Below are positions 1-64,000 of a stretch of DNA of 64,000 bases, one piece after another. The notes under the pieces are model-generated. The model had not been told where the DNA came from. It searched no databases and saw nothing but the letters and a program-made list of their open reading frames with translations. The translations under genes and the position numbers were made by a program. Every line of letters begins with the position of its first letter. Positions within the stretch are counted from its first letter, which is position 1. The stretch comes from Chthonomonadaceae bacterium (lineage in GTDB: Bacteria; Armatimonadota; Chthonomonadetes; Chthonomonadales; Chthonomonadaceae), in contig DAIDHN010000004.1 of assembly GCA_027459665.1 (NCBI GenBank), positions 1-64,000 of the forward strand. The letters run 5' to 3'.

Positions 1-162
1 CATCTCACCTGTGTCATGCTTTTCCCACTTCAGCAGGTTGTTGTGCAGCGGGCGCAAATTCATAATCGCTTTTCTGTCTACTGCCGGAGTTATCTTCAAA
101 AACGGAAGATACCTGCCAGCAGTATAGCGAAGCCTGGTTCCCAGCGGCAAACCTTCAGACAT
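1..162 (-). CDS. PqqD-like protein, C-terminus cut by window edge
   Basis: Only the first 54 codons are inside the window; the frame is open at base 1. The start is ATG at 162-160, preceded by AGGAAAGAG, and the stop of the upstream gene lies inside that ribosome-binding region, so the two genes are probably co-translated. The visible protein has a stretch reading LRPLHNNLLKWEKHDTGEM at residues 36-54, which resembles the 'RP.RN..v.WEe..dGe' opening of PqqD-family proteins seen in planctomycete-type genomes. PqqD itself is a peptide-binding chaperone for RiPP maturation, but many PqqD-like proteins have no known substrate. The assignment rests on a short match and is moderate; the role is unknown. 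Confidence 0.5.
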   Translation of the reverse strand, partial: MSEGLPLGTRLRYTAGRYLPFLKITPAVDRKAIMNLRPLHNNLLKWEKHDTGEM

Positions 163-171
163 ACTCTTTCC

Positions 172-1263
172 TTACAAATGGCACAGACAGCGCGTCATTA
201 TCTGCTGCATAAGCGGCTCCGATTTACGCCCCAGGTAGGTCTGTACCGCATAAATTTTGTTTTCTTCCACACAGTGCCACACGCCTCCCTCATACAGGGT
301 GGCCAGCGGAAGTGCAAGCCCGCGTGCCTCGCGAAAGATGCGTGCTTTTTCCGGCATGTTCACAGCGCCTTTATACACGAGTGCGCTGTGCCCGCGTGCA
401 AGGGTCTCTTCTGTTTTCTCCATACGCTTTAATGCCAGAGGAACGTTGATCTGAAACCATTCCTCCAGTTGAAAACGCTTCAGGGTCGTATCAGCCAGCC
501 CCCACCTGTCTATCACAATCTTTTCTCCATTGCGTAGAAACACAAGTCGCAAATGCCCCGAAAAAACTCTCTGCGTGTGCAGCCGAAACGACTCAGGAAC
601 ATACGCCTGCATGCCAAACAGCGCCCACAAATCAAACCCGTCACTGCTGTGGTCATACAGGGTGGCAAAAAGCTGTGCAGCAACACTTTGTATGGCATTG
701 CTCTCTCGCTGTATCCCTGCAATTTGGGCTATCACCAAACGGTTACAGGTATGGCAGTGCCATATCTTGCCCTGTCCTTTTCCCCCGCCCGAATACTGAA
801 AGGCTATGGCGGTGCGCTCACCATTCTCACCCTCTACCCGTTCTGGCTTCAAACTGCTCTCCAAAGCTCCTCCTGCTTTTCGGGCGCTTTTCGCAGTGTC
901 TTTCAGCACTTTTTCAAGCACTTTTTTCAATTCAGGAGGCGGTACTGGCGGGGAGGGGCGCTTGAACAGCTTTCGCACCCTCGGCGCAAGCACATCATAC
1001 AGCGTGCGTATCTGCCTGCTTGAGGTAGAAGCATCCTGCCATCTGATCTGCACGGTAAGCGCGCTTTCACCGGGAGCGTTCACACGCAGATACCCGCTTT
1101 CCTTTTCCATAGAAAAAGAAGTCAGGCTCCATTCAGGCGGCAGTTTGAAACGTATGCCCTGCCAGCCAATTACGGTTTGCTGCACCGCTTCGTCTGTTTC
1201 GTCTTCCTGCCGTTTGCGCGGCCTCGGAACAGCATTCGGTGCTGGCTGTGCAGTATCCGCCAC
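172..1263 (-). CDS. Uncharacterised protein with an internally duplicated WHC domain
   Basis: A 363-residue protein with no recognised family. The GTG at 1263-1261 is preferred over an upstream TTG because AAAGGAG sits 8 bases before it. The protein appears to hold two copies of one domain. Copy 1 begins near GIRFKLPPEWSL and ends with IWHCHTCNRLVIAQIAG. Copy 2 begins near GMQAYVPESFRL and ends with VWHCVEENKIYAVQTYLG. A charged, lysine-rich linker of about 70 residues interrupts copy 1. There is no signal peptide or membrane segment, so it is probably cytoplasmic. It lies 14 bases after the H-X9-DG gene and 9 bases before the PqqD-like gene, and presumably works with them. Confidence 0.75.
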   Translation of the reverse strand: MADTAQPAPNAVPRPRKRQEDETDEAVQQTVIGWQGIRFKLPPEWSLTSFSMEKESGYLRVNAPGESALTVQIRWQDASTSSRQIRTLYDVLAPRVRKLFKRPSPPVPPPELKKVLEKVLKDTAKSARKAGGALESSLKPERVEGENGERTAIAFQYSGGGKGQGKIWHCHTCNRLVIAQIAGIQRESNAIQSVAAQLFATLYDHSSDGFDLWALFGMQAYVPESFRLHTQRVFSGHLRLVFLRNGEKIVIDRWGLADTTLKRFQLEEWFQINVPLALKRMEKTEETLARGHSALVYKGAVNMPEKARIFREARGLALPLATLYEGGVWHCVEENKIYAVQTYLGRKSEPLMQQIMTRCLCHL

Positions 1264-1277
1264 GGTAAAGGCTCCTT

Positions 1278-2126
1278 TCAACGGGGTGCAACTCCCGCCA
1301 CATGTCCGTCCAGATAGAGTACATTGTCCTTTCCGTTGTGTCTGCCCGGGTTTGGCAGCCCGGTAAACGCGCTGTGCGCACCAGGTGCAAGGTCATTCGA
1401 GTCGAACAGCAGCGGGGTAGCAGATGCATTCGGCATTTTTGCCAGGCTAGCTGCACTCCCCAGGCTTTTGCCTGCCACCGCTGTGTTGTAGGCATAACCA
1501 AACTTGTTGTCATGGCCGTTTGACACTGCCGGGCAGTGCAGCTCTGAATTGTGCGGTACCCTTCCAATCAGGTCCTGATTAGAGGTCCAATTCACTGCGG
1601 GAGGCAGACCTCCCCAGTCCTGCGCATACATATTGAATGCGTTGTAGAGCGCTTTCAGGTTTTCGGCGCAGCTTCGAGGCACCTGCCCTGTATCCCCGCC
1701 GCCCTCAGTGCTGTTGGTAAACACCCCGGCGATGGTAATCACCTTGTGCAGCTCAAAGGCCGCCGCAGCTACGCACAGCAGGCAAAAAAACAGCACAGCA
1801 GCGCCTAATATGCTGCCCTCGCGTTTTTTTCCATTTTTCTTCACAGCAGCAGATGCCCCGCCGCCCAGCAGCGCCATCTCCAGTGCAGAACCCAGTGTAA
1901 GAGAAAGCAGCAGCACCAGGCTGCCGTACCTTTTTGAAAGGTACAGGCCCGCTCCCATTGAAACCATCAGCAGCAAAAATACCAGGGGAACCTGTAGCAG
2001 CACAGCTTTTTGAGCAGTAGCAGCTTTTTTGCCCATCTGCTGCGCTGTCGCATACAACGCCAGCACCACCAGCAGCACAGCCGCAACACCCAGAAACAGG
2101 TACCTATCCAAAGCAGCCTCAGTCAC
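1278..2126 (-). CDS. Membrane protein with C-terminal H-X9-DG (DUF1559-like) domain
   Basis: A 282-residue protein with a GTG start preceded by GAGGAGG at 5 bases. The N-terminal half has four hydrophobic segments (near residues 8-28, 43-63, 68-90 and 105-125). The C-terminal half starts with CAENLKALYNAFNMYAQDWG, the layout of DUF1559/prepilin-like domains common in planctomycetes and Armatimonadota, and ends in RHNGKDNVLYLDGHVAG, an exact H-X9-DG match. Classical members start with a type IV prepilin signal; here a multi-span anchor replaces it, so this is not an ordinary pseudopilin. It sits 10 bases after the OPT transporter gene, in the same operon. Confidence 0.8.
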   Translation of the reverse strand: MTEAALDRYLFLGVAAVLLVVLALYATAQQMGKKAATAQKAVLLQVPLVFLLLMVSMGAGLYLSKRYGSLVLLLSLTLGSALEMALLGGGASAAVKKNGKKREGSILGAAVLFFCLLCVAAAAFELHKVITIAGVFTNSTEGGGDTGQVPRSCAENLKALYNAFNMYAQDWGGLPPAVNWTSNQDLIGRVPHNSELHCPAVSNGHDNKFGYAYNTAVAGKSLGSAASLAKMPNASATPLLFDSNDLAPGAHSAFTGLPNPGRHNGKDNVLYLDGHVAGVAPR

Positions 2127-2136
2127 ACGCCCTCCT

Positions 2137-4176
2137 CTAGAACGGCAGATAGTTTACAGATTTTGCTATGAGCGCCAGTGCAATAGAGGCCATGGCAATC
2201 AAACCCGTGCCGCACGAAAACCCAGCAAGCAAAACCGGCGTATACTTGCGCCAGTTGTCTATGCCAAACCGTTTTTCAAAATAGTGCTTGCTCAGCCAGG
2301 CTCCCAAAAAGGTCATCAGCACATCTGGCGGATTCGCACCCACCCCTCCCACAAACCCATAGTAAAATAGCACAGGTATGCGCAGCAAAGAAAACAGGCC
2401 GTATGTGAGCAGGCCCGAAGCTATCCCCAGCCCGATGCGAGGGAAGTTGATTGCCAGATGCACCCACTGCATGCCGCCGCTTTTGGCATTGATCTTGTCG
2501 AACATAGCCTCAAAGGTTGCAGCAATTGGCCACATCTTATTTGCAAACGGAAATTGCGATGAGGGAATCTGGTTGGTGTGCCAGAAAAACGCCCAAAATA
2601 CAAAACTGGCTGGCAGCACTATCACAAACATAAGCGCCTCAGCCTTGATAAGGCTCACAAATTTTGTGCCTGTCAATTCCAATTCTCTAAAACGCTGCGC
2701 CAGGTACCCAAAATCGTTGAGCGGTATGGGAGCATACCAGGCGTCTACGTGCGTATACCCCGACTCCATAATAGAGATTTGCTGCAGAAACGGCACCGAT
2801 ACCGTACTGCCCGTGAGCGCATTCATGCGTGCAGATACATACGAGTTGATGGGCGACCATACTACGCCATAGAAAATCAGCAGCCACACCGGAAAGGTGT
2901 GCGGAATGCCATTGGTCTTGTCGCTGGAGATAAGATGCTCGCAAAGCAGCATGTAGAATACTGTAACAGAAGCCCAAATGGCTATTGGAAGCCAAATAGG
3001 CACGTCTCCGCGTCCCTTTGGAAGCGTCAGCTTCATGCCCCGGTTGCGCCTGGCGTTTTTCTCTGCGCGCAATACGCTTACCACACTTGCAAGGCCAATG
3101 ATGGCCACTGCAATCTGCAGGCCAATGGTAATAGAGAGCCAAAACTTAATATCCGTTACCTGCTTGGTGTAGATGCCGTTCATGCCCGGTGTCCAGCCAT
3201 TGGAGGTAGAATTGCCAAACAGCCCCAAGTGGTAGAAAAACGGTGCGCCAAACACTCTGAAGAGGAAGCAGCCCCACAGCGAACCCGCTACAATGGGGTA
3301 GGGTATCACAAAGCCGACGAGTGCATTGCCAATGTTTGGATTGATGCCTGTGATAGCGCCGGGCAGTATGCTTTGCGTGTTGGTTGTGGTATCGAGAAAC
3401 GGAATGGGCAGCAGCTGAAACGCATGCCCAAACACCACGCCGGTAAATACAGGGATGGCTATGTAGAGAAAGCCAAACAACAGACCTATGATGGTGCCAA
3501 TAGAAAATATGCTCCAGCGCCACGACTCTTCCTTCGAGGCGGCGTCTGCCAAAGCGGTTGCCCCCGATGCAGCCACTGGCGCCATTGGGAAGGGCAGTTG
3601 CTCTACATCTGAGGTAACGCGAAACAGAAAGTAGCCGGCGCTTATCCACATCAGGCGCCCCAGTACCTGCCCTGCTACCATCAAAAGAATGGGTTCAAGC
3701 CATGCCTTGTCAAGAAAAGTGCGGTGAATCAGGGCAGGAGAACCCGCAGGCGGCACCACCCAGTGCGGTATTGACTTTGCAACCAGAGCTGCCTGGGGTG
3801 ACTGCACAAAATACTGCGCCCAGATAAACCCGCCAAATGGGCCGCCCGACAAACCCTTGTCTGCTGCCAAACCTGTGAGAGAGGCGGCAATATAGTAAAG
3901 TATGTATATTTCCTGGCGTTTCATGGGCAGGAAGGAACGGCGCATGATCTCTGAGAAGAGAACTATGGTCACCCATTCTGCCGCCGGGCCAAGTCCCTGC
4001 CCTGCCACCAGCCCAAGATAGAGTGCGCCGGGCAGCATGATGAGCGCTACAAAAAGAGTGCCCACCACAGTTTTCGAGCTGAAGCCTTCTACGAATTCCG
4101 GGGCATTGCCCTGTTCGTCATTCGCCTCTACTTCAACCTGCTGTCTTGCACGTGCAATTTCGCTTTCAGCCGACAC
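2137..4176 (-). CDS. OPT-superfamily (DUF6785/6784-like) transporter
   Basis: A 679-residue polytopic membrane protein with roughly 14 hydrophobic segments. The GTG at 4176-4174 is chosen because GGGGAGG lies 8 bases upstream; a TTG 24 bases earlier has no such site. Residues near 35-100 (GTLFVALIMLPGALYLGLVAG and the following MRRSFLPMKRQEIY region) resemble the oligopeptide-transporter-like DUF6785 family of planctomycetes and Armatimonadota. OPT proteins move small peptides or metal chelates by proton coupling, but the substrates of this bacterial branch are not established. It follows the M28/FtsX fusion gene by 41 bases and precedes the H-X9-DG gene by 10 bases. A peptide-related role is inference from the neighbours. 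Confidence 0.75.
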   Translation of the reverse strand: MSAESEIARARQQVEVEANDEQGNAPEFVEGFSSKTVVGTLFVALIMLPGALYLGLVAGQGLGPAAEWVTIVLFSEIMRRSFLPMKRQEIYILYYIAASLTGLAADKGLSGGPFGGFIWAQYFVQSPQAALVAKSIPHWVVPPAGSPALIHRTFLDKAWLEPILLMVAGQVLGRLMWISAGYFLFRVTSDVEQLPFPMAPVAASGATALADAASKEESWRWSIFSIGTIIGLLFGFLYIAIPVFTGVVFGHAFQLLPIPFLDTTTNTQSILPGAITGINPNIGNALVGFVIPYPIVAGSLWGCFLFRVFGAPFFYHLGLFGNSTSNGWTPGMNGIYTKQVTDIKFWLSITIGLQIAVAIIGLASVVSVLRAEKNARRNRGMKLTLPKGRGDVPIWLPIAIWASVTVFYMLLCEHLISSDKTNGIPHTFPVWLLIFYGVVWSPINSYVSARMNALTGSTVSVPFLQQISIMESGYTHVDAWYAPIPLNDFGYLAQRFRELELTGTKFVSLIKAEALMFVIVLPASFVFWAFFWHTNQIPSSQFPFANKMWPIAATFEAMFDKINAKSGGMQWVHLAINFPRIGLGIASGLLTYGLFSLLRIPVLFYYGFVGGVGANPPDVLMTFLGAWLSKHYFEKRFGIDNWRKYTPVLLAGFSCGTGLIAMASIALALIAKSVNYLPF

Positions 4177-4217
4177 GCCTGGTGCCTCCCCATGGTACAA
4201 GTATGATGATGCCGCCG

Positions 4218-7200
4218 CTATGCATTGGCAGGCTCTGATTGCAATTCTTCACCCGTCAGATATTTCTCCCGTTCTGCTTGCTTGAGAGTACGCCAGATCA
4301 GGAACTGCTTTCTCAGCGTATTCAGGAACCTGCGATTCACGCGCTTCCAGTTGGATATGTCGCCGGAGACACGCTTCAGCACCAGATGTATCTCAAATAC
4401 ATCGGGGGTATCTGTAGGAGTCGTATCTACCGCGACATGCTGCGACACGCCCAGGTCGAACGGTGCAAGCCAGGCCATGCAGCTAATACGGTAGCCAGGC
4501 AGACCGTTCACTTCATACTCTTCGCTCTCCACCTTCTGGGTCACAAAGTCGCCAATGCTGTACTCTTCATATGCTTTCAGCCATTCATTCAAAAATGAGT
4601 TGAGGCCGGAAGCCTGATCGCCCGTGACAGCAAACGGCAGCGGAATGCGCCAGTCATCGCCATCTGGGTCGGGAACCCGCCAGTGACGGTCTACTGCCGG
4701 GGTAGCCACCTCAGAAGCCTTGCGAGCCGGATAAATAGTGGAAAGCAGAACCACCGCAACAACAATTAGCGTGGTGCCCACCGCACTGGTGCTTGAGAAG
4801 TTAAGGTAGAGTGAAGGAACCCAGCCCGTAAGCACCAGCAGTTTGCTTAGCAGCTGCCCCAGCAGATACCCTGCCACCGAGCCAAGTATGGCATACACAA
4901 GTGCCTCGGCAATAAACAGCATGCCTATGTGTGAGGGCGACAGCCCAATAGAAGAGAAAATGTGTATCTCGCGAATGCGCTCATACACCGAGTTGAGCAT
5001 GGTGTTCAGCACAATGAGCGATGCCAGTATAATGGGAAACAGCACCAGCTCCAGCCCCGAAGACGAGGTAGCCGCAATAGATGAGAACCGGTACACCTTG
5101 CCCACCTGCGCCGCCGTGTCTGCATGAGGATGCATTACCTGCCCTGCGTAGATGTTCAGATCGAGCCTGTGCATCAGCGGGTCGAGCTGCTTCATTACTT
5201 CCATTGGATTGTTGAAGTCTATTGCGATTGAGCGTAGCTGCGCCCCCATATCCATAGCGGTTCGGTAAGGTATGAAGAACACCATGTCTGGTTCAAGGTG
5301 AATATAGTTCTGAAAGCCCTGCGATGCCCCGCCGCCCCCGCCGCCGCCGCTGGACTGCGACTGCTTGCTCATGGCTATGAAGTCAACAGGAGTAAGCATT
5401 TCGTTGTCTAGGTCGAGTATGTGCTTCAGCTTCTGGCTGTCGAGTATGCCAATCACACGGTATTTCACGCCGCTGTAGTTTACGGTAGCAGTGCCCACAT
5501 CACGCAGCCCTATGTGCAGTGACTGTGCAATGGTATCGGGCAGAATCACATCATACCGGTCGCCCTGCCGAAACCATCTGCCAACGGTCTGCCCTGAGCT
5601 GTTTTTCAGCAGTGCATCCTGGGGTCTGGAAATATGGCTCTCTTCTGGCGACAGGCCGCAAAGTGCTCTGGCATCGTACGAGCGGTCGGCACGCTTCAGC
5701 GTAAGGAACGACTGTTCGCCGGGAGATGTACCGTAGAACCACGCACGCGGCGCTACCGAATAGTTTCTGCCGTATTCATCTGACAGAATGCGGTATGCCG
5801 GTTCCTGCAGAGGGTCCCACATAGGGGTGCGTATCATTATGCCGCTGTACCGCGGGCCAAAGTCGCTGGGAGCGCTCACCTTGTTGAAACGCATTACCTG
5901 CACCACCGAGGTAAACGAAAGCACTGTGAAAGTAAGCAGAATCAGCGTGATGCAGGTAAGCGCCGTTCGTGTTTTGCGTCTGCGCATGTTGGAAATGCCC
6001 AGATTGAATGCTGCCAGCGCCACCGAGACCCGCCCGATGTCCACCTTGTGTACGCCCCCCATGCTCTGGCTCATCTGTTTCACCTGCTCTTCAAACTTGC
6101 CAACAATCATTCCAATCACGATAGAAGATAGGGCAAGCATTACGAAGGCAAGCAGCACGATAACCGGGTTCATAGTGATGTCAAAGGCAGGGTGTATGTA
6201 CCTGAACACAATAAAGATCAGCAGGAATATCAGTGCTGCCGTACTCAGCTGCCTCTTGAGATCAAAGAAGCCAAAAAGCAGTCTTTCAGAGAAGTATGCA
6301 AAGGGCATGAGCAGCGCCAGGTAGAAAATCACTCCTTCCACCACATCCATGGCAGTTTGCTGCACATCCGGGTAGGCGCGGCTTTCCAGGCCCCATGCCT
6401 CTCTTGAACGGGCATCAAAGAGTTCCCAGTTTTTTTCGGCTCGGGCTTTTTTGGCCTTCTCTATCTCGATTTTGGCCATATTGTGCAGCCCGGGCACTCC
6501 CTCGCTGCTCTTCATATCGAGAATGCGAAAATTCGCCAGCCGCCTCATGCGGTAATCGTCAAGCTTCCACATATCCTCAGCTACATGCAGCGCAGTATCG
6601 TAGATTGCCCCTGAGCGTGCTATTTCGCCTTTCGAATTCACTGCAGCAGGCGTACTGGAGGTGGTTCCTCCATTCAGATCGGCGTTCTGCCTCTCGCTCG
6701 CGTTGCCCGCCACTAAATACCCTACGCCTGTAGGGGCGGGGGAATAGGTGGGGTTGAAAGGATGCCTGAAGTCGTACTTTGAATTGATAAGCAGCAGCCT
6801 TGTATCGCCAGGGCCGCTGGTCATGGCGATTTTCAGACGCGCTCCCGGCTGGGCAAAAAGCACTGCCAGGTCTTCTACATACGATGAAGAGTTTGCGCTG
6901 TCTTGCGGGGCCAAGGCATAACCGAACATACGGGGTTCGCCATCGGTTGATCCATCGTAAATACTTATTCCCGTAAGAGCCTGCAGCGACTGCTGGTCTA
7001 CCAGGTCATATATGGCAGTAGGCACGCATCTGAACACAACAATGGGCGCGGCTGTGGTGGCTGTAGTTACCTGCAGAGAAAGAGGTACTGCCTCTGCGCC
7101 TTCCGGCCCCTGATCAGGGGCATAGTCGATCTGTCCGCGGTGCGGATTTGGTTCCTGTTCGCCGCTGCCGTCTGGGTTCAGGCGGTAGTTGTTTTCATCC

Positions 7201-9353
7201 AGATGATAGGCTTCCAAAGAAACCTGCCGATTGTACCCGTATGCAGTAAGCGGCGCTACGCCCGGAATGGAGTAGTAGTCTTCGCAGGGAATATGCATGC
7301 CTGAAGCAGTAAGAGCTTCGCCTGTTTTGGGGTCGATTTGGGTAGGCTCTCCCTGCGAGTTGAGCTGCAGTTCCTTCATTTTATCCGGCGTAGTCCACTC
7401 AGCCGGGGCAATCATGTTTCCCCGCACCCCCATAAAACTCTTGGTCTGATTGCGCAGCACCACCAGCGTATTCACCAGTTTGGGGTCGGGGCTGGCGATA
7501 AACGAGCGTTTGGGGTTGAATATCTCTACATGACCATCTACCGTGGCAAAGCCTCCCTGCAGCGCAAGGCGAGACCATGCCGACGGATCGTGGATGGGCA
7601 TTTGCAGCTTGGAACTGTCACGCTGGTCATTAGGGTCGGTTACTATGTGCCACATGAGGCAGTTGAGCAGCCGCAGCTGTGTTGCCAAATTGGATATGTT
7701 GATGTGTGATGGGAGGTCGAAAGGCGTATCCACCAGGTTTCTGCTGTCGTTGGTGGTAGCAAAAGTCACGCCGTTTCCGCCCGCCATAGTCACCGGTTCA
7801 GAATCGAAGGCTGGCTGCCCGGGAATATAGTTGCGCCAGTTTTTTCCATCTACCGGGTTCACGCCGTCATTGAAATACTGCGTCGAGTCGAAGCCGAAAG
7901 TTTGCCCTACATAGTCAGCATTTTCGCGGCACACGCGCGCTATGTCGCTGAAGCGCCCCTGTATGTCTTCTCGAAAATCGTAGAACCACCCCTTGTAGAA
8001 AATTCCCACCGATTTAGACTGGCTCGAAAGGTCAAGGCCGCACCAAAGGTATATTTTCGGCGGCTGCCGCAGCGAATCAGAATGCGGGCTGAGATAAAAC
8101 CCGCCGTTGAGGGCCAGCATCACAAGCAGAGATATGCCCATCGTGATAGAGAAGCCATTTACCCGTGCAGTTCCGGGGGCTGTTTTCTGCCGCAGGGCGG
8201 CAATGAACAGCAGTAGAAACACTGCCAGAAATATGCCCAGCCACGCTCCCACCTTTGCCTCATTCTGCTGGGCAAGCGCCGACTGAATGGTGCTGGGAGG
8301 CATCCACGAATTCATGTGCTTGTTGAGGTATTCGCGTATACCCTGCAGTGCCTGAAAATGCGCGCTGCATGCTACGAACCACATTGTGCGCTTGGGAGGG
8401 TGAGCCTTGAAGGCACGCATCATCTCCAGCATGCCAGCGACTCCGCAGGCAGACTCAGCACCCGGGGCGAGAGCAGGTACAATAGATGTTGAATCGTAGT
8501 AGCTTTCAACTACTATCACCTGCTTCTTGAGTTTGGGGTCGCTGCCTGGCAGTATGCCTGTGAAATTGCGGCATATCTCCTGCTTCCAGGGCATGTTGCA
8601 ATGCAGCGTTACCGTAGGCGGCCTGCCGCCTGCACATGCCGCAAGCAAAGGGGCCGCCTGGCTTTGCGTCATGTAGAAGCGGGGTATGGAAACGGGTACG
8701 CCAATAAACTTGCTGTCGGCTTCGCCGCGCAGCGTAGAATCTGGCGCGATGAATATCACTGCCTTGGCGCCAAGCCGGGGAGCATTCAGCCACTGCTGCC
8801 CGCAGTTGAAATCAACCAGTGCAATCGAACCTTCCACATTCTTGCCGTTGAAATTGTTCAGGTGTCCATCCCCCACATAAATCAGGGGAGCAGTGAGGCC
8901 GTTGGCGGGAAGTGTGGAAGTTTGCACCAGATTGGGCCAGAGTGGATACATGCGCAGATGCTGCCCTGCACCGGCAGCATCCAGAGTGGCATAGGCCCCG
9001 CGGGCGGGGTCAGACACAACAGGATCGTAGGGAATTACAATGGGGAAGCTGTCGGTATGAACATTGTTGCTGCCAAGTATGCCGCACATTTGGGAATAAA
9101 CGTAGTCAGCTGCCTTCTTCTCACCAGGGTAGCCTGCAATTCTGCTGCCAAAGCCGGCAAGAGTATCTACAGTCTGCTTCAGATTGACAGGGCTGACGCC
9201 TGCATAAAACTGCCTGTACATTGGCGCAAGACCAGCTGGAACCGGGTCTGCATGTGCCATGAATGGCAGGGACAATATACCGAGCGCAACGCAGAGAAAC
9301 GCACCCACGAAACTGCGTACGCGCCACCATGGGTTTTTCCCAATGCAAGGCAT
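4218..9353 (-). CDS. M28-peptidase-like/FtsX-type permease fusion, exported
   Basis: A 1,711-residue protein. The start is ATG 9353 with AAAGGGAAG upstream, opening a signal peptide (residues 1-36, ending FMAHADP). Residues about 60-350 are an M28 aminopeptidase-like fold with a PA-like insert near 155-245. The expected metal-binding motifs are degraded: HxD reads YYDS (285-288), the GADDNASG loop reads GAESACG (298-304) and the EE pair reads HF (332-333). Two membrane segments follow near 375-430. A large exported region leads to a MacB/FtsX-like permease with transmembrane segments on both sides of an extracytoplasmic domain that contains a run of seven glycines. No ATPase gene is visible beside it. 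It is probably a non-catalytic binding or scaffold domain fused to a mechanotransmission permease. Confidence 0.8.
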   Translation of the reverse strand: MPCIGKNPWWRVRSFVGAFLCVALGILSLPFMAHADPVPAGLAPMYRQFYAGVSPVNLKQTVDTLAGFGSRIAGYPGEKKAADYVYSQMCGILGSNNVHTDSFPIVIPYDPVVSDPARGAYATLDAAGAGQHLRMYPLWPNLVQTSTLPANGLTAPLIYVGDGHLNNFNGKNVEGSIALVDFNCGQQWLNAPRLGAKAVIFIAPDSTLRGEADSKFIGVPVSIPRFYMTQSQAAPLLAACAGGRPPTVTLHCNMPWKQEICRNFTGILPGSDPKLKKQVIVVESYYDSTSIVPALAPGAESACGVAGMLEMMRAFKAHPPKRTMWFVACSAHFQALQGIREYLNKHMNSWMPPSTIQSALAQQNEAKVGAWLGIFLAVFLLLFIAALRQKTAPGTARVNGFSITMGISLLVMLALNGGFYLSPHSDSLRQPPKIYLWCGLDLSSQSKSVGIFYKGWFYDFREDIQGRFSDIARVCRENADYVGQTFGFDSTQYFNDGVNPVDGKNWRNYIPGQPAFDSEPVTMAGGNGVTFATTNDSRNLVDTPFDLPSHINISNLATQLRLLNCLMWHIVTDPNDQRDSSKLQMPIHDPSAWSRLALQGGFATVDGHVEIFNPKRSFIASPDPKLVNTLVVLRNQTKSFMGVRGNMIAPAEWTTPDKMKELQLNSQGEPTQIDPKTGEALTASGMHIPCEDYYSIPGVAPLTAYGYNRQVSLEAYHLDENNYRLNPDGSGEQEPNPHRGQIDYAPDQGPEGAEAVPLSLQVTTATTAAPIVVFRCVPTAIYDLVDQQSLQALTGISIYDGSTDGEPRMFGYALAPQDSANSSSYVEDLAVLFAQPGARLKIAMTSGPGDTRLLLINSKYDFRHPFNPTYSPAPTGVGYLVAGNASERQNADLNGGTTSSTPAAVNSKGEIARSGAIYDTALHVAEDMWKLDDYRMRRLANFRILDMKSSEGVPGLHNMAKIEIEKAKKARAEKNWELFDARSREAWGLESRAYPDVQQTAMDVVEGVIFYLALLMPFAYFSERLLFGFFDLKRQLSTAALIFLLIFIVFRYIHPAFDITMNPVIVLLAFVMLALSSIVIGMIVGKFEEQVKQMSQSMGGVHKVDIGRVSVALAAFNLGISNMRRRKTRTALTCITLILLTFTVLSFTSVVQVMRFNKVSAPSDFGPRYSGIMIRTPMWDPLQEPAYRILSDEYGRNYSVAPRAWFYGTSPGEQSFLTLKRADRSYDARALCGLSPEESHISRPQDALLKNSSGQTVGRWFRQGDRYDVILPDTIAQSLHIGLRDVGTATVNYSGVKYRVIGILDSQKLKHILDLDNEMLTPVDFIAMSKQSQSSGGGGGGGASQGFQNYIHLEPDMVFFIPYRTAMDMGAQLRSIAIDFNNPMEVMKQLDPLMHRLDLNIYAGQVMHPHADTAAQVGKVYRFSSIAATSSSGLELVLFPIILASLIVLNTMLNSVYERIREIHIFSSIGLSPSHIGMLFIAEALVYAILGSVAGYLLGQLLSKLLVLTGWVPSLYLNFSSTSAVGTTLIVVAVVLLSTIYPARKASEVATPAVDRHWRVPDPDGDDWRIPLPFAVTGDQASGLNSFLNEWLKAYEEYSIGDFVTQKVESEEYEVNGLPGYRISCMAWLAPFDLGVSQHVAVDTTPTDTPDVFEIHLVLKRVSGDISNWKRVNRRFLNTLRKQFLIWRTLKQAEREKYLTGEELQSEPANA

Positions 9354-9522
9354 AAACACTTCCCTTTCCTGAAAAAGAGCGGAGTTACTGACTGTAGAGG
9401 TACGGCTTTGCACCGTCACAGCTTATTTCATACTCTGTTTGACACCAAAATCGCAAATTCCTGCATTATTTTTCTTATTTGCCCCAAAATCTGCGCAAAA
9501 TCTGCCTGCAAGTCTTTATAGC

Positions 9523-10848
9523 TCATCCGCGCCGGCAAATCTGCATGGGCAGGCCATTTCTGGGGCGAAGCGTAACAGCGGTCTGCAAATGGGGGGCGTA
9601 CCCTTCAGCGGTTCTAAACGTAAGCAGCTTTACCAGGGTGGCAAGCACCAGGGTGAGTTCTTGCATGGCGAAGCTGTTCCCAATACAAACCCGCGGGCCG
9701 CCGCCAAATGGAAAGTAGGCGTACCGCGGTAGCCCCTCTGACTCGCCTTCTGCCCACCGTTCAGGTCGAAACTCCTCAGGGACACTGTACCAGCGGGGAT
9801 CGCGATGCACCACCCACTGGCTCATAAATACAGTGCGGCCAGCGGGTATCTCCACGCCGTTCAGCATGCAGGGTGCAGAGGCTCTTCGCCCCATAGACCA
9901 GGCTGGTGGGTAAAGCCTCATTGCTTCCTGCAACACCTGCCGTGTATAGCAAAGCGCCTCCCTGTCTTCGTACTGCGGCATTCTGCCTCCCGGCAGAGCA
10001 TCTACTTCCTTGTGCATCTTTTCTGCCACAGCAGAGTGTTTCTCCAGCAGGTACAGTGTCCAGGTGAGCGCAAGTGCAGTTGTTTCGTGCCCTGCCAAAA
10101 ACAGCGTAAGCACTTCATCACGCAACTGACGGTCTGTCATTTGCTCCCCGTCCGTTTCCTGTGCCTCCAGCAGCATAGAAAGCAAATCACCCCGGTCTCC
10201 GCCCTCTTTTCTACGTCGTTCAATCAACCTGAATACAACAGCATCCAGGCTGGCAATAGCCCTTCGCAGCTGCCCTGGCAGCGGCATTGGGCACCAGTCG
10301 GGCAGCATAACCGCCAAAGTAATCCATCGGTCAAAAGCGTTTTGCACTACCTCCAGTGCCCTGCCGGCCATTTCCCCTTCCTGCACATCTGTGTTGAACA
10401 GGGTGCGCACCACTATTTCCAGCGTAAGTTCTGCCAGCTTCTTCTGCATATCCATCACGCTGTTTTCGGGCCACTGCAAGGCATGTTTGCATGCGGTTTC
10501 TGTCATCACCTCTGCATAACGCGCTATGCGTTCTCTGTGAAAAGCAGGCTGCACCAGCTTGCGCTGCCTGCGCCAAAACTCTCCCTCACTGGTAAGCAGG
10601 CCATTGCCAAACAGCACCTGGGTGCGCTGTAAACCTTTTCCCTTGTAATAGCTGTGGTGATCTGTCACCAAAACCTGCTCAATCAGGTCTGGGTGACTCA
10701 CGTACAGCATTGTCATGCCCCCAAAGCGTATGGGCACCATATCGCCATATTCACGCGTGCAGCGAGTTAGAAAATCGAGCGGGCTTTTTTGAAACTCACT
10801 CAGGTGGCCTAGAAGCGGACGGGCGGGAGGAGCCGCCAGCCCTTTCAT
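9523..10848 (-). CDS. Cytochrome P450
   Basis: A 441-residue haem-thiolate monooxygenase. The I-helix oxygen-activation motif AGHETT, the K-helix ExxR in EAMRLYPP and the haem-ligand loop FPFGGGPRVCIGNSFAMQE with its cysteine are all present. There is no membrane anchor. The start is ATG 10848, whose last bases overlap the proS stop in an ATGA arrangement, so translation is coupled to proS. P450s need an electron-transfer partner; no ferredoxin or reductase gene lies nearby. The substrate cannot be inferred. The loop and helix motifs resemble the long-chain or fatty-acid-type bacterial P450s more than the camphor type, but that is a loose impression. Confidence 0.93.
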   Translation of the reverse strand: MKGLAAPPARPLLGHLSEFQKSPLDFLTRCTREYGDMVPIRFGGMTMLYVSHPDLIEQVLVTDHHSYYKGKGLQRTQVLFGNGLLTSEGEFWRRQRKLVQPAFHRERIARYAEVMTETACKHALQWPENSVMDMQKKLAELTLEIVVRTLFNTDVQEGEMAGRALEVVQNAFDRWITLAVMLPDWCPMPLPGQLRRAIASLDAVVFRLIERRRKEGGDRGDLLSMLLEAQETDGEQMTDRQLRDEVLTLFLAGHETTALALTWTLYLLEKHSAVAEKMHKEVDALPGGRMPQYEDREALCYTRQVLQEAMRLYPPAWSMGRRASAPCMLNGVEIPAGRTVFMSQWVVHRDPRWYSVPEEFRPERWAEGESEGLPRYAYFPFGGGPRVCIGNSFAMQELTLVLATLVKLLTFRTAEGYAPHLQTAVTLRPRNGLPMQICRRG

Positions 10849-12635
10849 GGCTTCGCCGAACTTGCAGCATGCCACCTGGGTGCGTTTGCTGCCGAAATTC
10901 GAATCTCTTGCAGTTGTCTCTCAATCTCTGTTTTCGCCTCGTTTACCGCCTCTTCCAACGGCACCATGGTGCGTTCTGTACCTGTGCGAAGTTTCCATTC
11001 CACTCCCCCATTCGTCAGCGAGCGTTCTGAAATCACCATCTGCAGCGGCAGTCCGCGCAAATCGGCATCAGCAAATTTCACACCTGCCGAAACCTCTTTT
11101 CTATCGTCAAACAGCACTTCTATCTCTTCGGCAAGCATCTGTCTGTACAGCTCCTCGGCACGTATCTGCGCCTCTTCTGTGCGGCACAGTGAAATCAGCG
11201 ATACCTGATACGGCGCGATACTCATGGGCAGCGCCAGTCCACGCTCATCCCGGTGCTGCTCTGCTGCGCAGGCTAGCAGGCGACCTACTCCAATGCCGTA
11301 AGACCCCATTACAATGGGCTTCGCACTGCCATCCTCACCCAGGTAAGTCGCTCCCATAGCGGCGGTGTAGCGGGTTCCCAGTTGAAAAATATTCCCTACC
11401 TCCACGCCTCGTTTCATTTGCAAGGGCGAACCGCAGTCCACGCAGGCAAACCCCTCGTCTGCAAGCGCAATGTTGGTTACTTTCTCAGGCACAAAATCTC
11501 TTCCCATGCATACGTTGATGTAGTGGTACCCTTCCTCATTTGCACCTGCCGCCAGGCTGGTTTCTTCTGCCACCTGCGTGTCTGCCAGTACAAACACATT
11601 CCGGTCGGTAACGCCTACCGGAGAGGCATAGCCTGCCACCATGCCTGCAGCGGCTATTTCTTCTACCAGAGCCGATCGCAAATCTGTACACTGCACTGCG
11701 TTCTTTACCAATATCGGGTTGGCATCCATGTCGCCGCGCACCAGGGCAATCACCAGCCGGGCCGGCTTCTCCGCCCCATAGCCCGCCACAAAAAACACTG
11801 CCTTGCAGGTTTGCCTCGCCTCAATGCCGAGGCAGGCGCAAAGGTCCTGAATGGTTTTGGCGCCAGGCGTAGCCACTTTCTCCAATGGGGCAGGTGCAGA
11901 CTGCACACCAGGGGTTTTGCGAAACAGCGCTACTTCCTGGTTGGCTGCATATCCGCAGTGGGGGCACACAGCCAAAGTATCCTCACCAATGGGGGTTATA
12001 AACATAAACTCATGCGCTTCCTGGCCGCCCATCATGCCAACATCGCTGCCAACCGCCGTGAGGCTCAGCCCCGCACGCAGCCCAATTCTATGATAGGCGT
12101 CGTAATGCCGTACATACTGCTCTCGCAGTCCTTCTTCATCTCGGTCGAGGGTATACGAGTCTTTCATAATAAATTCGCGCACACGTATCAAGCCTCCGCG
12201 CGCTCTCGGCTCATCGCGAAACTTGGTTTGCAGCTGATACACCATTTGGGGCAGCTGCCGGTAAGAACGTATCTCCGAGCGCGCCAGTTCTGCCACCACT
12301 TCTTCATGGGTCATGGCCAGCAGCATATCGTGCCCTCTGCGGTCCTTAAACCGCACCATGGTTTCATCTATCGCCTGCCATCTTCCTGTCTGCTGCCACA
12401 GTTCAGCCGGGTGTACCACAGGCATGGCAATTTCCTGGCCGCCAATGGCATCCATTTCTTCGCGAAGTATGGCTTCAATTTTGCGCAGCGATCGCTGTGC
12501 CAGAGGCAGGTAGGAAAATATACCGCTTGCCAGCTGTCTGATAAAGCCAGCGCGCAGCATAAGCTGATGAGATACAATTTCTGTATCGTTGGGCGCCTCG
12601 CGAATGGTCTCCCCGAAAAGTGTGGTAACTCGCAT
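10845..12635 (-). CDS. proS: Prolyl-tRNA synthetase, bacterial type
   Basis: A 596-residue class II synthetase that charges tRNA-Pro with proline. The start is ATG 12635 with AGGAG 7 bases upstream; in-frame upstream codons are not needed. The N-terminus (TLFGETIREAP, RQLASGIFSYLPL) is typical of the bacterial form. Motif 2 lies in TKFRDEPRARGGLIRVREF, a cis-editing insertion follows at roughly residues 220-400, and the C-terminal anticodon-binding domain follows the GSYGIGVGRLLA region. A short cysteine pair (CPHCGYAANQEVA) starts the insert, as in other bacterial ProS. The downstream P450 overlaps its stop by four bases. Confidence 0.97.
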   Translation of the reverse strand: MRVTTLFGETIREAPNDTEIVSHQLMLRAGFIRQLASGIFSYLPLAQRSLRKIEAILREEMDAIGGQEIAMPVVHPAELWQQTGRWQAIDETMVRFKDRRGHDMLLAMTHEEVVAELARSEIRSYRQLPQMVYQLQTKFRDEPRARGGLIRVREFIMKDSYTLDRDEEGLREQYVRHYDAYHRIGLRAGLSLTAVGSDVGMMGGQEAHEFMFITPIGEDTLAVCPHCGYAANQEVALFRKTPGVQSAPAPLEKVATPGAKTIQDLCACLGIEARQTCKAVFFVAGYGAEKPARLVIALVRGDMDANPILVKNAVQCTDLRSALVEEIAAAGMVAGYASPVGVTDRNVFVLADTQVAEETSLAAGANEEGYHYINVCMGRDFVPEKVTNIALADEGFACVDCGSPLQMKRGVEVGNIFQLGTRYTAAMGATYLGEDGSAKPIVMGSYGIGVGRLLACAAEQHRDERGLALPMSIAPYQVSLISLCRTEEAQIRAEELYRQMLAEEIEVLFDDRKEVSAGVKFADADLRGLPLQMVISERSLTNGGVEWKLRTGTERTMVPLEEAVNEAKTEIERQLQEIRISAANAPRWHAASSAKP

Positions 12636-12721
12636 CTTTGCTCCTGATCCAGAATTGCGGCATACAGCTGCCTGCAGCGCTAACCGCATTCCGGTTGTAT
12701 TCAATCGTTCTTATTAAGCAT

Positions 12722-12749
12722 AACATAAAAAGCAGGGCAGTAGTTGCAA
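12722..12749 (-). promoter_or_regulatory. Candidate sigma-70 promoter of proS
   Basis: On the minus strand TTGCAA (12749-12744), a 16-base spacer and TATGTT (12727-12722) lie about 85 bases before the proS start. The boxes are near-consensus but the call is not unique, as TATGCT overlaps nearby. Confidence 0.35.
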
Positions 12750-12864
12750 AGCCAAAAGGAGTGGCGCTGCCTTTCGGCATTATCCCGCCGGCGGCTCAAA
12801 TCGCTCTCACAGCAAAGAGAAAGAGCAATATCGCAGGGGAGATTTATATTACTGTGCTCTGCTG

Positions 12865-12873
12865 TGCTACAAT
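12865..12873 (+). promoter_or_regulatory. Extended -10 promoter of the fluoride locus
   Basis: TGC followed directly by TACAAT forms an extended -10 element about 6 bases before the start of the riboswitch. The -35 region at 12845-12850 (TATATT) is weak, which extended -10 promoters tolerate. Confidence 0.45.
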
Positions 12874-12878
12874 AGTTC

Positions 12879-12950
12879 ACACAGGCGATGGAGACCGCCC
12901 GTCTGGCTTGCAGCTGGCAAACCGCCCCGCAGGGGCTGATGGCTCCTGAC
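12879..12950 (+). promoter_or_regulatory. Fluoride riboswitch (crcB motif)
   Basis: The conserved blocks of the fluoride aptamer are present in order: GGCGATGGAG, CCGCC, AAACCGCCCC and GGGGCTGATGGCTCCTG. The stem GGAG/CTCC and the pseudoknot-forming segments are recognisable, with a slightly longer loop between the first two blocks. The aptamer lies directly upstream of two crcB genes. The 3' strand of its stem, GGCTCCTGA, also forms the 5' arm of the following terminator, so ligand binding should favour antitermination and fluoride should turn the operon on. Confidence 0.93.
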
Positions 12951-12979
12951 TTCGCACAGGCGATTTCAGGGGCTTTTTT
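12942..12979 (+). terminator. Riboswitch expression-platform terminator
   Basis: GCTCCTGA pairs with TCAGGGGC (one G-U pair) and is followed by seven T. The left arm is shared with the aptamer stem, making the two structures mutually exclusive. The crcB start codon is 17 bases further on. Confidence 0.85.
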
Positions 12980-12996
12980 TATTTGGAGACCATTCT

Positions 12997-13395
12997 ATGC
13001 CTTCCTACAGCAATATGCTTCTGGTGGGTCTGGGAGGAGTGGCGGGCGCCAACGCACGCTTCTTTTTCAGCCGCTTCATAGCAAACCGCACAGATACCGG
13101 CTTTCCATGGGGAACGCTGGTTGTGAATGTCACCGGCAGCTTCATTATGGGTTTGCTAGCTGTATTGTCTGCCGGGCTGCACTGGAACCCACAGTGGGGA
13201 CTGTTGGCAGCAACCGGCTTCACCGGGGCTTACACGACCTATTCTACATTTGAATACGAAACTTTTGCTCTCGTGCAGGATGGCAGCCTGCGCCGGGCGG
13301 CATTCAACTTTCTGCTCAGTTTTCTGCTTGGGTTTGCCGCCCTCTTCACAGGAGCAGGACTGGCGAACATGATTGTTGAAAGGAGTGGCAAATGA
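12997..13395 (+). CDS. crcB: Fluoride exporter subunit CrcB/FluC, first copy
   Basis: A 132-residue small membrane protein with four hydrophobic segments. It carries the FluC signatures GGVAGANARFF near the N-terminus, NVTGSFIMG in the second segment and TGFTGAYTTYSTFEYE in the third. FluC channels let fluoride leave the cytoplasm and work as antiparallel dimers. GGAG precedes the ATG by 8 bases, immediately after the riboswitch terminator. Its last codon overlaps the start of the second crcB gene (ATGA), so the two are made together, fitting a heterodimeric pair. Confidence 0.95.
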   Translation: MPSYSNMLLVGLGGVAGANARFFFSRFIANRTDTGFPWGTLVVNVTGSFIMGLLAVLSAGLHWNPQWGLLAATGFTGAYTTYSTFEYETFALVQDGSLRRAAFNFLLSFLLGFAALFTGAGLANMIVERSGK

Positions 13396-13853
13396 CGCAG
13401 CAGGATAACCTGCCCGCACAGAAACCGCGCCAGAGCAGCAGAACTGCAGGAGGCACAGCCTTTTTTAGCACCCTAATGACAATTGGGGCTGGAGGGTTTG
13501 CGGGCGCCAACGCACGCTACCTTGCAAGCCTCTGGATTCAGCACCAGGCAGGTACTGCCTTTCCATACGATACGCTGCTCATCAACGTAACTGGCTGCTA
13601 CGTGCTGGGCGTGTTCAGCTCTCTGCTGCAGCGCACTGCAGTCAGCGATACCTGGCGCCTGCTTGTCGCCATCGGCTTTCTGGGTGGCTACACTACGTTT
13701 TCAACCTTTGAACTCAATCTCTATACCCTGGTGCAAAAAGGAAATTTTGTACCTGCATTACTCTATCTGCTGCTAAGCATGGCACTTGGATTCCTGGCAG
13801 TTTACCTGGGGGTAGTTACGGTTCGGCTGTTTTTTGCACACAGCAGGCAGTAG
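13392..13853 (+). CDS. crcB: Fluoride exporter subunit CrcB/FluC, second copy
   Basis: A 153-residue partner of the preceding protein with the same layout: GGFAGANARYL, NVTGCYVLG and IGFLGGYTTFSTFELN. It differs in two ways. It has an N-terminal extension of about 30 polar residues before the first membrane segment, and the usual GSF after NVT reads GCY. AAGGAG precedes the ATG. Paired unequal crcB genes are known to form obligate heterodimers in Firmicutes; the same is inferred here from the coupled reading frames. Confidence 0.93.
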   Translation: MTQQDNLPAQKPRQSSRTAGGTAFFSTLMTIGAGGFAGANARYLASLWIQHQAGTAFPYDTLLINVTGCYVLGVFSSLLQRTAVSDTWRLLVAIGFLGGYTTFSTFELNLYTLVQKGNFVPALLYLLLSMALGFLAVYLGVVTVRLFFAHSRQ

Positions 13854-13876
13854 AAGAATAAAGAAGGGAGATACTC

Positions 13877-14227
13877 ATGAATATCACAGGCCCGGGCAAG
13901 GTGATCAGCATCTACATTGGCGGCAGAGACCAGTGGCGTGGCAAAGCGCTGTACAATGCCATTGTGCTTCTGGCACGCTCAAAAGGCATGGCAGGAGCCA
14001 CCGTTACGCAGGGTTTGGAGGGATACGGCGCAAGCAGCCGAGTACACAGGGTTTCTCTACTTGACCTGTCTACCGATCTGCCCATCAAGGTGGAAATAGT
14101 AGATACGCAAGAGAAAATAGAGAACTTTTTACCCGAACTGATGCCTATGGTTGAAGGCGGCCTGGTAACAGTGCGCGACTGTGAAATTGTACATTACCTG
14201 GCTCACCAGCAAGCTGAGGGGGAGTAA
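13877..14227 (+). CDS. DUF190 PII-like protein
   Basis: A 116-residue soluble protein matching the DUF190 family: LYIGG-like start, ALYNAIVLLARSKGMAGATVTQGLEGYG, then LPIKVEIVDTQEKIENFLPEL and a final strand GGLVTVRDCEIV. The fold is a ferredoxin-like trimer related to PII signalling proteins. DUF190 genes are often found beside crcB, so it may regulate or sense something for the fluoride channels, but the ligand is unknown. GGGAG lies 6 bases before the ATG. The gene is 23 bases behind crcB and under the same riboswitch. Confidence 0.88.
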   Translation: MNITGPGKVISIYIGGRDQWRGKALYNAIVLLARSKGMAGATVTQGLEGYGASSRVHRVSLLDLSTDLPIKVEIVDTQEKIENFLPELMPMVEGGLVTVRDCEIVHYLAHQQAEGE

Positions 14228-14539
14228 TCAGGGCAGCCGCGCATCTGCCTCGCGGTCGCCATCGGTAAGATCGCTATCTTCTAGCACGCGCCAGTTGCCA
14301 TTGCCAGCGTAGCAAATAATTGCGCCGCACCCGCTGCATTTTGCACGGCTTTCGTAACCTGTGCCTACGGGGGGGGCCTTCGGTTCTCCTGTAAACCTGT
14401 CACGCGGAAACAAGGGCTTTTTACACACCGGGCAGCGCCCGAATATCGGAGGCATATCACCGGTATCTTCCAAAAAAGACTCTTCCAGTTCCTCAATTTG
14501 TTCTTCAATGCGTCCGGGTGCATACACGGTATCTGGCAT
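14228..14539 (-). CDS. Small zinc-ribbon protein
   Basis: A 103-residue acidic protein of unknown function. Two cysteine pairs, CPVC near residue 36 and CSGC near residue 68, can form one zinc ribbon. The N-terminus before it is rich in Glu and probably helical, and the tail ends in an acidic stretch. It converges on the DUF190 gene with no gap between the stop codons. GGGG before the ATG is the likely ribosome-binding site. Nothing in the context points to a partner. Confidence 0.7.
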   Translation of the reverse strand: MPDTVYAPGRIEEQIEELEESFLEDTGDMPPIFGRCPVCKKPLFPRDRFTGEPKAPPVGTGYESRAKCSGCGAIICYAGNGNWRVLEDSDLTDGDREADARLP

Positions 14540-14723
14540 AGTTTCCCCCTGTGCAAATGTTCAGGCGCAGATGCCACACATTATCGGCAGATATGCGCTT
14601 TTCTATACAGAATGCCACTACAATTCTACCACCAGGCCGGTAAATCCTGTTCGACCGGCAGGAAAGCTGCCTCCTCATGGAGAATGTAATTCAAACACAC
14701 AACACACAGAAAGCATACTATTT

Positions 14724-15728
14724 ATGTCTCATCTCATTACACTCATTCCAGGTGATGGCATTGGGCCGGAAGTCACTGAGGCTGCTGTACGCGTTGTAGA
14801 AGCTGCCGGGGTATCCTGCATCTGGGAAAAAATGGATGCCGGGGCAGATATGGTGAACAAGTACGGAACGCCTGTACCCGATGAGGTTATCAACTCAGTC
14901 ATCAAAAACAGGGTTGCACTCAAAGGCCCCATCGCCACTCCCATTGGAACAGGTTTCTCCAGCGCAAACGTCACCCTGCGCAAACGCCTCAATCTTTTCG
15001 CTAACGTACGCCCCGCCAAAACTTTGCCCGGCGTGAAATCAAGGTACGACAATGTTGACCTCGTAATTGTACGAGAAAACAGCGAAGACCTCTATTCTGG
15101 TCTGGAACACATTGTGGTGCCAGGGGTGGTGGAAAGCCTGAAAATCATTTCTGAAACAGCATGTCTGCGCATAGGCAAATACGCATTTGACTATGCCCTG
15201 CGCAACAAACGTAAAAAAGTAACTGCCGTACACAAAGCCAACATTATGAAGCTGGCAGACGGCCTTTTTCTCGACTGTATGCGCAGGGCGGCCCGCGACT
15301 GCCCCGAAATACAGTACGAGGAGATGATTGTAGATGCAACCTGCATGAATATGGTGATGCATCCCGAACGTTTCGACGTGATGGTGATGGAAAATCTGTA
15401 TGGCGATATTCTAAGCGACCTTGCCAGCGGGCTGGTTGGCGGACTGGGGCTGACTGCCTCCAGCAACATGGGCGACCATGGGGTAGCCATGTTTGAGGCA
15501 GTACACGGTTCTGCACCAGATATTGCAGGCAGAAACCTGGCCAACCCTATTGCTGTCATACTCTCGGCAGCGCTTATGCTGCAGCACCTGGAAGAAACAG
15601 AGGCTGCGCAAAATGTTCAGCAGGCGGTAGAGAAAGTGCTGTTTGAAGGCAAACATCTTACCGGAGACCTGGGAGGAAAAGCCACCACCAACGAAATTAC
15701 CGATGCCATTATAAGAGCCTTGCAGTAA
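14724..15728 (+). CDS. NAD-type isocitrate/isopropylmalate-family dehydrogenase
   Basis: A 334-residue beta-decarboxylating dehydrogenase. It opens with ITLIPGDGIGPEVTEAA and has NVRPAKTLPGVKSRYDNVDLVIVRENSEDLYSG (cut here into its halves in reality, substrate loop and RENSEDLYSG), the metal-binding DATCMNMVMHPERFD region and ENLYGDILSDLASGLVGG. The acidic NSEDLYSGLEH segment matches the short NAD-dependent isocitrate dehydrogenases. Homoisocitrate dehydrogenase is the closest alternative. A long in-frame upstream extension has no start signal, so ATG 14724 is used. It converges on csrA with one base between them. Confidence 0.88.
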   Translation: MSHLITLIPGDGIGPEVTEAAVRVVEAAGVSCIWEKMDAGADMVNKYGTPVPDEVINSVIKNRVALKGPIATPIGTGFSSANVTLRKRLNLFANVRPAKTLPGVKSRYDNVDLVIVRENSEDLYSGLEHIVVPGVVESLKIISETACLRIGKYAFDYALRNKRKKVTAVHKANIMKLADGLFLDCMRRAARDCPEIQYEEMIVDATCMNMVMHPERFDVMVMENLYGDILSDLASGLVGGLGLTASSNMGDHGVAMFEAVHGSAPDIAGRNLANPIAVILSAALMLQHLEETEAAQNVQQAVEKVLFEGKHLTGDLGGKATTNEITDAIIRALQ

Positions 15729-15729
15729 A

Positions 15730-15963
15730 TCAGGCTGGAGGCTGGGGCAGAAAGCTCTCCAGTTCTGGCAGTGTTTGAGGTGCTGCGCTTGCGTTCAGGT
15801 TTTCCTGGCTGATCTGCTCAAATACTTCCTTGCGATGCACAGCCACTGTGCGAGGGGCGCGTATGCCTATGCGTACCTGTTCTCCGCGCACTTCCAGAAT
15901 GGTAATTTCAATCTCTGCCCCAATCATGATAGACTGATCGGGTTTACGGGTTAAAACCAGCAT
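15730..15963 (-). CDS. csrA: Carbon storage regulator CsrA
   Basis: A 77-residue RNA-binding dimer subunit that represses or stabilises mRNAs at GGA motifs. The core [15 protein letters not shown], the central [14 protein letters not shown] and the [10 protein letters not shown] helix are intact. The C-terminal tail is about 15 residues longer than in E. coli. GGAGGG precedes the ATG by 5 bases. No fliW gene, the usual CsrA antagonist, is in the window. The ribosome-binding sites of its own and several neighbouring genes contain GGA, but direct regulation cannot be read from the sequence. Confidence 0.96.
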
Positions 15964-16131
15964 CTCTGCCCTCCATGGCTCTCAGAGGAAACTGTTGTCG
16001 GTACGGCAGCCGGGACATCCCTGTCTCCAACCGAACCAATTCCTCTTCTGGTATAAATTTTCTTTTACCATTATCGGCAGGTTTTGCTCTGATCCTCACC
16101 CTGCCTGCTCAACATGCAGAAAGAATATACG

Positions 16132-18843
16132 ATGCAAAAACTGATACCACTCATTTTTGTGCTGTTTGCATGTCAAAACGCACTGGCACAGAATACGGTT
16201 CTGCACGACTATGAACTGAATAATCAGGTGCAGGCCGCAAAATGGATACCAGACCATGACCTCGCTCCCCTGCTCTTTACGCACCAGGGTCTAAAAATGC
16301 AGATCACAGGGGGCGACCCATACATGCACGGCCCTGCCGAAGACTATCCTGCCCGCACACCTGTCTGGATCACCTTTCGGCTTCGCTCTGATACCGGCGG
16401 AATGGGCAGACTCTACTACTTTCATCACGGTGCCTCAGAACGCAAAGACATTCACTTTACTGTAAGCGCCAATCGCTGGCAAACTATCTCTCTGCCGCTT
16501 CCACCGCTTGGAGCGCATACCTTCCTCCGTTTCGATCCGCCTGGAACCCCGCATGCCTTCCTCCGTTCCGATGCACCTAAAAATCTTGGCAGCTGCATTC
16601 TGGCTTCACTGGTGGTAAGCGCAAGAACGATTCTGCCTCCGCCTGTTCTGCCGCCGCCTACTCTTCCACATTTTCATTCACGCTCTCTGCAGGTGCGTGC
16701 CGGCATGCTTACCCTGCAGCAGGCGCACCACCAGTACGGCGCGTTTCGCATCTACATACATGGCCGCCTCATGGCAGTTGGTCTGAACCACCCGACCATT
16801 GGCTACCTGTGGCATGGAAAAGAGGTCTTCTTTTCTATCAATCACAACGGCATTGCGGTGGCAACCTACAGCATGGGGGCAGTGTATGTGCGTGCAGTCG
16901 CCACAGACCCGCAGGGAGCAACCTGGCAGTTTTACCAGACCTTCTCCCCCGGCCCCGGTGATACTATACAAGCAAGCTGTCAGGTAAGGGTAAACCAAAA
17001 CAGGCAGCTGCTCTACCTGCCCCTTCTCGTAATGTTTCCAGGCTTCGGCAGTTTTGGCAGCAAAAAGCAGCAGGCGCTGTTTGCTGGGCTGGAATACCTG
17101 AATGCCTCAGACCGCTCTAGCAGCCAGGCAGACATGCGGGGTGCGCAGGCGCATCGCGAGCTGCCGATTTCAGAAAAACTCACTCTGCCGCTCATGGCTG
17201 TCGCCGCACAGAACAGAGTTCTTTCCCTCAGGTGGCAGGTGGAAAAACACCTGGCCGCCCTCTTCGATTCTCCCGACCGCATTTATCACAGCGGAGCACA
17301 TCTGTTTGGACTGATTGCTCCCGGCAGCACAGAGTTCAGCCGCCCGCCTGGAGAACTGCTGCCCTACCAGGCAGCGCCGCTGCTGGCTGGCCATACCATT
17401 TCTGCCCAGGCATATATCATGGCAGCAACTGGAAACAGCATAGTGCCTGCCCTGCAGCAGTACACAACTGAATGCGGCTTGCCTGGTCTTCCTCGCTCAG
17501 GTTACAACAGGCTCACTGCATTGCAGCTTGCTGCGCAGGGCTGGCTGCACTCACCAATAAATCATTTCCCGCTATTCAGCCATGCATTTGTGCCAGGTTC
17601 AACATCGTTTGTCCCACTCCCCAGCCCCGAAGCCCCCACTGAAATGGAATACCTGGCGACACAGCTGCCAAAAGAACCGGCTGCCGCCCAGCTGAATCAG
17701 GAGGCTCATGCTGCTCTGGCACAACTTCTGCCTGCCCGGCTCAACCTGCCAGTGCTGTTTCACGTACCTACCTTTGCACCTGCCCTGCTGGCGGGCCATG
17801 CACTGCAGGCTGCAAAAGAGCTGCACAAACAGGTACTGCAGCTCAACGACTCGTTTGCAGCAGACGGTCATGTGTACTATCATCCGCAGCAGGGCGCGCA
17901 AAACCTGGCGGCAACCAATCCTCATCCATACTCCAACGGTTTGCAGGCAGAAACCACTCTTACCATGCTGCGCGATGCCTCTTACTGCGGTGAGCCAGAC
18001 CTCATTCATGCAGCGCTAAAGCGCCTCAAACTGCTCAATCAATACTACGGTTCAGTGCCGCGCGGCGCGCAAACCTGGGAAGTACCACTGCACACTCCCG
18101 ACATTCTCGCTTCGGCAGAACTCTGCCACTGCTACGTACTTGGCTACCATCTCACAGGCAGCAAAAAACTTCTGCAGCAGGCCGAATACTGGGCATGGAC
18201 TGGTCTGCCTTTTGTCTATCTGCGCAGCCCGGTTGACAAACCGGTTGGCGCCTACGCTACCATCGCCGTCTACGGGGCCACACACTGGCGCGCGCCAAGC
18301 TGGATAGGGCTTCCGGTACAGTGGTGCGGCATGGTATATGCCCACGCACTGCGTCTGCTGTACAGATGCGATCACAATCCAATATGGAAACAACTGGCAG
18401 ACGGCATCACGCTTTCGGGTCTGCAGCAAACCTGGCCGGCTAACTCTAAACTGGCAGGGCTGCTGCCCGACTCGTATCTGCTTGGCGTGCAGCACCGCAA
18501 TTACCCTGCCATCAACCCTGGTACGGTTTTCAGCGGAGTGCCAGGGCTGTACCATCTGATTCCACTCTACAGAATGAAGGTATGCAGACGTGCAGGATTG
18601 ATTCTTCATGCAGCAGGACGCATACAGGTACTGCATGACGACAGCAGGCATCTGCTGTTCAGGGTGGAATGCTGGCCGCTTACCCCTTGCGACCTGTTGA
18701 TCACCGGGCTGAAAAACAAGCCGGCCCTGCAAATCAACGGAAAACCTGTGCAGGCGAATGTAGTCAACGAACGTTTTCTAAAACAAACAGGCCAGCTAGC
18801 CTTTCAAGTTGACAGCAGCGCTGTAGTTACTGTAAATAAGTGA
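16132..18843 (+). CDS. Large secreted protein, possible alpha/alpha-toroid carbohydrate enzyme
   Basis: A 903-residue protein not assigned to a family. The ATG at 16132 opens a clean signal peptide (MQKLIPLIFVLFACQNALAQ) and has GAAAGAA upstream; an ATG 18 bases earlier is less likely. Residues about 20-160 look like a beta-sandwich carbohydrate-binding region, followed by a proline-rich linker near 165-180 and a second beta-rich domain to about 320. The C-terminal third (about 560-830) has helix pairs with aromatic-rich ends such as EYWAWTGLPFVYL and YGATHWRAPSWIGLPVQWCG, as in alpha/alpha-barrel glycosidases and lyases. Catalytic residues cannot be named. The enzyme idea is inference from composition and layout. 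Confidence 0.7.
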   Translation: MQKLIPLIFVLFACQNALAQNTVLHDYELNNQVQAAKWIPDHDLAPLLFTHQGLKMQITGGDPYMHGPAEDYPARTPVWITFRLRSDTGGMGRLYYFHHGASERKDIHFTVSANRWQTISLPLPPLGAHTFLRFDPPGTPHAFLRSDAPKNLGSCILASLVVSARTILPPPVLPPPTLPHFHSRSLQVRAGMLTLQQAHHQYGAFRIYIHGRLMAVGLNHPTIGYLWHGKEVFFSINHNGIAVATYSMGAVYVRAVATDPQGATWQFYQTFSPGPGDTIQASCQVRVNQNRQLLYLPLLVMFPGFGSFGSKKQQALFAGLEYLNASDRSSSQADMRGAQAHRELPISEKLTLPLMAVAAQNRVLSLRWQVEKHLAALFDSPDRIYHSGAHLFGLIAPGSTEFSRPPGELLPYQAAPLLAGHTISAQAYIMAATGNSIVPALQQYTTECGLPGLPRSGYNRLTALQLAAQGWLHSPINHFPLFSHAFVPGSTSFVPLPSPEAPTEMEYLATQLPKEPAAAQLNQEAHAALAQLLPARLNLPVLFHVPTFAPALLAGHALQAAKELHKQVLQLNDSFAADGHVYYHPQQGAQNLAATNPHPYSNGLQAETTLTMLRDASYCGEPDLIHAALKRLKLLNQYYGSVPRGAQTWEVPLHTPDILASAELCHCYVLGYHLTGSKKLLQQAEYWAWTGLPFVYLRSPVDKPVGAYATIAVYGATHWRAPSWIGLPVQWCGMVYAHALRLLYRCDHNPIWKQLADGITLSGLQQTWPANSKLAGLLPDSYLLGVQHRNYPAINPGTVFSGVPGLYHLIPLYRMKVCRRAGLILHAAGRIQVLHDDSRHLLFRVECWPLTPCDLLITGLKNKPALQINGKPVQANVVNERFLKQTGQLAFQVDSSAVVTVNK

Positions 18844-18963
18844 GTAGTATTGCCTGTATGCAAAATAGTCAGTCAATTAATATTCAAACACCCCTCCACG
18901 GGGTAGCAGCGAATAACCGGAACAGGCAGCTGGTACATGCCTGTATGGGCAGGTGAACCGTTT

Positions 18964-19185
18964 TCAGTCTTCCAGCTTCTCTAAACTCTTGCGACGACAA
19001 GTGCGTTCTATGTCATGGAGAACATGCCCCTGCACCCATTGACGCAGTTCTGCAACACTTGCAAGCATTTTGTCTACATCGGCACGAGGACTTTCGGGGT
19101 CATCCTGCCAGTCACGCAGTATCCTCTCTGCCTGACGAAGCGCATTTGCCGCTTTCTGGGCAGGGGTAATCGGATTTCTCACCAA
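18964..19185 (-). CDS. Small helical protein of unknown function
   Basis: A 73-residue charged protein, mostly helical, with no Cys-based or catalytic motif except a lone Cys near the end. The start is TTG at 19185 or the adjacent GTG at 19182; AGAGG lies 9 and 12 bases upstream respectively. It stands alone between the secreted protein and the acetyltransferase. A 120-base gap on its left and 215 bases on its right show no other gene. Confidence 0.5.
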   Translation of the reverse strand: MVRNPITPAQKAANALRQAERILRDWQDDPESPRADVDKMLASVAELRQWVQGHVLHDIERTCRRKSLEKLED

Positions 19186-19400
19186 AATAAATTACCTCTT
19201 TTTCAGTATGCGCATTCTTCCGCTGCAAATGCACAGTACCCTCCCTGATACTTGCACATTCTATCAAACAGAAGCATTACGCTGTTGCAGGTAACTTTAT
19301 ACCTTTTTTCGAAACGTTTTCCTCATATTTTCGCTGCAAAAGCAGGAATACAGACCCCGCAGTGCGAATTTTTTCTCATTACTCTCCTAAGAGGTTTTCC

Positions 19401-19889
19401 ATGCCGGATATGCTGGTTCATTTGCTCAAACTGCCTCCACTGGAGCCATGCCTTGCTGAAATGCATGTGCAAGACATTGTGATACGCCGTGCCAACTCTT
19501 TTGAAATCACCCCTGTTCAGCAGTACATTGCAGCACACTTTTCGCAGGGCTGGGCAGATGAAGTAGTGCCCTGCTTCAGTCGTCAGCCTGTCAGCCTCTT
19601 CATAGCTCTCAGCCAGGGCCGTATTGTGGGGTTCAGCGCCTGCGAGGCTACCCGCCGAAACTTTTTTGGGCCAACAGGTGTTACGCCAGAACTGCGCGGC
19701 AGGGGAATAGGGCGGGCGCTGCTGCTGGCTGCCCTGCATTACCTGCATGATTACGGCTACGCATATGCCATTATTGGCGGGGTTGGCCCTTCCGATTTCT
19801 ACAGCAGGGTAGTAGATGCCATACTTATTCCAAACAGCACGCCAGGCATCTATACCGACCTGCTTTCCAAAAGCGCCATAGACCCCTGA
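19401..19889 (+). CDS. GNAT-family acetyltransferase
   Basis: A 162-residue N-acetyltransferase. The acetyl-CoA pyrophosphate-binding motif reads VTPELRGRGIGRALLLAAL, preceded by the beta-strand pair LFIALSQGRIVGFSACEA and followed by YAYAIIGGVGPSDFYSRVV. An AAGAGG ribosome-binding site lies 7 bases before ATG 19401. The opening ITPVQQYIAAHFSQGWADEV helps define the acceptor site but does not identify the substrate. The gene is monocistronic. Confidence 0.9.
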   Translation: MPDMLVHLLKLPPLEPCLAEMHVQDIVIRRANSFEITPVQQYIAAHFSQGWADEVVPCFSRQPVSLFIALSQGRIVGFSACEATRRNFFGPTGVTPELRGRGIGRALLLAALHYLHDYGYAYAIIGGVGPSDFYSRVVDAILIPNSTPGIYTDLLSKSAIDP

Positions 19890-19911
19890 TCGTTGTGCAA
19901 AACAGGCAGGT

Positions 19912-20262
19912 TCAGCCTAGTCTTCCCGTTGGCGGCTCATACACCGCAAGGTACCACGCCACCGCCAGGTTTACCACAGGCACCACCATCAGTATCCCCC
20001 AGAACGATGACTTGTTCGTGCTTTCAGCAATACGCATCCATACCCAAATCAGCACAAGCAAATCTATGCCGGGCAGCAAAAGCAGCAGCGCCAGCCACAG
20101 GTCTACATCTGCAAGCTGAAACATCATCCAGATATTTACCAGGGGTACAAAAGCCAGCCAGGCATTCTCCTGCCCAGACTTGGCGGCAATCAGGTAGAGC
20201 GGATAGGTCTCCAGAATATACAGAATCAGCGTAGATATCCAGCTGACAGCGCTGTTAAACAT
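19912..20262 (-). CDS. DUF5684-like small membrane protein
   Basis: A 116-residue protein with three to four hydrophobic segments. The internal pattern KSGQENAWLAFVPLVNIWMMFQLADVD and the later WGILMVVPVVNLAVAWYLAVY match the DUF5684 style seen near signal peptidases. The function is unknown. GGAGG-like sequence precedes the start. It lies 60 bases downstream of the DUF3592-like gene on the same strand and is probably co-transcribed with it. Confidence 0.7.
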   Translation of the reverse strand: MFNSAVSWISTLILYILETYPLYLIAAKSGQENAWLAFVPLVNIWMMFQLADVDLWLALLLLLPGIDLLVLIWVWMRIAESTNKSSFWGILMVVPVVNLAVAWYLAVYEPPTGRLG

Positions 20263-20322
20263 TGCATTCCTCCCCCGGCAGCAGTATTCAGCATTTTCCT
20301 GGCTGTCTGCTTACAGTTTTCC

Positions 20323-20790
20323 TCATATCCTCTGGCGCCGCGCTCTTCTCTCTCTCCGCCGCATATCACGCCAGCGCGCCAACCTGCCAAACAGCGGAAA
20401 AAACAGCAGTATGATGCCAACACAAATCACACCTATGGCTGAGCCGGGTGAAGCGCCCTCACTCAAACTGGCTGCCGGGTTGCCTGCATCGTAATGCACA
20501 ACGATAGAGCCGCCTTCAGTAAGGCTGTTCAGCGCCACCGCGCTTTCGGAAACGGTGTTCTGATACTCATGCCCATTTACCATATAACGGTAGGTTATTT
20601 TCCCTCCCTTGCGGGTACTGCCTGGCACTGTTTCTACCGTGCCCATCGTAGTGGCAGGGCTGTGAAGAAGCTGTTGAAAATTGTACTCCATTACTCCGCC
20701 AATAGGCAGCAGCAGCAAACCTGCCAAAGCAGCAAGCCATCCTAAAATGGGGTATTTCACCAGTAGACGCGTTAATAAGTAGTCCAGCAT
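20323..20790 (-). CDS. DUF3592-type membrane protein
   Basis: A 155-residue protein with one membrane segment near residues 15-35 and another near 118-138, bracketing an exported domain. The domain pattern TTMGTVETVPGSTRK, then KITYRYMVNGHEYQNTVS and GGSIVVHYDAGNPAASL is the DUF3592 signature (a beta-rich domain of unknown role). The start is ATG 20790 with a perfect AGGAGG 7 bases upstream; the longer reading frame has no such site. A basic Arg-rich tail ends the protein on the cytoplasmic side. Confidence 0.8.
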   Translation of the reverse strand: MLDYLLTRLLVKYPILGWLAALAGLLLLPIGGVMEYNFQQLLHSPATTMGTVETVPGSTRKGGKITYRYMVNGHEYQNTVSESAVALNSLTEGGSIVVHYDAGNPAASLSEGASPGSAIGVICVGIILLFFPLFGRLARWRDMRRRERRARRQRI

Positions 20791-20866
20791 GAAACGTCCT
20801 CCTGAAATATAGTACACCTCGTTCTACATACTGCCTCACTATAAGCATACTATTTTTCAGGTCGTA

Positions 20867-20880
20867 CGCTGTTTACAGCG
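20867..20880. promoter_or_regulatory. Candidate palindromic operator
   Basis: CGCTGTTTACAGCG is a 14-base palindrome with six-base arms, placed in the 298-base divergent gap between the DUF3592 and GH43 genes. The rest of that gap is AT-rich with no second gene. The binding protein is unknown. Confidence 0.3.
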
Positions 20881-21088
20881 GGGCAGTTTCACTATTTGCT
20901 CAAACTGCAGTCGAACCTAATGCTTCAAAGGCAAAACAAATGCTGTCACTAAATTTATAGATGCAGGCAGAAGAATCCTTCCCATTACTCACAAAGATTT
21001 TTACAACACATCCATCCCTGCACAAAACCGCCAATGCATTCTATCAGGTACTCTACACAAAGTCGTTTCAGAACAAGAGGAAAACACC

Positions 21089-22015
21089 ATGTCTGCATCT
21101 TCACACATACCGCCGCCTGCAGGACTGCGTAAATTGATGGACGAGCCGCTGCGCGATCCTTCTGTCTGCCGCGCCACGGATGGATACTACTATCTTACCG
21201 GAACCAGTGAGCCTTTTTGGGAAAACAACCACACACACGGCATTCGTGTATGGCGCTCGCCCGACCTTTTTGAATGGCAGGCGCTGGGAACAGTATGGCG
21301 CTGCGGCGAAAGCCCCTGGCACAAGCCTTACCTGCTGGCAGGAAAACCGCTCTGGGCGCCTGAAATTCATTACTACGAAGGCACTTTCTGGCTTACCTAC
21401 AGCATGCCCGGCTGGGACAATACCGCAAAAACATCCGGCTCTGGTCTGCTGAGAAGCAGCACCGGCCAGCCAGATGGCCCGTATGAGGATATGCACCCGC
21501 ACGCACCACTGGGGGATGAAATAGATGCCTCCCTGTTTCACGACACAGATGGCACACTCTACTTTCTCTGGCACAGCGGTAAAATAGCGCCGCTCACAAC
21601 AGACAGACGCAATTTTGCTGAACCAGCACATTGGATTCAGACTACTGTGGCCGACCCTGACCCCGGTCACCACTCAGACCTGTGCGCTGGAATATTTGGT
21701 GAAAACTCGTTCAACCACATCGGCTTTGAAGGGGTATTCGTATTCAAACGGGAAAACCGTTACTACGTGAGCTGCAGCGAGGGGTACGACGGCAGGTACA
21801 GCTGCATGCTCGCAGAATCAGATCACCTGTTTGGGCCATATCACGCACGTTATGAGGCGATTCCTTATGGCGGTCACAACACCTTTTTTCAAGATGAAGA
21901 AGGCAGCTGGTGGTCCACCTACTTTGGCGAACCGTGGTATCAGCGCCCTGCCATACTGCCAGTCTCTTTTGAAACAGACGGACGCCTCATCCTGCGCGCT
22001 AAGCAGCATAAGTAG
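21089..22015 (+). CDS. Glycoside hydrolase family 43-like beta-propeller
   Basis: A 308-residue five-bladed beta-propeller enzyme that would cleave arabinose- or xylose-containing oligosaccharides. The three acidic residues of GH43 can be placed: Asp23 in LRDPSV (general base), Asp146 in DEIDASLFHD (pKa modulator) and Glu214 in GFEGVFVF (general acid). LWAPEIHYYEGTFWLTYS is the usual blade-two strand. There is no signal peptide, so it is probably cytoplasmic and acts on imported oligosaccharides. AGAGG precedes the ATG. No transporter or sugar regulator is adjacent. The sub-specificity cannot be read. Confidence 0.88.
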   Translation: MSASSHIPPPAGLRKLMDEPLRDPSVCRATDGYYYLTGTSEPFWENNHTHGIRVWRSPDLFEWQALGTVWRCGESPWHKPYLLAGKPLWAPEIHYYEGTFWLTYSMPGWDNTAKTSGSGLLRSSTGQPDGPYEDMHPHAPLGDEIDASLFHDTDGTLYFLWHSGKIAPLTTDRRNFAEPAHWIQTTVADPDPGHHSDLCAGIFGENSFNHIGFEGVFVFKRENRYYVSCSEGYDGRYSCMLAESDHLFGPYHARYEAIPYGGHNTFFQDEEGSWWSTYFGEPWYQRPAILPVSFETDGRLILRAKQHK

Positions 22016-22077
22016 AAGAGCAATAGCAGATGAATGCTTTCTGCAGGCTGACAGCCTCGGTCCAGAATTATGCTGCT

Positions 22078-22089
22078 GGGTTGAAACCC
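22078..22089. repeat. Short GGGTT-AACCC palindrome
   Basis: GGGTTGAAACCC is one of five copies of this palindromic core in the flanks of the cyclase gene (others at 22102-22118, 22380-22394, 25476-25493 and 25576-25595). Confidence 0.6.
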
Positions 22090-22095
22090 TCTGCC

Positions 22096-22199
22096 TATGC
22101 CACGGAGTTAAAACCCCGTTCTGACAGACAAAAGTCCACTGTGTGGACTAAATGCACGATGCGCTATACTGCACTGCATACCCACTGCCGCCAGCGCGT
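22096..22199. repeat. 104-base direct repeat, left copy
   Basis: This segment matches 25470-25573 with 11 substitutions and no gap (about 89 percent). It contains two inverted motifs: ACGGAGTTAAAACCCCGT and AAAGTCCACTGTGTGGACT. It is non-coding and ends in CCGCCAGCGCGT in both copies. Confidence 0.85.
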
Positions 22200-22204
22200 G
22201 AGGC

Positions 22205-22347
22205 AACCTCACCCCGGCCTAACGGCGCTGAAAGAGGGGCCAGAAGGGCTGGTGCAGGCTGGCAGCATAGCTCTGCTCCCCCTCTTTCAAGGAGCGAAGC
22301 GACTGACCGGGAGAGGGGGAATGACCGAAGGTCAAGGGGGTGAGGTT
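22205..22347. repeat. 143-base element with 11-base terminal inverted repeats
   Basis: AACCTCACCCC at 22205-22215 is the exact inverse complement of GGGGTGAGGTT at 22337-22347. A nested inverted pair, GAAAGAGGGG (22230-22239) and CCCCTCTTTC (22279-22288), lies inside. No open frame of note is present. It has the form of a small non-autonomous repeat. Confidence 0.65.
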
Positions 22348-22364
22348 AAACAGTGAGCAGAAGG
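22330..22364. repeat. 35-base direct repeat, left copy
   Basis: GGTCAAGGGGGTGAGGTT and the following CAGTGAGCAG match 25604-25638 with two differences. With the 104-base repeat it forms a two-part module on each side of the cyclase gene. Confidence 0.8.
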
Positions 22365-22409
22365 CTTGGCGTGTCAGCACGGGGTTGAAACCCCATACAA
22401 CGGCCAGGT

Positions 22410-25364
22410 TCACTGCTGCAGAGCGAGTGAGACAGCCTGCTCCAGCGTGAGTGCTCTGCCCTCCTGCTGGCAGAGGGCGTACTGTTCAGTCCCCAGTGCT
22501 GCCTCGCATGCCTCCCTCCACTGCTTCTGCTGCACAGCCTCGGAGGGCGACAGAGGCATGCCCAGGTCAGTCCGCAAGGTAGCAGAAGCGCCGTACAGCC
22601 TTGCAGCTCGCATATGCTCATCTACCGCGCACCAATAGCCGGCAAACCCCTCCAGCACCTCAATCTGCCCTGGAGCATTGCCGATTTCACTGTAGACTGC
22701 AAGGTAAACTGCCAGCGCCTGCTCAAGGTACCCGCGTGCGGCAGTGTAATCGCCTGCCTGCAGCGCTACACTCCCCAGGCCATACAGACTGATTGCCTCC
22801 CATGCTCTGTTTCCTATCTCGCGGTTGATAGCAAGAGCCTGCTCGTAGTACCCGCGTGCGGCAGAATAGTCACCGGTATGCAGCGCTACGCTACCCAAAC
22901 CATTCATACAGCCTGCCTCCCAGGCCATATTTCCTATCTCGCGGCATATAACAAGCGACTGCTCATAGCAACTGCGTGCAGCAGCATAGTCGGCAGTATT
23001 CAGCGATACACTCGCTAAACCATACAAATTAATCTCCTCCAATGCACGGTTTTGTATCTCCTGGTTGATAACAAGAGATTGCTTCAGGAATTCGCCTGCA
23101 GCTGGGTAATCACCGGTATTGAGTACTATAAACCCCAGGTTGTTCAGGCACCATGCTTCCCTGTTTCTGTTATGCAATGCCTGATGCATGGCAAGCGCCT
23201 GCTCCAGGTACTCACGTGCAGCAGAGTGGTCGCCGGTATTCAGCGCTACCAAGCCCAGGTTATTCAGACAGCCTGCTTCTCCATTGCGGTCCCCTATCTC
23301 GCGGCGTATAACCAGAGCCTGCTCGTACTGCTCGCGTGCAGCAGAGTAGTCGCCTGTATTCAACGCTACACTCCCCAAGCCGTTCATACAGGCAGCTTCG
23401 CAGTTACGTTCTCCTATCTCCTGGTAAATAGCAAGCGCCTGCTCGTACTGTCCGCGCGCCGAATGGTAAGCACCCTGGTACATAGACATTGCTCCTGCAC
23501 AACATAGTGCGCCTGCTTCTGCGCTGGCATCCTCACCGCCCTTGCGCGCTGCAAACAAACCCTCCAGCAGCTCGCGCCCTGCCTGCCAGTGACCGCGCAC
23601 CTCCCAAAAACGCTGCAGGTCTGCACTCATCTGCAGCCCCCGGCTCACCGCCTCTACATTCCCTTCAGCAATGCACCACTCCAGGGCAGCACAAAAGTTG
23701 CCATGCTCCAGCTCAAGGCGGAAAAACCACTCGACCTGCTGCGGCCCTTCCATCTGCTGTTTCGCTTCAGCCGCCAGCTTTGCATACCAATCTCGGTGAT
23801 GCCCGCGAACTGCCTCTGCCTCCCCAAACTCGGCAAGCTTCTCCAAACCATACTGGCGCACCGTCTCAAGCAAACGGTACCTGCCCCCCTCATACTGAAC
23901 AAGGCTCTTGTCTACCAGGGAGGTGAGCAAATCAAGCACCTCCCACTCCTCCACAAGCCCTCCGCTGCAAATACCCTCACACCCCTCCAGACTGAAACCG
24001 CCCACAAACACGCTCACGCGAGCAAGTAGAAGACGCTCCCCTTCGCCCAGCAAATCGTAGCTCCAGTCTATCAAGGCGCGAAGGGTCTGCTGGCGGGGAA
24101 GCAGGTGACGGCTGCCCCCGGTGAGCAAACGAAAACGCTGGTCAAGCCGATCACCAATCTGCTCCACGCTCATCGCCCTCACACGGGCTGCGGCAAGCTC
24201 AATCGCCAAAGGGATGCCGTCGAGCCTTGCGCACACCGCCTCCACTGCAGTGCGGTTACTCCCCTCCAGGGCAAACAGAGGCTGCTGCAAGCGGGCACGC
24301 TCTACAAACAGTTCCACAGCCTCACGCTCTGCCAGCGAGGGGATGCGCATGGTCTGCTCGCCCGCTATGCCTAGCCCCTCCCGGCTGCTTGCAAGTATGC
24401 GCACAGTGGGGCACTGCCGAAGCAGAGCCTCGCAGAAGCGGGCAGCACCCTCCAGCAAATGCTCGCAGTTGTCGAGCAGCAGCAGGGCAGTGCGCCCCTT
24501 CAGCCAGGTGCAGACGGTTTGCAGCAGGGGGGTGCCTCCCTCCTCCTTCAAGCCCAAAGCGCCTGCCACCGCCTGGGGTATCCACTGAGGGTCTGAAACA
24601 GGGGCAAGCTCTGCCAGCCAGATGCCGTCGGGGTACTGCTCAAGCAAATCAGCCGCAGTGTGCAGGCAGAGGCGGGTCTTGCCGCAGCCGCCTACCCCGG
24701 TGAGAGTGACCAGGCGGTGAGAGGCAAGCAGCTGCCGCAGGGTCTGCATCTCTGCCTCGCGCCCTACAAACGAGGTGAGCTGGGCAGGCAGGTTGTGTTT
24801 TGCTCCGCTGAGTGTGCGCAGGGGCGGGAAGCTGGCTGGCAGGGCGGGGTGGCAAAGCTGAAACACCTGTTCGGGCTGAGCCAGGTCTTTGAGCTGGTGC
24901 TCTCCCTTTGCAAGCAGGGTGCAGCCTTCAGGCATGTTGTTGAGAGAGAGTTCCTGAGCGAGCTGCGAAAGCAGGGTCTGCCCGCCGTGCGCCGCTGCGA
25001 GCAGCCGCGCTGTGCGGTTGAGGGCGGGGCCAAAGTAGTCTTGGTCTCGCAGTTCGGCGCTGCCGCTGTGGAGGGCCATGCGCACCCGAATGGCATCGGG
25101 GGTCTGCCATGCCTCCCGCTGCAGAGCAAGCTGTGCTGCCAGAGCCGCCAGCAAGGCAGCGTTTGCCGATGCGAAGGCTGCGCAGAAGGCATCGCCTATG
25201 GTTTTGAACACTACCCCGCCCTCGTGTTCTATGGCGGTGCGCAGCAACTCATCGTGGCGTGCAAGCGCGGGGCGCATGGCATCCGGGTACTGTTCCCAGA
25301 GCCTTGTGCTGCCCTCTATGTCGGTAAAAAGCAGGGTAATGGTACCAGTCGGCCAGGCGGTCAT
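22410..25364 (-). CDS. Class III nucleotide cyclase / NB-ARC ATPase / TPR regulator
   Basis: A 984-residue signalling protein. ATG 25364 has GGAGGAG 8 bases upstream. Residues 1-190 are a class III cyclase domain: ITLLFTDIEGSTRLWE supplies one metal Asp, VVFKTIGDAFCAAF the second, and LNRTARLLAAA the Asn/Arg transition-state pair. Residues about 210-560 are an AP-ATPase: P-loop GVGGCGKTRL, Walker B ALLLLDNCEHLL, SSREGLG and GIPLAIELAAAR. Residues about 640-900 are seven TPR-like repeats of exactly 40 residues. The layout matches proteins in which ligand or protein binding by the repeats controls the ATPase and cyclase. It is a single-gene unit with matching repeat modules on both sides. Confidence 0.93.
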   Translation of the reverse strand: MTAWPTGTITLLFTDIEGSTRLWEQYPDAMRPALARHDELLRTAIEHEGGVVFKTIGDAFCAAFASANAALLAALAAQLALQREAWQTPDAIRVRMALHSGSAELRDQDYFGPALNRTARLLAAAHGGQTLLSQLAQELSLNNMPEGCTLLAKGEHQLKDLAQPEQVFQLCHPALPASFPPLRTLSGAKHNLPAQLTSFVGREAEMQTLRQLLASHRLVTLTGVGGCGKTRLCLHTAADLLEQYPDGIWLAELAPVSDPQWIPQAVAGALGLKEEGGTPLLQTVCTWLKGRTALLLLDNCEHLLEGAARFCEALLRQCPTVRILASSREGLGIAGEQTMRIPSLAEREAVELFVERARLQQPLFALEGSNRTAVEAVCARLDGIPLAIELAAARVRAMSVEQIGDRLDQRFRLLTGGSRHLLPRQQTLRALIDWSYDLLGEGERLLLARVSVFVGGFSLEGCEGICSGGLVEEWEVLDLLTSLVDKSLVQYEGGRYRLLETVRQYGLEKLAEFGEAEAVRGHHRDWYAKLAAEAKQQMEGPQQVEWFFRLELEHGNFCAALEWCIAEGNVEAVSRGLQMSADLQRFWEVRGHWQAGRELLEGLFAARKGGEDASAEAGALCCAGAMSMYQGAYHSARGQYEQALAIYQEIGERNCEAACMNGLGSVALNTGDYSAAREQYEQALVIRREIGDRNGEAGCLNNLGLVALNTGDHSAAREYLEQALAMHQALHNRNREAWCLNNLGFIVLNTGDYPAAGEFLKQSLVINQEIQNRALEEINLYGLASVSLNTADYAAARSCYEQSLVICREIGNMAWEAGCMNGLGSVALHTGDYSAARGYYEQALAINREIGNRAWEAISLYGLGSVALQAGDYTAARGYLEQALAVYLAVYSEIGNAPGQIEVLEGFAGYWCAVDEHMRAARLYGASATLRTDLGMPLSPSEAVQQKQWREACEAALGTEQYALCQQEGRALTLEQAVSLALQQ
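22740..23579 (-). repeat. 120-base tandem repeats encoding TPRs
   Basis: Seven in-frame units of exactly 120 bases lie inside the cyclase gene, with boundaries near 22740, 22860, 22980, 23100, 23220, 23340 and 23460. The encoded pattern is YSAARxxYEQAL, then IG-NR, then LGxVALNTGD. The regular length points to recent duplication or ongoing homogenisation. Confidence 0.85.
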
Positions 25365-25469
25365 GCGCGTTCTCCTCCCCCAAACGGGTATACACCTGCA
25401 CATTCGCGAGCCGGCGGCATGAATCCTGCAAGGCAATTCCTACCACTCAATGCAGCCTTACCCCGGCCT

Positions 25470-25573
25470 TATGCCACGGGGTTGAAACCCCGTTCTGACA
25501 GGCAAAAGTCCACGGCGTGGACTAAATGCACAATGCACCATACCGCTCTGCATGCCCACTGCCGCCAGCGCGT
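25470..25573. repeat. 104-base direct repeat, right copy
   Basis: Partner of 22096-22199. Its inverted motifs are better preserved here: ACGGGGTTGAAACCCCGT at 25476-25493 and AGTCCACGGCGTGGACT at 25507-25523. Confidence 0.85.
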
Positions 25574-25575
25574 AC

Positions 25576-25595
25576 CACGGGGTTGAAACCCCGTG
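25576..25595. repeat. 20-base palindrome
   Basis: CACGGGGTTGAAACCCCGTG is the best copy of the palindromic core, with nine-base perfect arms around a two-base centre. It follows the 104-base repeat directly. Confidence 0.7.
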
Positions 25596-25603
25596 CAACA
25601 GCA

Positions 25604-25638
25604 GGTCAAGGGGGTGAGGTTGAACAGTGAGCAGAGGG
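25604..25638. repeat. 35-base direct repeat, right copy
   Basis: Partner of 22330-22364. Only the right-end half of the 143-base element is represented on this side. Confidence 0.8.
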
Positions 25639-25711
25639 ATGGTTTAACCCGGTGGAACAGCAGCCTGGCAAAATAAAACCAAGTCTGAACTCTTACGGCC
25701 GCCTATCGCTC

Positions 25712-25741
25712 TTCCACTTCAGCAACTGCATGTGCTATAAT
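25712..25741 (+). promoter_or_regulatory. Promoter of the rpmH operon
   Basis: TATAAT at 25736-25741 with an extended TGC directly upstream. A weak -35 (TTCCAC, 25712-25717) lies 18 bases before it. It is 28 bases ahead of the rpmH start. Confidence 0.7.
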
Positions 25742-25768
25742 AAAAGCAATGCATGAAGGAGTATTGAA

Positions 25769-25903
25769 ATGAAGCGAACCTATCAACCGCATAATCGCCG
25801 CCACAAACGGGTACATGGTTTCCGCAAGCGCATGTCTACTACCGATGGACAGAATGTGCTGCGCCGCCGCCGCCTCAAGGGGCGACACCTGCTTATCAAG
25901 TAG
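25769..25903 (+). CDS. rpmH: 50S ribosomal protein L34
   Basis: A 44-residue basic ribosomal protein. The sequence opens [20 protein letters not shown] and continues to [13 protein letters not shown], a full-length L34. It lies at the domain near the ribosome exit tunnel base. GAAGGAG precedes the ATG by 6 bases. It heads the conserved rpmH-rnpA-yidD-yidC-khpB cluster. dnaA, which often flanks rpmH on the other side, is absent here; the cyclase gene and repeats occupy that position. Confidence 0.97.
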
Positions 25904-26016
25904 CCGGTACAAGATTGCGCGCAAGCTTTGCAATATTAGCTTTACAGTTTGATTTCAGCTTTCGGGGCGCGAGCGAAACCGTTCGTGCCCTGTTTGCGTA
26001 AGGAAAGAGGCGCCGC

Positions 26017-26403
26017 ATGCTTCCCGAGGAACACCGCCTTCGCAAAAACAGCGAGTTTCAGTGTGTATTCCGAAGGGGGCGCAGTTTTGCATCCGAGTAC
26101 CTGGCGCTGCATGTAATGAAGCGTCAGGAAGGCATTTGCCGCTTCGGATTTGTAGCAAGCCGCAAGGTAGGCGGTGCAGTAACGCGCAACCGGATAAAAA
26201 GAAGGCTGCGTGAGGCGGTGAAGCCGTTTTTGCATCAGATACACCAGCCTGCAGACATTGTGCTGATTGCGCGCAAGGCCGCAGGCTGTACAGACTACGC
26301 ACACCTGCATGCCTCTCTGGAGCAATTGCTGCGAAGGGCAGGAATGCTATTAAATGACCATGAATCAGCCGGAACGGAAACAAAACAGCATTCCCTTAGC
26401 TAA
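26017..26403 (+). CDS. rnpA: Ribonuclease P protein component
   Basis: A 128-residue basic protein that helps the RNase P RNA bind and cleave precursor tRNAs. It starts LPEEHRLRKNSEFQCVFRRG and carries the RNR signature in TRNRIKRRLREAV. The C-terminal 20 residues are polar and overlap the yidD gene. AAAGAGG precedes the ATG. Confidence 0.95.
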   Translation: MLPEEHRLRKNSEFQCVFRRGRSFASEYLALHVMKRQEGICRFGFVASRKVGGAVTRNRIKRRLREAVKPFLHQIHQPADIVLIARKAAGCTDYAHLHASLEQLLRRAGMLLNDHESAGTETKQHSLS

Positions 26404-26623
26404 TGCGCTTCCTCTACCAAGTCGCATGGCGCTGTTTGCTGTGCGAACCTATCAGGCTACACGCCCATTCAGACCATCTGTTTGCCGCTTTTCGCCTTCC
26501 TGTTCAGAATATACTGCACAGTGCATTGCAAAGCATGGCGTTTGGGCAGGCACGGCGCTGGGCATACGCCGCATACTGCGCTGCAACCCCCTTTCAGAAG
26601 GGGGCTACGACCCTGCACCCTGA
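26354..26623 (+). CDS. yidD: Membrane protein insertion efficiency factor YidD
   Basis: An 89-residue small protein that assists YidC. The signature CRFSPSCSEYTAQCIAKHG and RRILRCNPLSEGGYDPAP is complete. It overlaps rnpA by 50 bases in another frame, a common arrangement in this locus. Start ATG 26354 has a weak AGGA site 11 bases upstream; ATG 26360 is an equal alternative. The first 24 residues are not conserved. Confidence 0.93.
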   Translation: MTMNQPERKQNSIPLANALPLPSRMALFAVRTYQATRPFRPSVCRFSPSCSEYTAQCIAKHGVWAGTALGIRRILRCNPLSEGGYDPAP

Positions 26624-26659
26624 ATTTTCTAATTTTTGTAAGGAGCTATTCTGAAATCA

Positions 26660-27931
26660 ATGTTGCGCAAAATATTCTCTCTGGCAGTAGTTGCAGTGCT
26701 GGCATTCTCGCTTACCGGCTGCAGGCAGGCCCCTGCCGGCATACCTCCGCTTACCCTGCAGCACGCACAGCAGCTGCAGGCCACAGACCCAGATGGCGCT
26801 GTGAAAGAATATCAGGCCATAGAAGCCCATTTTGCCAACAGCAACCCCGAACTAGCGGCACAGGCCCTTATCGCTCTTGCTCAGTATACATCCTCGCCAA
26901 CAGGCTATGCTTCTCCCGCGCTTTTGCATATCATAGACACGACCCATATGACTCAGGCAGAGAAGCAGGCGCTGGATACCAGAACGCAAAACGGGCTGAC
27001 AACTGCCCAGCAGGCTTTGCTTACCCTAAAGCAGCATTTAAGCAGCACCCAGATCGCACAGGCGCCTGCCACGCTGGCACTGCAGCAGCAGATAGACAGC
27101 GAGCTTGACCGCCAGTATTCAACCACCATTACCTACCGCATAATAGATGCTCTGGTAGCGCTTACGGGGCGCATGCCCGCTTTCAGCTACTGGTTCGCCC
27201 TGCTGATGATTGCCATTTTTATAAAGCTGGTTACCTTTCCCACTATGCTCAAAACCTACAAGAGCCAGAGGGAAATGGCCAAAATTCAGCCGATACTCAA
27301 AGATATTCAGACTCGCTACAAAGACAACCCGCAGGAGCAGTGGAAAAAAACCCAGGAAGCCTACAAAGAATATGGGGTGAACCCATTTGCCTCCTGTTTG
27401 CCCACACTGCTGCAGCTGCCTATTTTCTGGTTTATGTTTGCACTCATTCGGGTGTATCAGCTCCATTTTCAGCATGGCACTTTTCTCTGGATAAACAGCA
27501 GCCTTGCAAAACAGTTTCCAGGCTATATTGGGGCCAACCTTGGCGCCTACGATCTGCCTATTCTGGTGTTGTATGCGCTTAGCATGATGCTCACCATGAA
27601 GCTGATGCCTATTTCCGACCCGCAAATGGCTCAGCAGCAGCGTACTACATCGTACATGATGACTATTTTCATTATGTACTACTTCTACATAGAGCAGTGG
27701 GCATCGGCATTTCTGGTGTATTACCTGTTTCAGAACCTGCTTTCTGCAGCTCAGCAATACTACTATATTTATTTGCCCAACCGCCGAAATCAACTGGTTT
27801 CAGCCAATGGGGTGATCACACTCACAAGCAGCCCGGCAGCAGCGCTTCCCAGCCCGGGAACTGCGCAGGGAAAAGATACTGCACGGCCCAATCAGCCGCC
27901 CAGACCAAGGCCAAAGCGCAAGAAACGCTGA
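26660..27931 (+). CDS. yidC: Membrane protein insertase YidC/Oxa1, lipoprotein form
   Basis: A 423-residue insertase that folds inner-membrane proteins with or without SecYEG. The N-terminus has a lipoprotein signal ending LTGC (Cys near residue 21) instead of the large periplasmic domain of E. coli YidC. An exported region of about 140 helical residues precedes the five-segment core. The core includes FIKLVTFPTMLKTYKSQREMA with the cytoplasmic coiled hairpin, PLFMF-like LPIFWFMFALIRVY and the final YYFYIEQWASAFLVYYLFQN. The tail is basic (PRPRPKRKKR) and may bind ribosomes. AAGGAG is 14 bases before ATG 26660. Confidence 0.95.
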   Translation: MLRKIFSLAVVAVLAFSLTGCRQAPAGIPPLTLQHAQQLQATDPDGAVKEYQAIEAHFANSNPELAAQALIALAQYTSSPTGYASPALLHIIDTTHMTQAEKQALDTRTQNGLTTAQQALLTLKQHLSSTQIAQAPATLALQQQIDSELDRQYSTTITYRIIDALVALTGRMPAFSYWFALLMIAIFIKLVTFPTMLKTYKSQREMAKIQPILKDIQTRYKDNPQEQWKKTQEAYKEYGVNPFASCLPTLLQLPIFWFMFALIRVYQLHFQHGTFLWINSSLAKQFPGYIGANLGAYDLPILVLYALSMMLTMKLMPISDPQMAQQQRTTSYMMTIFIMYYFYIEQWASAFLVYYLFQNLLSAAQQYYYIYLPNRRNQLVSANGVITLTSSPAAALPSPGTAQGKDTARPNQPPRPRPKRKKR

Positions 27932-27961
27932 AAAAAGCCACGGCGAAAAGGAGAGAAAGCC

Positions 27962-28474
27962 ATGAGTGAACTACAGGAAGATACCGAGGCTGCACACAGC
28001 AGCGAGAATGCTGTTGCTCTGAGTGAGGCAGAGCTGGCAGCCTTGAAACTGGTAGAGGAAATGTGCAGCAGATCGGGGCAGGCAATGGAGGCAAATGTGG
28101 TGTCTGCACAGGGAGAGTACCTTACCATAGCACTGGTAGGCGAAGATGTGCCGGCAACATGGGGACGTTCGGGGCAGGCGCTGGATGCATTGCAGATGCT
28201 GCTCAATGCCATACTGCATCGGCACAACCCATCGGAAGTACGCATCATGCTGGATGCAGACAACTACAGGCAGAGAAGACGCGAACTGCTGCAAAACTAC
28301 GCGCTGCAAATTGCCGACGAGGTAAAGCAGCGCAATGAAGAGTGCGAACTGGAGCCGCTGCCAGCCCATGAGCGGCGCATAATTCACACAGCGCTGGCAG
28401 ATGACCCCGCTATCAGCACCTACAGTGAAGGAAACGAACCCGCACGCAGGGTGGTGATTGCTCCGCGGCAGTAA
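27962..28474 (+). CDS. khpB: RNA-binding protein KhpB (Jag/SpoIIIJ-associated)
   Basis: A 170-residue RNA-binding protein with a KH domain and an R3H domain. The KH loop reads WGRSGQALDALQMLLNAI, and the R3H motif lies in RRELLQNYALQIADEV with EPLPAHERRIIHTAL. The usual Jag N-terminal domain is missing, replaced by a short acidic leader. AAGGAG precedes the ATG, 30 bases after yidC. KhpB binds many small RNAs and mRNAs in Gram-positive bacteria and affects cell division. Confidence 0.92.
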   Translation: MSELQEDTEAAHSSENAVALSEAELAALKLVEEMCSRSGQAMEANVVSAQGEYLTIALVGEDVPATWGRSGQALDALQMLLNAILHRHNPSEVRIMLDADNYRQRRRELLQNYALQIADEVKQRNEECELEPLPAHERRIIHTALADDPAISTYSEGNEPARRVVIAPRQ

Positions 28475-28486
28475 AACCGGCAGGCA

Positions 28487-28634
28487 GAGAGCAGCAAAGG
28501 ATACAGTTTTTTTCGTTTGCATGCCTTGAGTTTGTGCGTGCTACACTTCAGCCTGCAGGCAAACAGTATCGAAAGATTGTTTTCCCTGGCAGAAGCTGCA
28601 TAAAAGCGATTTCTCTGCATGCTTTGCTGCTCTC
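28487..28634. repeat. 13-base inverted repeat bounding the khpB-queG gap
   Basis: GAGAGCAGCAAAG (28487-28499) and CTTTGCTGCTCTC (28622-28634) are perfect inverse complements. Between them are shorter inverted pieces (GTTTGC and GCAAAC) and no gene. It sits where two operons converge. Confidence 0.45.
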
Positions 28635-28674
28635 GCTCCCGTTGTTTTAGAATGCCGCAAATGCAGCGCCGCGG

Positions 28675-29748
28675 CTACCGTGACCGTATTTGCCGCAGCG
28701 ACCATGCAGCATTTTCGCGTACCTGTGGTTCGGGGTCATTTTCTGCCGCGTTTTGCAATGCTGCTTCCGCCTGAGGGGCGCCTGAATTTGCCAGTGCAAT
28801 GGCAGCATTGCGCAGCAGGCCCCTTCGTTTTGCGCGTTTCACGGGGCTGTGTTTGAATTTCTCCTGAAACTCTTCCTCGGTGAGTAGCAGCAGCTTTTCC
28901 AGAGATGGATGTGTACATGCTTCCCGTGGCTGAAACGCAGGCTCTGAGGTGGGTATGCTGTACTTGCGGGTATAAGGGCATACCTCCTGGCAGATGTCGC
29001 AGCCAAAAATTCGCCCAGAATCTGCAATGGCCTGTTTCATCTCTTCAGGTATTGTACCGCGGTGTTCTATGGTCATGTAACTGATGCACCGACGCGCATC
29101 CAGCACATAAGGGGCCGTAATGGCCTGCGTAGGGCAGGCATCAATGCAGCGCGTACAGGTTCCGCAATGGGAGACAGCAGGTTCATCGGGCGGCAGGGGC
29201 AGGGAAGTAACCAGTGCGCCCAGAAAAAAGTATGAGCCAATGTTTCTGTTGAGCAGCAGGGTGTGTTTACCCATCCAGCCCAGCCCTGCTCTCTGTGCAG
29301 TTTCGCGTTCGAGCAGGGGGCCGGTATCTACATATACCCAGCATTGCGAGGCTGGCTCCTGCTGCAGCAGCCATTGCTTCAGGCTGCGCAGCTTTTTTTC
29401 TATCACACTATGATAATCATCTCCCCGGGCATAGCGTGCCACAATGCCTTCGCCTGGGATATGCACCGGTTCTGCAGGGCCTTCTTCTGTGTCTGCATAG
29501 TAGTTGGCTGTCGTTATTATGAGAGCGCGGGCGCCTTCTCTCAGCAGTCTGCTGTCGAGCCTTCTTTCAAGGCCGTCTGCAAGGTAGTGCATTTCACCAT
29601 GAAAACCCTGCTCAATCCAGCGCCTGCAGGCATCTGCGTGGTCGGTTGGGCCGGCTTCTGCTATGCCGCAGGCGCTGAATCCAAGTTCGGCAGCACGCTG
29701 TTTCAAAGCTGCTTTCAGGGTATGCAAACTGTTATCCCACAGCGTCAA
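28675..29748 (-). CDS. queG: Epoxyqueuosine reductase QueG
   Basis: A 357-residue cobalamin-dependent iron-sulphur enzyme that completes queuosine synthesis in tRNA. The TTG at 29748 is chosen because AGGAGG lies 3 bases upstream and the family starts at about this point (LKAALKQRAAELGFSACGIA). The DUF1730 region is followed by two [4Fe-4S] motifs, CGTCTRCIDACPTQAI and CDICQEVCPY, and a HEAT-like C-terminus (RNAAIALANSGAP). It overlaps the end of hemQ by 17 bases. Confidence 0.95.
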   Translation of the reverse strand: MTLWDNSLHTLKAALKQRAAELGFSACGIAEAGPTDHADACRRWIEQGFHGEMHYLADGLERRLDSRLLREGARALIITTANYYADTEEGPAEPVHIPGEGIVARYARGDDYHSVIEKKLRSLKQWLLQQEPASQCWVYVDTGPLLERETAQRAGLGWMGKHTLLLNRNIGSYFFLGALVTSLPLPPDEPAVSHCGTCTRCIDACPTQAITAPYVLDARRCISYMTIEHRGTIPEEMKQAIADSGRIFGCDICQEVCPYTRKYSIPTSEPAFQPREACTHPSLEKLLLLTEEEFQEKFKHSPVKRAKRRGLLRNAAIALANSGAPQAEAALQNAAENDPEPQVRENAAWSLRQIRSR

Positions 29749-30424
29749 GCGCCTCCTGAATAGATGCCTGAACGCAGGTGAACGTAGGAGTATCTCGCAG
29801 GGTGAAAAGGCTGGATTCGGTTTCACGCAGGTGTTGCACCAGGTCGAGAAAATCTGCAGGGATATCTGTTTCAAAAGCAACCACAAACTCCTGGTCATCT
29901 ATACCAAATGAGTAGGTGGTATTCAGCTTTACGGTTGGGTATTTATGTCCCACTTCTATATGAGTGTGCATGGCTTTCTGGCGTTCTTCCAGCGAGAGCT
30001 GGTACCAGGGCCGGGTTTTTACAAAGGGGTACACAAACAGGTACTTGCGGCCTGTTGGCCGCACAACCAGCCTTCTGCCTTCGGGCGCGTCTTTTTCGGT
30101 TGGATCTTTGTACTGCGAGTTTTTAGTCATAGCCAGGTAGCAGTAGGGCTGCGATGCCCATTTTCCTACGCCGGTTTGCAGCAGTTTTGCTGCATGGCTG
30201 CGCAGTACATCGAGATCGGGCGAGGCCATCCAGAGCATAAGGTCTGCATCTCCTCGTATTCCTGTCAGGCTGTAGCTGCGCACCATCATATCATCTGCCG
30301 CTTCTTCTACTGCACAGGCGAAGTCTGCCTTGTCGCGTGCGCGCACTTCATCCGGCTGGCGCCGCCAGGCAGGGTCTATTTTATAGAAAGCAAACTGCAC
30401 CATTGTGCGTCCGCGGTTTTCCAT
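29732..30424 (-). CDS. hemQ: Coproheme decarboxylase HemQ (chlorite-dismutase family)
   Basis: A 230-residue enzyme that turns iron-coproporphyrin III into haem b. The key region runs from YPFVKTRPWYQL (Tyr132, radical tyrosine by alignment from memory) to AMHTHIEVGHKYP (His155, proximal ligand), then FGIDDQEFVVAFE. The chlorite-dismutase distal arginine is not obvious, supporting HemQ. GGGAG lies 10 bases before the ATG. HemQ implies the coproporphyrin-dependent route, and a CobA-HemD fusion elsewhere in the window supplies uroporphyrinogen III. Confidence 0.9.
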   Translation of the reverse strand: MENRGRTMVQFAFYKIDPAWRRQPDEVRARDKADFACAVEEAADDMMVRSYSLTGIRGDADLMLWMASPDLDVLRSHAAKLLQTGVGKWASQPYCYLAMTKNSQYKDPTEKDAPEGRRLVVRPTGRKYLFVYPFVKTRPWYQLSLEERQKAMHTHIEVGHKYPTVKLNTTYSFGIDDQEFVVAFETDIPADFLDLVQHLRETESSLFTLRDTPTFTCVQASIQEALDAVG

Positions 30425-30445
30425 GTAACTTGGCTCCCAGGGCTG

Positions 30446-31465
30446 CTATACAGCAGCAGTTTCGACATCAAGATAGAAATTGTTGCGATACAAATTTTGT
30501 ACCTTTTGCATTTCATCTGCGGTGAATGGCGGCACATCTGCCGCGGCGGCGAATTCTTCCAGCTGTGCGCGGTCGTAGATGTTGGGGAAGATGCCCTTCA
30601 CGGCAGGGTCGGCCATCAGGAAGCAGAGAGCCATCTGGCCAGGGGTGCGGCCTGCCTCTTCACAGGCAAACCGAAGTTTTTCCAGTTTGAGCAGGCCCAT
30701 ATCGAGCCACTGCCGCTTCATTTCATCTGTGGTAACCCTGTGGCTTCTGTGATCGTTTGGCGAGAATTCGGTTTGTGTGGTGTATGTGCCTTCCAGTACG
30801 CCGGATGCATGGGGAACTCGCACCAGCACCGGCACATTGAGGCGGTCTGCTTCCGGGCAGATTGGTTCAGCAAGCTGCTGCTCAAGCAGATTGTAAATTA
30901 TATGCACCAGCATGCGCCGCTCGCGTACTGCATATAATCCCTCTTCTATTTGCCTGTCGGGTTTGAGTGCGGGGCCAAGCGCGGCGCCATAGGAAAGTAT
31001 TTTCCCTTCCTGCTGCAAACTATCTAGCACTGCAATCAGATCGTCGCTCTGCATGGCATCAAGCCGCGGATTGTGCATTTGGTACACATCGATGCGGTCG
31101 GTTTGAAGTCGTTTGAGGCTGGCTTCACAGGCGGCACGCACAAAGGCAGGCGTCCAGTTTTGAGGGCGTTCGCGCTGGCCGGGCTGAATGCCTGGGTTGT
31201 TGATGAAGTCGTAGCCAAACTTGGTTGCAATTACTATTTCATCGCGGTGAATAGACAGTGCATCATGCAGAATGGTTTCACCCAGGCCATCTCCGTATAC
31301 ATCTGCTGTGTCATAAAAATTGATTCCAAGTTCAAATGCATGCTGAAGCAGGTCTATGCCAACAGCAGGGTCATGTATGCCCCACATTCCTGTCGACACG
31401 GTCCATACTCCAAAGCCAATTACAGAAGGTCGCAGGTGTGTGTGGGCGATTTCGCGGTATTGCAT
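30446..31465 (-). CDS. Aldo/keto reductase
   Basis: A 339-residue NAD(P)H-dependent oxidoreductase with a TIM barrel. The catalytic tetrad is visible: Asp and Tyr in NFYDTADVYGDG, Lys in VIATKFGY and His in VYQMHNPRLD. ATG 31465 is used because it begins the family's MxYRxI opening and GGGAG lies 12 bases upstream. It stands 21 bases ahead of hemQ on the same strand, so the order aldo/keto reductase-hemQ-queG looks like one operon. The substrate is unknown. Confidence 0.92.
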   Translation of the reverse strand: MQYREIAHTHLRPSVIGFGVWTVSTGMWGIHDPAVGIDLLQHAFELGINFYDTADVYGDGLGETILHDALSIHRDEIVIATKFGYDFINNPGIQPGQRERPQNWTPAFVRAACEASLKRLQTDRIDVYQMHNPRLDAMQSDDLIAVLDSLQQEGKILSYGAALGPALKPDRQIEEGLYAVRERRMLVHIIYNLLEQQLAEPICPEADRLNVPVLVRVPHASGVLEGTYTTQTEFSPNDHRSHRVTTDEMKRQWLDMGLLKLEKLRFACEEAGRTPGQMALCFLMADPAVKGIFPNIYDRAQLEEFAAAADVPPFTADEMQKVQNLYRNNFYLDVETAAV

Positions 31466-31695
31466 GGTTGTTGTACTCCCGGGCTGCTGCAAAATGTGCT
31501 GTCTGCCCTCATAAATGCGTCATCAGTCGTATGATGCTATTATGGTCGGCAGAAGCGCGGCTGCACAGAAGAGAACCGCGCATCTGAACTATTTTACGTT
31601 TGCAGCCAACAAAAAGGTATATGAAGTATCGTACCGTAAAATAGAGCGGAAACTAACCGGTCTAACGGCGGATTTTATGCATGGTCTTCATGGAG

Positions 31696-31724
31696 TTGAC
31701 TTCTGCGTCAAAACATGATACACT
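31696..31724 (+). promoter_or_regulatory. Sigma-70 promoter of the Gly-Met-rich protein gene
   Basis: TTGACT (31696-31701), a 17-base spacer and TACACT (31719-31724) stand 41 bases ahead of the start codon. The rest of the 300-base divergent gap to the aldo/keto reductase gene holds no other recognised element. Confidence 0.7.
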
Positions 31725-31765
31725 TGCGTAACTCTGTGTCTGTTTTTGAGGAGGGAGTAGAGTAT

Positions 31766-33238
31766 ATGATTTCTCGCAAGGCTCTGTCTGCTTCGGCTCT
31801 CGCGCTCATATTTGGGTGCGGAGGGTTGTTGCGTGCGGGAGCGCAGGGCGCTCCATTCACCATTCATATGCCGCCCGATGGGGCTACAGTGCGTGAAACC
31901 GTAGCGGTGCAGGTTCCCAGCGCAAGTATTAGCCCAGGGGGATTTGTTTCAGTTTACATCGACGGCAAGTTTCAAATAGCGCTTGCCCCCCGGGAAGATT
32001 CTACCGCTCCTTATTTCACCTACTATTGGGATACCAAAGACCTGCAGGTGCCTGATGGCGAGCATAGCATTACGCTGCGTCTGTTTGAGCCAAGTGCAGA
32101 TTCTGGAAACAAGGATTCAGTTGACCTGGCAGGCACAACGCAGGTAAAAGTGGATGTTGCCAACATCATACACGACGGCCCAAGCGAACTGCGCCTGCGT
32201 TACCGGTACCCTGAGGGTCTGAATTTTCTCTACAATCGCAATGCCAGTTCTGTGATAGTTGGTTCTGTTTCAGATGCGGGGGTAAGCGGCAACATTCCCA
32301 TAGCTTCTGCCAACAGCAAGCTGCTGCTTGATATAGAAGATGGCTCTGAAGCGCTGGTGCGCAGCAAGCTCACTAATCTCAGCCTGCTTTCTGGCGGGCA
32401 GCAAACAGATGTGCCTCGCGATGCACTTACCAGCTCGGTGTACCAGGTGCTGGATGTGCAGGGAAATGTACACTACGAATATGGCGGCAGCGGTCAGCTG
32501 GCTGCTTATGCACAGTCGGGAGTGCCGCTGGACGGGACTTTGAACCTGCCGGCTCTTCCTGAAGCCCCTGTGCAGGTGGGACAAACCTGGAACACGCCAG
32601 ACCAGCGCATTGTAGTGCCCGGGCAGAGCGGCAGCCGCGTGCTGCATGTTACCCTGCACAACAAACTGGTAGACCTGGAATGGCAGAATGGATATCCTGC
32701 TGCGAAAATTCATCAAACCTATGAATCTGGCAAGGGTGGTCATGTGCCTCATCTCATGGAACTGGGCGGCATTCTTATTCAGAACCCGCACTTTCAGTTT
32801 TCCAGAGACATTTATATCGCCTACACTGCCGGCAGACTGGTAAAGATTTCACAGAAAGTTACCGTAAAGGGTGATACTTCCGCTAACCTGCAGCAGGGAG
32901 TTACGGGCGGCATGGGGCGCGGTATGGGCGCTATGGGTCGCGGTATGGGCGGCATGGGCGGCTACCCTGGCATGCCCGGCGGCATGGGCGGTTACCCCGG
33001 CATGCCCGGCGGCATGGGGCGGCCCGGCATGGGCGGTATGCCCGGCGGCCCTGGCATGGGCTACCCTGGCATGCCCGGAGGTATGGGGCGGCCCGGCATG
33101 GGCGGGCGGGGCGGCATGGGCGGTTTCCCTGGCGCACCCGGCATGGGAGGCGGTTTTATGGGAGCTGGGGCGCAGGCCGCTACGCATCCTGTTACCGTGC
33201 TGATTACTACCGTGACCAGTTTGTCTAAAGTAGACTAA
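31766..33238 (+). CDS. Secreted protein with Gly-Met-Pro-rich repeat tail
   Basis: A 490-residue exported protein. ATG 31766 has GAGGAGGG upstream and opens a signal peptide (to about residue 27, GAQGA). Residues about 30-130 resemble an Ig-like fold (FTIHMPPDGATVRETVAVQV). The middle is beta-rich with a region like those of lipoprotein-carrier-type domains (TSSVYQVLDVQGNVHYEY). Residues about 381-470 are low-complexity repeats of GGMGGYPGMPGGMGRPGMGG type. A short strand-forming end (VTVLITTVTSLSKVD) follows. The function is unknown; such tails are often flexible or self-associating. Confidence 0.8.
   Translation: MISRKALSASALALIFGCGGLLRAGAQGAPFTIHMPPDGATVRETVAVQVPSASISPGGFVSVYIDGKFQIALAPREDSTAPYFTYYWDTKDLQVPDGEHSITLRLFEPSADSGNKDSVDLAGTTQVKVDVANIIHDGPSELRLRYRYPEGLNFLYNRNASSVIVGSVSDAGVSGNIPIASANSKLLLDIEDGSEALVRSKLTNLSLLSGGQQTDVPRDALTSSVYQVLDVQGNVHYEYGGSGQLAAYAQSGVPLDGTLNLPALPEAPVQVGQTWNTPDQRIVVPGQSGSRVLHVTLHNKLVDLEWQNGYPAAKIHQTYESGKGGHVPHLMELGGILIQNPHFQFSRDIYIAYTAGRLVKISQKVTVKGDTSANLQQGVTGGMGRGMGAMGRGMGGMGGYPGMPGGMGGYPGMPGGMGRPGMGGMPGGPGMGYPGMPGGMGRPGMGGRGGMGGFPGAPGMGGGFMGAGAQAATHPVTVLITTVTSLSKVD
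32905..33170 (+). repeat. GC-rich repeat tract encoding GGYPGMPGGMG units
   Basis: Imperfect tandem units of GGC/GGT, ATG and CCC codons encode glycine, methionine and proline. The unit GGCATGCCCGGCGGCATGGG recurs. Such tracts can vary in length between strains. Confidence 0.75.
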
Positions 33239-33261
33239 CTGCACCACAGCGTGCGAAATGA

Positions 33262-33295
33262 AAAAAGGGAGGCTTTTCAGCCTCCCTTTTCTTTT
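33262..33295. terminator. Bidirectional terminator
   Basis: GGGAGGC-TTTTCA-GCCTCCC with A-runs before and T-runs after serves both the Gly-Met-rich gene and the convergent HNH gene. Confidence 0.9.
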
Positions 33296-33305
33296 GCTGC
33301 ACTGC

Positions 33306-33863
33306 TCAGTCTGAAACTATGTCGGCAAATACCGGCAGATAGTCTTTCCAAATCTGGTTTTTACGCCCGGATATATATTTTGTCAGGCTGATGTAGGGCG
33401 TATATCGTGGACGGCGCGGCGTACGCATCAGTTTCATTCCTACCTGGTGGGGCAGTTTATCCCCCTTTTTGATATTGCAGCGTTTGCAGCAGGCCACCAG
33501 GTTGTCCCAGGTAGCAGGCCCGCCGGCATGGCGGGGAACTACATGGTCTATGGTAAGGTCTTTGGTAGTAATGCCGCAGTACTGGCAGGTAAAGTTGTCT
33601 CGCGCAAAGATAGTGCGTCTGGATAGCTTTAGCTCAGGCAGAGGGCGTTTTACCTGGCTTCGCAGTTTGACCACGGAAGGCATGTCGTAACTGTGCTTCA
33701 CGCTTTGCACCCTGTATTCCGGGTTGGCATGCAAAATTTCGGCTTTTCCCATATACACCAGCACGATGGCGCGCCGTGCTGTGCATACATTGAGCGGCTC
33801 ATAGTCACTGTTCAGCACCAGTACTTCCTGATTCATAATGTGTACAGCATCATCCATTCGCAT
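33306..33863 (-). CDS. HNH endonuclease
   Basis: A 185-residue protein of the widespread bacterial HNH family. The zinc ribbon CQYC and CKRC brackets the HNH core: LTIDHVVPRHAGGPATWDNLVACCKRCN, in which His-Val-Val-Pro and Asn are the catalytic elements (written here in two parts in the usual order). The N-terminal VLNSDYEPLNVCTARRAI is the family's opening. ATG 33863 follows AAGGAT. The start lies only 13 bases after the T-tract of a terminator, at the end of a long leader. This places its expression under attenuation. The biological role of the family is poorly known. Confidence 0.9.
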   Translation of the reverse strand: MRMDDAVHIMNQEVLVLNSDYEPLNVCTARRAIVLVYMGKAEILHANPEYRVQSVKHSYDMPSVVKLRSQVKRPLPELKLSRRTIFARDNFTCQYCGITTKDLTIDHVVPRHAGGPATWDNLVACCKRCNIKKGDKLPHQVGMKLMRTPRRPRYTPYISLTKYISGRKNQIWKDYLPVFADIVSD

Positions 33864-34141
33864 TGCTTCATCCTTAAAAAACAGACCCGCTCATTCTGCT
33901 GGGCAGAAGGCGGGCCGTTGTGTAACTTGCACGGGCATACATGCTGCTCCGTGGTGGTGTAAACAATGGAGATGGCATAAATTTTCCTGTAACGCTGTGT
34001 AAAGGTCGCAGAAAAACTCACTACGCTCTTTGTAAAGCGCCTGTGCCCAAACTGGATATGGGTTTCTCCGTAGGTTCACGGCTCACACCTCCCCAGAAGA
34101 CAGTCGGTTATGCCAAAAAAGTTGCATTAAAATGCATATGC
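33864..34141 (-). ncRNA. Structured leader RNA of the HNH gene
   Basis: A strong minus-strand promoter at 34148-34176 should start RNA near 34141, and an intrinsic terminator at 33876-33914 ends directly before the HNH ribosome-binding site. The roughly 265-base RNA has an 8-bp closing helix (34108-34115 with 33973-33980) enclosing three hairpins: CCGT/ACGG, CCCA/TGGG and GCGCT/AGCGT. It contains no plausible reading frame. It could be a riboswitch-like attenuator or a free-standing small RNA with read-through. I do not recognise the family. Confidence 0.6.
33876..33914 (-). terminator. Intrinsic terminator in the HNH leader
   Basis: On the minus strand CCCGC (33914-33910) pairs with GCGGG (33890-33886) and TTCTG with CAGAA inside; TTTTTT follows at 33881-33876. 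Confidence 0.75.
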
Positions 34142-34147
34142 AATGTA

Positions 34148-34176
34148 AGTATAACAAAAGACGCATCTGGTGTCAA
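34148..34176 (-). promoter_or_regulatory. Near-consensus sigma-70 promoter of the leader RNA
   Basis: TTGACA (34176-34171), a 17-base spacer and TATACT (34153-34148) form one of the two strongest promoters in the window. Confidence 0.85.
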
Positions 34177-34278
34177 GTCTGCAGGAAGAATAGGCTGGCA
34201 GTAATTAGGCGGCAAAACAGAATACTGAAGAAAAAGAAGCAAAAAGAAGTCTGCTTTTCATTTTCTACCTCAAAGTTA

Positions 34279-34307
34279 TTGACAGTCTGTCTCATGAGCG
34301 TTATAAT
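34279..34307 (+). promoter_or_regulatory. Consensus sigma-70 promoter of the beta-propeller gene
   Basis: TTGACA (34279-34284), exactly 17 bases and TATAAT (34302-34307) match both consensus boxes perfectly. The 5' untranslated region is about 90 bases. Confidence 0.9.
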
Positions 34308-34404
34308 GGGGGCAATGCAGGCAACATTACTGTACTGCATATATACGCCGGGAAGCGGTGCAGACCTTTGCTCGCCTACCGTCTTCTACGTTAAGGAGAA
34401 AAAA

Positions 34405-36057
34405 ATGCCATCCTGGTTTCGTTGCGGGCGACAACGCTTTTGCAGCAGGCACGGTAAAGCCGCCCTGGCAGCCTCTCTGCTTCTGGTGTCGTCTCTTGTT
34501 GCAGCTCATGCAGGACCATTGCGCCCCACTGGATTGGACAATGCCACCACTTTTCAGGAAAATGCACAGCGTACAGGTGTTTATCCAAACGACTGGCTGC
34601 TTTCTCCTTTTCTGGTAGGCTCCAATTTCTTTGGGGTAAGCAATTTTTATAATACAGATGCCCCCGTACTTTCTCAGCCTCTCATGGAGTCGCGTATTTT
34701 TGTTCCTGGCCAAGGCTTCTCCAATCTCCTTTACGTCTGCTCATCCAACAATACACTGTATGCGTTTGATGATACAAGCGGCAGCGTAGTATGGAAAGAT
34801 CATTTTGGAACTCCGGTTACTTCTACTCTGGATGGCGTTGCCGATCTTACGCCGAATATCGGCATTACCGGCACCCCAGTGATTGACCAGGGAATGCGCA
34901 CCATTTTTGTGGTGGCCAAGGTGCTTACGAACAATGGGGATATTCAGCAGCAGCTGCATGCGATAAACATGGCGACAGGAACTGAAATGCCCGATTCTCC
35001 GGTGGTTTTGAAAGGTTCTGTTGCTGGTATCGGAGACAATTCTGTTTTGGGTACCGTAGCTTTTGATCCTTTGGTATGCGACAACCGCGGGGCGTTGCTG
35101 GATAGTGGAAGCACGATCTACATTCCTGAATATGACAACAGCACCAATCACGGCTGGGTGCTTGCCTACAATAAGTTCAATTTGCAGCAGCAGGGAGTAT
35201 TCTGCACTACTCCCAATGCCATCACCAACCCGAACCTGATAGCGGGAGGCGGAGTTGGCTTGGGGGGCAGCGGACTGACAGCAGACACAGGCGGCAATGT
35301 GTATGCCTCTGCAGGCGTAGGAGATGCTACCGAAGCCATTGGCTCATACTCAGATTCCATTTTGCATCTTACGCTGAACTCTGCCTCGGCAATGGCAGGG
35401 ACGCAGGGGGCAAACGGTCTCTTTTTGCAAGATTTCTTCACACCCTCCAACATAATAAGCCTTACGCAGACCAACCTGGATGCCGGTTCAGGGGGACAGG
35501 TAGTGCTTCCCGACAGCATGGGTCTGCCGGGGAAGCCTCATCTGATGGTATCTATGGGAATGAACGGCACGCTTTACCTGCTCAACAGAGACAGCCTGGG
35601 CGGCTTTCAGGCAACAGACCCTGTAGTAGCAGAGCTGCCCAATGCTGTGCCCGGCGGTGCAGTTGGGGCGCCGGCGCTGGCAAACAATATGATTTATTAT
35701 GCCGGCACCAACGATGCTCTCTACGCTTTTTCAATTAGCGATCCGGGGGGAGTGCCTACCATTACACAGACAGCAAAAAGCACCGTGCAGTTTGGGCCGC
35801 TGGGCGCCAGCCCATCTATATCGGGCATTCAGCTGGGAACCTACCTCTTCTTCGGAGTTGTCTGGGTGGCAGATGCCGGATCAAATACAGTGTATGCATT
35901 CAGCACATCCAACCTGACTTTGCTCAATGCTTTTGCCATGCCCAACGGGGTGACTATTTCTCCCTATGCAGTTCCGCTGCCCATAGACGGGCAGGTGTAC
36001 ATTGCCACCAACATTGGTGTGGTAAAACTGGGTTCATCGTTCACCTTCGCGCTGTAA
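34405..36057 (+). CDS. Secreted PQQ-like beta-propeller protein
   Basis: A 550-residue exported protein. ATG 34405 has TTAAGGAG 6 bases upstream; the signal peptide ends near residue 36 (VAAHAGP). The body is a seven- or eight-bladed propeller with repeated blade signatures such as NNTLYAFDDTSGSVVWKDHF, GTLYLLNRDSLGGF and NDALYAFSIS. These resemble PQQ/quinoprotein and outer-membrane BamB-type blades. No calcium-PQQ catalytic pattern is visible, so it is probably structural or binding. It is driven by a perfect promoter and ended by a strong terminator, so it is likely abundant. Confidence 0.83.
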   Translation: MPSWFRCGRQRFCSRHGKAALAASLLLVSSLVAAHAGPLRPTGLDNATTFQENAQRTGVYPNDWLLSPFLVGSNFFGVSNFYNTDAPVLSQPLMESRIFVPGQGFSNLLYVCSSNNTLYAFDDTSGSVVWKDHFGTPVTSTLDGVADLTPNIGITGTPVIDQGMRTIFVVAKVLTNNGDIQQQLHAINMATGTEMPDSPVVLKGSVAGIGDNSVLGTVAFDPLVCDNRGALLDSGSTIYIPEYDNSTNHGWVLAYNKFNLQQQGVFCTTPNAITNPNLIAGGGVGLGGSGLTADTGGNVYASAGVGDATEAIGSYSDSILHLTLNSASAMAGTQGANGLFLQDFFTPSNIISLTQTNLDAGSGGQVVLPDSMGLPGKPHLMVSMGMNGTLYLLNRDSLGGFQATDPVVAELPNAVPGGAVGAPALANNMIYYAGTNDALYAFSISDPGGVPTITQTAKSTVQFGPLGASPSISGIQLGTYLFFGVVWVADAGSNTVYAFSTSNLTLLNAFAMPNGVTISPYAVPLPIDGQVYIATNIGVVKLGSSFTFAL

Positions 36058-36088
36058 CGCCACTGTTTGCACCAGGTTATACAGCATA

Positions 36089-36129
36089 CCGCTGCTGCAG
36101 AAAGCTGTTCTGCAGCAGCGGATTTTTTT
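36089..36129 (+). terminator. Strong intrinsic terminator
   Basis: CCGCTGCTGCAGAA pairs perfectly with TTCTGCAGCAGCGG across a five-base loop, followed by ATTTTTTT. Confidence 0.93.
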
Positions 36130-36154
36130 CGCTGTGTATAGAATAATACAGCGC

Positions 36155-38434
36155 CTATGTTTGCTGCAGCAGTATCTGCAGCAGTTTGCGTGCCCCCTGC
36201 TTGTCTAGAGGCGTATTATGCAGGCCGCACAGGGCAGAGTGGATGCAGGATGGGCAGCCTGCTGTGCAGGGGCATTCGGAGATAAGTGCAAGTGCTGTTT
36301 TCAGCAGCTGTGGCAGCCTTTGAAATGCGCTTTCAGCAAGCCCAACTCCTCCAGGGTAAGAATCATACAGAAACAGTGTTGGAAGCAGGGTGTCGGGGTG
36401 TACGGGATGCGACATGCCCCCTATATCCCATCTGTCGCAAAAGGCAAGGAGAGGCATCATGGCAGCAGCGGCGTGTTCCAGCGCATGCAGGCTGCCAGAC
36501 AGGTCGTGTCCATCCCTCTGCAATGCTCGCACTGTGTCTGCCGACAATGCCAGCCACAAGGCTTCTGTTTCAAAAGTCTGTTCGGGCATTTCCAGCGGGA
36601 TAATGTCTTTTTTCTGTTTGCCCGAATAGCTGTGCCGTGTGTATGAAACCACTCTGGTTTGTACCACTACTTCGCCAAAGGCAGCAGATGCCCCTCCTAA
36701 CTGGCTCTGAGCAATGGTGCTGAGTATCTGCACGCTGGCATGTTCTGCTGCCTCTGTGTAGTAGTTGACATCTGCAAGGCGCACCAGGGCAGTTCGGCTG
36801 GCTGTATCGAGCTGGGTTACCAGGTAGCTCTCACCCATATGCAGGTAAATAGCGCCTGGGTGCAGCATGAGAAAAGCCATGTCTCCTTCCATGGTGCCCA
36901 GCAGCGAATTGCTTTCTTCCTGCAAAATGGTAAATACTTCGCAGGCGGCGGTGCGAATATTAACTTCTTTGGCTGGAAAGCCTGTGTACGAGTAGATGAG
37001 CCTGTTATTGCGCGGCGTCAGCTTTCCCTGTTCGCGCAGAGTTTGCAGTGCCGCACTGGTATTGGGGCCGAAACGCTGCAGGTCTTCGCGAGCAATCGGT
37101 CGTTCGTAAGCAGCGCAGAGCAGATGCGCCTGCAGAATGCGAAGGTTGTTTGGGTCGATGATGGCATGTTCGCAGCTTCTTGAAAAAAAGTACTCGGGGT
37201 GCCGTATCAAAAACTGGTCTAGCGGGTTGTCGCGGGCAATCAGCATGGCCATACTTTCCTGCCCGCTTCTGCCCGACCTGCCGGCCTGCTGCCATGTGGC
37301 AGCTACCGAACCGGGATACCCTGTGAGCAGCACTGCATCTACGCTGCCAATATCTATACCGAGTTCAAGTGCGCTGGTAGAAACTATGCCGGTAAGCTCG
37401 CCGCAAAACAGTGCACGCTCAATTTCCCTGCGCTGCGCCACTGTGTACCCAGAGCGGTAAGAGGCAATTTGCTCTGCCATTTGCGGTGCAGAGTAGAGCA
37501 GATTTTCGCGGGTGGTGCGCAGTATAAGTTCTGCACTGCGTTTAGTGCGGGCAAATGCAATGCTTCGTATTCTATGCCGGGTAAGATCGGTAAAAAGTGC
37601 TGCGGCCTCTGTATTTGCACTGCGCCTTCCTCCCAAATCGTTCTCCAGCGGGGGCGGGTTCCAAAATACAAAAGTGCGCGGCCCGGCTGGCGCTCCATTT
37701 CCCTCTACAAGATGCATCTCCTCAACGCCTGTGAGCAGTCTGGCATGCTCCAGCGGGTTGGCAATGGTGGCAGAGCAGCAGAGAAACTGGGGGGTGCTGC
37801 CATACAGTGCGCATATGCGCAGCAGTCGCCGCATAATCTGGCTGATGTGTGTGCCGAATACACCTCTGTAAGTGTGCAGTTCATCGAGCACAATGTACTG
37901 AAGGTTTTGAAAAAACGCCGCCCAGCTGCTGTGTGCGGGCAAAATGCCCAGGTGCAGCATGTCGGGGTTGGTAAGCACGATATGTGCCAGTTTTTTTACA
38001 TGCTGGCGGTCTTGCAGAGAGGTATCGCCATCGTATGCCCCATATCGTACTGCAGGAAAAAGGGCAAAGTCTTCGAGTTTGTCTATCTGGTTTTGCGTGA
38101 GGGCACGTGTTGGAAACAGATAGAGTGCTCGTGTTTTTGGCAGGCTGAGAATGCTGTTGAGTACAGGGATGTTATAGCAGAGGGTTTTACCGCTGGCGGT
38201 TGAGGTAACCACCACCACATTGTTTCCGTGCAGCGCTGCTTCTATGGCGCGTTTCTGGTGTGCGTAAAGGCGGCGAATTTCCTGGCGCTGCAATGCATGC
38301 TGCAGTGCAGGCGCCAGGGGTGTATCAAGGTCGGCATATTCAGCCGGGTGTGCAGGTGTTTTCTGAATGTGAGCTATCTGGTTTTCGTAGAACTCAGAGA
38401 GTCGCTGTTTTTCCAGAAAGCCGTTTGTATCCAC
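36155..38434 (-). CDS. MrfA/Hrq1-like DEAD/DEAH helicase with DUF1998 domain
   Basis: A 759-residue superfamily 2 helicase. It has an N-terminal Q-like region, Walker A TSTASGKT, motif II DELH and motif VI QAGRSGR. The C-terminal DUF1998 zinc site uses Cys residues of CPCTAGCPSCIHSALCG. This architecture is that of MrfA in Bacillus (repair of mitomycin lesions) and Hrq1 in eukaryotes. The exonuclease partner mrfB is not adjacent. The start is GTG 38434, 5 bases after the preceding stop, with only a weak ribosome-binding site, consistent with coupling. The pathway role is inferred from the family. Confidence 0.9.
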   Translation of the reverse strand: MDTNGFLEKQRLSEFYENQIAHIQKTPAHPAEYADLDTPLAPALQHALQRQEIRRLYAHQKRAIEAALHGNNVVVVTSTASGKTLCYNIPVLNSILSLPKTRALYLFPTRALTQNQIDKLEDFALFPAVRYGAYDGDTSLQDRQHVKKLAHIVLTNPDMLHLGILPAHSSWAAFFQNLQYIVLDELHTYRGVFGTHISQIMRRLLRICALYGSTPQFLCCSATIANPLEHARLLTGVEEMHLVEGNGAPAGPRTFVFWNPPPLENDLGGRRSANTEAAALFTDLTRHRIRSIAFARTKRSAELILRTTRENLLYSAPQMAEQIASYRSGYTVAQRREIERALFCGELTGIVSTSALELGIDIGSVDAVLLTGYPGSVAATWQQAGRSGRSGQESMAMLIARDNPLDQFLIRHPEYFFSRSCEHAIIDPNNLRILQAHLLCAAYERPIAREDLQRFGPNTSAALQTLREQGKLTPRNNRLIYSYTGFPAKEVNIRTAACEVFTILQEESNSLLGTMEGDMAFLMLHPGAIYLHMGESYLVTQLDTASRTALVRLADVNYYTEAAEHASVQILSTIAQSQLGGASAAFGEVVVQTRVVSYTRHSYSGKQKKDIIPLEMPEQTFETEALWLALSADTVRALQRDGHDLSGSLHALEHAAAAMMPLLAFCDRWDIGGMSHPVHPDTLLPTLFLYDSYPGGVGLAESAFQRLPQLLKTALALISECPCTAGCPSCIHSALCGLHNTPLDKQGARKLLQILLQQT

Positions 38435-38439
38435 AAACG

Positions 38440-39216
38440 CTACTTGCCTGCGGGGGACACGCCGCCTCCAGCCGAAGCAGGAGCCTTTTCTCGTGTTACT
38501 TCAATGGTTGCCTTCAGCACGCCGTACTGAGTGGGCAGACCAGCTACCTTGCCGGTAGCATGCATCAGCGCGCCTGTAGCAGGGTCTAGCACGGCATTGA
38601 GAGAACTGGTGAGCTTGCTGCCATCTGCTGAAACTGCTGCGCTCATTTTTTGCCGTATATGCCAGCAGGTTTTGCCCTGCCAGGTTTTGGTGCCCAGATA
38701 GCTGCCGTGGTACGATGCATTCTGATTGGCAACTGCAGGGTCAGATGTGCTGGATGTCCAGGCTGAACCAACCGATACCGGCGCAGCAGGCATAATAATG
38801 CGCATTGCCATGGCCATCAGGTGAGCGACCCCTTTGCTCATTGTTTCATCGGGCTGAGCAGGTTTGAATTTTGTGAGCAGGCCGTTTGGCGCAAACACAA
38901 GCTTTACAGCCGGCGGGGTAGGCAGAGGCGTGGGGCTGCCGCCCATATTCAGTGTGTATGCGTCATCGGTGAGGGTAACTTCTGCAGAACCATCTGGCAG
39001 CACCTTGTCTATGCTGATATGGTAGTCTTGAGTAACTATTGCGGCTCCGTTGGGCATGTTGACTGTCATTACCGCTTCATAGTACTCTACTGCGTTTTGC
39101 TGGTAGTGCATTGCCAGCGAAACCGGGGCACTGGCAGCAGGTGCAGAGGGTGTTTGAGCAAGAACCGGCAGGGCCGTGCATGCAGCAAGCATGGCGGGCA
39201 GCAGGTAAAAACGCAT
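38440..39216 (-). CDS. Secreted protein of unknown function
   Basis: A 258-residue exported protein with a signal peptide (residues 1-21, ending PVLAQ). ATG 39216 has AGGAGA 10 bases upstream. The mature part is beta-rich with pattern YYEAVMTVNMPNGAAIVTQDY, and WQGKTCWHIRQKM near residue 175. It looks like one of the DUF-type domains measuring a protein-to-lipid scaffold, but no family is certain. It lies between tatC and the helicase gene and is co-transcribed. The Ala/Ser-rich linker after the signal suggests it is tethered or flexible. Confidence 0.65.
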   Translation of the reverse strand: MRFYLLPAMLAACTALPVLAQTPSAPAASAPVSLAMHYQQNAVEYYEAVMTVNMPNGAAIVTQDYHISIDKVLPDGSAEVTLTDDAYTLNMGGSPTPLPTPPAVKLVFAPNGLLTKFKPAQPDETMSKGVAHLMAMAMRIIMPAAPVSVGSAWTSSTSDPAVANQNASYHGSYLGTKTWQGKTCWHIRQKMSAAVSADGSKLTSSLNAVLDPATGALMHATGKVAGLPTQYGVLKATIEVTREKAPASAGGGVSPAGK

Positions 39217-39248
39217 GGTAGGTAGTCTCCTGGAAAAATTTGTAGCTT

Positions 39249-40193
39249 TCACTGAGATTCGGGGCTGGAACTGGCTGCCCGTTTACGCTCTACTCCCCAA
39301 ATAAGCCCTATGCTTAAGAAATAAAGCAGCAGCAGCGGCACTGCCATAAGGGCCATGGAGATAAGGTCATTGGAAGGAGTGAGTACACCCCCCAATACGG
39401 CAATGACTACGCCCCATCGCCAGTTTTTGAGCATCGACCTCGAATTGATAAGGTTCATATACGCCATAAGCATCAGCACAACAGGCAGCTGAAAGGCTAT
39501 GCCAAACGCTGCCATCATTTTTACGAAAAAGAGAATGTAATCGTTTGGGTCTTGCATAAGCGTGGCGCCGGCAGGAAAATCAGACAGGTAGGAAAGAAAC
39601 CAGCCCATTGCATAGTACATGGTGAGGTAGGCAATAGTTACCCCGCAGATAAGCAGAAGAATAGAGACCGGGATAAGAGTGCGCAGCGGTTCGCGTTCTG
39701 TAGGAGTGAGTGCAGGAAGCACAAACATGGCTGCTTCCCAAACAACCAGTGGAATGGTGATGATCATGCCAAACAGCAGGCTGAGCTTGAGGCGAACGGT
39801 AAACATTTCGTAGAAGCCGTGAAACACGTTTCCCAGTACGCCCGGCTGCTGCGGATGAGTGTGCAGATAGGCAATTTCACGGCTCAGCATAACTATTTCG
39901 CTCTGCATCTGCTGCACCTGCTGCTGTGTGGGAGGGTTACTCACCACTACCGGAGCAGGCGCTGTGAAGAGCAGAGGGGTTTTTTTACTGCTGTTGAGCG
40001 AAACCCTATAGTTTACGCGGTACATCTGCTGCAGCAAAGGCCGATACAGAAGCCCGTAAATGGGCTTGAAAAACTGGTAAGCCAGTATGGTGCCTACCAG
40101 AACATAAAGTATGGAACGCAGAATTCTCTGGCGCAATTCAGCCAGATGCTCGGTAAGTTCCATTCTTTTGTCTTCATAACTGGCAGAAGCCAT
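39249..40193 (-). CDS. tatC: Sec-independent protein translocase subunit TatC
   Basis: A 314-residue membrane protein, the receptor of the twin-arginine pathway. It opens MELTEHLAELRQRILRSI (after a short leader), has six membrane segments and the conserved FELPVV-like FQLPVVLML and the GGVLTPSNDLISMAL loop. ATG 40193 is preferred over TTG 40202, since GAGG is well placed for it only. The first periplasmic loop is about 55 residues longer than usual and contains a Gln-rich helix (QQQVQQMQSEIVMLSREIAYL). TatA/TatB genes are not in the window. Confidence 0.93.
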   Translation of the reverse strand: MASASYEDKRMELTEHLAELRQRILRSILYVLVGTILAYQFFKPIYGLLYRPLLQQMYRVNYRVSLNSSKKTPLLFTAPAPVVVSNPPTQQQVQQMQSEIVMLSREIAYLHTHPQQPGVLGNVFHGFYEMFTVRLKLSLLFGMIITIPLVVWEAAMFVLPALTPTEREPLRTLIPVSILLLICGVTIAYLTMYYAMGWFLSYLSDFPAGATLMQDPNDYILFFVKMMAAFGIAFQLPVVLMLMAYMNLINSRSMLKNWRWGVVIAVLGGVLTPSNDLISMALMAVPLLLLYFLSIGLIWGVERKRAASSSPESQ

Positions 40194-40223
40194 GGCAGCC
40201 AATCCTCATCACGCGGGTACTGT

Positions 40224-42659
40224 TCACATTATACCGCGAGATGAGCTTTCCGGTTCCGGGCAGTTGTCTTGCTCCAACGCATTTTTCATCACAATTGCGC
40301 TGGTATGCGATCGTTTTCTCTCGTACATGCGCTGGTCTGCTACATTGGTCAGTTCTTCCAGAGTTGCTCCATCCTGTGGAGAGCAGGCAATGCCTACAGA
40401 TATTTGCAGGTTGAGAGCAGATGCTGCCGTTCCTTCTGTTGTCTGCAAGGGGAGCGAAAAATTGCGTATTACATCGCGAATGCGCTCAGCAATGTCTGCT
40501 GCCTCGTTTTGCCCTGTGTGCGGCAGGGCAACCAGAAATTCATCTCCGTGCAATCGAATCACGGTATCCTGGTCTCGCAAGGCATTGGGCAGCAGGCGGG
40601 CCAGAGCACTCAGCACTCTGTCGCCCTGCTGATGCCCGAAAGTATCGTTGATCAGTTTGAAGTTGTCTACGTCAAGATAAAGCACAGAACATTCGTTGGC
40701 ATGTTCACCGTGTGCAAGCTCTTTTTTCAGCAGGGCATCTTTCAGGTAGCGTCCATTGTAAAGCCCTGTGAGAGGGTCTATAAACGCTTCTTCCTGCATT
40801 TTTCGTGCCAGTTTGTGTCTCATTATCGCCTGCTGCACCATGTCTGCCAGAGTAACCAGCAAAATTTCATCATCTGCAGTGAACGCCTCGGCAGAGGGGT
40901 GCAGCAGAGCCATGGTTCCCAAAAATTCATCATCGTTCCAGAGGCACTTGTTCAGAAGTGATTTGTAGCCAAACTGCGAGAGTTCTCCCCGGCAAACTCC
41001 ATTCATCTTCATCAGGTGCTTTCGGGCTTCTTCTGAGTTGACATATTCTCTGAGTGCCTGCAGCCGCGGCGCTGAATCTGGAGCGGCAATGAGTGTGATG
41101 CGTTTTTCGGCAGAACCTATCACATCAGAAAAATCTGATTGATGCAGGGCAAAAACCACCAGCGTATCTGGCAGTATGGTATTGAGGCGGCTGCCCAATT
41201 GTGCAAACTGATCTTCGAGAGACCTGGCGCTGTTAAGAAGAATGCCTGCCTCATGCAGCAGCCATTCTTCAGAAACAGATCGAAGCAGGTCGCCGCTCAC
41301 AGAGTTTTTCGGAGGTTCTGGCACATAGATGGGCTGGCCAGTTTGGCATTCACGGGCAATAATGTGCAGCAGGGCTTCTACCGCTACCGGGTCGAATGCG
41401 CGGCCGCTGCCATTCTGTATGTATTCCAGCGCGCGTTCATGGCTCCAGGCAGTTCTGTAGGGCCTGTCTGAAGTAAGTGCATCAAACACATCGGCTACTG
41501 CCATAATGCGTGCACAGAGGGGGATTTGTTCCCCTGAAAGGCCATCTGGATAACCGGCTCCATCCCACCGTTCATGGTGTGAGCGCACCACATCTACTAC
41601 CGGCCATGGGAAATGTACAGGCGTGAGGATAGATTCGCCGATGACAGTATGGCGTTTCATGCGGGCAAACTCTTCTGCATTGAGCGGGCCGGGTTTGGTG
41701 AGAATGTAATCGGGCACTCCCAGTTTGCCTACATCGTGCAGCAGCGCACCTGTGCGCACGGCTTCCAGTTCCGCCCCCGATACTCCCATCTCTTCTGCCA
41801 GGGCTACGGCATAGCTCTGCACCCTAACAAGATGCGAGTGCGTAGTGCGGTCTTTTGTTGCAATTGCTGCTGCCAGAGAACGTACGGTAGACTGATAGAT
41901 GTCTTCCATTATTTTTTGTTTGTTCTGCAGCTCAGAGATATATTTCTCTTTCTGTTCGTTTTGCTCAATATAGAGGCGGTACCACTGATAGGTAAAAAAC
42001 AGTACTGGCAGGGCAAGCAGCAAAAGCAGCAGTTCACCATGAAAAACCAGCTGGGCCAGGGCTACCATGCATGCACCTGCCAGGTAGCTGGAGATTGTCC
42101 ATGCAAACTTTTCGCGCCATACCCTTATTGCCGACTGGCTTGAGACAGCGCCTATGATGAAAGCAATAGGGAGAGAATTGCAGAAGAAATAGACCAGCGC
42201 CGCCGCAAAGATAGCTCCCAGCGAATGTATATCCAGTGCAAATGGTGCGCCGTTTGTAATGAGGAGATAGGTTTCGGAAGATGCCCATGCGCAAAAAACA
42301 ATTACGCTGATGTTGTAGAGCATTTGGTGTATGGGCTGACGTTTTGGAAAGAGTGTGGCTGCCAGCCCCGACATAATGCCGGTGAGCACTGCGGCTCTTT
42401 GCCCGTACAAAAGCATGGCTACAAAAGTAACCAGAAAGCCCATAGATACATTTACAGCTTCTGCAAAGCGCGGCGAGCGCACCACAGGCAGTTTTCTTGC
42501 ACCTGCAACCAGTGCAAGAATACAGGCTAGCCCAACTCCCGGCAGGCTGCGCCACAGCGAGTCAGGTGCTGGAAACAGGTATGTGTCCAGCAGGGCACTC
42601 AGCCCAAACAACCATACGATTATAAGCAGTACTCTTGCACGCAGTGGATAGTTCTGCAT
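40224..42659 (-). CDS. Membrane HD-GYP / GAF / GGDEF protein
   Basis: An 811-residue protein with about seven membrane segments (residues 1-230), then an HD-GYP phosphodiesterase domain (HDVGKLGVPDYIL, HHERWDGAGYPDG), a GAF-like region and a GGDEF domain at about 630-800. The GGDEF signature reads LHGDEF, so the first Gly is His. The RxxD inhibitory site (RDQD) is intact five residues before it. So the protein can both make and break cyclic di-GMP, or the cyclase half may be weak. GGGAGG precedes ATG 42659. Its stop is 31 bases before tatC. Confidence 0.94.
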   Translation of the reverse strand: MQNYPLRARVLLIIVWLFGLSALLDTYLFPAPDSLWRSLPGVGLACILALVAGARKLPVVRSPRFAEAVNVSMGFLVTFVAMLLYGQRAAVLTGIMSGLAATLFPKRQPIHQMLYNISVIVFCAWASSETYLLITNGAPFALDIHSLGAIFAAALVYFFCNSLPIAFIIGAVSSQSAIRVWREKFAWTISSYLAGACMVALAQLVFHGELLLLLLALPVLFFTYQWYRLYIEQNEQKEKYISELQNKQKIMEDIYQSTVRSLAAAIATKDRTTHSHLVRVQSYAVALAEEMGVSGAELEAVRTGALLHDVGKLGVPDYILTKPGPLNAEEFARMKRHTVIGESILTPVHFPWPVVDVVRSHHERWDGAGYPDGLSGEQIPLCARIMAVADVFDALTSDRPYRTAWSHERALEYIQNGSGRAFDPVAVEALLHIIARECQTGQPIYVPEPPKNSVSGDLLRSVSEEWLLHEAGILLNSARSLEDQFAQLGSRLNTILPDTLVVFALHQSDFSDVIGSAEKRITLIAAPDSAPRLQALREYVNSEEARKHLMKMNGVCRGELSQFGYKSLLNKCLWNDDEFLGTMALLHPSAEAFTADDEILLVTLADMVQQAIMRHKLARKMQEEAFIDPLTGLYNGRYLKDALLKKELAHGEHANECSVLYLDVDNFKLINDTFGHQQGDRVLSALARLLPNALRDQDTVIRLHGDEFLVALPHTGQNEAADIAERIRDVIRNFSLPLQTTEGTAASALNLQISVGIACSPQDGATLEELTNVADQRMYERKRSHTSAIVMKNALEQDNCPEPESSSRGIM

Positions 42660-42740
42660 GTGAGCCTCCCAATGTACAAAATTGCAGCAACAAATAAAGA
42701 TGCAGAAAAAGAACGAGAGTACTAATGGAGCGCAATATAC

Positions 42741-42746
42741 ATTATA
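42741..42746 (-). promoter_or_regulatory. Candidate -10 of the HD-GYP gene
   Basis: TATAAT on the minus strand lies about 80 bases before the gene. No convincing -35 precedes it. Confidence 0.35.
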
Positions 42747-42824
42747 ACGTCAGATTTCTTTTACTGCGGGTTAAGGAATGGCTATATATACTTATCGGCA
42801 GAAAAAACAGGAAACTTTAGTAGT

Positions 42825-44279
42825 TTAACCTGTCTTTGCTGGCCTCCATTCTCCCAGAAAACCTGTAAGATGCGCTTCCTGTATATGTACCTGAACTAAT
42901 TCTCCTCTCCATTGTTGCGGGGGGCCGGAGTGATGCGGAATAGTGAAGTGTACCAGTTTCAGCGTGCGTGTATATCCAGAGAATCGATGGGGGTCTCGTG
43001 TACTCACCCCATCTACCAGTACCTCAACTTCTTTGCCAACCCACTCTGCGTTGATTTCTGCTGTAATGGAGTTTTGCAGAGCTATCAGCTGGTTGAGCCG
43101 CGCAATTTTGGTTTTCTGTTCCACCTGGTCTGCGCGCAGTGCAGCAGGTGTACCGGGGCGCGGGCTGTATGCGAACATAAATGCCGAATCAAAACGAATC
43201 TGCTTGATCAAATGCAGCGTGTTTTGAAACTGCTGTTCTGTTTCACCCGGAAAACCGAGCATTATGTCTGTTGTGAGAGCCAGACCAGGTACGCTGCAAC
43301 GCAGTTTTTCAACAATGGCGCAGTACTCTTCTACAGTGTATCCCCGGTGCATTTCGGCCAGCAGTGCATTGTCTCCCACTTGCAGGGGAAGGTGCACATG
43401 CTCGCATACATGTGTTAGACTGCCTATCTGTTCAATAAGTTCCTCATTAAAATCTCTGGGGTAGGGTGAAGTGAATCGTATTCGTTCTATGCCTGGTATT
43501 TCGTTGATTTCTTTGAGCAAATGTGCAAAGGGCACCCGGCCATCTGGCAGGTTTTTTCCGTATGAGTTTACGGTTTGACCGAGCAGGGTAATTTCTTTTG
43601 TGCCGCTGAGGGCCAGTGCTTTTATCTCGGCAAGGATGTCTGCGGTAGGGCGGCTGCGTTCCCGTCCTCTAGTATGAGGAACAATACAGAATGTGCAGAA
43701 TTTGTCGCAGCCATACATAATGGGCACATGCGCTTTGTGCTTGGGTTTTCGTTCTGCAATGCGCTCTGGTATGTCTGATACCACTTTTCCCTTGCGGGGC
43801 GGCAGGCCCAGAGCGGTAAGCGCAACAAAATTGTGTTTTGCAGGCACTGAGGCATGTGCAGTTGCAGTTTTGCCGCTGCGCGCTGTTTTTACCAGTTCTG
43901 GCAGCGCACCCAGATTGCCTGTTCCCAGAATGATGTCGATGTAGGGTGCGCGCCTGCGCAGCATATCGCTTTCTACCTGTGCCATGCACCCGCAAACCCC
44001 CAGCAGCATATGGGGCCGCTGCTGCTTTATCTCACGCAGGCGCCCCAATTCACTCCAAACCTTTTCTTCTGGTTTTGAGCGCACGCTGCAGGTATTGAGC
44101 AGCACAACATCTGCTTCTTCAGCCGATACCGCTGCACGGTAGCCCATGCGCTCCAGAAAAAGACCCATTTGCTCTGAGTCTTCCTCGTTCATCTGGCATC
44201 CCCAGGTCATGATATAGTAGCTCTCCTGCAGATGCGATGCTGCAGCAGCTGATTTGTGTTCTGTTTCAGGCTGGGTCAT
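42825..44279 (-). CDS. miaB: tRNA 2-methylthio-N6-isopentenyladenosine synthase MiaB
   Basis: A 484-residue radical-SAM methylthiotransferase acting on A37 of tRNAs. The N-terminal UPF0004 domain supplies three Cys (TWGCQM, LLNTCSV, CGCMAQ), the radical-SAM site is GCDKFCTFCIVPHTRGRE, and a TRAM-like C-terminus follows (VDGVSTRDPHRFSGYTR). The family length is normal. The ATG at 44279 has no strong ribosome-binding site, but it starts just before the family opening ESYYIMTWGC. The next gene toward the left is the HD-GYP protein, 165 bases on. Confidence 0.96.
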   Translation of the reverse strand: MTQPETEHKSAAAASHLQESYYIMTWGCQMNEEDSEQMGLFLERMGYRAAVSAEEADVVLLNTCSVRSKPEEKVWSELGRLREIKQQRPHMLLGVCGCMAQVESDMLRRRAPYIDIILGTGNLGALPELVKTARSGKTATAHASVPAKHNFVALTALGLPPRKGKVVSDIPERIAERKPKHKAHVPIMYGCDKFCTFCIVPHTRGRERSRPTADILAEIKALALSGTKEITLLGQTVNSYGKNLPDGRVPFAHLLKEINEIPGIERIRFTSPYPRDFNEELIEQIGSLTHVCEHVHLPLQVGDNALLAEMHRGYTVEEYCAIVEKLRCSVPGLALTTDIMLGFPGETEQQFQNTLHLIKQIRFDSAFMFAYSPRPGTPAALRADQVEQKTKIARLNQLIALQNSITAEINAEWVGKEVEVLVDGVSTRDPHRFSGYTRTLKLVHFTIPHHSGPPQQWRGELVQVHIQEAHLTGFLGEWRPAKTG

Positions 44280-44405
44280 AATTTAGTGTTCCGGCATAGT
44301 ACAGCAGTGATAATAATTCTGCGCAGCGCGCCCAGAGCAGGGCACACTGCGCAGTAGGGACGTATCGAGGTAATAGGGCCGGGGCAGATTTGCCGCGGCT
44401 GTTTT

Positions 44406-45443
44406 CTAGTTTGCAGGCAGGGGCCGATGAGTTTTCAGATCGCGAAAACTAATCATGCGGCGGGTATTTTCATCCCATAGGTTGAGCCGTATGCAGTGCA
44501 GGCTGGTGCGCAGGGTAAGCGGCTCTATTTGCCGCAGCTCGGGCACTTCATCAAAGCAGCGCTGCAGGTTGTAGTTGGCTATGCGCGAGCGCAGGTGATG
44601 AATGTGATGCAGGCCAATGTTGCCTGTGAACCACTGCAGTACAGGGGGTAGCTTGAAGTAGGAACTTCCCTCCATAGCCGCCTTGATGGGGTCCCAGTTT
44701 TCATGGTGTTCCCAGTACACATCTTCATACTGATGCTGCACATAAAACATGAATACCCCAATGGTAGCGGCTAGAAGAATAATGGGTAGCTGTATAAGGA
44801 CGTATGTGCGCAGGCCAATAGTGTAGGCGGCCAGTACAATCAGCGCCGCCAGCGCAATATTGGTAGAAAATACGCTGTATACCCGTTCTTTTTTTATGTC
44901 CAGTTTGCAGAAGCGGTGAAAGATGAGAAACTGGCAGAGCGGCCCTATAATGAACAGAATTACAGGATTGCGGTAGACCCGGTAGGCCAGCTGTTTGGCG
45001 GGTGCAGCCTCTGTATATTCTCTCACTGTCATGGTAAGTATGTCTCCCATGCCCCGTTTTTCCAGGTCGCCTGAGGTTGCATGGTGAATAGCATGCGAAG
45101 AGCGCCACTCATAGTAGGGAGTAAAGACCAGCAGGCTGCAGAACCGCCCCAGCAGCCGGTTGGCTCGGTGAGAAGCGAAGAACGAACCATGCCCGCAGTC
45201 GTGCATGATGATAAATATTCGCACTAGCAGCCCGGCTGAAAGCACAATCAGCGGCGGCAGCAACCAGAGAGAAAGGTGGTGATTTACAATGTAAACCATC
45301 AGCACCCAGAGGCCGATGTAGGGGAGTATGGTGTTGGCAATTTGCCCCAGCGCTTTGCCTATGCTGGGCTTTTCGTATCTGGAAAGAGAACGAAGCCACT
45401 CTGGTTGTACGAAACGTGGCTTTGACTTTTCTGTTGTTTGCAT
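44406..45443 (-). CDS. Membrane fatty-acid desaturase
   Basis: A 345-residue acyl-lipid desaturase. The three histidine boxes are HDCGHGS, HAIHHA and GLHHIHHL, spaced as in Delta-12/omega-6-type enzymes. There are four to five hydrophobic segments. ATG 45443 has AGGAAA 6 bases upstream and is preferred over GTG 45458. The enzyme would introduce double bonds in membrane lipids, commonly as a response to cold. Its promoter region carries a palindrome over the presumed transcript start, suggesting repression. Confidence 0.92.
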   Translation of the reverse strand: MQTTEKSKPRFVQPEWLRSLSRYEKPSIGKALGQIANTILPYIGLWVLMVYIVNHHLSLWLLPPLIVLSAGLLVRIFIIMHDCGHGSFFASHRANRLLGRFCSLLVFTPYYEWRSSHAIHHATSGDLEKRGMGDILTMTVREYTEAAPAKQLAYRVYRNPVILFIIGPLCQFLIFHRFCKLDIKKERVYSVFSTNIALAALIVLAAYTIGLRTYVLIQLPIILLAATIGVFMFYVQHQYEDVYWEHHENWDPIKAAMEGSSYFKLPPVLQWFTGNIGLHHIHHLRSRIANYNLQRCFDEVPELRQIEPLTLRTSLHCIRLNLWDENTRRMISFRDLKTHRPLPAN

Positions 45444-45549
45444 ATTTTCCTGTGTCACGGAGTTTTTAGTGAGCAGATATTTTGCTTTGTTCTCCGTTGA
45501 AGTGGGCAGAAGAGTGCAGGGTGATTCCCTGTTGCCAATGCCCGTAATG

Positions 45550-45571
45550 TTGGGTTTAACTGCAGTAAACC
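45550..45571. promoter_or_regulatory. Candidate desaturase operator
   Basis: GGTTTAACTGCAGTAAACC is palindromic around ACTGCAGT with one bulged A. It covers the expected transcription start of the desaturase gene, where a repressor would block initiation. Confidence 0.4.
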
Positions 45572-45577
45572 ATCACT

Positions 45578-45606
45578 ATTATACCCTTACTGCAATAGTG
45601 TGTCGT
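45578..45606 (-). promoter_or_regulatory. Promoter of the desaturase gene
   Basis: On the minus strand ACGACA (45606-45601), a 17-base spacer and TATAAT (45583-45578). The remaining 45607-45894, leading to the ABC exporter, is AT-rich with a run of eight T at 45749-45756. No clear plus-strand promoter was found there. Confidence 0.65.
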
Positions 45607-45894
45607 AGTCTTTTTGACTGATAGTTCATTGCAAATGTTGTAATCTGTATTTTGCAGCGGCGCGCCCATCTGTAAAATATGGATATATATGTCTGCATTT
45701 ATTGCTCTGCAGCCTATGCACCTGACTGGTTTGCATGAGTACACAGAATTTTTTTTCGGTTTGTGAAGCATTTCGCTGTGTTAAATCGTTTTAATGTAGT
45801 AGAAATTCTGGTAACATTTTTCTTCATATACCGTCTGTTGTATGCCCTGCGCAGGTTAGGTGCAGGAAGGAACCAGAGCCAGGAGGATCACTGC

Positions 45895-48198
45895 ATGGCG
45901 CTTTTGGAGACTCTGCCAGAGGAAGTGGAAAACGTTCTTCGGGAAGCAGATACGCCCTCCGCACAAGACTCGTCTCCCTCTTCTCCCCGCATTGCATTCG
46001 CTACCGACATCAATGAACGAGGCGAATTTGCGCCCGAGTGGCTGGTAGCTGAAAAGGGGCACATTTATGTTTTTGCACCCAATGGAGGGAGCAAGGCACG
46101 CATTCTGCATGCCATTCCACTAGAAGAAGTAAAAAATGTTGAGGTGGAACACAAAATAGGCAGCGGAGAGCTGAGAGCGCGCGTAGGCACAGAAACAGTT
46201 TCTTTGCTGCGTTACTCGCAGGCTTCTGTTGCCGAGGCCAATCTGGTGGCAAGGCAGCTGAATGCACTTGCCAACGGGCAGCCCGTGAGCGAGGAAAAAC
46301 TCGACCTCGAAAACAAGCGGTGCCCGCAGTGTGGTTTTGCACTGGGCAAAGACACTTCAGTATGCCCAATTTGCATCAATCGAAGAGCTACGCTGGTACG
46401 GCTGTTCCGATTTCTCAAACCCTATAAACCTCAGGTTGTGCTGGGGGTCAGCCTGATCATTGGCTCAACGATAGCAGACCTTACGCCGCCCTATGTAGTG
46501 GGCCGCATGGTGGATGTGGTGAACGGCATTGTGGTTTGGGAAAAACACTTCAATGCAATTCATCATCAGAGACCGCCTGCTTCAATGGTTTTGGATCAGC
46601 AAAATTCTCTGTACGCGAGCCTTTTGATTTGGGTTCTGGTGCTGGCAGTTGCACGGCTTGCCAGCGCTGCATTTACCTTTGGACAGCAGCTTCTCAACCC
46701 GTGGCTGGGCGGCAAGGTGGCGCTGGATATTCGCATGGCGCTGTACAAAAAACTGAATGAACAGTCACTCAGCTATTTCGACAAGCGCAGCACAGGCTCT
46801 ATCATGTCACGCGTAACAGGCGATGCAGAAAACCTGTGGGACTTTATTACGGGCGGCGTGCCCTGGGTAACCAGCAATGTGATGACCTTGATTGGCATTG
46901 GCATTGTGCTGTTTAGGCTCAACTGGCAGCTTGCCCTGCTCATGCTGATACCTGCCCCGTTTATTTTTATGCTGGCACGCTGGTTTATGCCGCGCTCACG
47001 CAAGCGTTATCACGTTGTGTGGCACCGAATCAGCAAAATGTACTCTACGCTCAACAGTACCCTGTCGGGCATGAGGGTGGTGAAAGCATTTGCCCAGGAA
47101 GACCGAGAGGTAGATTTCTTTCTGCGCCGCAACCAGAATGTGTTTGATGCCAGCTACAGCGCCAATGCATTTCGGGCTACTTTCTGGCCTCTGCTCGGTC
47201 TGCTCATGTCGGCAGGATCGTATGTAATCTGGATAGTGGGCGGCCATTTCACCCTCTTTGGAACCATGTCGCTGGGTGTGCTTACCATGTTCAACGGCTT
47301 TCTCTGGCAGTTTTACCAGCCATTTATGAACTTTAGCCAGGTGATGGACTGGTCTACCCGATCAATGACGGCTGCAGAACGCGTATTTGAGGTGCTTGAT
47401 ACTCAGCCTGAGGTGGCAGACCTGGCAGAACCGGTTCCCATGGACTTCATTGAGGGGAGTGTAGAGTTTGAAAACGTAAGTTTTACGTATGACAATGCGC
47501 GCCGCGCTCTTGAAAATTTCAGCCTGAAAGTTGAGCCCGGCGAAATGATTGGGCTGGTAGGGCACAGTGGAGCAGGAAAATCTACTATCATCAACCTGCT
47601 GGCCCGTTTCTACGACCCTTCAGAAGGTACGATAAAGGTAGACGGCGTAGACCTGAAACAGATACCGCATGAAACCTTTCGGCATCAGCTGGGCATTGTG
47701 CCTCAAGAGCCGTTTCTTTTCCCCGGTACCATTCGCGATAACATTGCCTATGCAAACCCCGATGCAACTGCAGAAGAGGTAATGCAGGCAGCAAAAGCGG
47801 CCAACTGCCACGAATTCATCATGAAATTTCCAGATGGATACGATACCTACGTTGGCGAGCGGGGACAGAGGCTTTCGGGAGGTGAACGACAGCGCATTTC
47901 TATTGCGCGTGCCATTTTGCACAACCCGCGCGTTCTCATTCTCGATGAAGCCACCGCTTCTGTAGATACAGAAACCGAGAAGCAGATTCAGGATGCAATT
48001 TTCCGCCTGATTCAAAACCGCACTACCTTTGCCATTGCGCACCGCCTCTCTACCCTGCGCAATGCAGACAGACTGGTGGTAATGAAAGAAGGAAAAATGG
48101 TAGAAAGCGGCACGCACGATGAGCTGATGGAACTGGATGGGGTGTATGCCGGACTGGTGCGTGTGCAAAGCGAAGTAAATCAGCTTCGCGCCCTGTAG
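45895..48198 (+). CDS. ABC exporter with N-terminal zinc-ribbon extension
   Basis: A 767-residue half-transporter. ATG 45895 has AGGAGG upstream; an upstream in-frame extension is ignored. Residues about 25-120 are a PH- or DUF-like beta domain (EWLVAEKGHIYVFAPNGGSK). A zinc ribbon (CPQCGFALGKDTSVCPIC) at about residues 142-160 joins it to a six-segment membrane domain. The nucleotide-binding domain has Walker A GHSGAGKST, signature LSGGERQRISIARA and Walker B VLILDEATASVD. It is an MsbA/lipid- or peptide-type exporter. The N-terminal extension is not part of the standard family. Confidence 0.93.
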   Translation: MALLETLPEEVENVLREADTPSAQDSSPSSPRIAFATDINERGEFAPEWLVAEKGHIYVFAPNGGSKARILHAIPLEEVKNVEVEHKIGSGELRARVGTETVSLLRYSQASVAEANLVARQLNALANGQPVSEEKLDLENKRCPQCGFALGKDTSVCPICINRRATLVRLFRFLKPYKPQVVLGVSLIIGSTIADLTPPYVVGRMVDVVNGIVVWEKHFNAIHHQRPPASMVLDQQNSLYASLLIWVLVLAVARLASAAFTFGQQLLNPWLGGKVALDIRMALYKKLNEQSLSYFDKRSTGSIMSRVTGDAENLWDFITGGVPWVTSNVMTLIGIGIVLFRLNWQLALLMLIPAPFIFMLARWFMPRSRKRYHVVWHRISKMYSTLNSTLSGMRVVKAFAQEDREVDFFLRRNQNVFDASYSANAFRATFWPLLGLLMSAGSYVIWIVGGHFTLFGTMSLGVLTMFNGFLWQFYQPFMNFSQVMDWSTRSMTAAERVFEVLDTQPEVADLAEPVPMDFIEGSVEFENVSFTYDNARRALENFSLKVEPGEMIGLVGHSGAGKSTIINLLARFYDPSEGTIKVDGVDLKQIPHETFRHQLGIVPQEPFLFPGTIRDNIAYANPDATAEEVMQAAKAANCHEFIMKFPDGYDTYVGERGQRLSGGERQRISIARAILHNPRVLILDEATASVDTETEKQIQDAIFRLIQNRTTFAIAHRLSTLRNADRLVVMKEGKMVESGTHDELMELDGVYAGLVRVQSEVNQLRAL

Positions 48199-48212
48199 AA
48201 GATACTGATTCC

Positions 48213-48250
48213 AAGCAGCGGGTGCCGCAGGGCATCCGCTGCTTGTTTTT
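48213..48250 (+). terminator. Terminator of the ABC exporter gene
   Basis: AAGCAGCGG pairs with CCGCTGCTT, with an inner GCC/GGC pair, followed by GTTTTT. Confidence 0.9.
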
Positions 48251-48311
48251 CATTTGCTGCAAAACCTGCGGTGCAATAGGTGAGCTGCCGCTGGAAAACC
48301 CCGCGAAATAA

Positions 48312-48339
48312 CTACTTTTGTCTACTTTTGTGCTATACT
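48312..48339 (+). promoter_or_regulatory. Promoter of gyrB with tandem 10-mer
   Basis: TATACT at 48334-48339 has an extended TGC. Upstream, CTACTTTTGT occurs twice in direct tandem (48312-48331), overlapping the -35 position. The leader is about 100 bases long. Confidence 0.55.
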
Positions 48340-48429
48340 TAAAGGTGCAGTTAACAAATTATGCAGCCTCGTTTGCTTGAGTCGGCATGCATTGCACATA
48401 TTCGCCGGGATGCAGCCCCTGAACCGTAA

Positions 48430-50568
<2,139 letters not shown>

Positions 50569-50623
50569 ACCGCAGCGCCTTCGACAGGCATGTGCCTGCT
50601 GCCGGCAAAAAACAGAAAGCACA

Positions 50624-50667
50624 ATGCCGTACAGATACCCGCGGGGTAGCTGTACGGCATCTTTTTT
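50624..50667 (+). terminator. Terminator of gyrB
   Basis: ATGCCGTACAG pairs perfectly with CTGTACGGCAT across a 15-base loop, followed by CTTTTTT. Confidence 0.95.
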
Positions 50668-50693
50668 GAGGGGCAGAGCGCGGCAGACAGATG

Positions 50694-50732
50694 TTCTATT
50701 CACTGCAGCCGGTATTGCTGCAGTGAATAGAA
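50694..50732. repeat. 15-base perfect hairpin at the end of the lipoprotein operon
   Basis: TTCTATTCACTGCAG and CTGCAGTGAATAGAA frame a nine-base loop. On the strand of the lipoprotein operon it lacks a T-tract, so it is not a standard terminator; it may protect the mRNA end. Confidence 0.6.
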
Positions 50733-50738
50733 AAATGC

Positions 50739-51641
50739 TTACGGTATATTCAGATCGGGCGCCTGCACGGGGGTAGAGGTATTGGCAAGGGTAACTGTTT
50801 GGGTTACATTTTTGCTTAACTCTGTTACCGTATAGGTTCCGGGTGGTACCCAGAAGTAGTATTCTCCCGTAGTTGGATCGGTATGCGCAATCAGCGGCCC
50901 TACGGTAGGCGTTATGCTTACCGAAGTGGAAACAGGGCTGCCCCCCGATTTTACGAAGCCGTATACCGTGTAGGGTGAACCTGGCGTGCTTGAACCGATG
51001 GGAGCGCCCAGCACAATGCTGCCCAGCGGATTGCTGCCTGCTGCCAGCGGAAACTGTGTGAGTACAGGTTTGTTTACAAAGCCGGCAGCCTGCACATTGC
51101 CAATGGGTACAGTGGGGTCGGCTCCCAGGCCAACTGGCAGACTGGCAATAGAAAATGTGCCATCTGCTGCAGATACCGCACTTTGGCCGCCAATGGTCAC
51201 TGTAGCCCCCGATACCGGGCTGGTTTGCCCCAGCGTACCAGAACTCACTACCGTGCCGGTAACAGAAGCTGTGTATCCGCTGGCTGAAAGGTAAATAGTG
51301 CCGAGGTTGTTGATCTGCCCGGCGGTAAGTTTTAAGGCCAGAGTAAGAGTTTGTTCACCTGTGGCAGAAATAGTGCCCGAAGTAGTGCCCGATGGAACGG
51401 TGGTAAGGGTAAATGAACCGGTAGGGCTGGTAGTGCCAGTCTGGCCGCCAATGTTCACTGCAGCACCTGGGCTGGGCGGCTGGTTGGTTTCTACCAGCAG
51501 CACCGAGCCAGACACCGTAACGCCGGAGCCGCTGGAAGAACCTCCGCCGCCTCCGCTGCCGCATCCTGCCAGCAGAACCCCCAAAACCAGAGGCATCAGC
51601 AGGCAGACACCTTTCCTTGCGCTGTATTCTTTCATGTTCAT
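50739..51641 (-). CDS. Lipoprotein with carboxypeptidase-regulatory-like repeats
   Basis: A 300-residue lipoprotein. The signal ends LAGC (Cys near residue 27), followed by a Gly/Ser-rich linker. Three to four carboxypeptidase-D-regulatory-like beta-sandwich units follow (TVSGSVLL...GTTSPTGSFTLTTVP, GATVTIGGQSAVSAADGTFSI, then a final TDPTTGEYYFWVPPGTYTVTEL). ATG 51641 follows AGGAGA. It closes the operon led by the other lipoprotein and the FlgD-tailed protein, and is probably a surface-anchored adhesive or structural protein. No enzyme motif is seen. Confidence 0.8.
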   Translation of the reverse strand: MNMKEYSARKGVCLLMPLVLGVLLAGCGSGGGGGSSSGSGVTVSGSVLLVETNQPPSPGAAVNIGGQTGTTSPTGSFTLTTVPSGTTSGTISATGEQTLTLALKLTAGQINNLGTIYLSASGYTASVTGTVVSSGTLGQTSPVSGATVTIGGQSAVSAADGTFSIASLPVGLGADPTVPIGNVQAAGFVNKPVLTQFPLAAGSNPLGSIVLGAPIGSSTPGSPYTVYGFVKSGGSPVSTSVSITPTVGPLIAHTDPTTGEYYFWVPPGTYTVTELSKNVTQTVTLANTSTPVQAPDLNIP

Positions 51642-51671
51642 GCAATTCTCCTGATCTGTTGCATATGGTTG

Positions 51672-54600
51672 TTAGCGGGTAATGGTGCAGGGTACCAGTG
51701 AGCGGGTTTGGCGGCCGTCTGGGGTTTGCAGCCGTACTTCAGCCAGGTAAACACCGGTTGAGAGACCGCGTCCCCGATCATCCCGCAGGTCCCACACTAC
51801 CCGGGTCACTCCTGCAGAAACAGCGCGGCCGGCTGCCAGGTGCCGAATAACCTGCCCATTGGCTGCCAGTATGTTTACGCTGGCTTGTGCGGCAGCATCT
51901 GTTTGAAACGAAATGGTTGCTGCTGCTACCGCCCTGCCCCCTGTGCCAGGCACAAGGTCTACATGAAGCCCTATCAGCATGGGGGGCTGAAAACCGCCTG
52001 GCGTGGCCGTGATTTGGAAGCGGCGGGTGGTTTCGCCGGCCCCGGTGGTAAACGAGTAGCTGGAGACATTGTTCATTACCATGCGTGTGTTGGTATCTAG
52101 ATCGGTGAGGGTAAGAGCCATGCTGCGAGGCAGATGTGAAAGGTCTGGCCAGAGCAGCTGGCAGGTTTGCCCCGGATGCGGCACGGTTGCCAGCACATTC
52201 CAGGTAGTTGTGCCCGCAGGCTGTATGTCAGAAAGAAATGTGCTGCCTACCCCGCGCGAGGCTCCCTGCCAGCCAGGCTGCGAAATAAGCACCGAAAGGC
52301 CGGCAGTTGTTGCAATGGCTGGTGGAGCAGGTGCATCTAGGGCGGGAACGTAGCGGGTAGAACCCTGCGGCGACTGCCCTATGAGGGCTGTTTGGGCGTT
52401 GCCGTTGTTGTCTTGCAGTTGTATATGCAGTCGCCAGCCCTGCAGACTGTTTGCTGCAGAGCGGGTTTTCGTGGGCAGCAGCGTAAAAGGCAGATGCAGC
52501 GAACGCGTGTTGGGAGAGGGGTTGATGTAGGTGACAGTAAGGCCCTCTGTAACATTGGCCAGCAGAAAATAGCCCTGCCAGGGCAGCAGCGTGTACTGCT
52601 GAAATGGCGATGCAGCGGTTTGGGTCTGGGAGATGTCAACATAGGACGATACATTTGGATCGCCGTTGTAGCCAAATACCCCTGCGCTCAGATAGCCTGC
52701 CGAAATAGCCTGGGTGAGTGTAAGCGCATCTCCACCCTGATACTGAAACACAACCCCTCCCTGCGTGCCCGATGTACCATTGCTAAGCAGCGTTACAGGC
52801 AGATTGAAAGGGTCGCCAATCATGTTCCAGCCGTACTGCAGCCCTACCGTAACCAGGTTTAGGTTGTCGGTTCGCTGGCCGGTGATGGTAATGCCGTTTT
52901 GGCCAGAACCGCCATTGAGGGCAGAAGCGAAATTGGTCCAAATCGAGTAGCCCGGCTGATACAGCGGAAGATTGGGGTAGAGTTCATAGTTGTCGCCGTT
53001 TGTGTTGTTGAGGCTCTGATTCCACTGTGCAATCAGCGCCTGCGATGCAGGAATGCCAAACACTGCTGCCAGATCAGGGTTGAGCGGTTGTATGGGCAGC
53101 GAGATGAGCTGCGGCCCAGATGAGAATACATGGGTGAGGCTGGCAGTTGCACCTGGCACCTGCAGCACAAAGATAGAGCTTACATTGCCCAGCCCCTGGC
53201 TGTTGGTGGCAGAGCGCTGAAAAACGTTGCGCTGAAAAGTGATGGGCGTGCCGTTTGCCGTTCCTGCACTATTGAGGGGTTGGTAGGTAAGGATTACTTT
53301 GGTGAAGTTGTTGGGAATAGAGGCTCCGCCTGCCGCCCCAAATGCACCCTGGGTTACTTTGGTTTGTACAGGGGTTCCATTGCCTCCAGAAAAGGCGGCG
53401 CTGAGTGTACCCGTGTCTGAGCCAACGCATACCCCAAAGAAGTCGCTGGGCGCACCGCCTGAGCCGGCAGCGCTTTCGTTGGCCGGGTATGCCAGCTGGG
53501 TGGCAATGCCCCCTAGCGGAAATGCCATGGTAACGCGCATTTGGGGAGTTACGCCAATGTTGATGAATTCGGGAGCTGTGTAGCCCTCTCCGTTGGGAAT
53601 CTGAATGGCTGTGTCTGCACCCGGCAGGGTAAGCCGGTTCAGATAGGTATAGTCATAAAAAACCGGGTTGCATACCCCGCTCAAATCCTGTTCATCGCCT
53701 GTGGTGGTGGTGTTGTAATAGAGAACTATTACTGCAGCTCCATCTTGGGGTATGGTAGAACTGGGCAGGGTGGGGGTTACAAAAACATACTCTTTTGGCC
53801 CCGGATTGATGCCGGCATTGAATACATACTGCTGCTGAAACCACTGGCTGAACGGCTGCCCCTCTACGCTGCCCCCTACTGCAGTAGAGGCCAGGGCTTC
53901 CAGCCGGGTTTCATCGTTTGCAATGGTATGGTCTGCCTGCCAGGCATCGTAGTAGGCATTGTTGAAGTTCTGAAAAAAGAGAGAATTTTCGATGTAGCAT
54001 TTTATCCAGGCGGTAGAGGAAGCCTGCAGCCGTGGAATGAGCATGCCTCCAAACTGCCCGGAAATAGGCTGCGCCATTTTGGTTGGCGGAAAGAATGTGC
54101 TGTTGCCCAGCGCCGGCTGATTGAGCAGGTCGTAAAAAGGGGAGTAATAAAAGTCTGCGGCCGGGTCTACTGTGGCGTTGTTGGGAAAGCGACCCTGCAG
54201 GGTTTGTGCTGCAATAGAAGCTGCTGCGCGTGCAAACCCTGTGTTCCAGGCATCGAAGCCCATTACTGCGGGGCCGTAGAAGGTTTGCGCCATTGCCTGC
54301 AAAAGGCCCAGGTATTCATCCTGCGGGGCAGTAAAGTTGGGCAGGTCTATGTCTATAGAACCATCTGTATTTACAACAACGGTAACCCCTATAATGCCAG
54401 ATACTTTGGTGGGGTTGTCGTCTTTGTTGAGAATAGTCACCTGCCCATTCCAGAGAGGCGCCCCCAGCAGGTTGGTGAGCGCAGGGTAAAGCAGTGTGTT
54501 TACTGTGCTGCTGAGCTGCGCTGCAGTAGTCGGGTCGAAGGCATAGGTGCCGGTGGTGCTTACTACAAAAGTGAGCGTATTGCCTGCGGGCACTCCACGC

Positions 54601-54983
54601 CCTGCTGCACGGCTGGCAGGCAGTGAGGGCAGGCGGCCGTTGGTGCGCATAAGCACCGTATCTACTAACGGAATTTGCTGCTGCGGCCTCAGCAGACCTT
54701 TGCTGCGAAGACTCTGCAGCTCTGGCAAAAGCGCCGCATTGCGCACAGTCATAAACTGATGCAGCCGCGAGTTAAGTGCGCCAAGCGATGCTGCCCGGCT
54801 CCCATTGGTGTCTACAATGAGTGCAGACTGCGGGCCGTTTGCTACGGCGGCAAAGGGACGGTTGACAATGTTTTGATATACCTGCTGGGCTTTGACGGGC
54901 AGCTGCCTGCCCAGCAGAAAAACGCCGGCTATTGCAATGGTCGCAGTGAACCCTGCAATGCGGCGGAATGTTGTACACCTCAC
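51672..54983 (-). CDS. Giant secreted protein with FlgD-like C-terminal domain
   Basis: A 1,103-residue exported protein. GTG 54983 follows GGAGGG; the signal peptide ends near residue 32 (VKAQQ). Residues about 140-370 contain an unrecognised domain that looks like a non-catalytic metal-protease fold (NTLTFVVSTTGTYAFDP, then LQAMAQTFYGPAVMGFDAW). The middle is beta-rich. The last 80 residues (ISFQTDAAAQASVNILAANG, then VVWDLRDDRGRGLSTGVYLAEV) match the FlgD Ig-like domain that other bacteria use as a C-terminal sorting or assembly module. A missing HExxH argues against a working metalloprotease. Two lipoprotein genes flank it. Confidence 0.78.
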   Translation of the reverse strand: MRCTTFRRIAGFTATIAIAGVFLLGRQLPVKAQQVYQNIVNRPFAAVANGPQSALIVDTNGSRAASLGALNSRLHQFMTVRNAALLPELQSLRSKGLLRPQQQIPLVDTVLMRTNGRLPSLPASRAAGRGVPAGNTLTFVVSTTGTYAFDPTTAAQLSSTVNTLLYPALTNLLGAPLWNGQVTILNKDDNPTKVSGIIGVTVVVNTDGSIDIDLPNFTAPQDEYLGLLQAMAQTFYGPAVMGFDAWNTGFARAAASIAAQTLQGRFPNNATVDPAADFYYSPFYDLLNQPALGNSTFFPPTKMAQPISGQFGGMLIPRLQASSTAWIKCYIENSLFFQNFNNAYYDAWQADHTIANDETRLEALASTAVGGSVEGQPFSQWFQQQYVFNAGINPGPKEYVFVTPTLPSSTIPQDGAAVIVLYYNTTTTGDEQDLSGVCNPVFYDYTYLNRLTLPGADTAIQIPNGEGYTAPEFINIGVTPQMRVTMAFPLGGIATQLAYPANESAAGSGGAPSDFFGVCVGSDTGTLSAAFSGGNGTPVQTKVTQGAFGAAGGASIPNNFTKVILTYQPLNSAGTANGTPITFQRNVFQRSATNSQGLGNVSSIFVLQVPGATASLTHVFSSGPQLISLPIQPLNPDLAAVFGIPASQALIAQWNQSLNNTNGDNYELYPNLPLYQPGYSIWTNFASALNGGSGQNGITITGQRTDNLNLVTVGLQYGWNMIGDPFNLPVTLLSNGTSGTQGGVVFQYQGGDALTLTQAISAGYLSAGVFGYNGDPNVSSYVDISQTQTAASPFQQYTLLPWQGYFLLANVTEGLTVTYINPSPNTRSLHLPFTLLPTKTRSAANSLQGWRLHIQLQDNNGNAQTALIGQSPQGSTRYVPALDAPAPPAIATTAGLSVLISQPGWQGASRGVGSTFLSDIQPAGTTTWNVLATVPHPGQTCQLLWPDLSHLPRSMALTLTDLDTNTRMVMNNVSSYSFTTGAGETTRRFQITATPGGFQPPMLIGLHVDLVPGTGGRAVAAATISFQTDAAAQASVNILAANGQVIRHLAAGRAVSAGVTRVVWDLRDDRGRGLSTGVYLAEVRLQTPDGRQTRSLVPCTITR

Positions 54984-55033
54984 GAGATTCCCTCCTCAAC
55001 GATTTGGGCCGGGGGAGGCCGTTGCAGATTATT

Positions 55034-55064
55034 CCTGCTGCAGTCTGCAAGAGGCTGCAGCAGG
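55034..55064 (-). repeat. Intercistronic 10-base hairpin
   Basis: CCTGCTGCAG and CTGCAGCAGG form a perfect stem with an 11-base loop between the lipoprotein and FlgD-tailed genes. No T-tract follows, so it may set mRNA stability between cistrons. Confidence 0.45.
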
Positions 55065-55079
55065 CCAGGGGGTGATGGC

Positions 55080-56645
55080 TTATGGCACCACAAAAGAACC
55101 GATAGGGCTGATGGAATAGGCATAGCCTGTGTTGCGCGTGGGAGGAGTGTACTGCGCAATAACAAACCAGTAGTATGTACCCGAAGCCAGCGGCGCAGAC
55201 GGAGTGTAGCTGGTAGTGGCGGGCGGCAGAGTTTGAGTGACTATGGGAGAAACTCCGTCGGTTGTAGACTGGTAATCTGGAAACTGGTTATAAATCAGCA
55301 CAGTGTACTGCCCTATATTGCTAATGCTTGACCAGGCAAGTACAGGCTGGCTGCTTACGGTTTGTCCGCCTATGGGGCTTTGCAGCGACAGGGGCGACAG
55401 CGGGCTTACCTGCATGGTTGCATTTGGGTCTGGCGTAGGTTCGGTGCCATTCTGCGGGAACAGAATGGTATCGAGCGGCGCCACATTGTAGTAGTATACC
55501 TGCCCGGGCGTGAAGGCAGGGTCGGTGTCAAAAAACTGGTCGGCCAGCGAGTCGCGCAGCAGCGCCTCAGAGAAAAAATTTGGTGCGCCGGCGTTGGTAA
55601 GGTTGTCTGCGCGCAATATGTCGAAACCAAACAGGCTGTTGCTTGCCTGGTAATTCCAGGTGATGTTGGTTTCGATGATGCTGCCAGAAGGCACACTGCG
55701 CGTTTGCATGCTGTTTCGCGTGTGCATTTGCACATTGCGCGAGGCAGCCTGATGGCCGGGTTGTATGCCGCGCTTTAGCAGCAGTGCATCTATGATGTTT
55801 TGATAGGCGATTTGCTGTGCAGTGGCGCCCGCCGCTCTGGTAGGCACCACAGGCACTGTAAACATAGAGGCATCGAGGTTGCTTACCAGCGGCTGCGTGC
55901 TGCCGCTGGATGAGGCAGTGAGAGTAAAGTTGAGTGCGGCTGTCTGCCCGGCGGTAAGTGTAACGTTGGAGGTAGTCTGGTTGATATAGCCTGCAAACGA
56001 GGCCGATACTGTGTATATCTGCGCAGACTGGGTGCCGTCGGCGGTGACAGTGGGTATCATGGGCAGGGTGTATCTGCCGCTGGTATTGGTGTAGGTCGTG
56101 AAAGAGCCAAGGCTGCTGAAGTACTGTGAGGTAACGCCTCCCGAAGTAGAACTTACTGGCCCTGGCGCCATAAATACCCTGGCACCAGCCAGAGGGCTGC
56201 CGTTTTGATCGGTTATCTGCCCGGTAACAGTGGCCTGTGTGCTTACCGGCGACATGACAACATTTGCATTGGAAGTTGGTCCCGTTCCGTTCAGCACCTC
56301 TACCGTATTTTCACCGCTCCAGGGCACGCCTGCAATGGTTTTGCTGGCGGTAATAGTAACAATGCTAGAACTTTGCCCCGCAGGCACAGTTACGCTGGGC
56401 AGCACAAAAGCGCCTTGCTGGGTTGATGTGGCAGTCTGCCCTGCGCCGCTTACTGCAGCGCCCACAATAGGCGAGCTGTTTACATCAGATACATTGCCTG
56501 CTACCTGATTGGTGCTGGAACCAGTGTTGCCCGGATTGGAAATAGAGCTGGAACCAGAACTGCAGCCTGCAAGCCAGCAAAGCGCTGGAAGAAGGCAGAG
56601 CGCCACTGCCTTGCGCGCTCTGGTTATTAAGTAAACTGTAGGCAT
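55080..56645 (-). CDS. Lipoprotein with carboxypeptidase-regulatory and fibronectin-like domains
   Basis: A 521-residue lipoprotein, first gene of a three-gene operon. The signal ends LAGC (Cys near residue 28). Residues about 35-240 are two carboxypeptidase-regulatory-like domains (NQVAGNVSDVNSSPIVGAAV, ATVTGQITDQNGSPLAGARV). Residues about 400-521 resemble a fibronectin-type or PKD-type fold (LQSPIGGQTVSSQPVLAWSS, GTYYWFVIAQY). ATG 56645 has AGGAG 10 bases upstream. The protein is likely anchored in the envelope and may present or hold the FlgD-tailed partner. Confidence 0.8.
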   Translation of the reverse strand: MPTVYLITRARKAVALCLLPALCWLAGCSSGSSSISNPGNTGSSTNQVAGNVSDVNSSPIVGAAVSGAGQTATSTQQGAFVLPSVTVPAGQSSSIVTITASKTIAGVPWSGENTVEVLNGTGPTSNANVVMSPVSTQATVTGQITDQNGSPLAGARVFMAPGPVSSTSGGVTSQYFSSLGSFTTYTNTSGRYTLPMIPTVTADGTQSAQIYTVSASFAGYINQTTSNVTLTAGQTAALNFTLTASSSGSTQPLVSNLDASMFTVPVVPTRAAGATAQQIAYQNIIDALLLKRGIQPGHQAASRNVQMHTRNSMQTRSVPSGSIIETNITWNYQASNSLFGFDILRADNLTNAGAPNFFSEALLRDSLADQFFDTDPAFTPGQVYYYNVAPLDTILFPQNGTEPTPDPNATMQVSPLSPLSLQSPIGGQTVSSQPVLAWSSISNIGQYTVLIYNQFPDYQSTTDGVSPIVTQTLPPATTSYTPSAPLASGTYYWFVIAQYTPPTRNTGYAYSISPIGSFVVP

Positions 56646-56732
56646 TTCTTCAATCTCCTCGGGGTAGACCGTACATTATTGTGGCTTTGGGGGTTAAATA
56701 TGCTCAATCGCCTGATTGCGTGAGGTATGTTT

Positions 56733-57689
56733 TTATGCACGCTTTTCGTTACCTGCCGTGACAGCAGCTGCAGGGGCAATCAATGCACCCAACACCCCGT
56801 TTACAAATCTTCCTGATTCTGCAGTGCTGTATTTTTTTGCCAGTTCTACCGCCTCATTCACCGCTACTGCCTGCGGCACATCTGCTGCATTCTGCAATTC
56901 CCACAGCGCAATGCGCAGTATATTGCGGTCTACCAAAGCCTGGCGCTCCAGCGGCCAGCCAGAGGCAACGCCGCTTATGTCTGCATCCAGCTGCTCTTTA
57001 TGGTCTTCCACACCCTGTATCAGCAGAAGGCAGTAAGAGGCTGTGGTCAGCCAGTCCTGCACATTTTGGCGCACCATCTCTGCTGCCTGTTTCCAGGCGT
57101 TTTGTGTTTGCAGCATGCAGCTGCTGCGCATCTCCAGCAGTTTTTCGGCCTGGGCTGGCAGGCAGGCTTCTTTTGCCTCTTTCACAAACTTGCGCGCCTC
57201 TGCACGCTGAGCCGGGGTAAACAGCTCTTGCAGGGCAGGGCGTGCCTCAATGAGAAGACGCAGAATGTTCGTTTGCGGCTGCTCTTCCAGCGCCTGAAAA
57301 GACCGCAGCAGGGCCTGTTCAGAAACCAGTGCAGGCAAACCTGGTGTTTGTACGGCGGCAGGAAAAGCGGTTGCAAGGCTTTTGTTTGTTCTGTACTCCT
57401 GCCAGTAAGCCATTTCCTGCACCAGTTTGCCGGCAGCCTCTGCCAGCACCTGCACAGTTTCGGTATCCTGCACTGGCAGCAGAGGGGCAATGTGCAGTGT
57501 AAACCACTCCAAAGCGATTTCTTCGCGCAGCGACCCGCTTGCACGCCGCGACCCGCGCATCACAAATTCACGACGCAGGCGGTCCATGGCTGGTTCGAGA
57601 GCATAGTGCAGGTCCTCGTGATTGATTTCGCGCTGATACAATATTTTGATGGCCCATTCGCGGGCAAGAGTTCGCAAACTGATTGACAT
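56733..57689 (-). CDS. nusB: NusB with large central insertion
   Basis: A 318-residue protein, more than twice the usual 130-150. The N-terminus (TLAREWAIKILYQREI) and C-terminus (LVDRNILRIALWELQNAADV, AVNEAVELAKKYSTAE, RFVNGVLGAL) are typical NusB. About 150 residues between roughly positions 45 and 195 are inserted into the helical bundle; they are mostly helical and charged. NusB binds boxA RNA with S10 in antitermination of ribosomal RNA operons. The ATG at 57689 has only a weak AGGAT site. The gene lies 88 bases upstream of the lipoprotein operon on the same strand. Confidence 0.85.
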   Translation of the reverse strand: MSISLRTLAREWAIKILYQREINHEDLHYALEPAMDRLRREFVMRGSRRASGSLREEIALEWFTLHIAPLLPVQDTETVQVLAEAAGKLVQEMAYWQEYRTNKSLATAFPAAVQTPGLPALVSEQALLRSFQALEEQPQTNILRLLIEARPALQELFTPAQRAEARKFVKEAKEACLPAQAEKLLEMRSSCMLQTQNAWKQAAEMVRQNVQDWLTTASYCLLLIQGVEDHKEQLDADISGVASGWPLERQALVDRNILRIALWELQNAADVPQAVAVNEAVELAKKYSTAESGRFVNGVLGALIAPAAAVTAGNEKRA

Positions 57690-57761
57690 ATTGAGTATGG
57701 TATCCTGAAATACTTGTCTAGAGCAGGCTTCCCTGTGAGAGGGTATACTAATAGTGTAGCA

Positions 57762-57785
57762 AGTAGAGTGCATATTTGCTCTACT
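57762..57785. promoter_or_regulatory. Candidate operator between nusB and wecG
   Basis: AGTAGAG-TGCATATTTG-CTCTACT is a seven-base inverted repeat in the 148-base divergent gap. No other element stands out there. Confidence 0.3.
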
Positions 57786-57837
57786 ATTGTACACCACAGC
57801 GGCAGATTGCCCTGTTTTTCTGGAGAAACAAACCTCT

Positions 57838-58593
57838 ATGACAACCCGGATGCGGCCTCCGTCACCCGATGCAGTACCCATACTGGGTGTAAAAGTACAC
57901 TGTATTGAGATGGATTCTGCATTGCAGCGGCTAAACGAATTTATAGAACAGCGAATGCCGCGTCATATAGTTACCGCAGATGCCTCTATGCTTGTGATGG
58001 CGCGTGAAGATGCAGAACTGCGCAGCATTATAGAGCATGCCGCTCTGGTCACCCCCGACAGCTATGGCATTCTGTGGGCAGCTCACCGCCTGCGGGCGCC
58101 CATGCGCGAAAGGGTTTCGGGGGTAGATATTGTAGAACATCTCTGTGCGCTTTCGCCTCAAAAAGGGTACCGTATCTTTTTCTTTGGCGCAGCGCCCGGA
58201 GTGGCTGAACTGGCTGCCGAGCGCATGCGCACCCTTTATCCTGGCGCGTCGATTGTAGGTACTCGCTGCGGCTTTTTCACCCCCGAAGAGCTGCCCGCCA
58301 TTTTGCAGGAGATACGCGCTGCCCAGCCACACGTGCTTTGCGTGGCAATGGGCATACCCAAACAGGAAAAATGGATTGCAGCTCACATGGCCGAACTGCA
58401 GGTGCCTGTTTCTATAGGGGTGGGAGGCACACTAGACGTACTGAGCGGAACCGTGCGCCGCGCGCCGCGCCTGTTTCAGAAGCTTCGGCTTGAGTGGCTC
58501 TGGAGGCTGCTTTCCAACCCCAAAAAAATCGGCAAAGTGCTGCTGCTGCCGCGCTTTGTGGCACTGGTGCTGAAAGAAGGGACGGCAGCATGA
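57838..58593 (+). CDS. WecG/TagA/CpsF-family glycosyltransferase
   Basis: A 251-residue GT26 enzyme that adds a UDP-sugar (usually ManNAc or ManNAcA) to a lipid-linked acceptor. HIVTADASMLVMAREDAEL includes the catalytic Asp, VSGVDIVEHL and GIPKQEKWIAAHM match the family, and GVGGTLDVLSGTVRRAP is the C-terminal signature. The last 45 basic residues suggest membrane binding. GGAGA precedes ATG 57838. Its stop overlaps the start of the cobA-hemD fusion by ATGA, an odd pairing of cell-envelope and tetrapyrrole genes. Confidence 0.93.
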   Translation: MTTRMRPPSPDAVPILGVKVHCIEMDSALQRLNEFIEQRMPRHIVTADASMLVMAREDAELRSIIEHAALVTPDSYGILWAAHRLRAPMRERVSGVDIVEHLCALSPQKGYRIFFFGAAPGVAELAAERMRTLYPGASIVGTRCGFFTPEELPAILQEIRAAQPHVLCVAMGIPKQEKWIAAHMAELQVPVSIGVGGTLDVLSGTVRRAPRLFQKLRLEWLWRLLSNPKKIGKVLLLPRFVALVLKEGTAA

Positions 58594-60173
58594 AACCAGG
58601 AGTGGTTGCGCTGGTGGGAGCCGGGCCAGGCGACCCTGGGCTGATTACCGTGCGGGGCAGAGAACTGCTGCAGCGGGCGGACGTGATTGTGTACGACAGA
58701 CTTGCTCACCCATTTTTGCTTTCATATGCCCGGCCAGAGGCCGAAAAAGTGTATGTGGGCAAGGCCAGCGCGCACCATGCCATGCGACAGGAAGAGATAA
58801 ACCAGCTGCTGGTAGAACGCGCCCTCAAGGGGCTGCAGGTGGTGAGGCTCAAAGGCGGCGACCCGCTTGTATTTGGGCGGGGCGGAGAAGAAGCGCAGGC
58901 ATGCAGGGAGGCAGGGGTTTTTTTTGAGATTGTGCCCGGCGTAACTTCTGCTATTGCCGCCCCTGCCTATGCAGGCATTGCGGTTACTCATCGAGATGCC
59001 GCCTCATCGTTTGTGGTAATCACCGGTCACGAGCGAGACGACGCTTCTGCGGCGGGGGCGCGCACGGCAGGCCGGGCAGAAGGCAGGCGAAACTGGGCTA
59101 CACTTGCCCATGCAGCAGATACGCTTGTGTTTTTGATGGGGGTAGAGGCGCTGCCGGAAATTACCGCGCGCCTGCAGGAGCATGGGCGCAGCCCCGATAC
59201 GCCGGTGGCGCTGGTGCAGTGGGGCACCTGGCCGCGGCAGCGCACTGTAACCGGTACGCTGGCTACTATTCAAAATGAAATGAAACGCGCTGGCATTACC
59301 CCGCCTGCAGTGTGCGTAGTGGGAGAAGTGGTGAAACTGCGCGAAGAGCTGCGCTGGTTTGATACACCGGCACAGCGCCCTCTGCTTGGAAAGCGCATTG
59401 CAGTTACCCGCGCACGAGAACAGGCCAGCTCTTTTGCTGCTGCACTGCAGGAACTGGGGGCCGAAACACTTCTGTTTCCGGTGATACGCATTGAGCCAAT
59501 AGAGCAAAACCAGCAGCTGCGTGAGGCACTGCTGCTGCTGCCCCAAACGGCATGGGTGGTGTTTACCAGCGTGAATGCCGTTGAACCGGTGGCCAGGCAG
59601 CTGCACAGCCTGGGCTGGGATGCCCGTGCATTTCACAACGTGCGTATTGCCGCCATTGGCCCGGCTACCGCCGAAGCTGTATTGAAAGGGCTGGGCCTGC
59701 GGGCAGATTTTATGCCAGATGAGGCTGTGGCAGAAGCAATGGCGGCACAATGGCCAGAGGAAGACCTGCGCGGAAAACATGTGCTGCTGCCCCGCGCCGC
59801 AGAAGCGCGCGATGTACTGCCCGATGCCCTCAAGGCAAAGGGCGCGATGGTGAATGTGGTAAACGCCTACCGCACAGTAAACGAAGAAGAGGCCAGTGCA
59901 GAATTTATGGCGGCTTTGCAGCAGGGCAGCATAGATGCCATTACATTTACAGCCTCTTCTACGGTACACAATTTTGTGCGAAGCGTGGCAGGCGCCGACA
60001 CTGCACGGCTTGCAAGTTTGCTGCAAAACATTGTGCTTGCCGCCATTGGGCCGGTAACAGCCGCTGCGCTGCAGCAGTATGGCCTGCAACCGGCGGTTGT
60101 AGCGCCCGTACATACTATCCCCGGTTTGCTTGAGGCTTTGCTGCAGCATTATGCCCCAAGTGCAAGCGCATAA
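58590..60173 (+). CDS. Fused uroporphyrinogen-III methyltransferase and uroporphyrinogen-III synthase (CobA-HemD)
   Basis: A 527-residue bifunctional enzyme. Residues 1-260 are the SAM-dependent CobA methyltransferase: VALVGAGPGDPGLITVRG, VRLKGGDPLVFGRGGEEAQA and VPGVTSAIAAPAYAGIAVTH. Residues about 265-527 are HemD, closing hydroxymethylbilane to uroporphyrinogen III (KRIAVTRAREQASSFAAAL, FTSVNAVEPV, FTASSTVHNF). The ATG overlaps the wecG stop. The products feed haem, sirohaem and cobalamin. Fusions of this type occur in several phyla. Confidence 0.95.
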   Translation: MKPGVVALVGAGPGDPGLITVRGRELLQRADVIVYDRLAHPFLLSYARPEAEKVYVGKASAHHAMRQEEINQLLVERALKGLQVVRLKGGDPLVFGRGGEEAQACREAGVFFEIVPGVTSAIAAPAYAGIAVTHRDAASSFVVITGHERDDASAAGARTAGRAEGRRNWATLAHAADTLVFLMGVEALPEITARLQEHGRSPDTPVALVQWGTWPRQRTVTGTLATIQNEMKRAGITPPAVCVVGEVVKLREELRWFDTPAQRPLLGKRIAVTRAREQASSFAAALQELGAETLLFPVIRIEPIEQNQQLREALLLLPQTAWVVFTSVNAVEPVARQLHSLGWDARAFHNVRIAAIGPATAEAVLKGLGLRADFMPDEAVAEAMAAQWPEEDLRGKHVLLPRAAEARDVLPDALKAKGAMVNVVNAYRTVNEEEASAEFMAALQQGSIDAITFTASSTVHNFVRSVAGADTARLASLLQNIVLAAIGPVTAAALQQYGLQPAVVAPVHTIPGLLEALLQHYAPSASA

Positions 60174-60266
60174 GCCGCAACAAACTTTAGAAAACCTGCC
60201 CTGCTGCATTTTTCTGTAAAGGCGCATACAGTTCTAGAAACAACCGCACATGCAATTCTCCCGGTT

Positions 60267-60295
60267 TTGAATGCTACAATAATCTAATATAAAAT
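60267..60295 (+). promoter_or_regulatory. Promoter of the histidine kinase
   Basis: TTGAAT (60267-60272), a 17-base spacer and TAAAAT (60290-60295) stand 80 bases before the kinase start. Confidence 0.55.
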
Positions 60296-60375
60296 AACCT
60301 GCAGATTAGGTGAAACTAATTATTTTCGACTTGAAATAAGCCCAAAATGCTTTTGGGGAACAAGGTGCAATACAA

Positions 60376-63300
60376 ATGAACGAAAAAAACAGAACTCACC
60401 ATTCCCTCGATGGAAAAAGCAATGCAAAACCTGAAGGCGGCGACAGCGCAGACCGGCACAGTTTGTATAAAAAAATTTTTGATGCTATTCCTGAACCTGT
60501 ATGGCTGTACGACCTGGAAACCCTGCGTTTTCTTGAAGTAAACCATGCTGCAGTGCAGCGGTACGGCTACACGCGTGAAGAGTTTCTTTCTCTTACTATT
60601 GAAGACATACGCCCTGTTGAAGATATACCCATACTGCACAAATCGCTTCAGCAAGTATCCGATGGAGCGTTCTACGCGGGGCATGTGCGGCACCTTACCA
60701 AAACCGGGCAGATTTTGCAGGTAGACATTACCTCGTATGGCATGCAATACATGGGCAAGCTGGCGCGCGTAAGCATTGCAAGAGATATTACCGACAGAAT
60801 TGCCGATCAGACAGCGCTGGCTGCGGTGCAGCAGCAGAACCTGAGAATACTAGATGCAATGGGCGAGGGGGTGCATGGTCTGGACAGGGAAGGAAAAGTG
60901 ATTTTTGAGAACCCTGCCGCTATTGCAATTCTTGGCTGGGAAGCCGGGGAACTCAGGGGCAGTGTAGGGCACCAGCACATACACCACCACCATTCAAACG
61001 GCAGAGAATACCTTCTGCAGGAATGCCCCATACACAATACCCTTGCCGATGGCAAAGTGCGCCGTGTTGAGGAAGACTGGTTTTTTAGAAAAGACGGCAG
61101 CGGTTTTCCGGTGGAATATGTATGCACCCCGGTTCTGGATGAAAAAGAGGCAGTGCAGGGTGTGGTTGTGGTGTTTCGAGATGTATCGCAGCAGCGGCTT
61201 GCTGCACGACTGCAGGCGCTGGAGACACGACTGCTGGAGGCGGTTTCTTTGGGAAAGCCCATTGGCGAGATTATTGAAGCAAGCGCCAGGGGCATGGCAG
61301 AGGTGATACCAGACGCTCTTTCTTCTATACATTTGCTTGATGAAGAAGGTCTGCGTATACGCAATGCAGCATATGCTGGGCTGCCTGAAGAATACATACT
61401 CGCCATTGAAGGCAAGGAAATTGGCCCCACTGCCGGTTCATGCGGCACTGCTGTCTACCGTAAAAACATGGTGGTAGTAGAAGACATTGCTGCCAGCCCG
61501 CTCTGGGAAGAGTATCGCGAGGCAGCGCTGAAATATGGTTTGCGGGCCTGCTGGTCTGTGCCCATTATGCTGAATAAAAGTGTAGCAGCTACTTTTGCCG
61601 TGTATTATAAGCAGCCGCGCAGCCCCAGAGAAGAAGAATTGGAAGCAGTGCAGCGCATGGCCTATTTAATGGGCATAGCCCTGGAGCGCGACAGAAAAGA
61701 GAAAGAACTGCAGGAAAGCGAAGCCAGATTCCGCAGAATTTTCCTTCATGCTGCAACAGGAATTGCAGTGATTTCTCCCAGCAACCGATTTTTGCAGGTG
61801 AATATGCCCTATTGTGCCATGCTTGGGTACACAGAGAAAGAGATGCTGCAGAAAGATTTGATGTCTATTACTCATGTTGATGACAGGGAAACAAGCAACA
61901 AACTGCTGCAGGAGCTGCTGGCTGGCATAAAAGACAGCTATGTGATAGAGAAACGTTATATTCACAAAAACGGCAGCACAGTGTGGTGCAGGTCAAGCGT
62001 TTCTGCAATGAGAGAGCCAGGCGGGCGTATTGTAGCTACTGTACGTGTGGTAGAAGATATTACAGAAGCCATGCTGGCACAGCAGAAAATAGAGCGGCTC
62101 AACAGGGTGTCTGATTTTTTGAGCCAGATCAACAAAGCAATAGTACATCTACGCGACAGGCAGCAATTGTTTGAAACAGCATGCGGCATAGCAGTAAAAA
62201 CCGGTGGGCTTTATTCGGCATGGATTGGTCTGCTGCAAGAGGATGGTTTTATAGTGCCTGCAGCAGAAGCGGGAGAACTAGCCGGGTATCTTGGAGAAGT
62301 GCAAATGTCTTCACTGCCCACAGATATTGGCAATGGCCCTATGGGCAGAGCCATGCGGGAAAGAAAATGGATGGTATGCAGCGATATTGCCAACGACCCC
62401 AGCTTTGCACCCTGGAGAGAACAGGCGCTGCAAAGAGGGTTTCGCTCATCTGCCGTATTCCCTTTGATAGTGGGCGGGCGTATGCTGGGCGGTTTTTCGC
62501 TGTATGCAGATACCCCAAACTTTTTTAACCAGGAAGAAACGTCTCTGCTGGAAGAAGTGGCAGCCAACCTTGCCCATGCACTGGAATTTTTGGAGCAGGA
62601 AGAACGCAGGCACAATGCAGAGACTGCGCTGAGGATAAGTGAGGAAAGATTTAGACTGCTGGCGCGCGCAACCAACGATGTGGTTTGGGACTGGGATTTG
62701 GCTACCGACACCATTTGGTGGACAGATGGCTGGGAAACTGTGCTGGGATACAGTGCGGAAGAGGTATCTGCTGCACTCAAGCAATGGAGCAGCGTGGTGC
62801 ATCCTGAAGATTTGCCCCGTCTGCAGCAGGAAATCAGCCCAACGCTCGAAGGCCGTGCGGAATACTGGGCTGGTGAATACAGGGTTCTGCGCAGAAACGG
62901 CACGTATGCCAGCGTACTAATACGCGGCTACGCAATGCATGATCAGCAAGGCCATACCGTGCGCATGATTGGCGGCATGACTGATGTGAGCGAGTACAAG
63001 CTTACCCAGGACCTGCTGGCCGAGCAGGCAGCCCTGCTGGATGCCGCTCAGGAAGCAATACTGGTGCGTGACATGAATTCGCACATAGTGTACTGGAACA
63101 AGGGGGCGGAGCGCACTTATGGATGGAGGGCAGAGGAAGTATTAGGCAGCAATGCAGACAACCTGCTGAAAATGGACGGCATTGCCTGCCAGACCGCACT
63201 GGATGCTACTATGGAACAGGGCGAATGGAGCGGAGAACTGCTGCAAACCAGTAAAGCAGGGCAGGTAATGAATGTAGACTGCAGATGGACTCTGGTTCGA

Positions 63301-64000
63301 GATAAAGAGGGGCTGCCCAAGTCGATTCTGGCTATAAACAACGACATTACCGAGCGAAAAAGGCTGGAGCAGCAGTTTCTGCGCGCCCAGCGCCTGGAGA
63401 GTATTGGCACGCTTGCAGGCGGCATTGCGCATGACCTCAACAACACGCTTACCCCCATTCTTATGTCGGTAGAGATGCTGCAAATGGCAGAGAACAACGA
63501 AGAGCAGTTAAAGCTGCTTTCTACCATAGAAAAAAGCGCGGTGCGAGGCTCTGAAATGGTGAAACAGGTGCTCACTTTTGCGCGCGGGGTAGAAGGCAGA
63601 AGGATACGGGTGGATTTTGCCCAGATAATTCGAGATATTTACCACATTGTGCGTGATACCTTTCCTAAAAACATTGTGCTGCATTTTCCCCCGCCCCCCC
63701 GTGACTTGTGGGTAGTGGAAGGAGATTCTACGCAGCTGCACCAGGTACTGCTCAACCTTTGTGTAAACGCCAGGGATGCCATGCAGAATCAGGGTGTGCT
63801 TTCTGTTTCTGTAAAAAACTCTGTGCTGGATGCTGCCTATGCCGGTTTGAACCCCGATTTGAAGCCTGGCCCCTATGTAGTGCTGGAGGTGGAAGATACA
63901 GGCAGCGGAATATCGGCTGAAGTGAAAAACCAGATATTTGATCCGTTTTTTACAACCAAAGGGCCGGGCCAGGGCACCGGGCTTGGTCTTTCTACCACTC
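60376..64000 (+). CDS. Multi-PAS/GAF sensor histidine kinase, cut by window edge
   Basis: The reading frame is open at base 64000, giving at least 1,208 residues. ATG 60376 follows AAGGTG by 9 bases. Domains in order: PAS (about 30-140), PAS (155-285), GAF (290-450), PAS (455-575), GAF (590-745), PAS (755-880), PAS (885-1000), HisKA with His1019 in GGIAHDLNN, and HATPase with LNLCVNARDAM, DTGSGIS, DPFFTTK and GTGLGLST. No membrane segment is seen, so it senses internal signals. The missing C-terminus may carry a receiver domain. Confidence 0.95.
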   Translation, partial: MNEKNRTHHSLDGKSNAKPEGGDSADRHSLYKKIFDAIPEPVWLYDLETLRFLEVNHAAVQRYGYTREEFLSLTIEDIRPVEDIPILHKSLQQVSDGAFYAGHVRHLTKTGQILQVDITSYGMQYMGKLARVSIARDITDRIADQTALAAVQQQNLRILDAMGEGVHGLDREGKVIFENPAAIAILGWEAGELRGSVGHQHIHHHHSNGREYLLQECPIHNTLADGKVRRVEEDWFFRKDGSGFPVEYVCTPVLDEKEAVQGVVVVFRDVSQQRLAARLQALETRLLEAVSLGKPIGEIIEASARGMAEVIPDALSSIHLLDEEGLRIRNAAYAGLPEEYILAIEGKEIGPTAGSCGTAVYRKNMVVVEDIAASPLWEEYREAALKYGLRACWSVPIMLNKSVAATFAVYYKQPRSPREEELEAVQRMAYLMGIALERDRKEKELQESEARFRRIFLHAATGIAVISPSNRFLQVNMPYCAMLGYTEKEMLQKDLMSITHVDDRETSNKLLQELLAGIKDSYVIEKRYIHKNGSTVWCRSSVSAMREPGGRIVATVRVVEDITEAMLAQQKIERLNRVSDFLSQINKAIVHLRDRQQLFETACGIAVKTGGLYSAWIGLLQEDGFIVPAAEAGELAGYLGEVQMSSLPTDIGNGPMGRAMRERKWMVCSDIANDPSFAPWREQALQRGFRSSAVFPLIVGGRMLGGFSLYADTPNFFNQEETSLLEEVAANLAHALEFLEQEERRHNAETALRISEERFRLLARATNDVVWDWDLATDTIWWTDGWETVLGYSAEEVSAALKQWSSVVHPEDLPRLQQEISPTLEGRAEYWAGEYRVLRRNGTYASVLIRGYAMHDQQGHTVRMIGGMTDVSEYKLTQDLLAEQAALLDAAQEAILVRDMNSHIVYWNKGAERTYGWRAEEVLGSNADNLLKMDGIACQTALDATMEQGEWSGELLQTSKAGQVMNVDCRWTLVRDKEGLPKSILAINNDITERKRLEQQFLRAQRLESIGTLAGGIAHDLNNTLTPILMSVEMLQMAENNEEQLKLLSTIEKSAVRGSEMVKQVLTFARGVEGRRIRVDFAQIIRDIYHIVRDTFPKNIVLHFPPPPRDLWVVEGDSTQLHQVLLNLCVNARDAMQNQGVLSVSVKNSVLDAAYAGLNPDLKPGPYVVLEVEDTGSGISAEVKNQIFDPFFTTKGPGQGTGLGLSTT

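Follow-up and report, generated by a model that had tools for sequence, protein, structure and literature searches.

Type VII ABC proteins, a class that includes MacB, LolCDE, FtsEX, YbbAP and BceAB, are built from permease halves of the FtsX type and an ABC ATPase that is a separate protein. In one source (PMC12646458), they are described as performing mechanical work on the periplasmic side of the membrane without a pore, and the YbbAP-TesA system of E. coli as coupling a Type VII ABC protein to a hydrolase. According to another (PMC5985334), the Porter subdomain seemed to be present in all members, and BceB has one periplasmic domain for its two halves.

Here, we describe a conserved unit of six genes in Armatimonadota, encoding a fusion of M28-like and FtsX-type domains (FUS), an OPT-type transporter, a tandem-domain protein (DUP), a PqqD-like protein, a mini-FtsX protein (MFX) and an ABC ATPase. 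The unit resembles the Type VII machines in its FtsX-type permease halves and separate ATPase, and BceB in the single putative periplasmic domain that would serve two halves (PMC5985334); FUS-MFX appears to fit an asymmetric form of the class. It differs from that class in that the FUS half carries, in fusion, a complete predicted pseudo-M28 domain together with six more hydrophobic segments and a cytosolic domain, likewise conserved, at the C-terminus, whereas the MFX half consists of 208 aa without a periplasmic domain. With YbbAP-TesA it shares the joining of a Type VII ABC protein to a periplasmic hydrolase-type protein (PMC12646458), but the hydrolase-type domain of FUS is of the M28 kind, permease-fused and altered at its active site, and the OPT, DUP and PqqD partners are additional in the Armatimonadota unit. 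The predicted M28 fold of FUS, including the PA insert, is that of YwaD-type aminopeptidases, nicalin and the transferrin receptor; in contrast to these relatives, FUS has a predicted transmembrane hairpin inside the M28 fold and an ABC permease half fused to it. Nicalin and the transferrin receptor are themselves non-peptidase members of the M28 group. The parts belong to known folds, the architecture is unusual and the co-inheritance is unusually strong; a literature search that reached few subscription papers found no published description of the unit.

A gene cluster that continues across a contig end

The window (the whole stretch of DNA analysed) covers the initial 64 kb of contig C4 in the assembly and begins at a contig end, so that the sequence left of base 1 lies outside it. 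Five genes of interest are located at this end:

4218..9353, minus strand: FUS, the M28-like/FtsX fusion; start ATG at 9353 (1711 aa), with an in-frame GTG at 9419 upstream also possible (1733 aa)
2137..4176, minus strand: OPT-type multispanning transporter; GTG at 4176 is the likelier start, TTG at 4200 is possible (687 aa)
1278..2126, minus strand: accessory H-X9-DG protein; the sequence contains the motif, has TM helices in its N-terminal part and resembles pseudopilins in its C-terminal part
172..1263, minus strand: DUP, the tandem-domain protein; GTG at 1263 is the likelier start, TTG at 1281 is possible
1..162, minus strand: N-terminal 54 codons of the PqqD-like gene, which continues in contig C6

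FUS residue numbers are counted from GTG 9419 (1733 aa). Assuming the starts with the better-looking ribosome-binding sites, the successive gaps from FUS to the PqqD-like gene are 41, 10, 14 and 9 bases, and all five genes lie on the minus strand, which bears out the tight packing (gaps of 9-41 bases) described in an earlier note on this DNA. The same note took the five genes as the span of the cluster; the cluster stands, but its extent does not, because the operon runs beyond base 1 into contig C6. The ends of C6 and C4 share 15 bp and join the PqqD-like reading frame (153 aa in all), the PqqD-domain match sitting at the right end of C6. Past the join, C6 carries, in order, the end of the PqqD-like gene, the 208-aa MFX, the 247-aa ABC ATPase, a 394-aa protein and a D-2-hydroxyacid dehydrogenase. 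An ABC ATPase had been predicted left of base 1 and is present there, with Walker A, signature and Walker B readable. A RiPP-type gene, which the note named as the alternative for the same place, was not found in the portion of the left flank covered by ORF reading.

The last result bears on the possibility that the locus serves RiPP export or maturation, with the PqqD-like protein as leader-peptide receptor. The C-terminal part of this protein, encoded in C6, scores 49 bits against PF05402 (cut-off 23.4), and its profile matches PqqD structures, including a lasso-peptide PqqD chaperone (9x90, E 3.8e-7), as such a role would have it; against it, no precursor or radical-SAM gene was seen by ORF reading, in which small precursors could be missed, in the left flank read or in the conserved unit. 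We consider a RiPP locus highly improbable.

Several neighbouring genes are recorded here as separate observations. Immediately upstream of the operon, and sharing its strand, is a cytochrome P450 gene (window 9523-10875, minus strand), which was not seen in the conserved unit. Two adjacent CrcB genes, of the fluoride-channel family, are followed by a DUF190 gene (window 12997-14224, plus strand), all three being confirmed by Pfam. The 394-aa protein 3' of the ATPase (L072 16970-18154, minus strand) is without a confident Pfam family and has a relative at the equivalent place in 5 of the 40 loci described below.

Gene order and joint inheritance in Armatimonadota

A single-protein search found the OPT-type protein encoded in 54 of 61 genomes, the genome under study included. 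A search of plasmids for OPT gave no match. Forty stretches of at most 20 kb each were fetched around the OPT-type gene, and their genes were labelled with per-gene profiles. The order FUS-OPT-(H-X9-DG)-DUP-PqqD-MFX-ATPase was found in 27 of the 40 loci, across 14 families of the phylum; this count includes five loci in which FUS is cut by a contig edge (L049, L050, L061, L065 and L071) and one with a split OPT frame (L036). Because it is conserved across 14 families, the gene order is far from chance. The other loci have MFX-ATPase ahead of FUS-OPT (two; L054 and L058), FUS-OPT without the rest of the row (six; L047, L052, L056, L060, L062 and L063) or an additional or solitary OPT copy unaccompanied by the other genes (four; L053, L055, L057 and L059), and one runs into a contig edge (L068). 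Scanning named genomes with the ectodomain of FUS returned 298 relatives, the best 80 loci of which were kept; these carry the labels of Armatimonadota classes including Chthonomonas, some plain bacterium labels and two Bacillota labels. Among these best 80 of 298, 44 loci have at least 7.5 kb of sequence downstream of FUS, and the full order is present in 30 and absent from 14 of them.

The H-X9-DG gene is adjacent mainly in the taxonomic order to which the window belongs (families f1-f3), and its product scores 14.2 against TIGR04294, below the cut-off of 19. Of the five genes that had been read as one cluster, FUS, OPT, DUP and PqqD belong together, and the H-X9-DG gene is accessory.

We searched 201 genomes of the phylum with profiles for FUS, MFX and OPT, presence being defined as E < 1e-40. 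FUS was present in 152 genomes and MFX and OPT in 149 each; all three were found together in 141, none in 45 and a partial set in 15, several of which are fragmented. Fisher tests gave p ~1e-32 for both FUS-MFX and FUS-OPT over the 201 genomes, uncorrected for phylogeny, and comparison within families is a better test of co-inheritance than this count. In family f14, MFX and OPT are present in 8 of 8 genomes with FUS and in 0 of 25 without it; in family f19, the genomes with FUS have MFX in 8 of 8 and OPT in 7 of 8, versus 0 of 7 for those lacking FUS. Among 39 chosen genomes, DUP accompanies FUS in 26 of 27 and the PqqD-like protein in 27 of 27, and each occurs in 0 of 12 FUS-negative genomes.

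Physical linkage does not explain this co-inheritance, since an f14 genome may carry OPT, FUS and the DUP-PqqD-MFX block on separate contigs (C4, C6 and C8 in G151, for example) and still have all of them. The refuting condition named in the earlier note, scattered genes in relatives, thus had a mixed outcome: the genes are dispersed in some families, yet still occur together. From the co-inheritance of FUS, MFX, OPT, DUP and PqqD, the unit comprises at least five genes; the ATPase is counted as the sixth by its linkage to MFX, because ATPases of this family are so widespread that counting their presence would tell little.

FUS, MFX and OPT are jointly missing from 25 of 33 f14 genomes, even within one genus: in g31, the group of G041, G101, G178 and G193 differs from that of G077, G139, G147 and G151 in their presence. 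The f14 pattern suggests repeated joint loss or gain.

Predicted architecture of the encoded proteins

FUS exceeds the Pfam cut-offs for FtsX (PF02687; 60.5 bits, cut-off 25.5) and Peptidase_M28 (32.4 bits), and scores 22.5 bits, below the cut-off of 27, against MacB_PCD, marking a candidate for the periplasmic Porter domain expected between TM1 and TM2. Hydropathy indicates ten hydrophobic segments, and the predicted parts are arranged as follows:

FUS, N-terminal part: signal anchor, M28-like domain that has a PA insert and is interrupted by a transmembrane hairpin, beta-rich domain (~655-880)
FUS, C-terminal part: three further TM helices, FtsX half-permease with a MacB-like periplasmic loop, cytosolic C-terminal domain

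Sixty sequences went into an AlphaFold model of residues 60-1150, whose mean pLDDT is 88.5. The model matches the M28 aminopeptidase 1amp (Z 30.0, rmsd 2.6, 271 of 291 residues aligned) and, more widely, PA-containing M28 proteins; the sequence profile matches 2ek8 (E 5e-24) and nicalin (E 5.7e-10). The 1amp match spans model residues 2-538, which would place the two hydrophobic segments at 390-443 inside the M28 fold; in the model, a transmembrane hairpin divides an otherwise complete M28/PA fold. Among the matches listed, which M28 proteins filled, none assigned a fold to the beta-rich domain. Judged by identity to the window protein, the cytosolic C-terminal domain (58-73% in 18 relatives) is better conserved than the ectodomain (37-67% in 21 relatives).

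Two other assignments were rejected. The C-terminal domain was considered as a third DUP-like domain and dropped (hhalign probability 0.3%), and FUS is not a full-length equivalog of MacB (25.8 vs 966), LolCE (20.7 vs 362) or FtsX (FtsX_actino, 24.3 vs 250).

Active-site positions were read from 76 aligned FUS sequences, using the M28 enzyme numbering for the positions of the metal ligands and the catalytic Glu (H97, D117, E151, E152, D179 and H256). H97 corresponds to Tyr307 (Tyr in 70 of 76), D117 to Glu/Asp322 (Glu or Asp in 73 of 76), E151 to His354 (His in 76 of 76), E152 to Phe355 (Phe in 70 of 76), D179 to Asp463 (Asp in 76 of 76) and H256 to Asp564 (Asp in 74 of 76); D309 is also kept in all 76. 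In this alignment, the canonical two-metal site is lost and its replacement residues are strictly conserved, and the replaced ligands lend support to the earlier description of FUS as a pseudo-peptidase. We considered and rejected a reading in which E152 had become His and H256 had become Asp in a reciprocal exchange preserving a metal site, the alignment putting His354 at Glu151 and Phe355 at Glu152. The Asp, Glu, His and Tyr that are conserved at the former active site could nonetheless bind metal, and the title of PDB entry 2anp calls a Glu151-to-His mutant of a genuine M28 enzyme functional; because of these residues and 2anp, FUS might still possess enzymatic activity.

Such activity is required by one alternative, in which, in the manner of YbbAP-TesA, the ABC part would pull a hydrophobic or lipidated molecule from the inner membrane to the M28-derived domain, the remodelled M28 site would still do chemistry and the OPT-type protein would handle the released product. 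The pairing of a Type VII ABC protein and a periplasmic hydrolase is already established (PMC12646458), and the conservation of D309, H354 and D463 in 76 of 76 sequences and of D564 in 74 of 76 speaks for this alternative, since a pocket with these residues kept is under selection; the replacement of H97, E152 and H256 by Tyr, Phe and Asp speaks against it. On balance, we regard extraction with retained chemistry as unlikely.

MFX (208 aa) scores 54.7 bits against FtsX (PF02687; cut-off 25.5), and the ATPase (247 aa) scores 121.5 bits against ABC_tran (PF00005; cut-off 25) with Walker A, signature and Walker B motifs intact. In most aligned MFX proteins, a short loop takes the place of the periplasmic domain of other Type VII ABC permeases, similar to the description of one half of BceB (PMC5985334). 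In some lineages, SLBB domains, which are typical of polysaccharide export proteins, lie between the first two TM segments of MFX; the match exceeds the cut-off in the MFX protein of L153 (10396-11712; 62.4 bits) and is sub-threshold in those of L154 (9890-11530), L155 (4248-5621) and L115 (18945-20216). In those families, the SLBB domains of the MFX loop are more easily reconciled with a glycan than with a peptide as substrate, and they are the point in favour of export or remodelling related to glycan or peptidoglycan, in which the periplasmic domains would bind polysaccharide (compare the control of wall enzymes by FtsEX). Most aligned MFX proteins lack SLBB, however, and the conserved unit contains no glycan gene. 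We consider a glycan system quite improbable.

The AlphaFold model of DUP (pLDDT 89.6) matches 2xb3 over residues 33-211 (Z 14.0), and 3hlz (Z 12.1) and 4luq (Z 11.2) over residues ~212-369, so that DUP models as two Mog1/PsbP-like domains. Both halves thus match the fold of Mog1/PsbP/DcrB/Eag-type proteins, from which DUP differs in its tandem arrangement, its conserved Cys/His positions and the lack of a convincing Pfam match among 24 members; its profile gave no usable match to PDB sequences. The alignment contains a conserved W-x-C-x2-C motif and a C-terminal Cys-His, and the invariant Cys176, Cys179, His211, Cys337 and Cys367 may bind metal.

The OPT-type protein of the window has no Pfam match, PF03169 being matched by 2 of 26 aligned members (best E 2.6e-5), and the profile of the family gave no usable match to PDB sequences; the assignment to the OPT family is weak. 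A paralogous FUS branch was observed with a DUF6785/DUF6784-type membrane protein directly upstream of FUS instead of OPT downstream. A DUF6785-like gene occupies this position in 11 of the best 80 of 298 loci (L123 7342-9348, L140, L135, L136, L141, L143, L147, L148, L133, L137 and L128), two of them identified by Pfam. Comparison of the DUF6785 and OPT profiles (probability 54%, E 1.3e-4, 172 columns) is suggestive only, and DUF6785 proteins may be distant relatives of OPT.

A proposed envelope machine

The earlier note suggested an undescribed peptide-handling or envelope system; that the genes form one undescribed envelope system is supported by the conserved order, the joint gain or loss in 201 genomes and the ATPase in the left flank. 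We think it probable that the cluster encodes a single envelope machine with an asymmetric Type VII (MacB/FtsX-class) ABC transporter as motor, an OPT partner and hand-over by DUP and the PqqD-like protein; complex formation, the roles of the parts, direction and substrate we infer. In this machine, FUS would be one permease half and MFX, without a periplasmic domain, the other, both driven by the separate ATPase. Hydrolysis of ATP would set the periplasmic domains of FUS in motion, above all its degenerate M28/PA domain, which would act as a substrate receptor or gate and not as an enzyme. The obligate OPT partner would provide the path across the inner membrane, for which it is the natural candidate because a Type VII motor provides none. 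The cytosolic DUP and PqqD-like proteins would hand over or receive the substrate.

From family resemblances, the substrate would most likely be a peptide or a peptide-containing envelope molecule. Peptide uptake in particular, with peptides received by the PqqD-like protein and DUP, is a first guess that we rate as less likely than not. We are similarly doubtful of a hybrid transport machine in which an ABC motor that forms no pore acts mechanically, by way of the pseudo-peptidase receptor, to load or gate an OPT-type channel distinct from it, with DUP and the PqqD-like protein as dedicated chaperones in the cytosol. To our knowledge, a combination of primary and secondary transporters such as an ABC motor with an OPT channel has no described counterpart.

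Judged by the presence of FUS, the unit occurs in about three quarters of the Armatimonadota genomes sampled. If the proposed architecture is correct, it would extend the Type VII ABC machines to a form in which one half is bare and the other bears a repurposed protease fold. Strict co-inheritance also links the OPT-type transporter with the ABC motor, which makes a specific physical complex testable.

Follow-up and report, generated by a model that had tools for sequence, protein, structure and literature searches.

A putative leader-peptide transcription attenuator ahead of an HNH nuclease gene in Armatimonadota

The window analysed here, a 64,000-nt stretch of a Chthonomonadaceae contig, carries on its minus strand a gene for a 185-aa HNH nuclease-domain protein (33306..33863, ATG at 33863; PF01844, E = 1.3e-14; PF14279, E = 9.6e-16) that lies directly behind a segment with its own promoter and its own terminator. 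This arrangement raises the question of what the segment encodes and how transcription reaches the nuclease gene. The original prediction was a non-coding leader with the shape of a multibranch aptamer, which could sense a ligand or stress or act as a small RNA with read-through. Comparison with related genomes supported a dedicated regulatory leader from which HNH is reached by read-through, with conservation across the phylum, and spoke against a ligand-sensing aptamer. We consider it likely, from the features compared below, that the segment is a leader-peptide transcription attenuator that controls the HNH gene via the ribosome.

Promoter and terminator ahead of the HNH gene

The leader promoter is of the sigma-70 type, TTGACA-17-TATACT with an extended −10 element (34148..34176, minus strand), and is near consensus, as predicted, with 11 of 12 matches. 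The implied transcript of about 265 nt, from promoter to terminator, likewise agrees with the prediction and ends at an intrinsic terminator 12–13 nt ahead of the HNH start codon. This terminator consists of a GC-rich hairpin, GGCCCGCCTTCTGCCCAGCAGAATGAGCGGGTC (33884..33916, minus strand; dG −19.7), and a U-run (33876..33881, minus strand).

A DNA similarity search for the leader in 61 relatives returned only the leader itself and a 23-nt chance match, and the comparison was therefore made via HNH homologues, with regions upstream of HNH taken from about 125 Armatimonadota genomes, most of them metagenome assemblies. Of 289 Armatimonadota genomes, 253 carry the HNH gene, in almost all cases as a single copy. 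Its nearest named homologues come from Chthonomonadaceae, the solved structures nearest to it in sequence are HNH domains of IscB, Cas9 and small HNH nucleases, and its PADLOC matches are at the domain level only. No conserved operon partners of HNH were found beyond near relatives.

The promoter is kept in these relatives: the best site upstream of the leader scored at least 10/12 in 70 of 117 HNH leaders, compared with 1.7% of shuffles. Within 170 nt of the HNH start, 113 of 124 upstream regions contain a hairpin of −15 kcal/mol or lower followed by a U-run, compared with 7 of 124 for an interval farther upstream and 11 of 124 for shuffled sequences, which places an intrinsic terminator between the leader ORF and the gene. 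The gap from hairpin to HNH start is 40 nt or less in 43 of 118 genomes, a distance into which a separate promoter hardly fits, suggesting that HNH is transcribed largely by read-through. HNH leaders at Chloroflexota loci, outside Armatimonadota, showed no comparable terminator.

The leader segment evolves as a coding sequence in relatives

The RNA had been described as non-coding, a description that the sequence of the segment does not support. It contains a 62-codon ORF (33891..34079, minus strand), which begins with GTG, ends with a TGA inside the 3′ arm of the terminator and is preceded at 8 nt by a good Shine-Dalgarno sequence, GGGGAGG (34088..34094, minus strand). Its translation, MNLRRNPYPVWAQALYKERSEFFCDLYTALQENLCHLHCLHHHGAACMPVQVTQRPAFCPAE, includes a His-rich core, HLHCLHHH (33951..33974, minus strand), which matches the DSFSHLHYLHH-type motifs of relatives. 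A profile built from 11 further leaders of this family ranked the window ORF first among 1683 six-frame stretches (E = 2.6e-5, against 0.5 for the runner-up). A profile of the other families alone, built without family f1, did not find the window peptide and gave weak matches to the f1 members L050 and L048, which indicates that the homology of the window leader runs through its f1 relatives.

The window is the sole member of its genus in the genome collection, so that coding selection on its own ORF is judged from family relatives. Among 24 close pairs, aligned as DNA without use of the protein sequence, pN/pS was 0.39 in the frame of the leader ORF, compared with 1.08 and 1.17 in the two alternative frames. 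By this measure, the segment between promoter and terminator evolves as protein-coding sequence in the relatives, and a short predicted ORF thus stands between promoter and gene, with coding selection in relatives and a Shine-Dalgarno sequence and ORF in the window.

The leaders are about 45–80 codons long and carry a motif of approximately 19 residues, which in the LEDS-type leaders has the consensus A-[RH]-x-L-R-[LM]-L-E-D-[SG]-[FL]-C-H-x-[QRH]-H-x-[HQ]-H. All leader-profile matches with E < 1e-4 in the 289 genomes lay upstream of HNH. The arrangement precedes the same nuclease in most sampled Armatimonadota families, in varying versions, and it appears to represent a new phylum-wide family of leader peptides; we found no description of such a leader ahead of HNH in the literature. 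His is missing from the motif in several lineages, including those with LEDSFFYQSSYRRY, RWSTGSWFGTRG and PPxWxDTIIRA. The last of these belongs to f14, where the coding signal is modest and weaker than elsewhere. The Ile codons of f14 leaders (for example, L110, L133 and L136) are nearly all the rare ATA, arranged as ATA ATA CGN, and at one position all 29 Ile codons are ATA, suggesting that selection on codons or at the nucleotide or RNA level may act in this lineage. In some f14 leaders, the PPxW codons are also flanked by the two halves of an inverted repeat, CCGCC...GGCGG.

Position of the leader stop codon and motif relative to the terminator

Leader frames were picked by eye from conserved motifs, which makes the stop-geometry statistic partly circular: among 70 genomes outside f14 and f28-30, 43 have the stop codon directly against the stem (−12 to −1 nt), 19 have it within the hairpin and 8 have it past the hairpin, and none of these leaders stops before −12 nt, compared with 44 of 140 ORFs in other frames. 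This count leaves out three f15 leaders, whose frame is uncertain. Of 36 f14 leaders, 35 have a frame that continues through the hairpin, and f28-30 form a second read-through lineage. In none of the 115 leaders tested does the ORF end farther than 12 nt upstream of the stem, and a ribosome that has reached the last codons would thus overlap the terminator.

The motif itself also keeps its distance from the hairpin. From the Asp codon of the motif to the stem, LEDS-type leaders have a median of 51 nt (interquartile range, 48–57) and f14 leaders 36 nt (35–38), unlike the distance from start codon to motif, which scatters widely; the window, at approximately 70 nt, is above the usual value. Conservation of the consensus drops sharply after D+10, approximately 18 nt before the stem, and that of the f14 motif ends at D+5, about the same distance from its own stem. 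A distance of approximately 18 nt is close to that between the P site and the leading edge of a ribosome. Ribosome 3′ edges have been reported at +16 to +18 of the start codon (PMC12121999). In E. coli, ribosomes repress termination almost completely when the terminator follows a stop codon by a few nucleotides, and termination becomes maximal once the terminator is beyond about 27–30 nt from the stop codon (PMC4824070). In its predicted stop and stem positions, the geometry here is the same as that of ribosome-repressed E. coli terminators and of the msrD leader.

Folding of the leader RNA

The segment folds more stably in silico than expected by chance, with a minimum free energy of −90.1 kcal/mol and a z-score of −3.45 against dinucleotide shuffles, terminator included. 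The predicted minimum-energy fold of the window contains the closing helix that had been described, GGUGUGAGC/GUUUACACC followed by GGAGA/UCUCC, enclosing three hairpins. The expectation that these helices are meaningful and conserved did not hold up when covariation was checked in relatives: in an RNAalifold consensus of seven family members, the terminator was the only surviving helix, leaving no conserved covarying helices besides it and a weak residual pairing signal. This residual signal came from a count of paired cells in seven relatives, in which the whole structure stood above shuffled or slid versions and the helix between the Shine-Dalgarno region and the His codons kept 76% of its cells, with part of the excess stemming from the window itself and from the terminator. 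This pairing may be a secondary feature. The segment also had no Rfam family match (E up to 10, chance-level matches only), and third codon positions in the leader are free to vary. Both the strong fold and the residual pairing speak for a multibranch, ligand-binding riboswitch governing the terminator, but set against the loss of all helices other than the terminator, the contribution of window and terminator to the excess, the free third positions and the Rfam result, such an RNA is very improbable.

The 6S RNA (RF00013) was suspected at first and rejected, as its covariance model matched neither the segment nor the genome. This genome is 99.9% complete, and the 6S RNA of Armatimonadota may be divergent or absent.

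A proposed model of ribosome-controlled termination

The comparison across Armatimonadota shows a conserved predicted promoter, coding selection in the leader frame, a characteristic stop–terminator geometry, a constant spacing between motif and hairpin, and specificity for HNH. In the attenuator that we favour, RNA polymerase would start at the promoter, transcribe the leader ORF and meet the terminator just ahead of HNH. With a ribosome close behind, or held by its nascent peptide, the leading edge would cover the 5′ arm of the hairpin, and in the window the ribosome would even read into the 3′ arm; with the 5′ arm covered, the hairpin could not fold and HNH would be transcribed. If the ribosome lagged, was absent or had departed, transcription would stop before HNH. 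The conserved motif and its constant spacing suggest that the peptide probably slows or arrests the ribosome, which would then occlude the terminator directly, as in MsrDL or pyrL.

In the pyrL–pyrBI attenuator of E. coli, the leader ORF likewise reaches into the terminator or continues beyond it, and a nearby ribosome keeps termination from occurring. The pyrL system depends on UTP-sensitive pausing of RNA polymerase and, to our knowledge, does not require a conserved peptide motif, whereas the leaders described here have one. TnaC, a leader ORF of the sensory kind, acts through Rho. The hisL and trpL leaders resemble the present ones in combining a leader peptide with a terminator, and the family peptide here is His-rich; they differ in that the leaders here show no enrichment of antiterminators, do not universally contain His and place the stop codon on the terminator itself. 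Attenuation at pyrL is discussed in PMC4824070. In the streptococcal msrD leader, ribosome stalling directly obstructs an intrinsic terminator (PMC10314930), so that MsrDL shares with our model a ribosome stalled on a leader ORF that blocks a Rho-independent terminator before the gene; MsrDL, however, is a 6-aa macrolide-sensing peptide, far from a long leader with an extended motif that would act on an HNH nuclease. The TnaC and toiL uORFs (PMC8429421, PMC12121999) are similar as sensory leader ORFs with nascent-chain or antibiotic stalling, but toiL is described there as acting on translation and on Rho-dependent termination, whereas the terminator here is intrinsic.

The His-rich peptides invite a classical reading as an amino-acid attenuator, in which scarcity of charged tRNA-His would stall the ribosome at the His codons, allow an antiterminator to form and turn HNH on. 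Outside f14 and f28-30, 10.8% of the residues in the leader peptides are His, and the HLHCLHHH core of the window would suit such a device. Complementarity to the terminator arm in the upstream sequence is not enriched, however (median z −0.28 across 118 leaders; 0.07 in the window), no run of codons for one amino acid is common to all members, with f1 being His-rich and several lineages having no His, and HNH is not a His gene. The lack of antiterminator enrichment together with the lineages whose motif has no His makes this reading unlikely. Conserved coding and a terminator are also typical of an ordinary small gene, and the leader ORF might be an independent small-protein gene that has a terminator of its own and is merely followed by HNH. 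Against this, the leader unit always precedes HNH though other neighbours change, many genomes leave no room for an HNH promoter, and an ordinary gene would rarely have its stop codon in or past the hairpin; we find this reading slightly less probable still. The strong promoter and the terminator do bound a discrete 265-nt transcript, which could be a trans-acting small RNA released at the terminator, with HNH expressed from leaky read-through. Outside the codons and the terminator, however, the RNA sequence is not conserved even within the family, and this is the most improbable of the readings, although a free small RNA may arise as a by-product of termination.

Returning to the ribosome-dependent attenuator, we tentatively propose a broader version of it, about which we remain more doubtful than confident. 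The leaders may be HNH-specific, phylum-wide nascent arrest peptides that sense translation-related stress and un-silence an otherwise terminated core HNH gene, and the lineages may have exchanged one motif for another (His-rich, LEDS, WxDTIIR with ATA codons, RWSTGSWFG) while keeping its distance from the terminator. If ribosome-controlled attenuation is correct, a whole under-studied phylum would share a regulatory switch, and a near-universal, uncharacterised HNH nuclease would be linked to translation status. The many natural motif variants at a fixed terminator spacing would also provide material for studying how ribosomes block termination.

Other features of the window

A divergent promoter of perfect consensus (TTGACA-17-TATAAT, 12/12; 34279-34307, plus strand) lies approximately 100 bp from the leader promoter and faces a PQQ-repeat-like gene. 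A 507-aa protein is encoded at 31715-33238, and its C-terminal part is a low-complexity Gly-Met-Pro repeat, PGMPGGMGRPGMGG (32900-33200, plus strand). Farther away, the window contains a fluoride riboswitch (RF01734, 41.5 bits; 12875-12955, plus strand). Downstream of it, two small ORFs in succession (12997-13395 and 13392-13853) resemble paired CrcB/Fluc fluoride channels.
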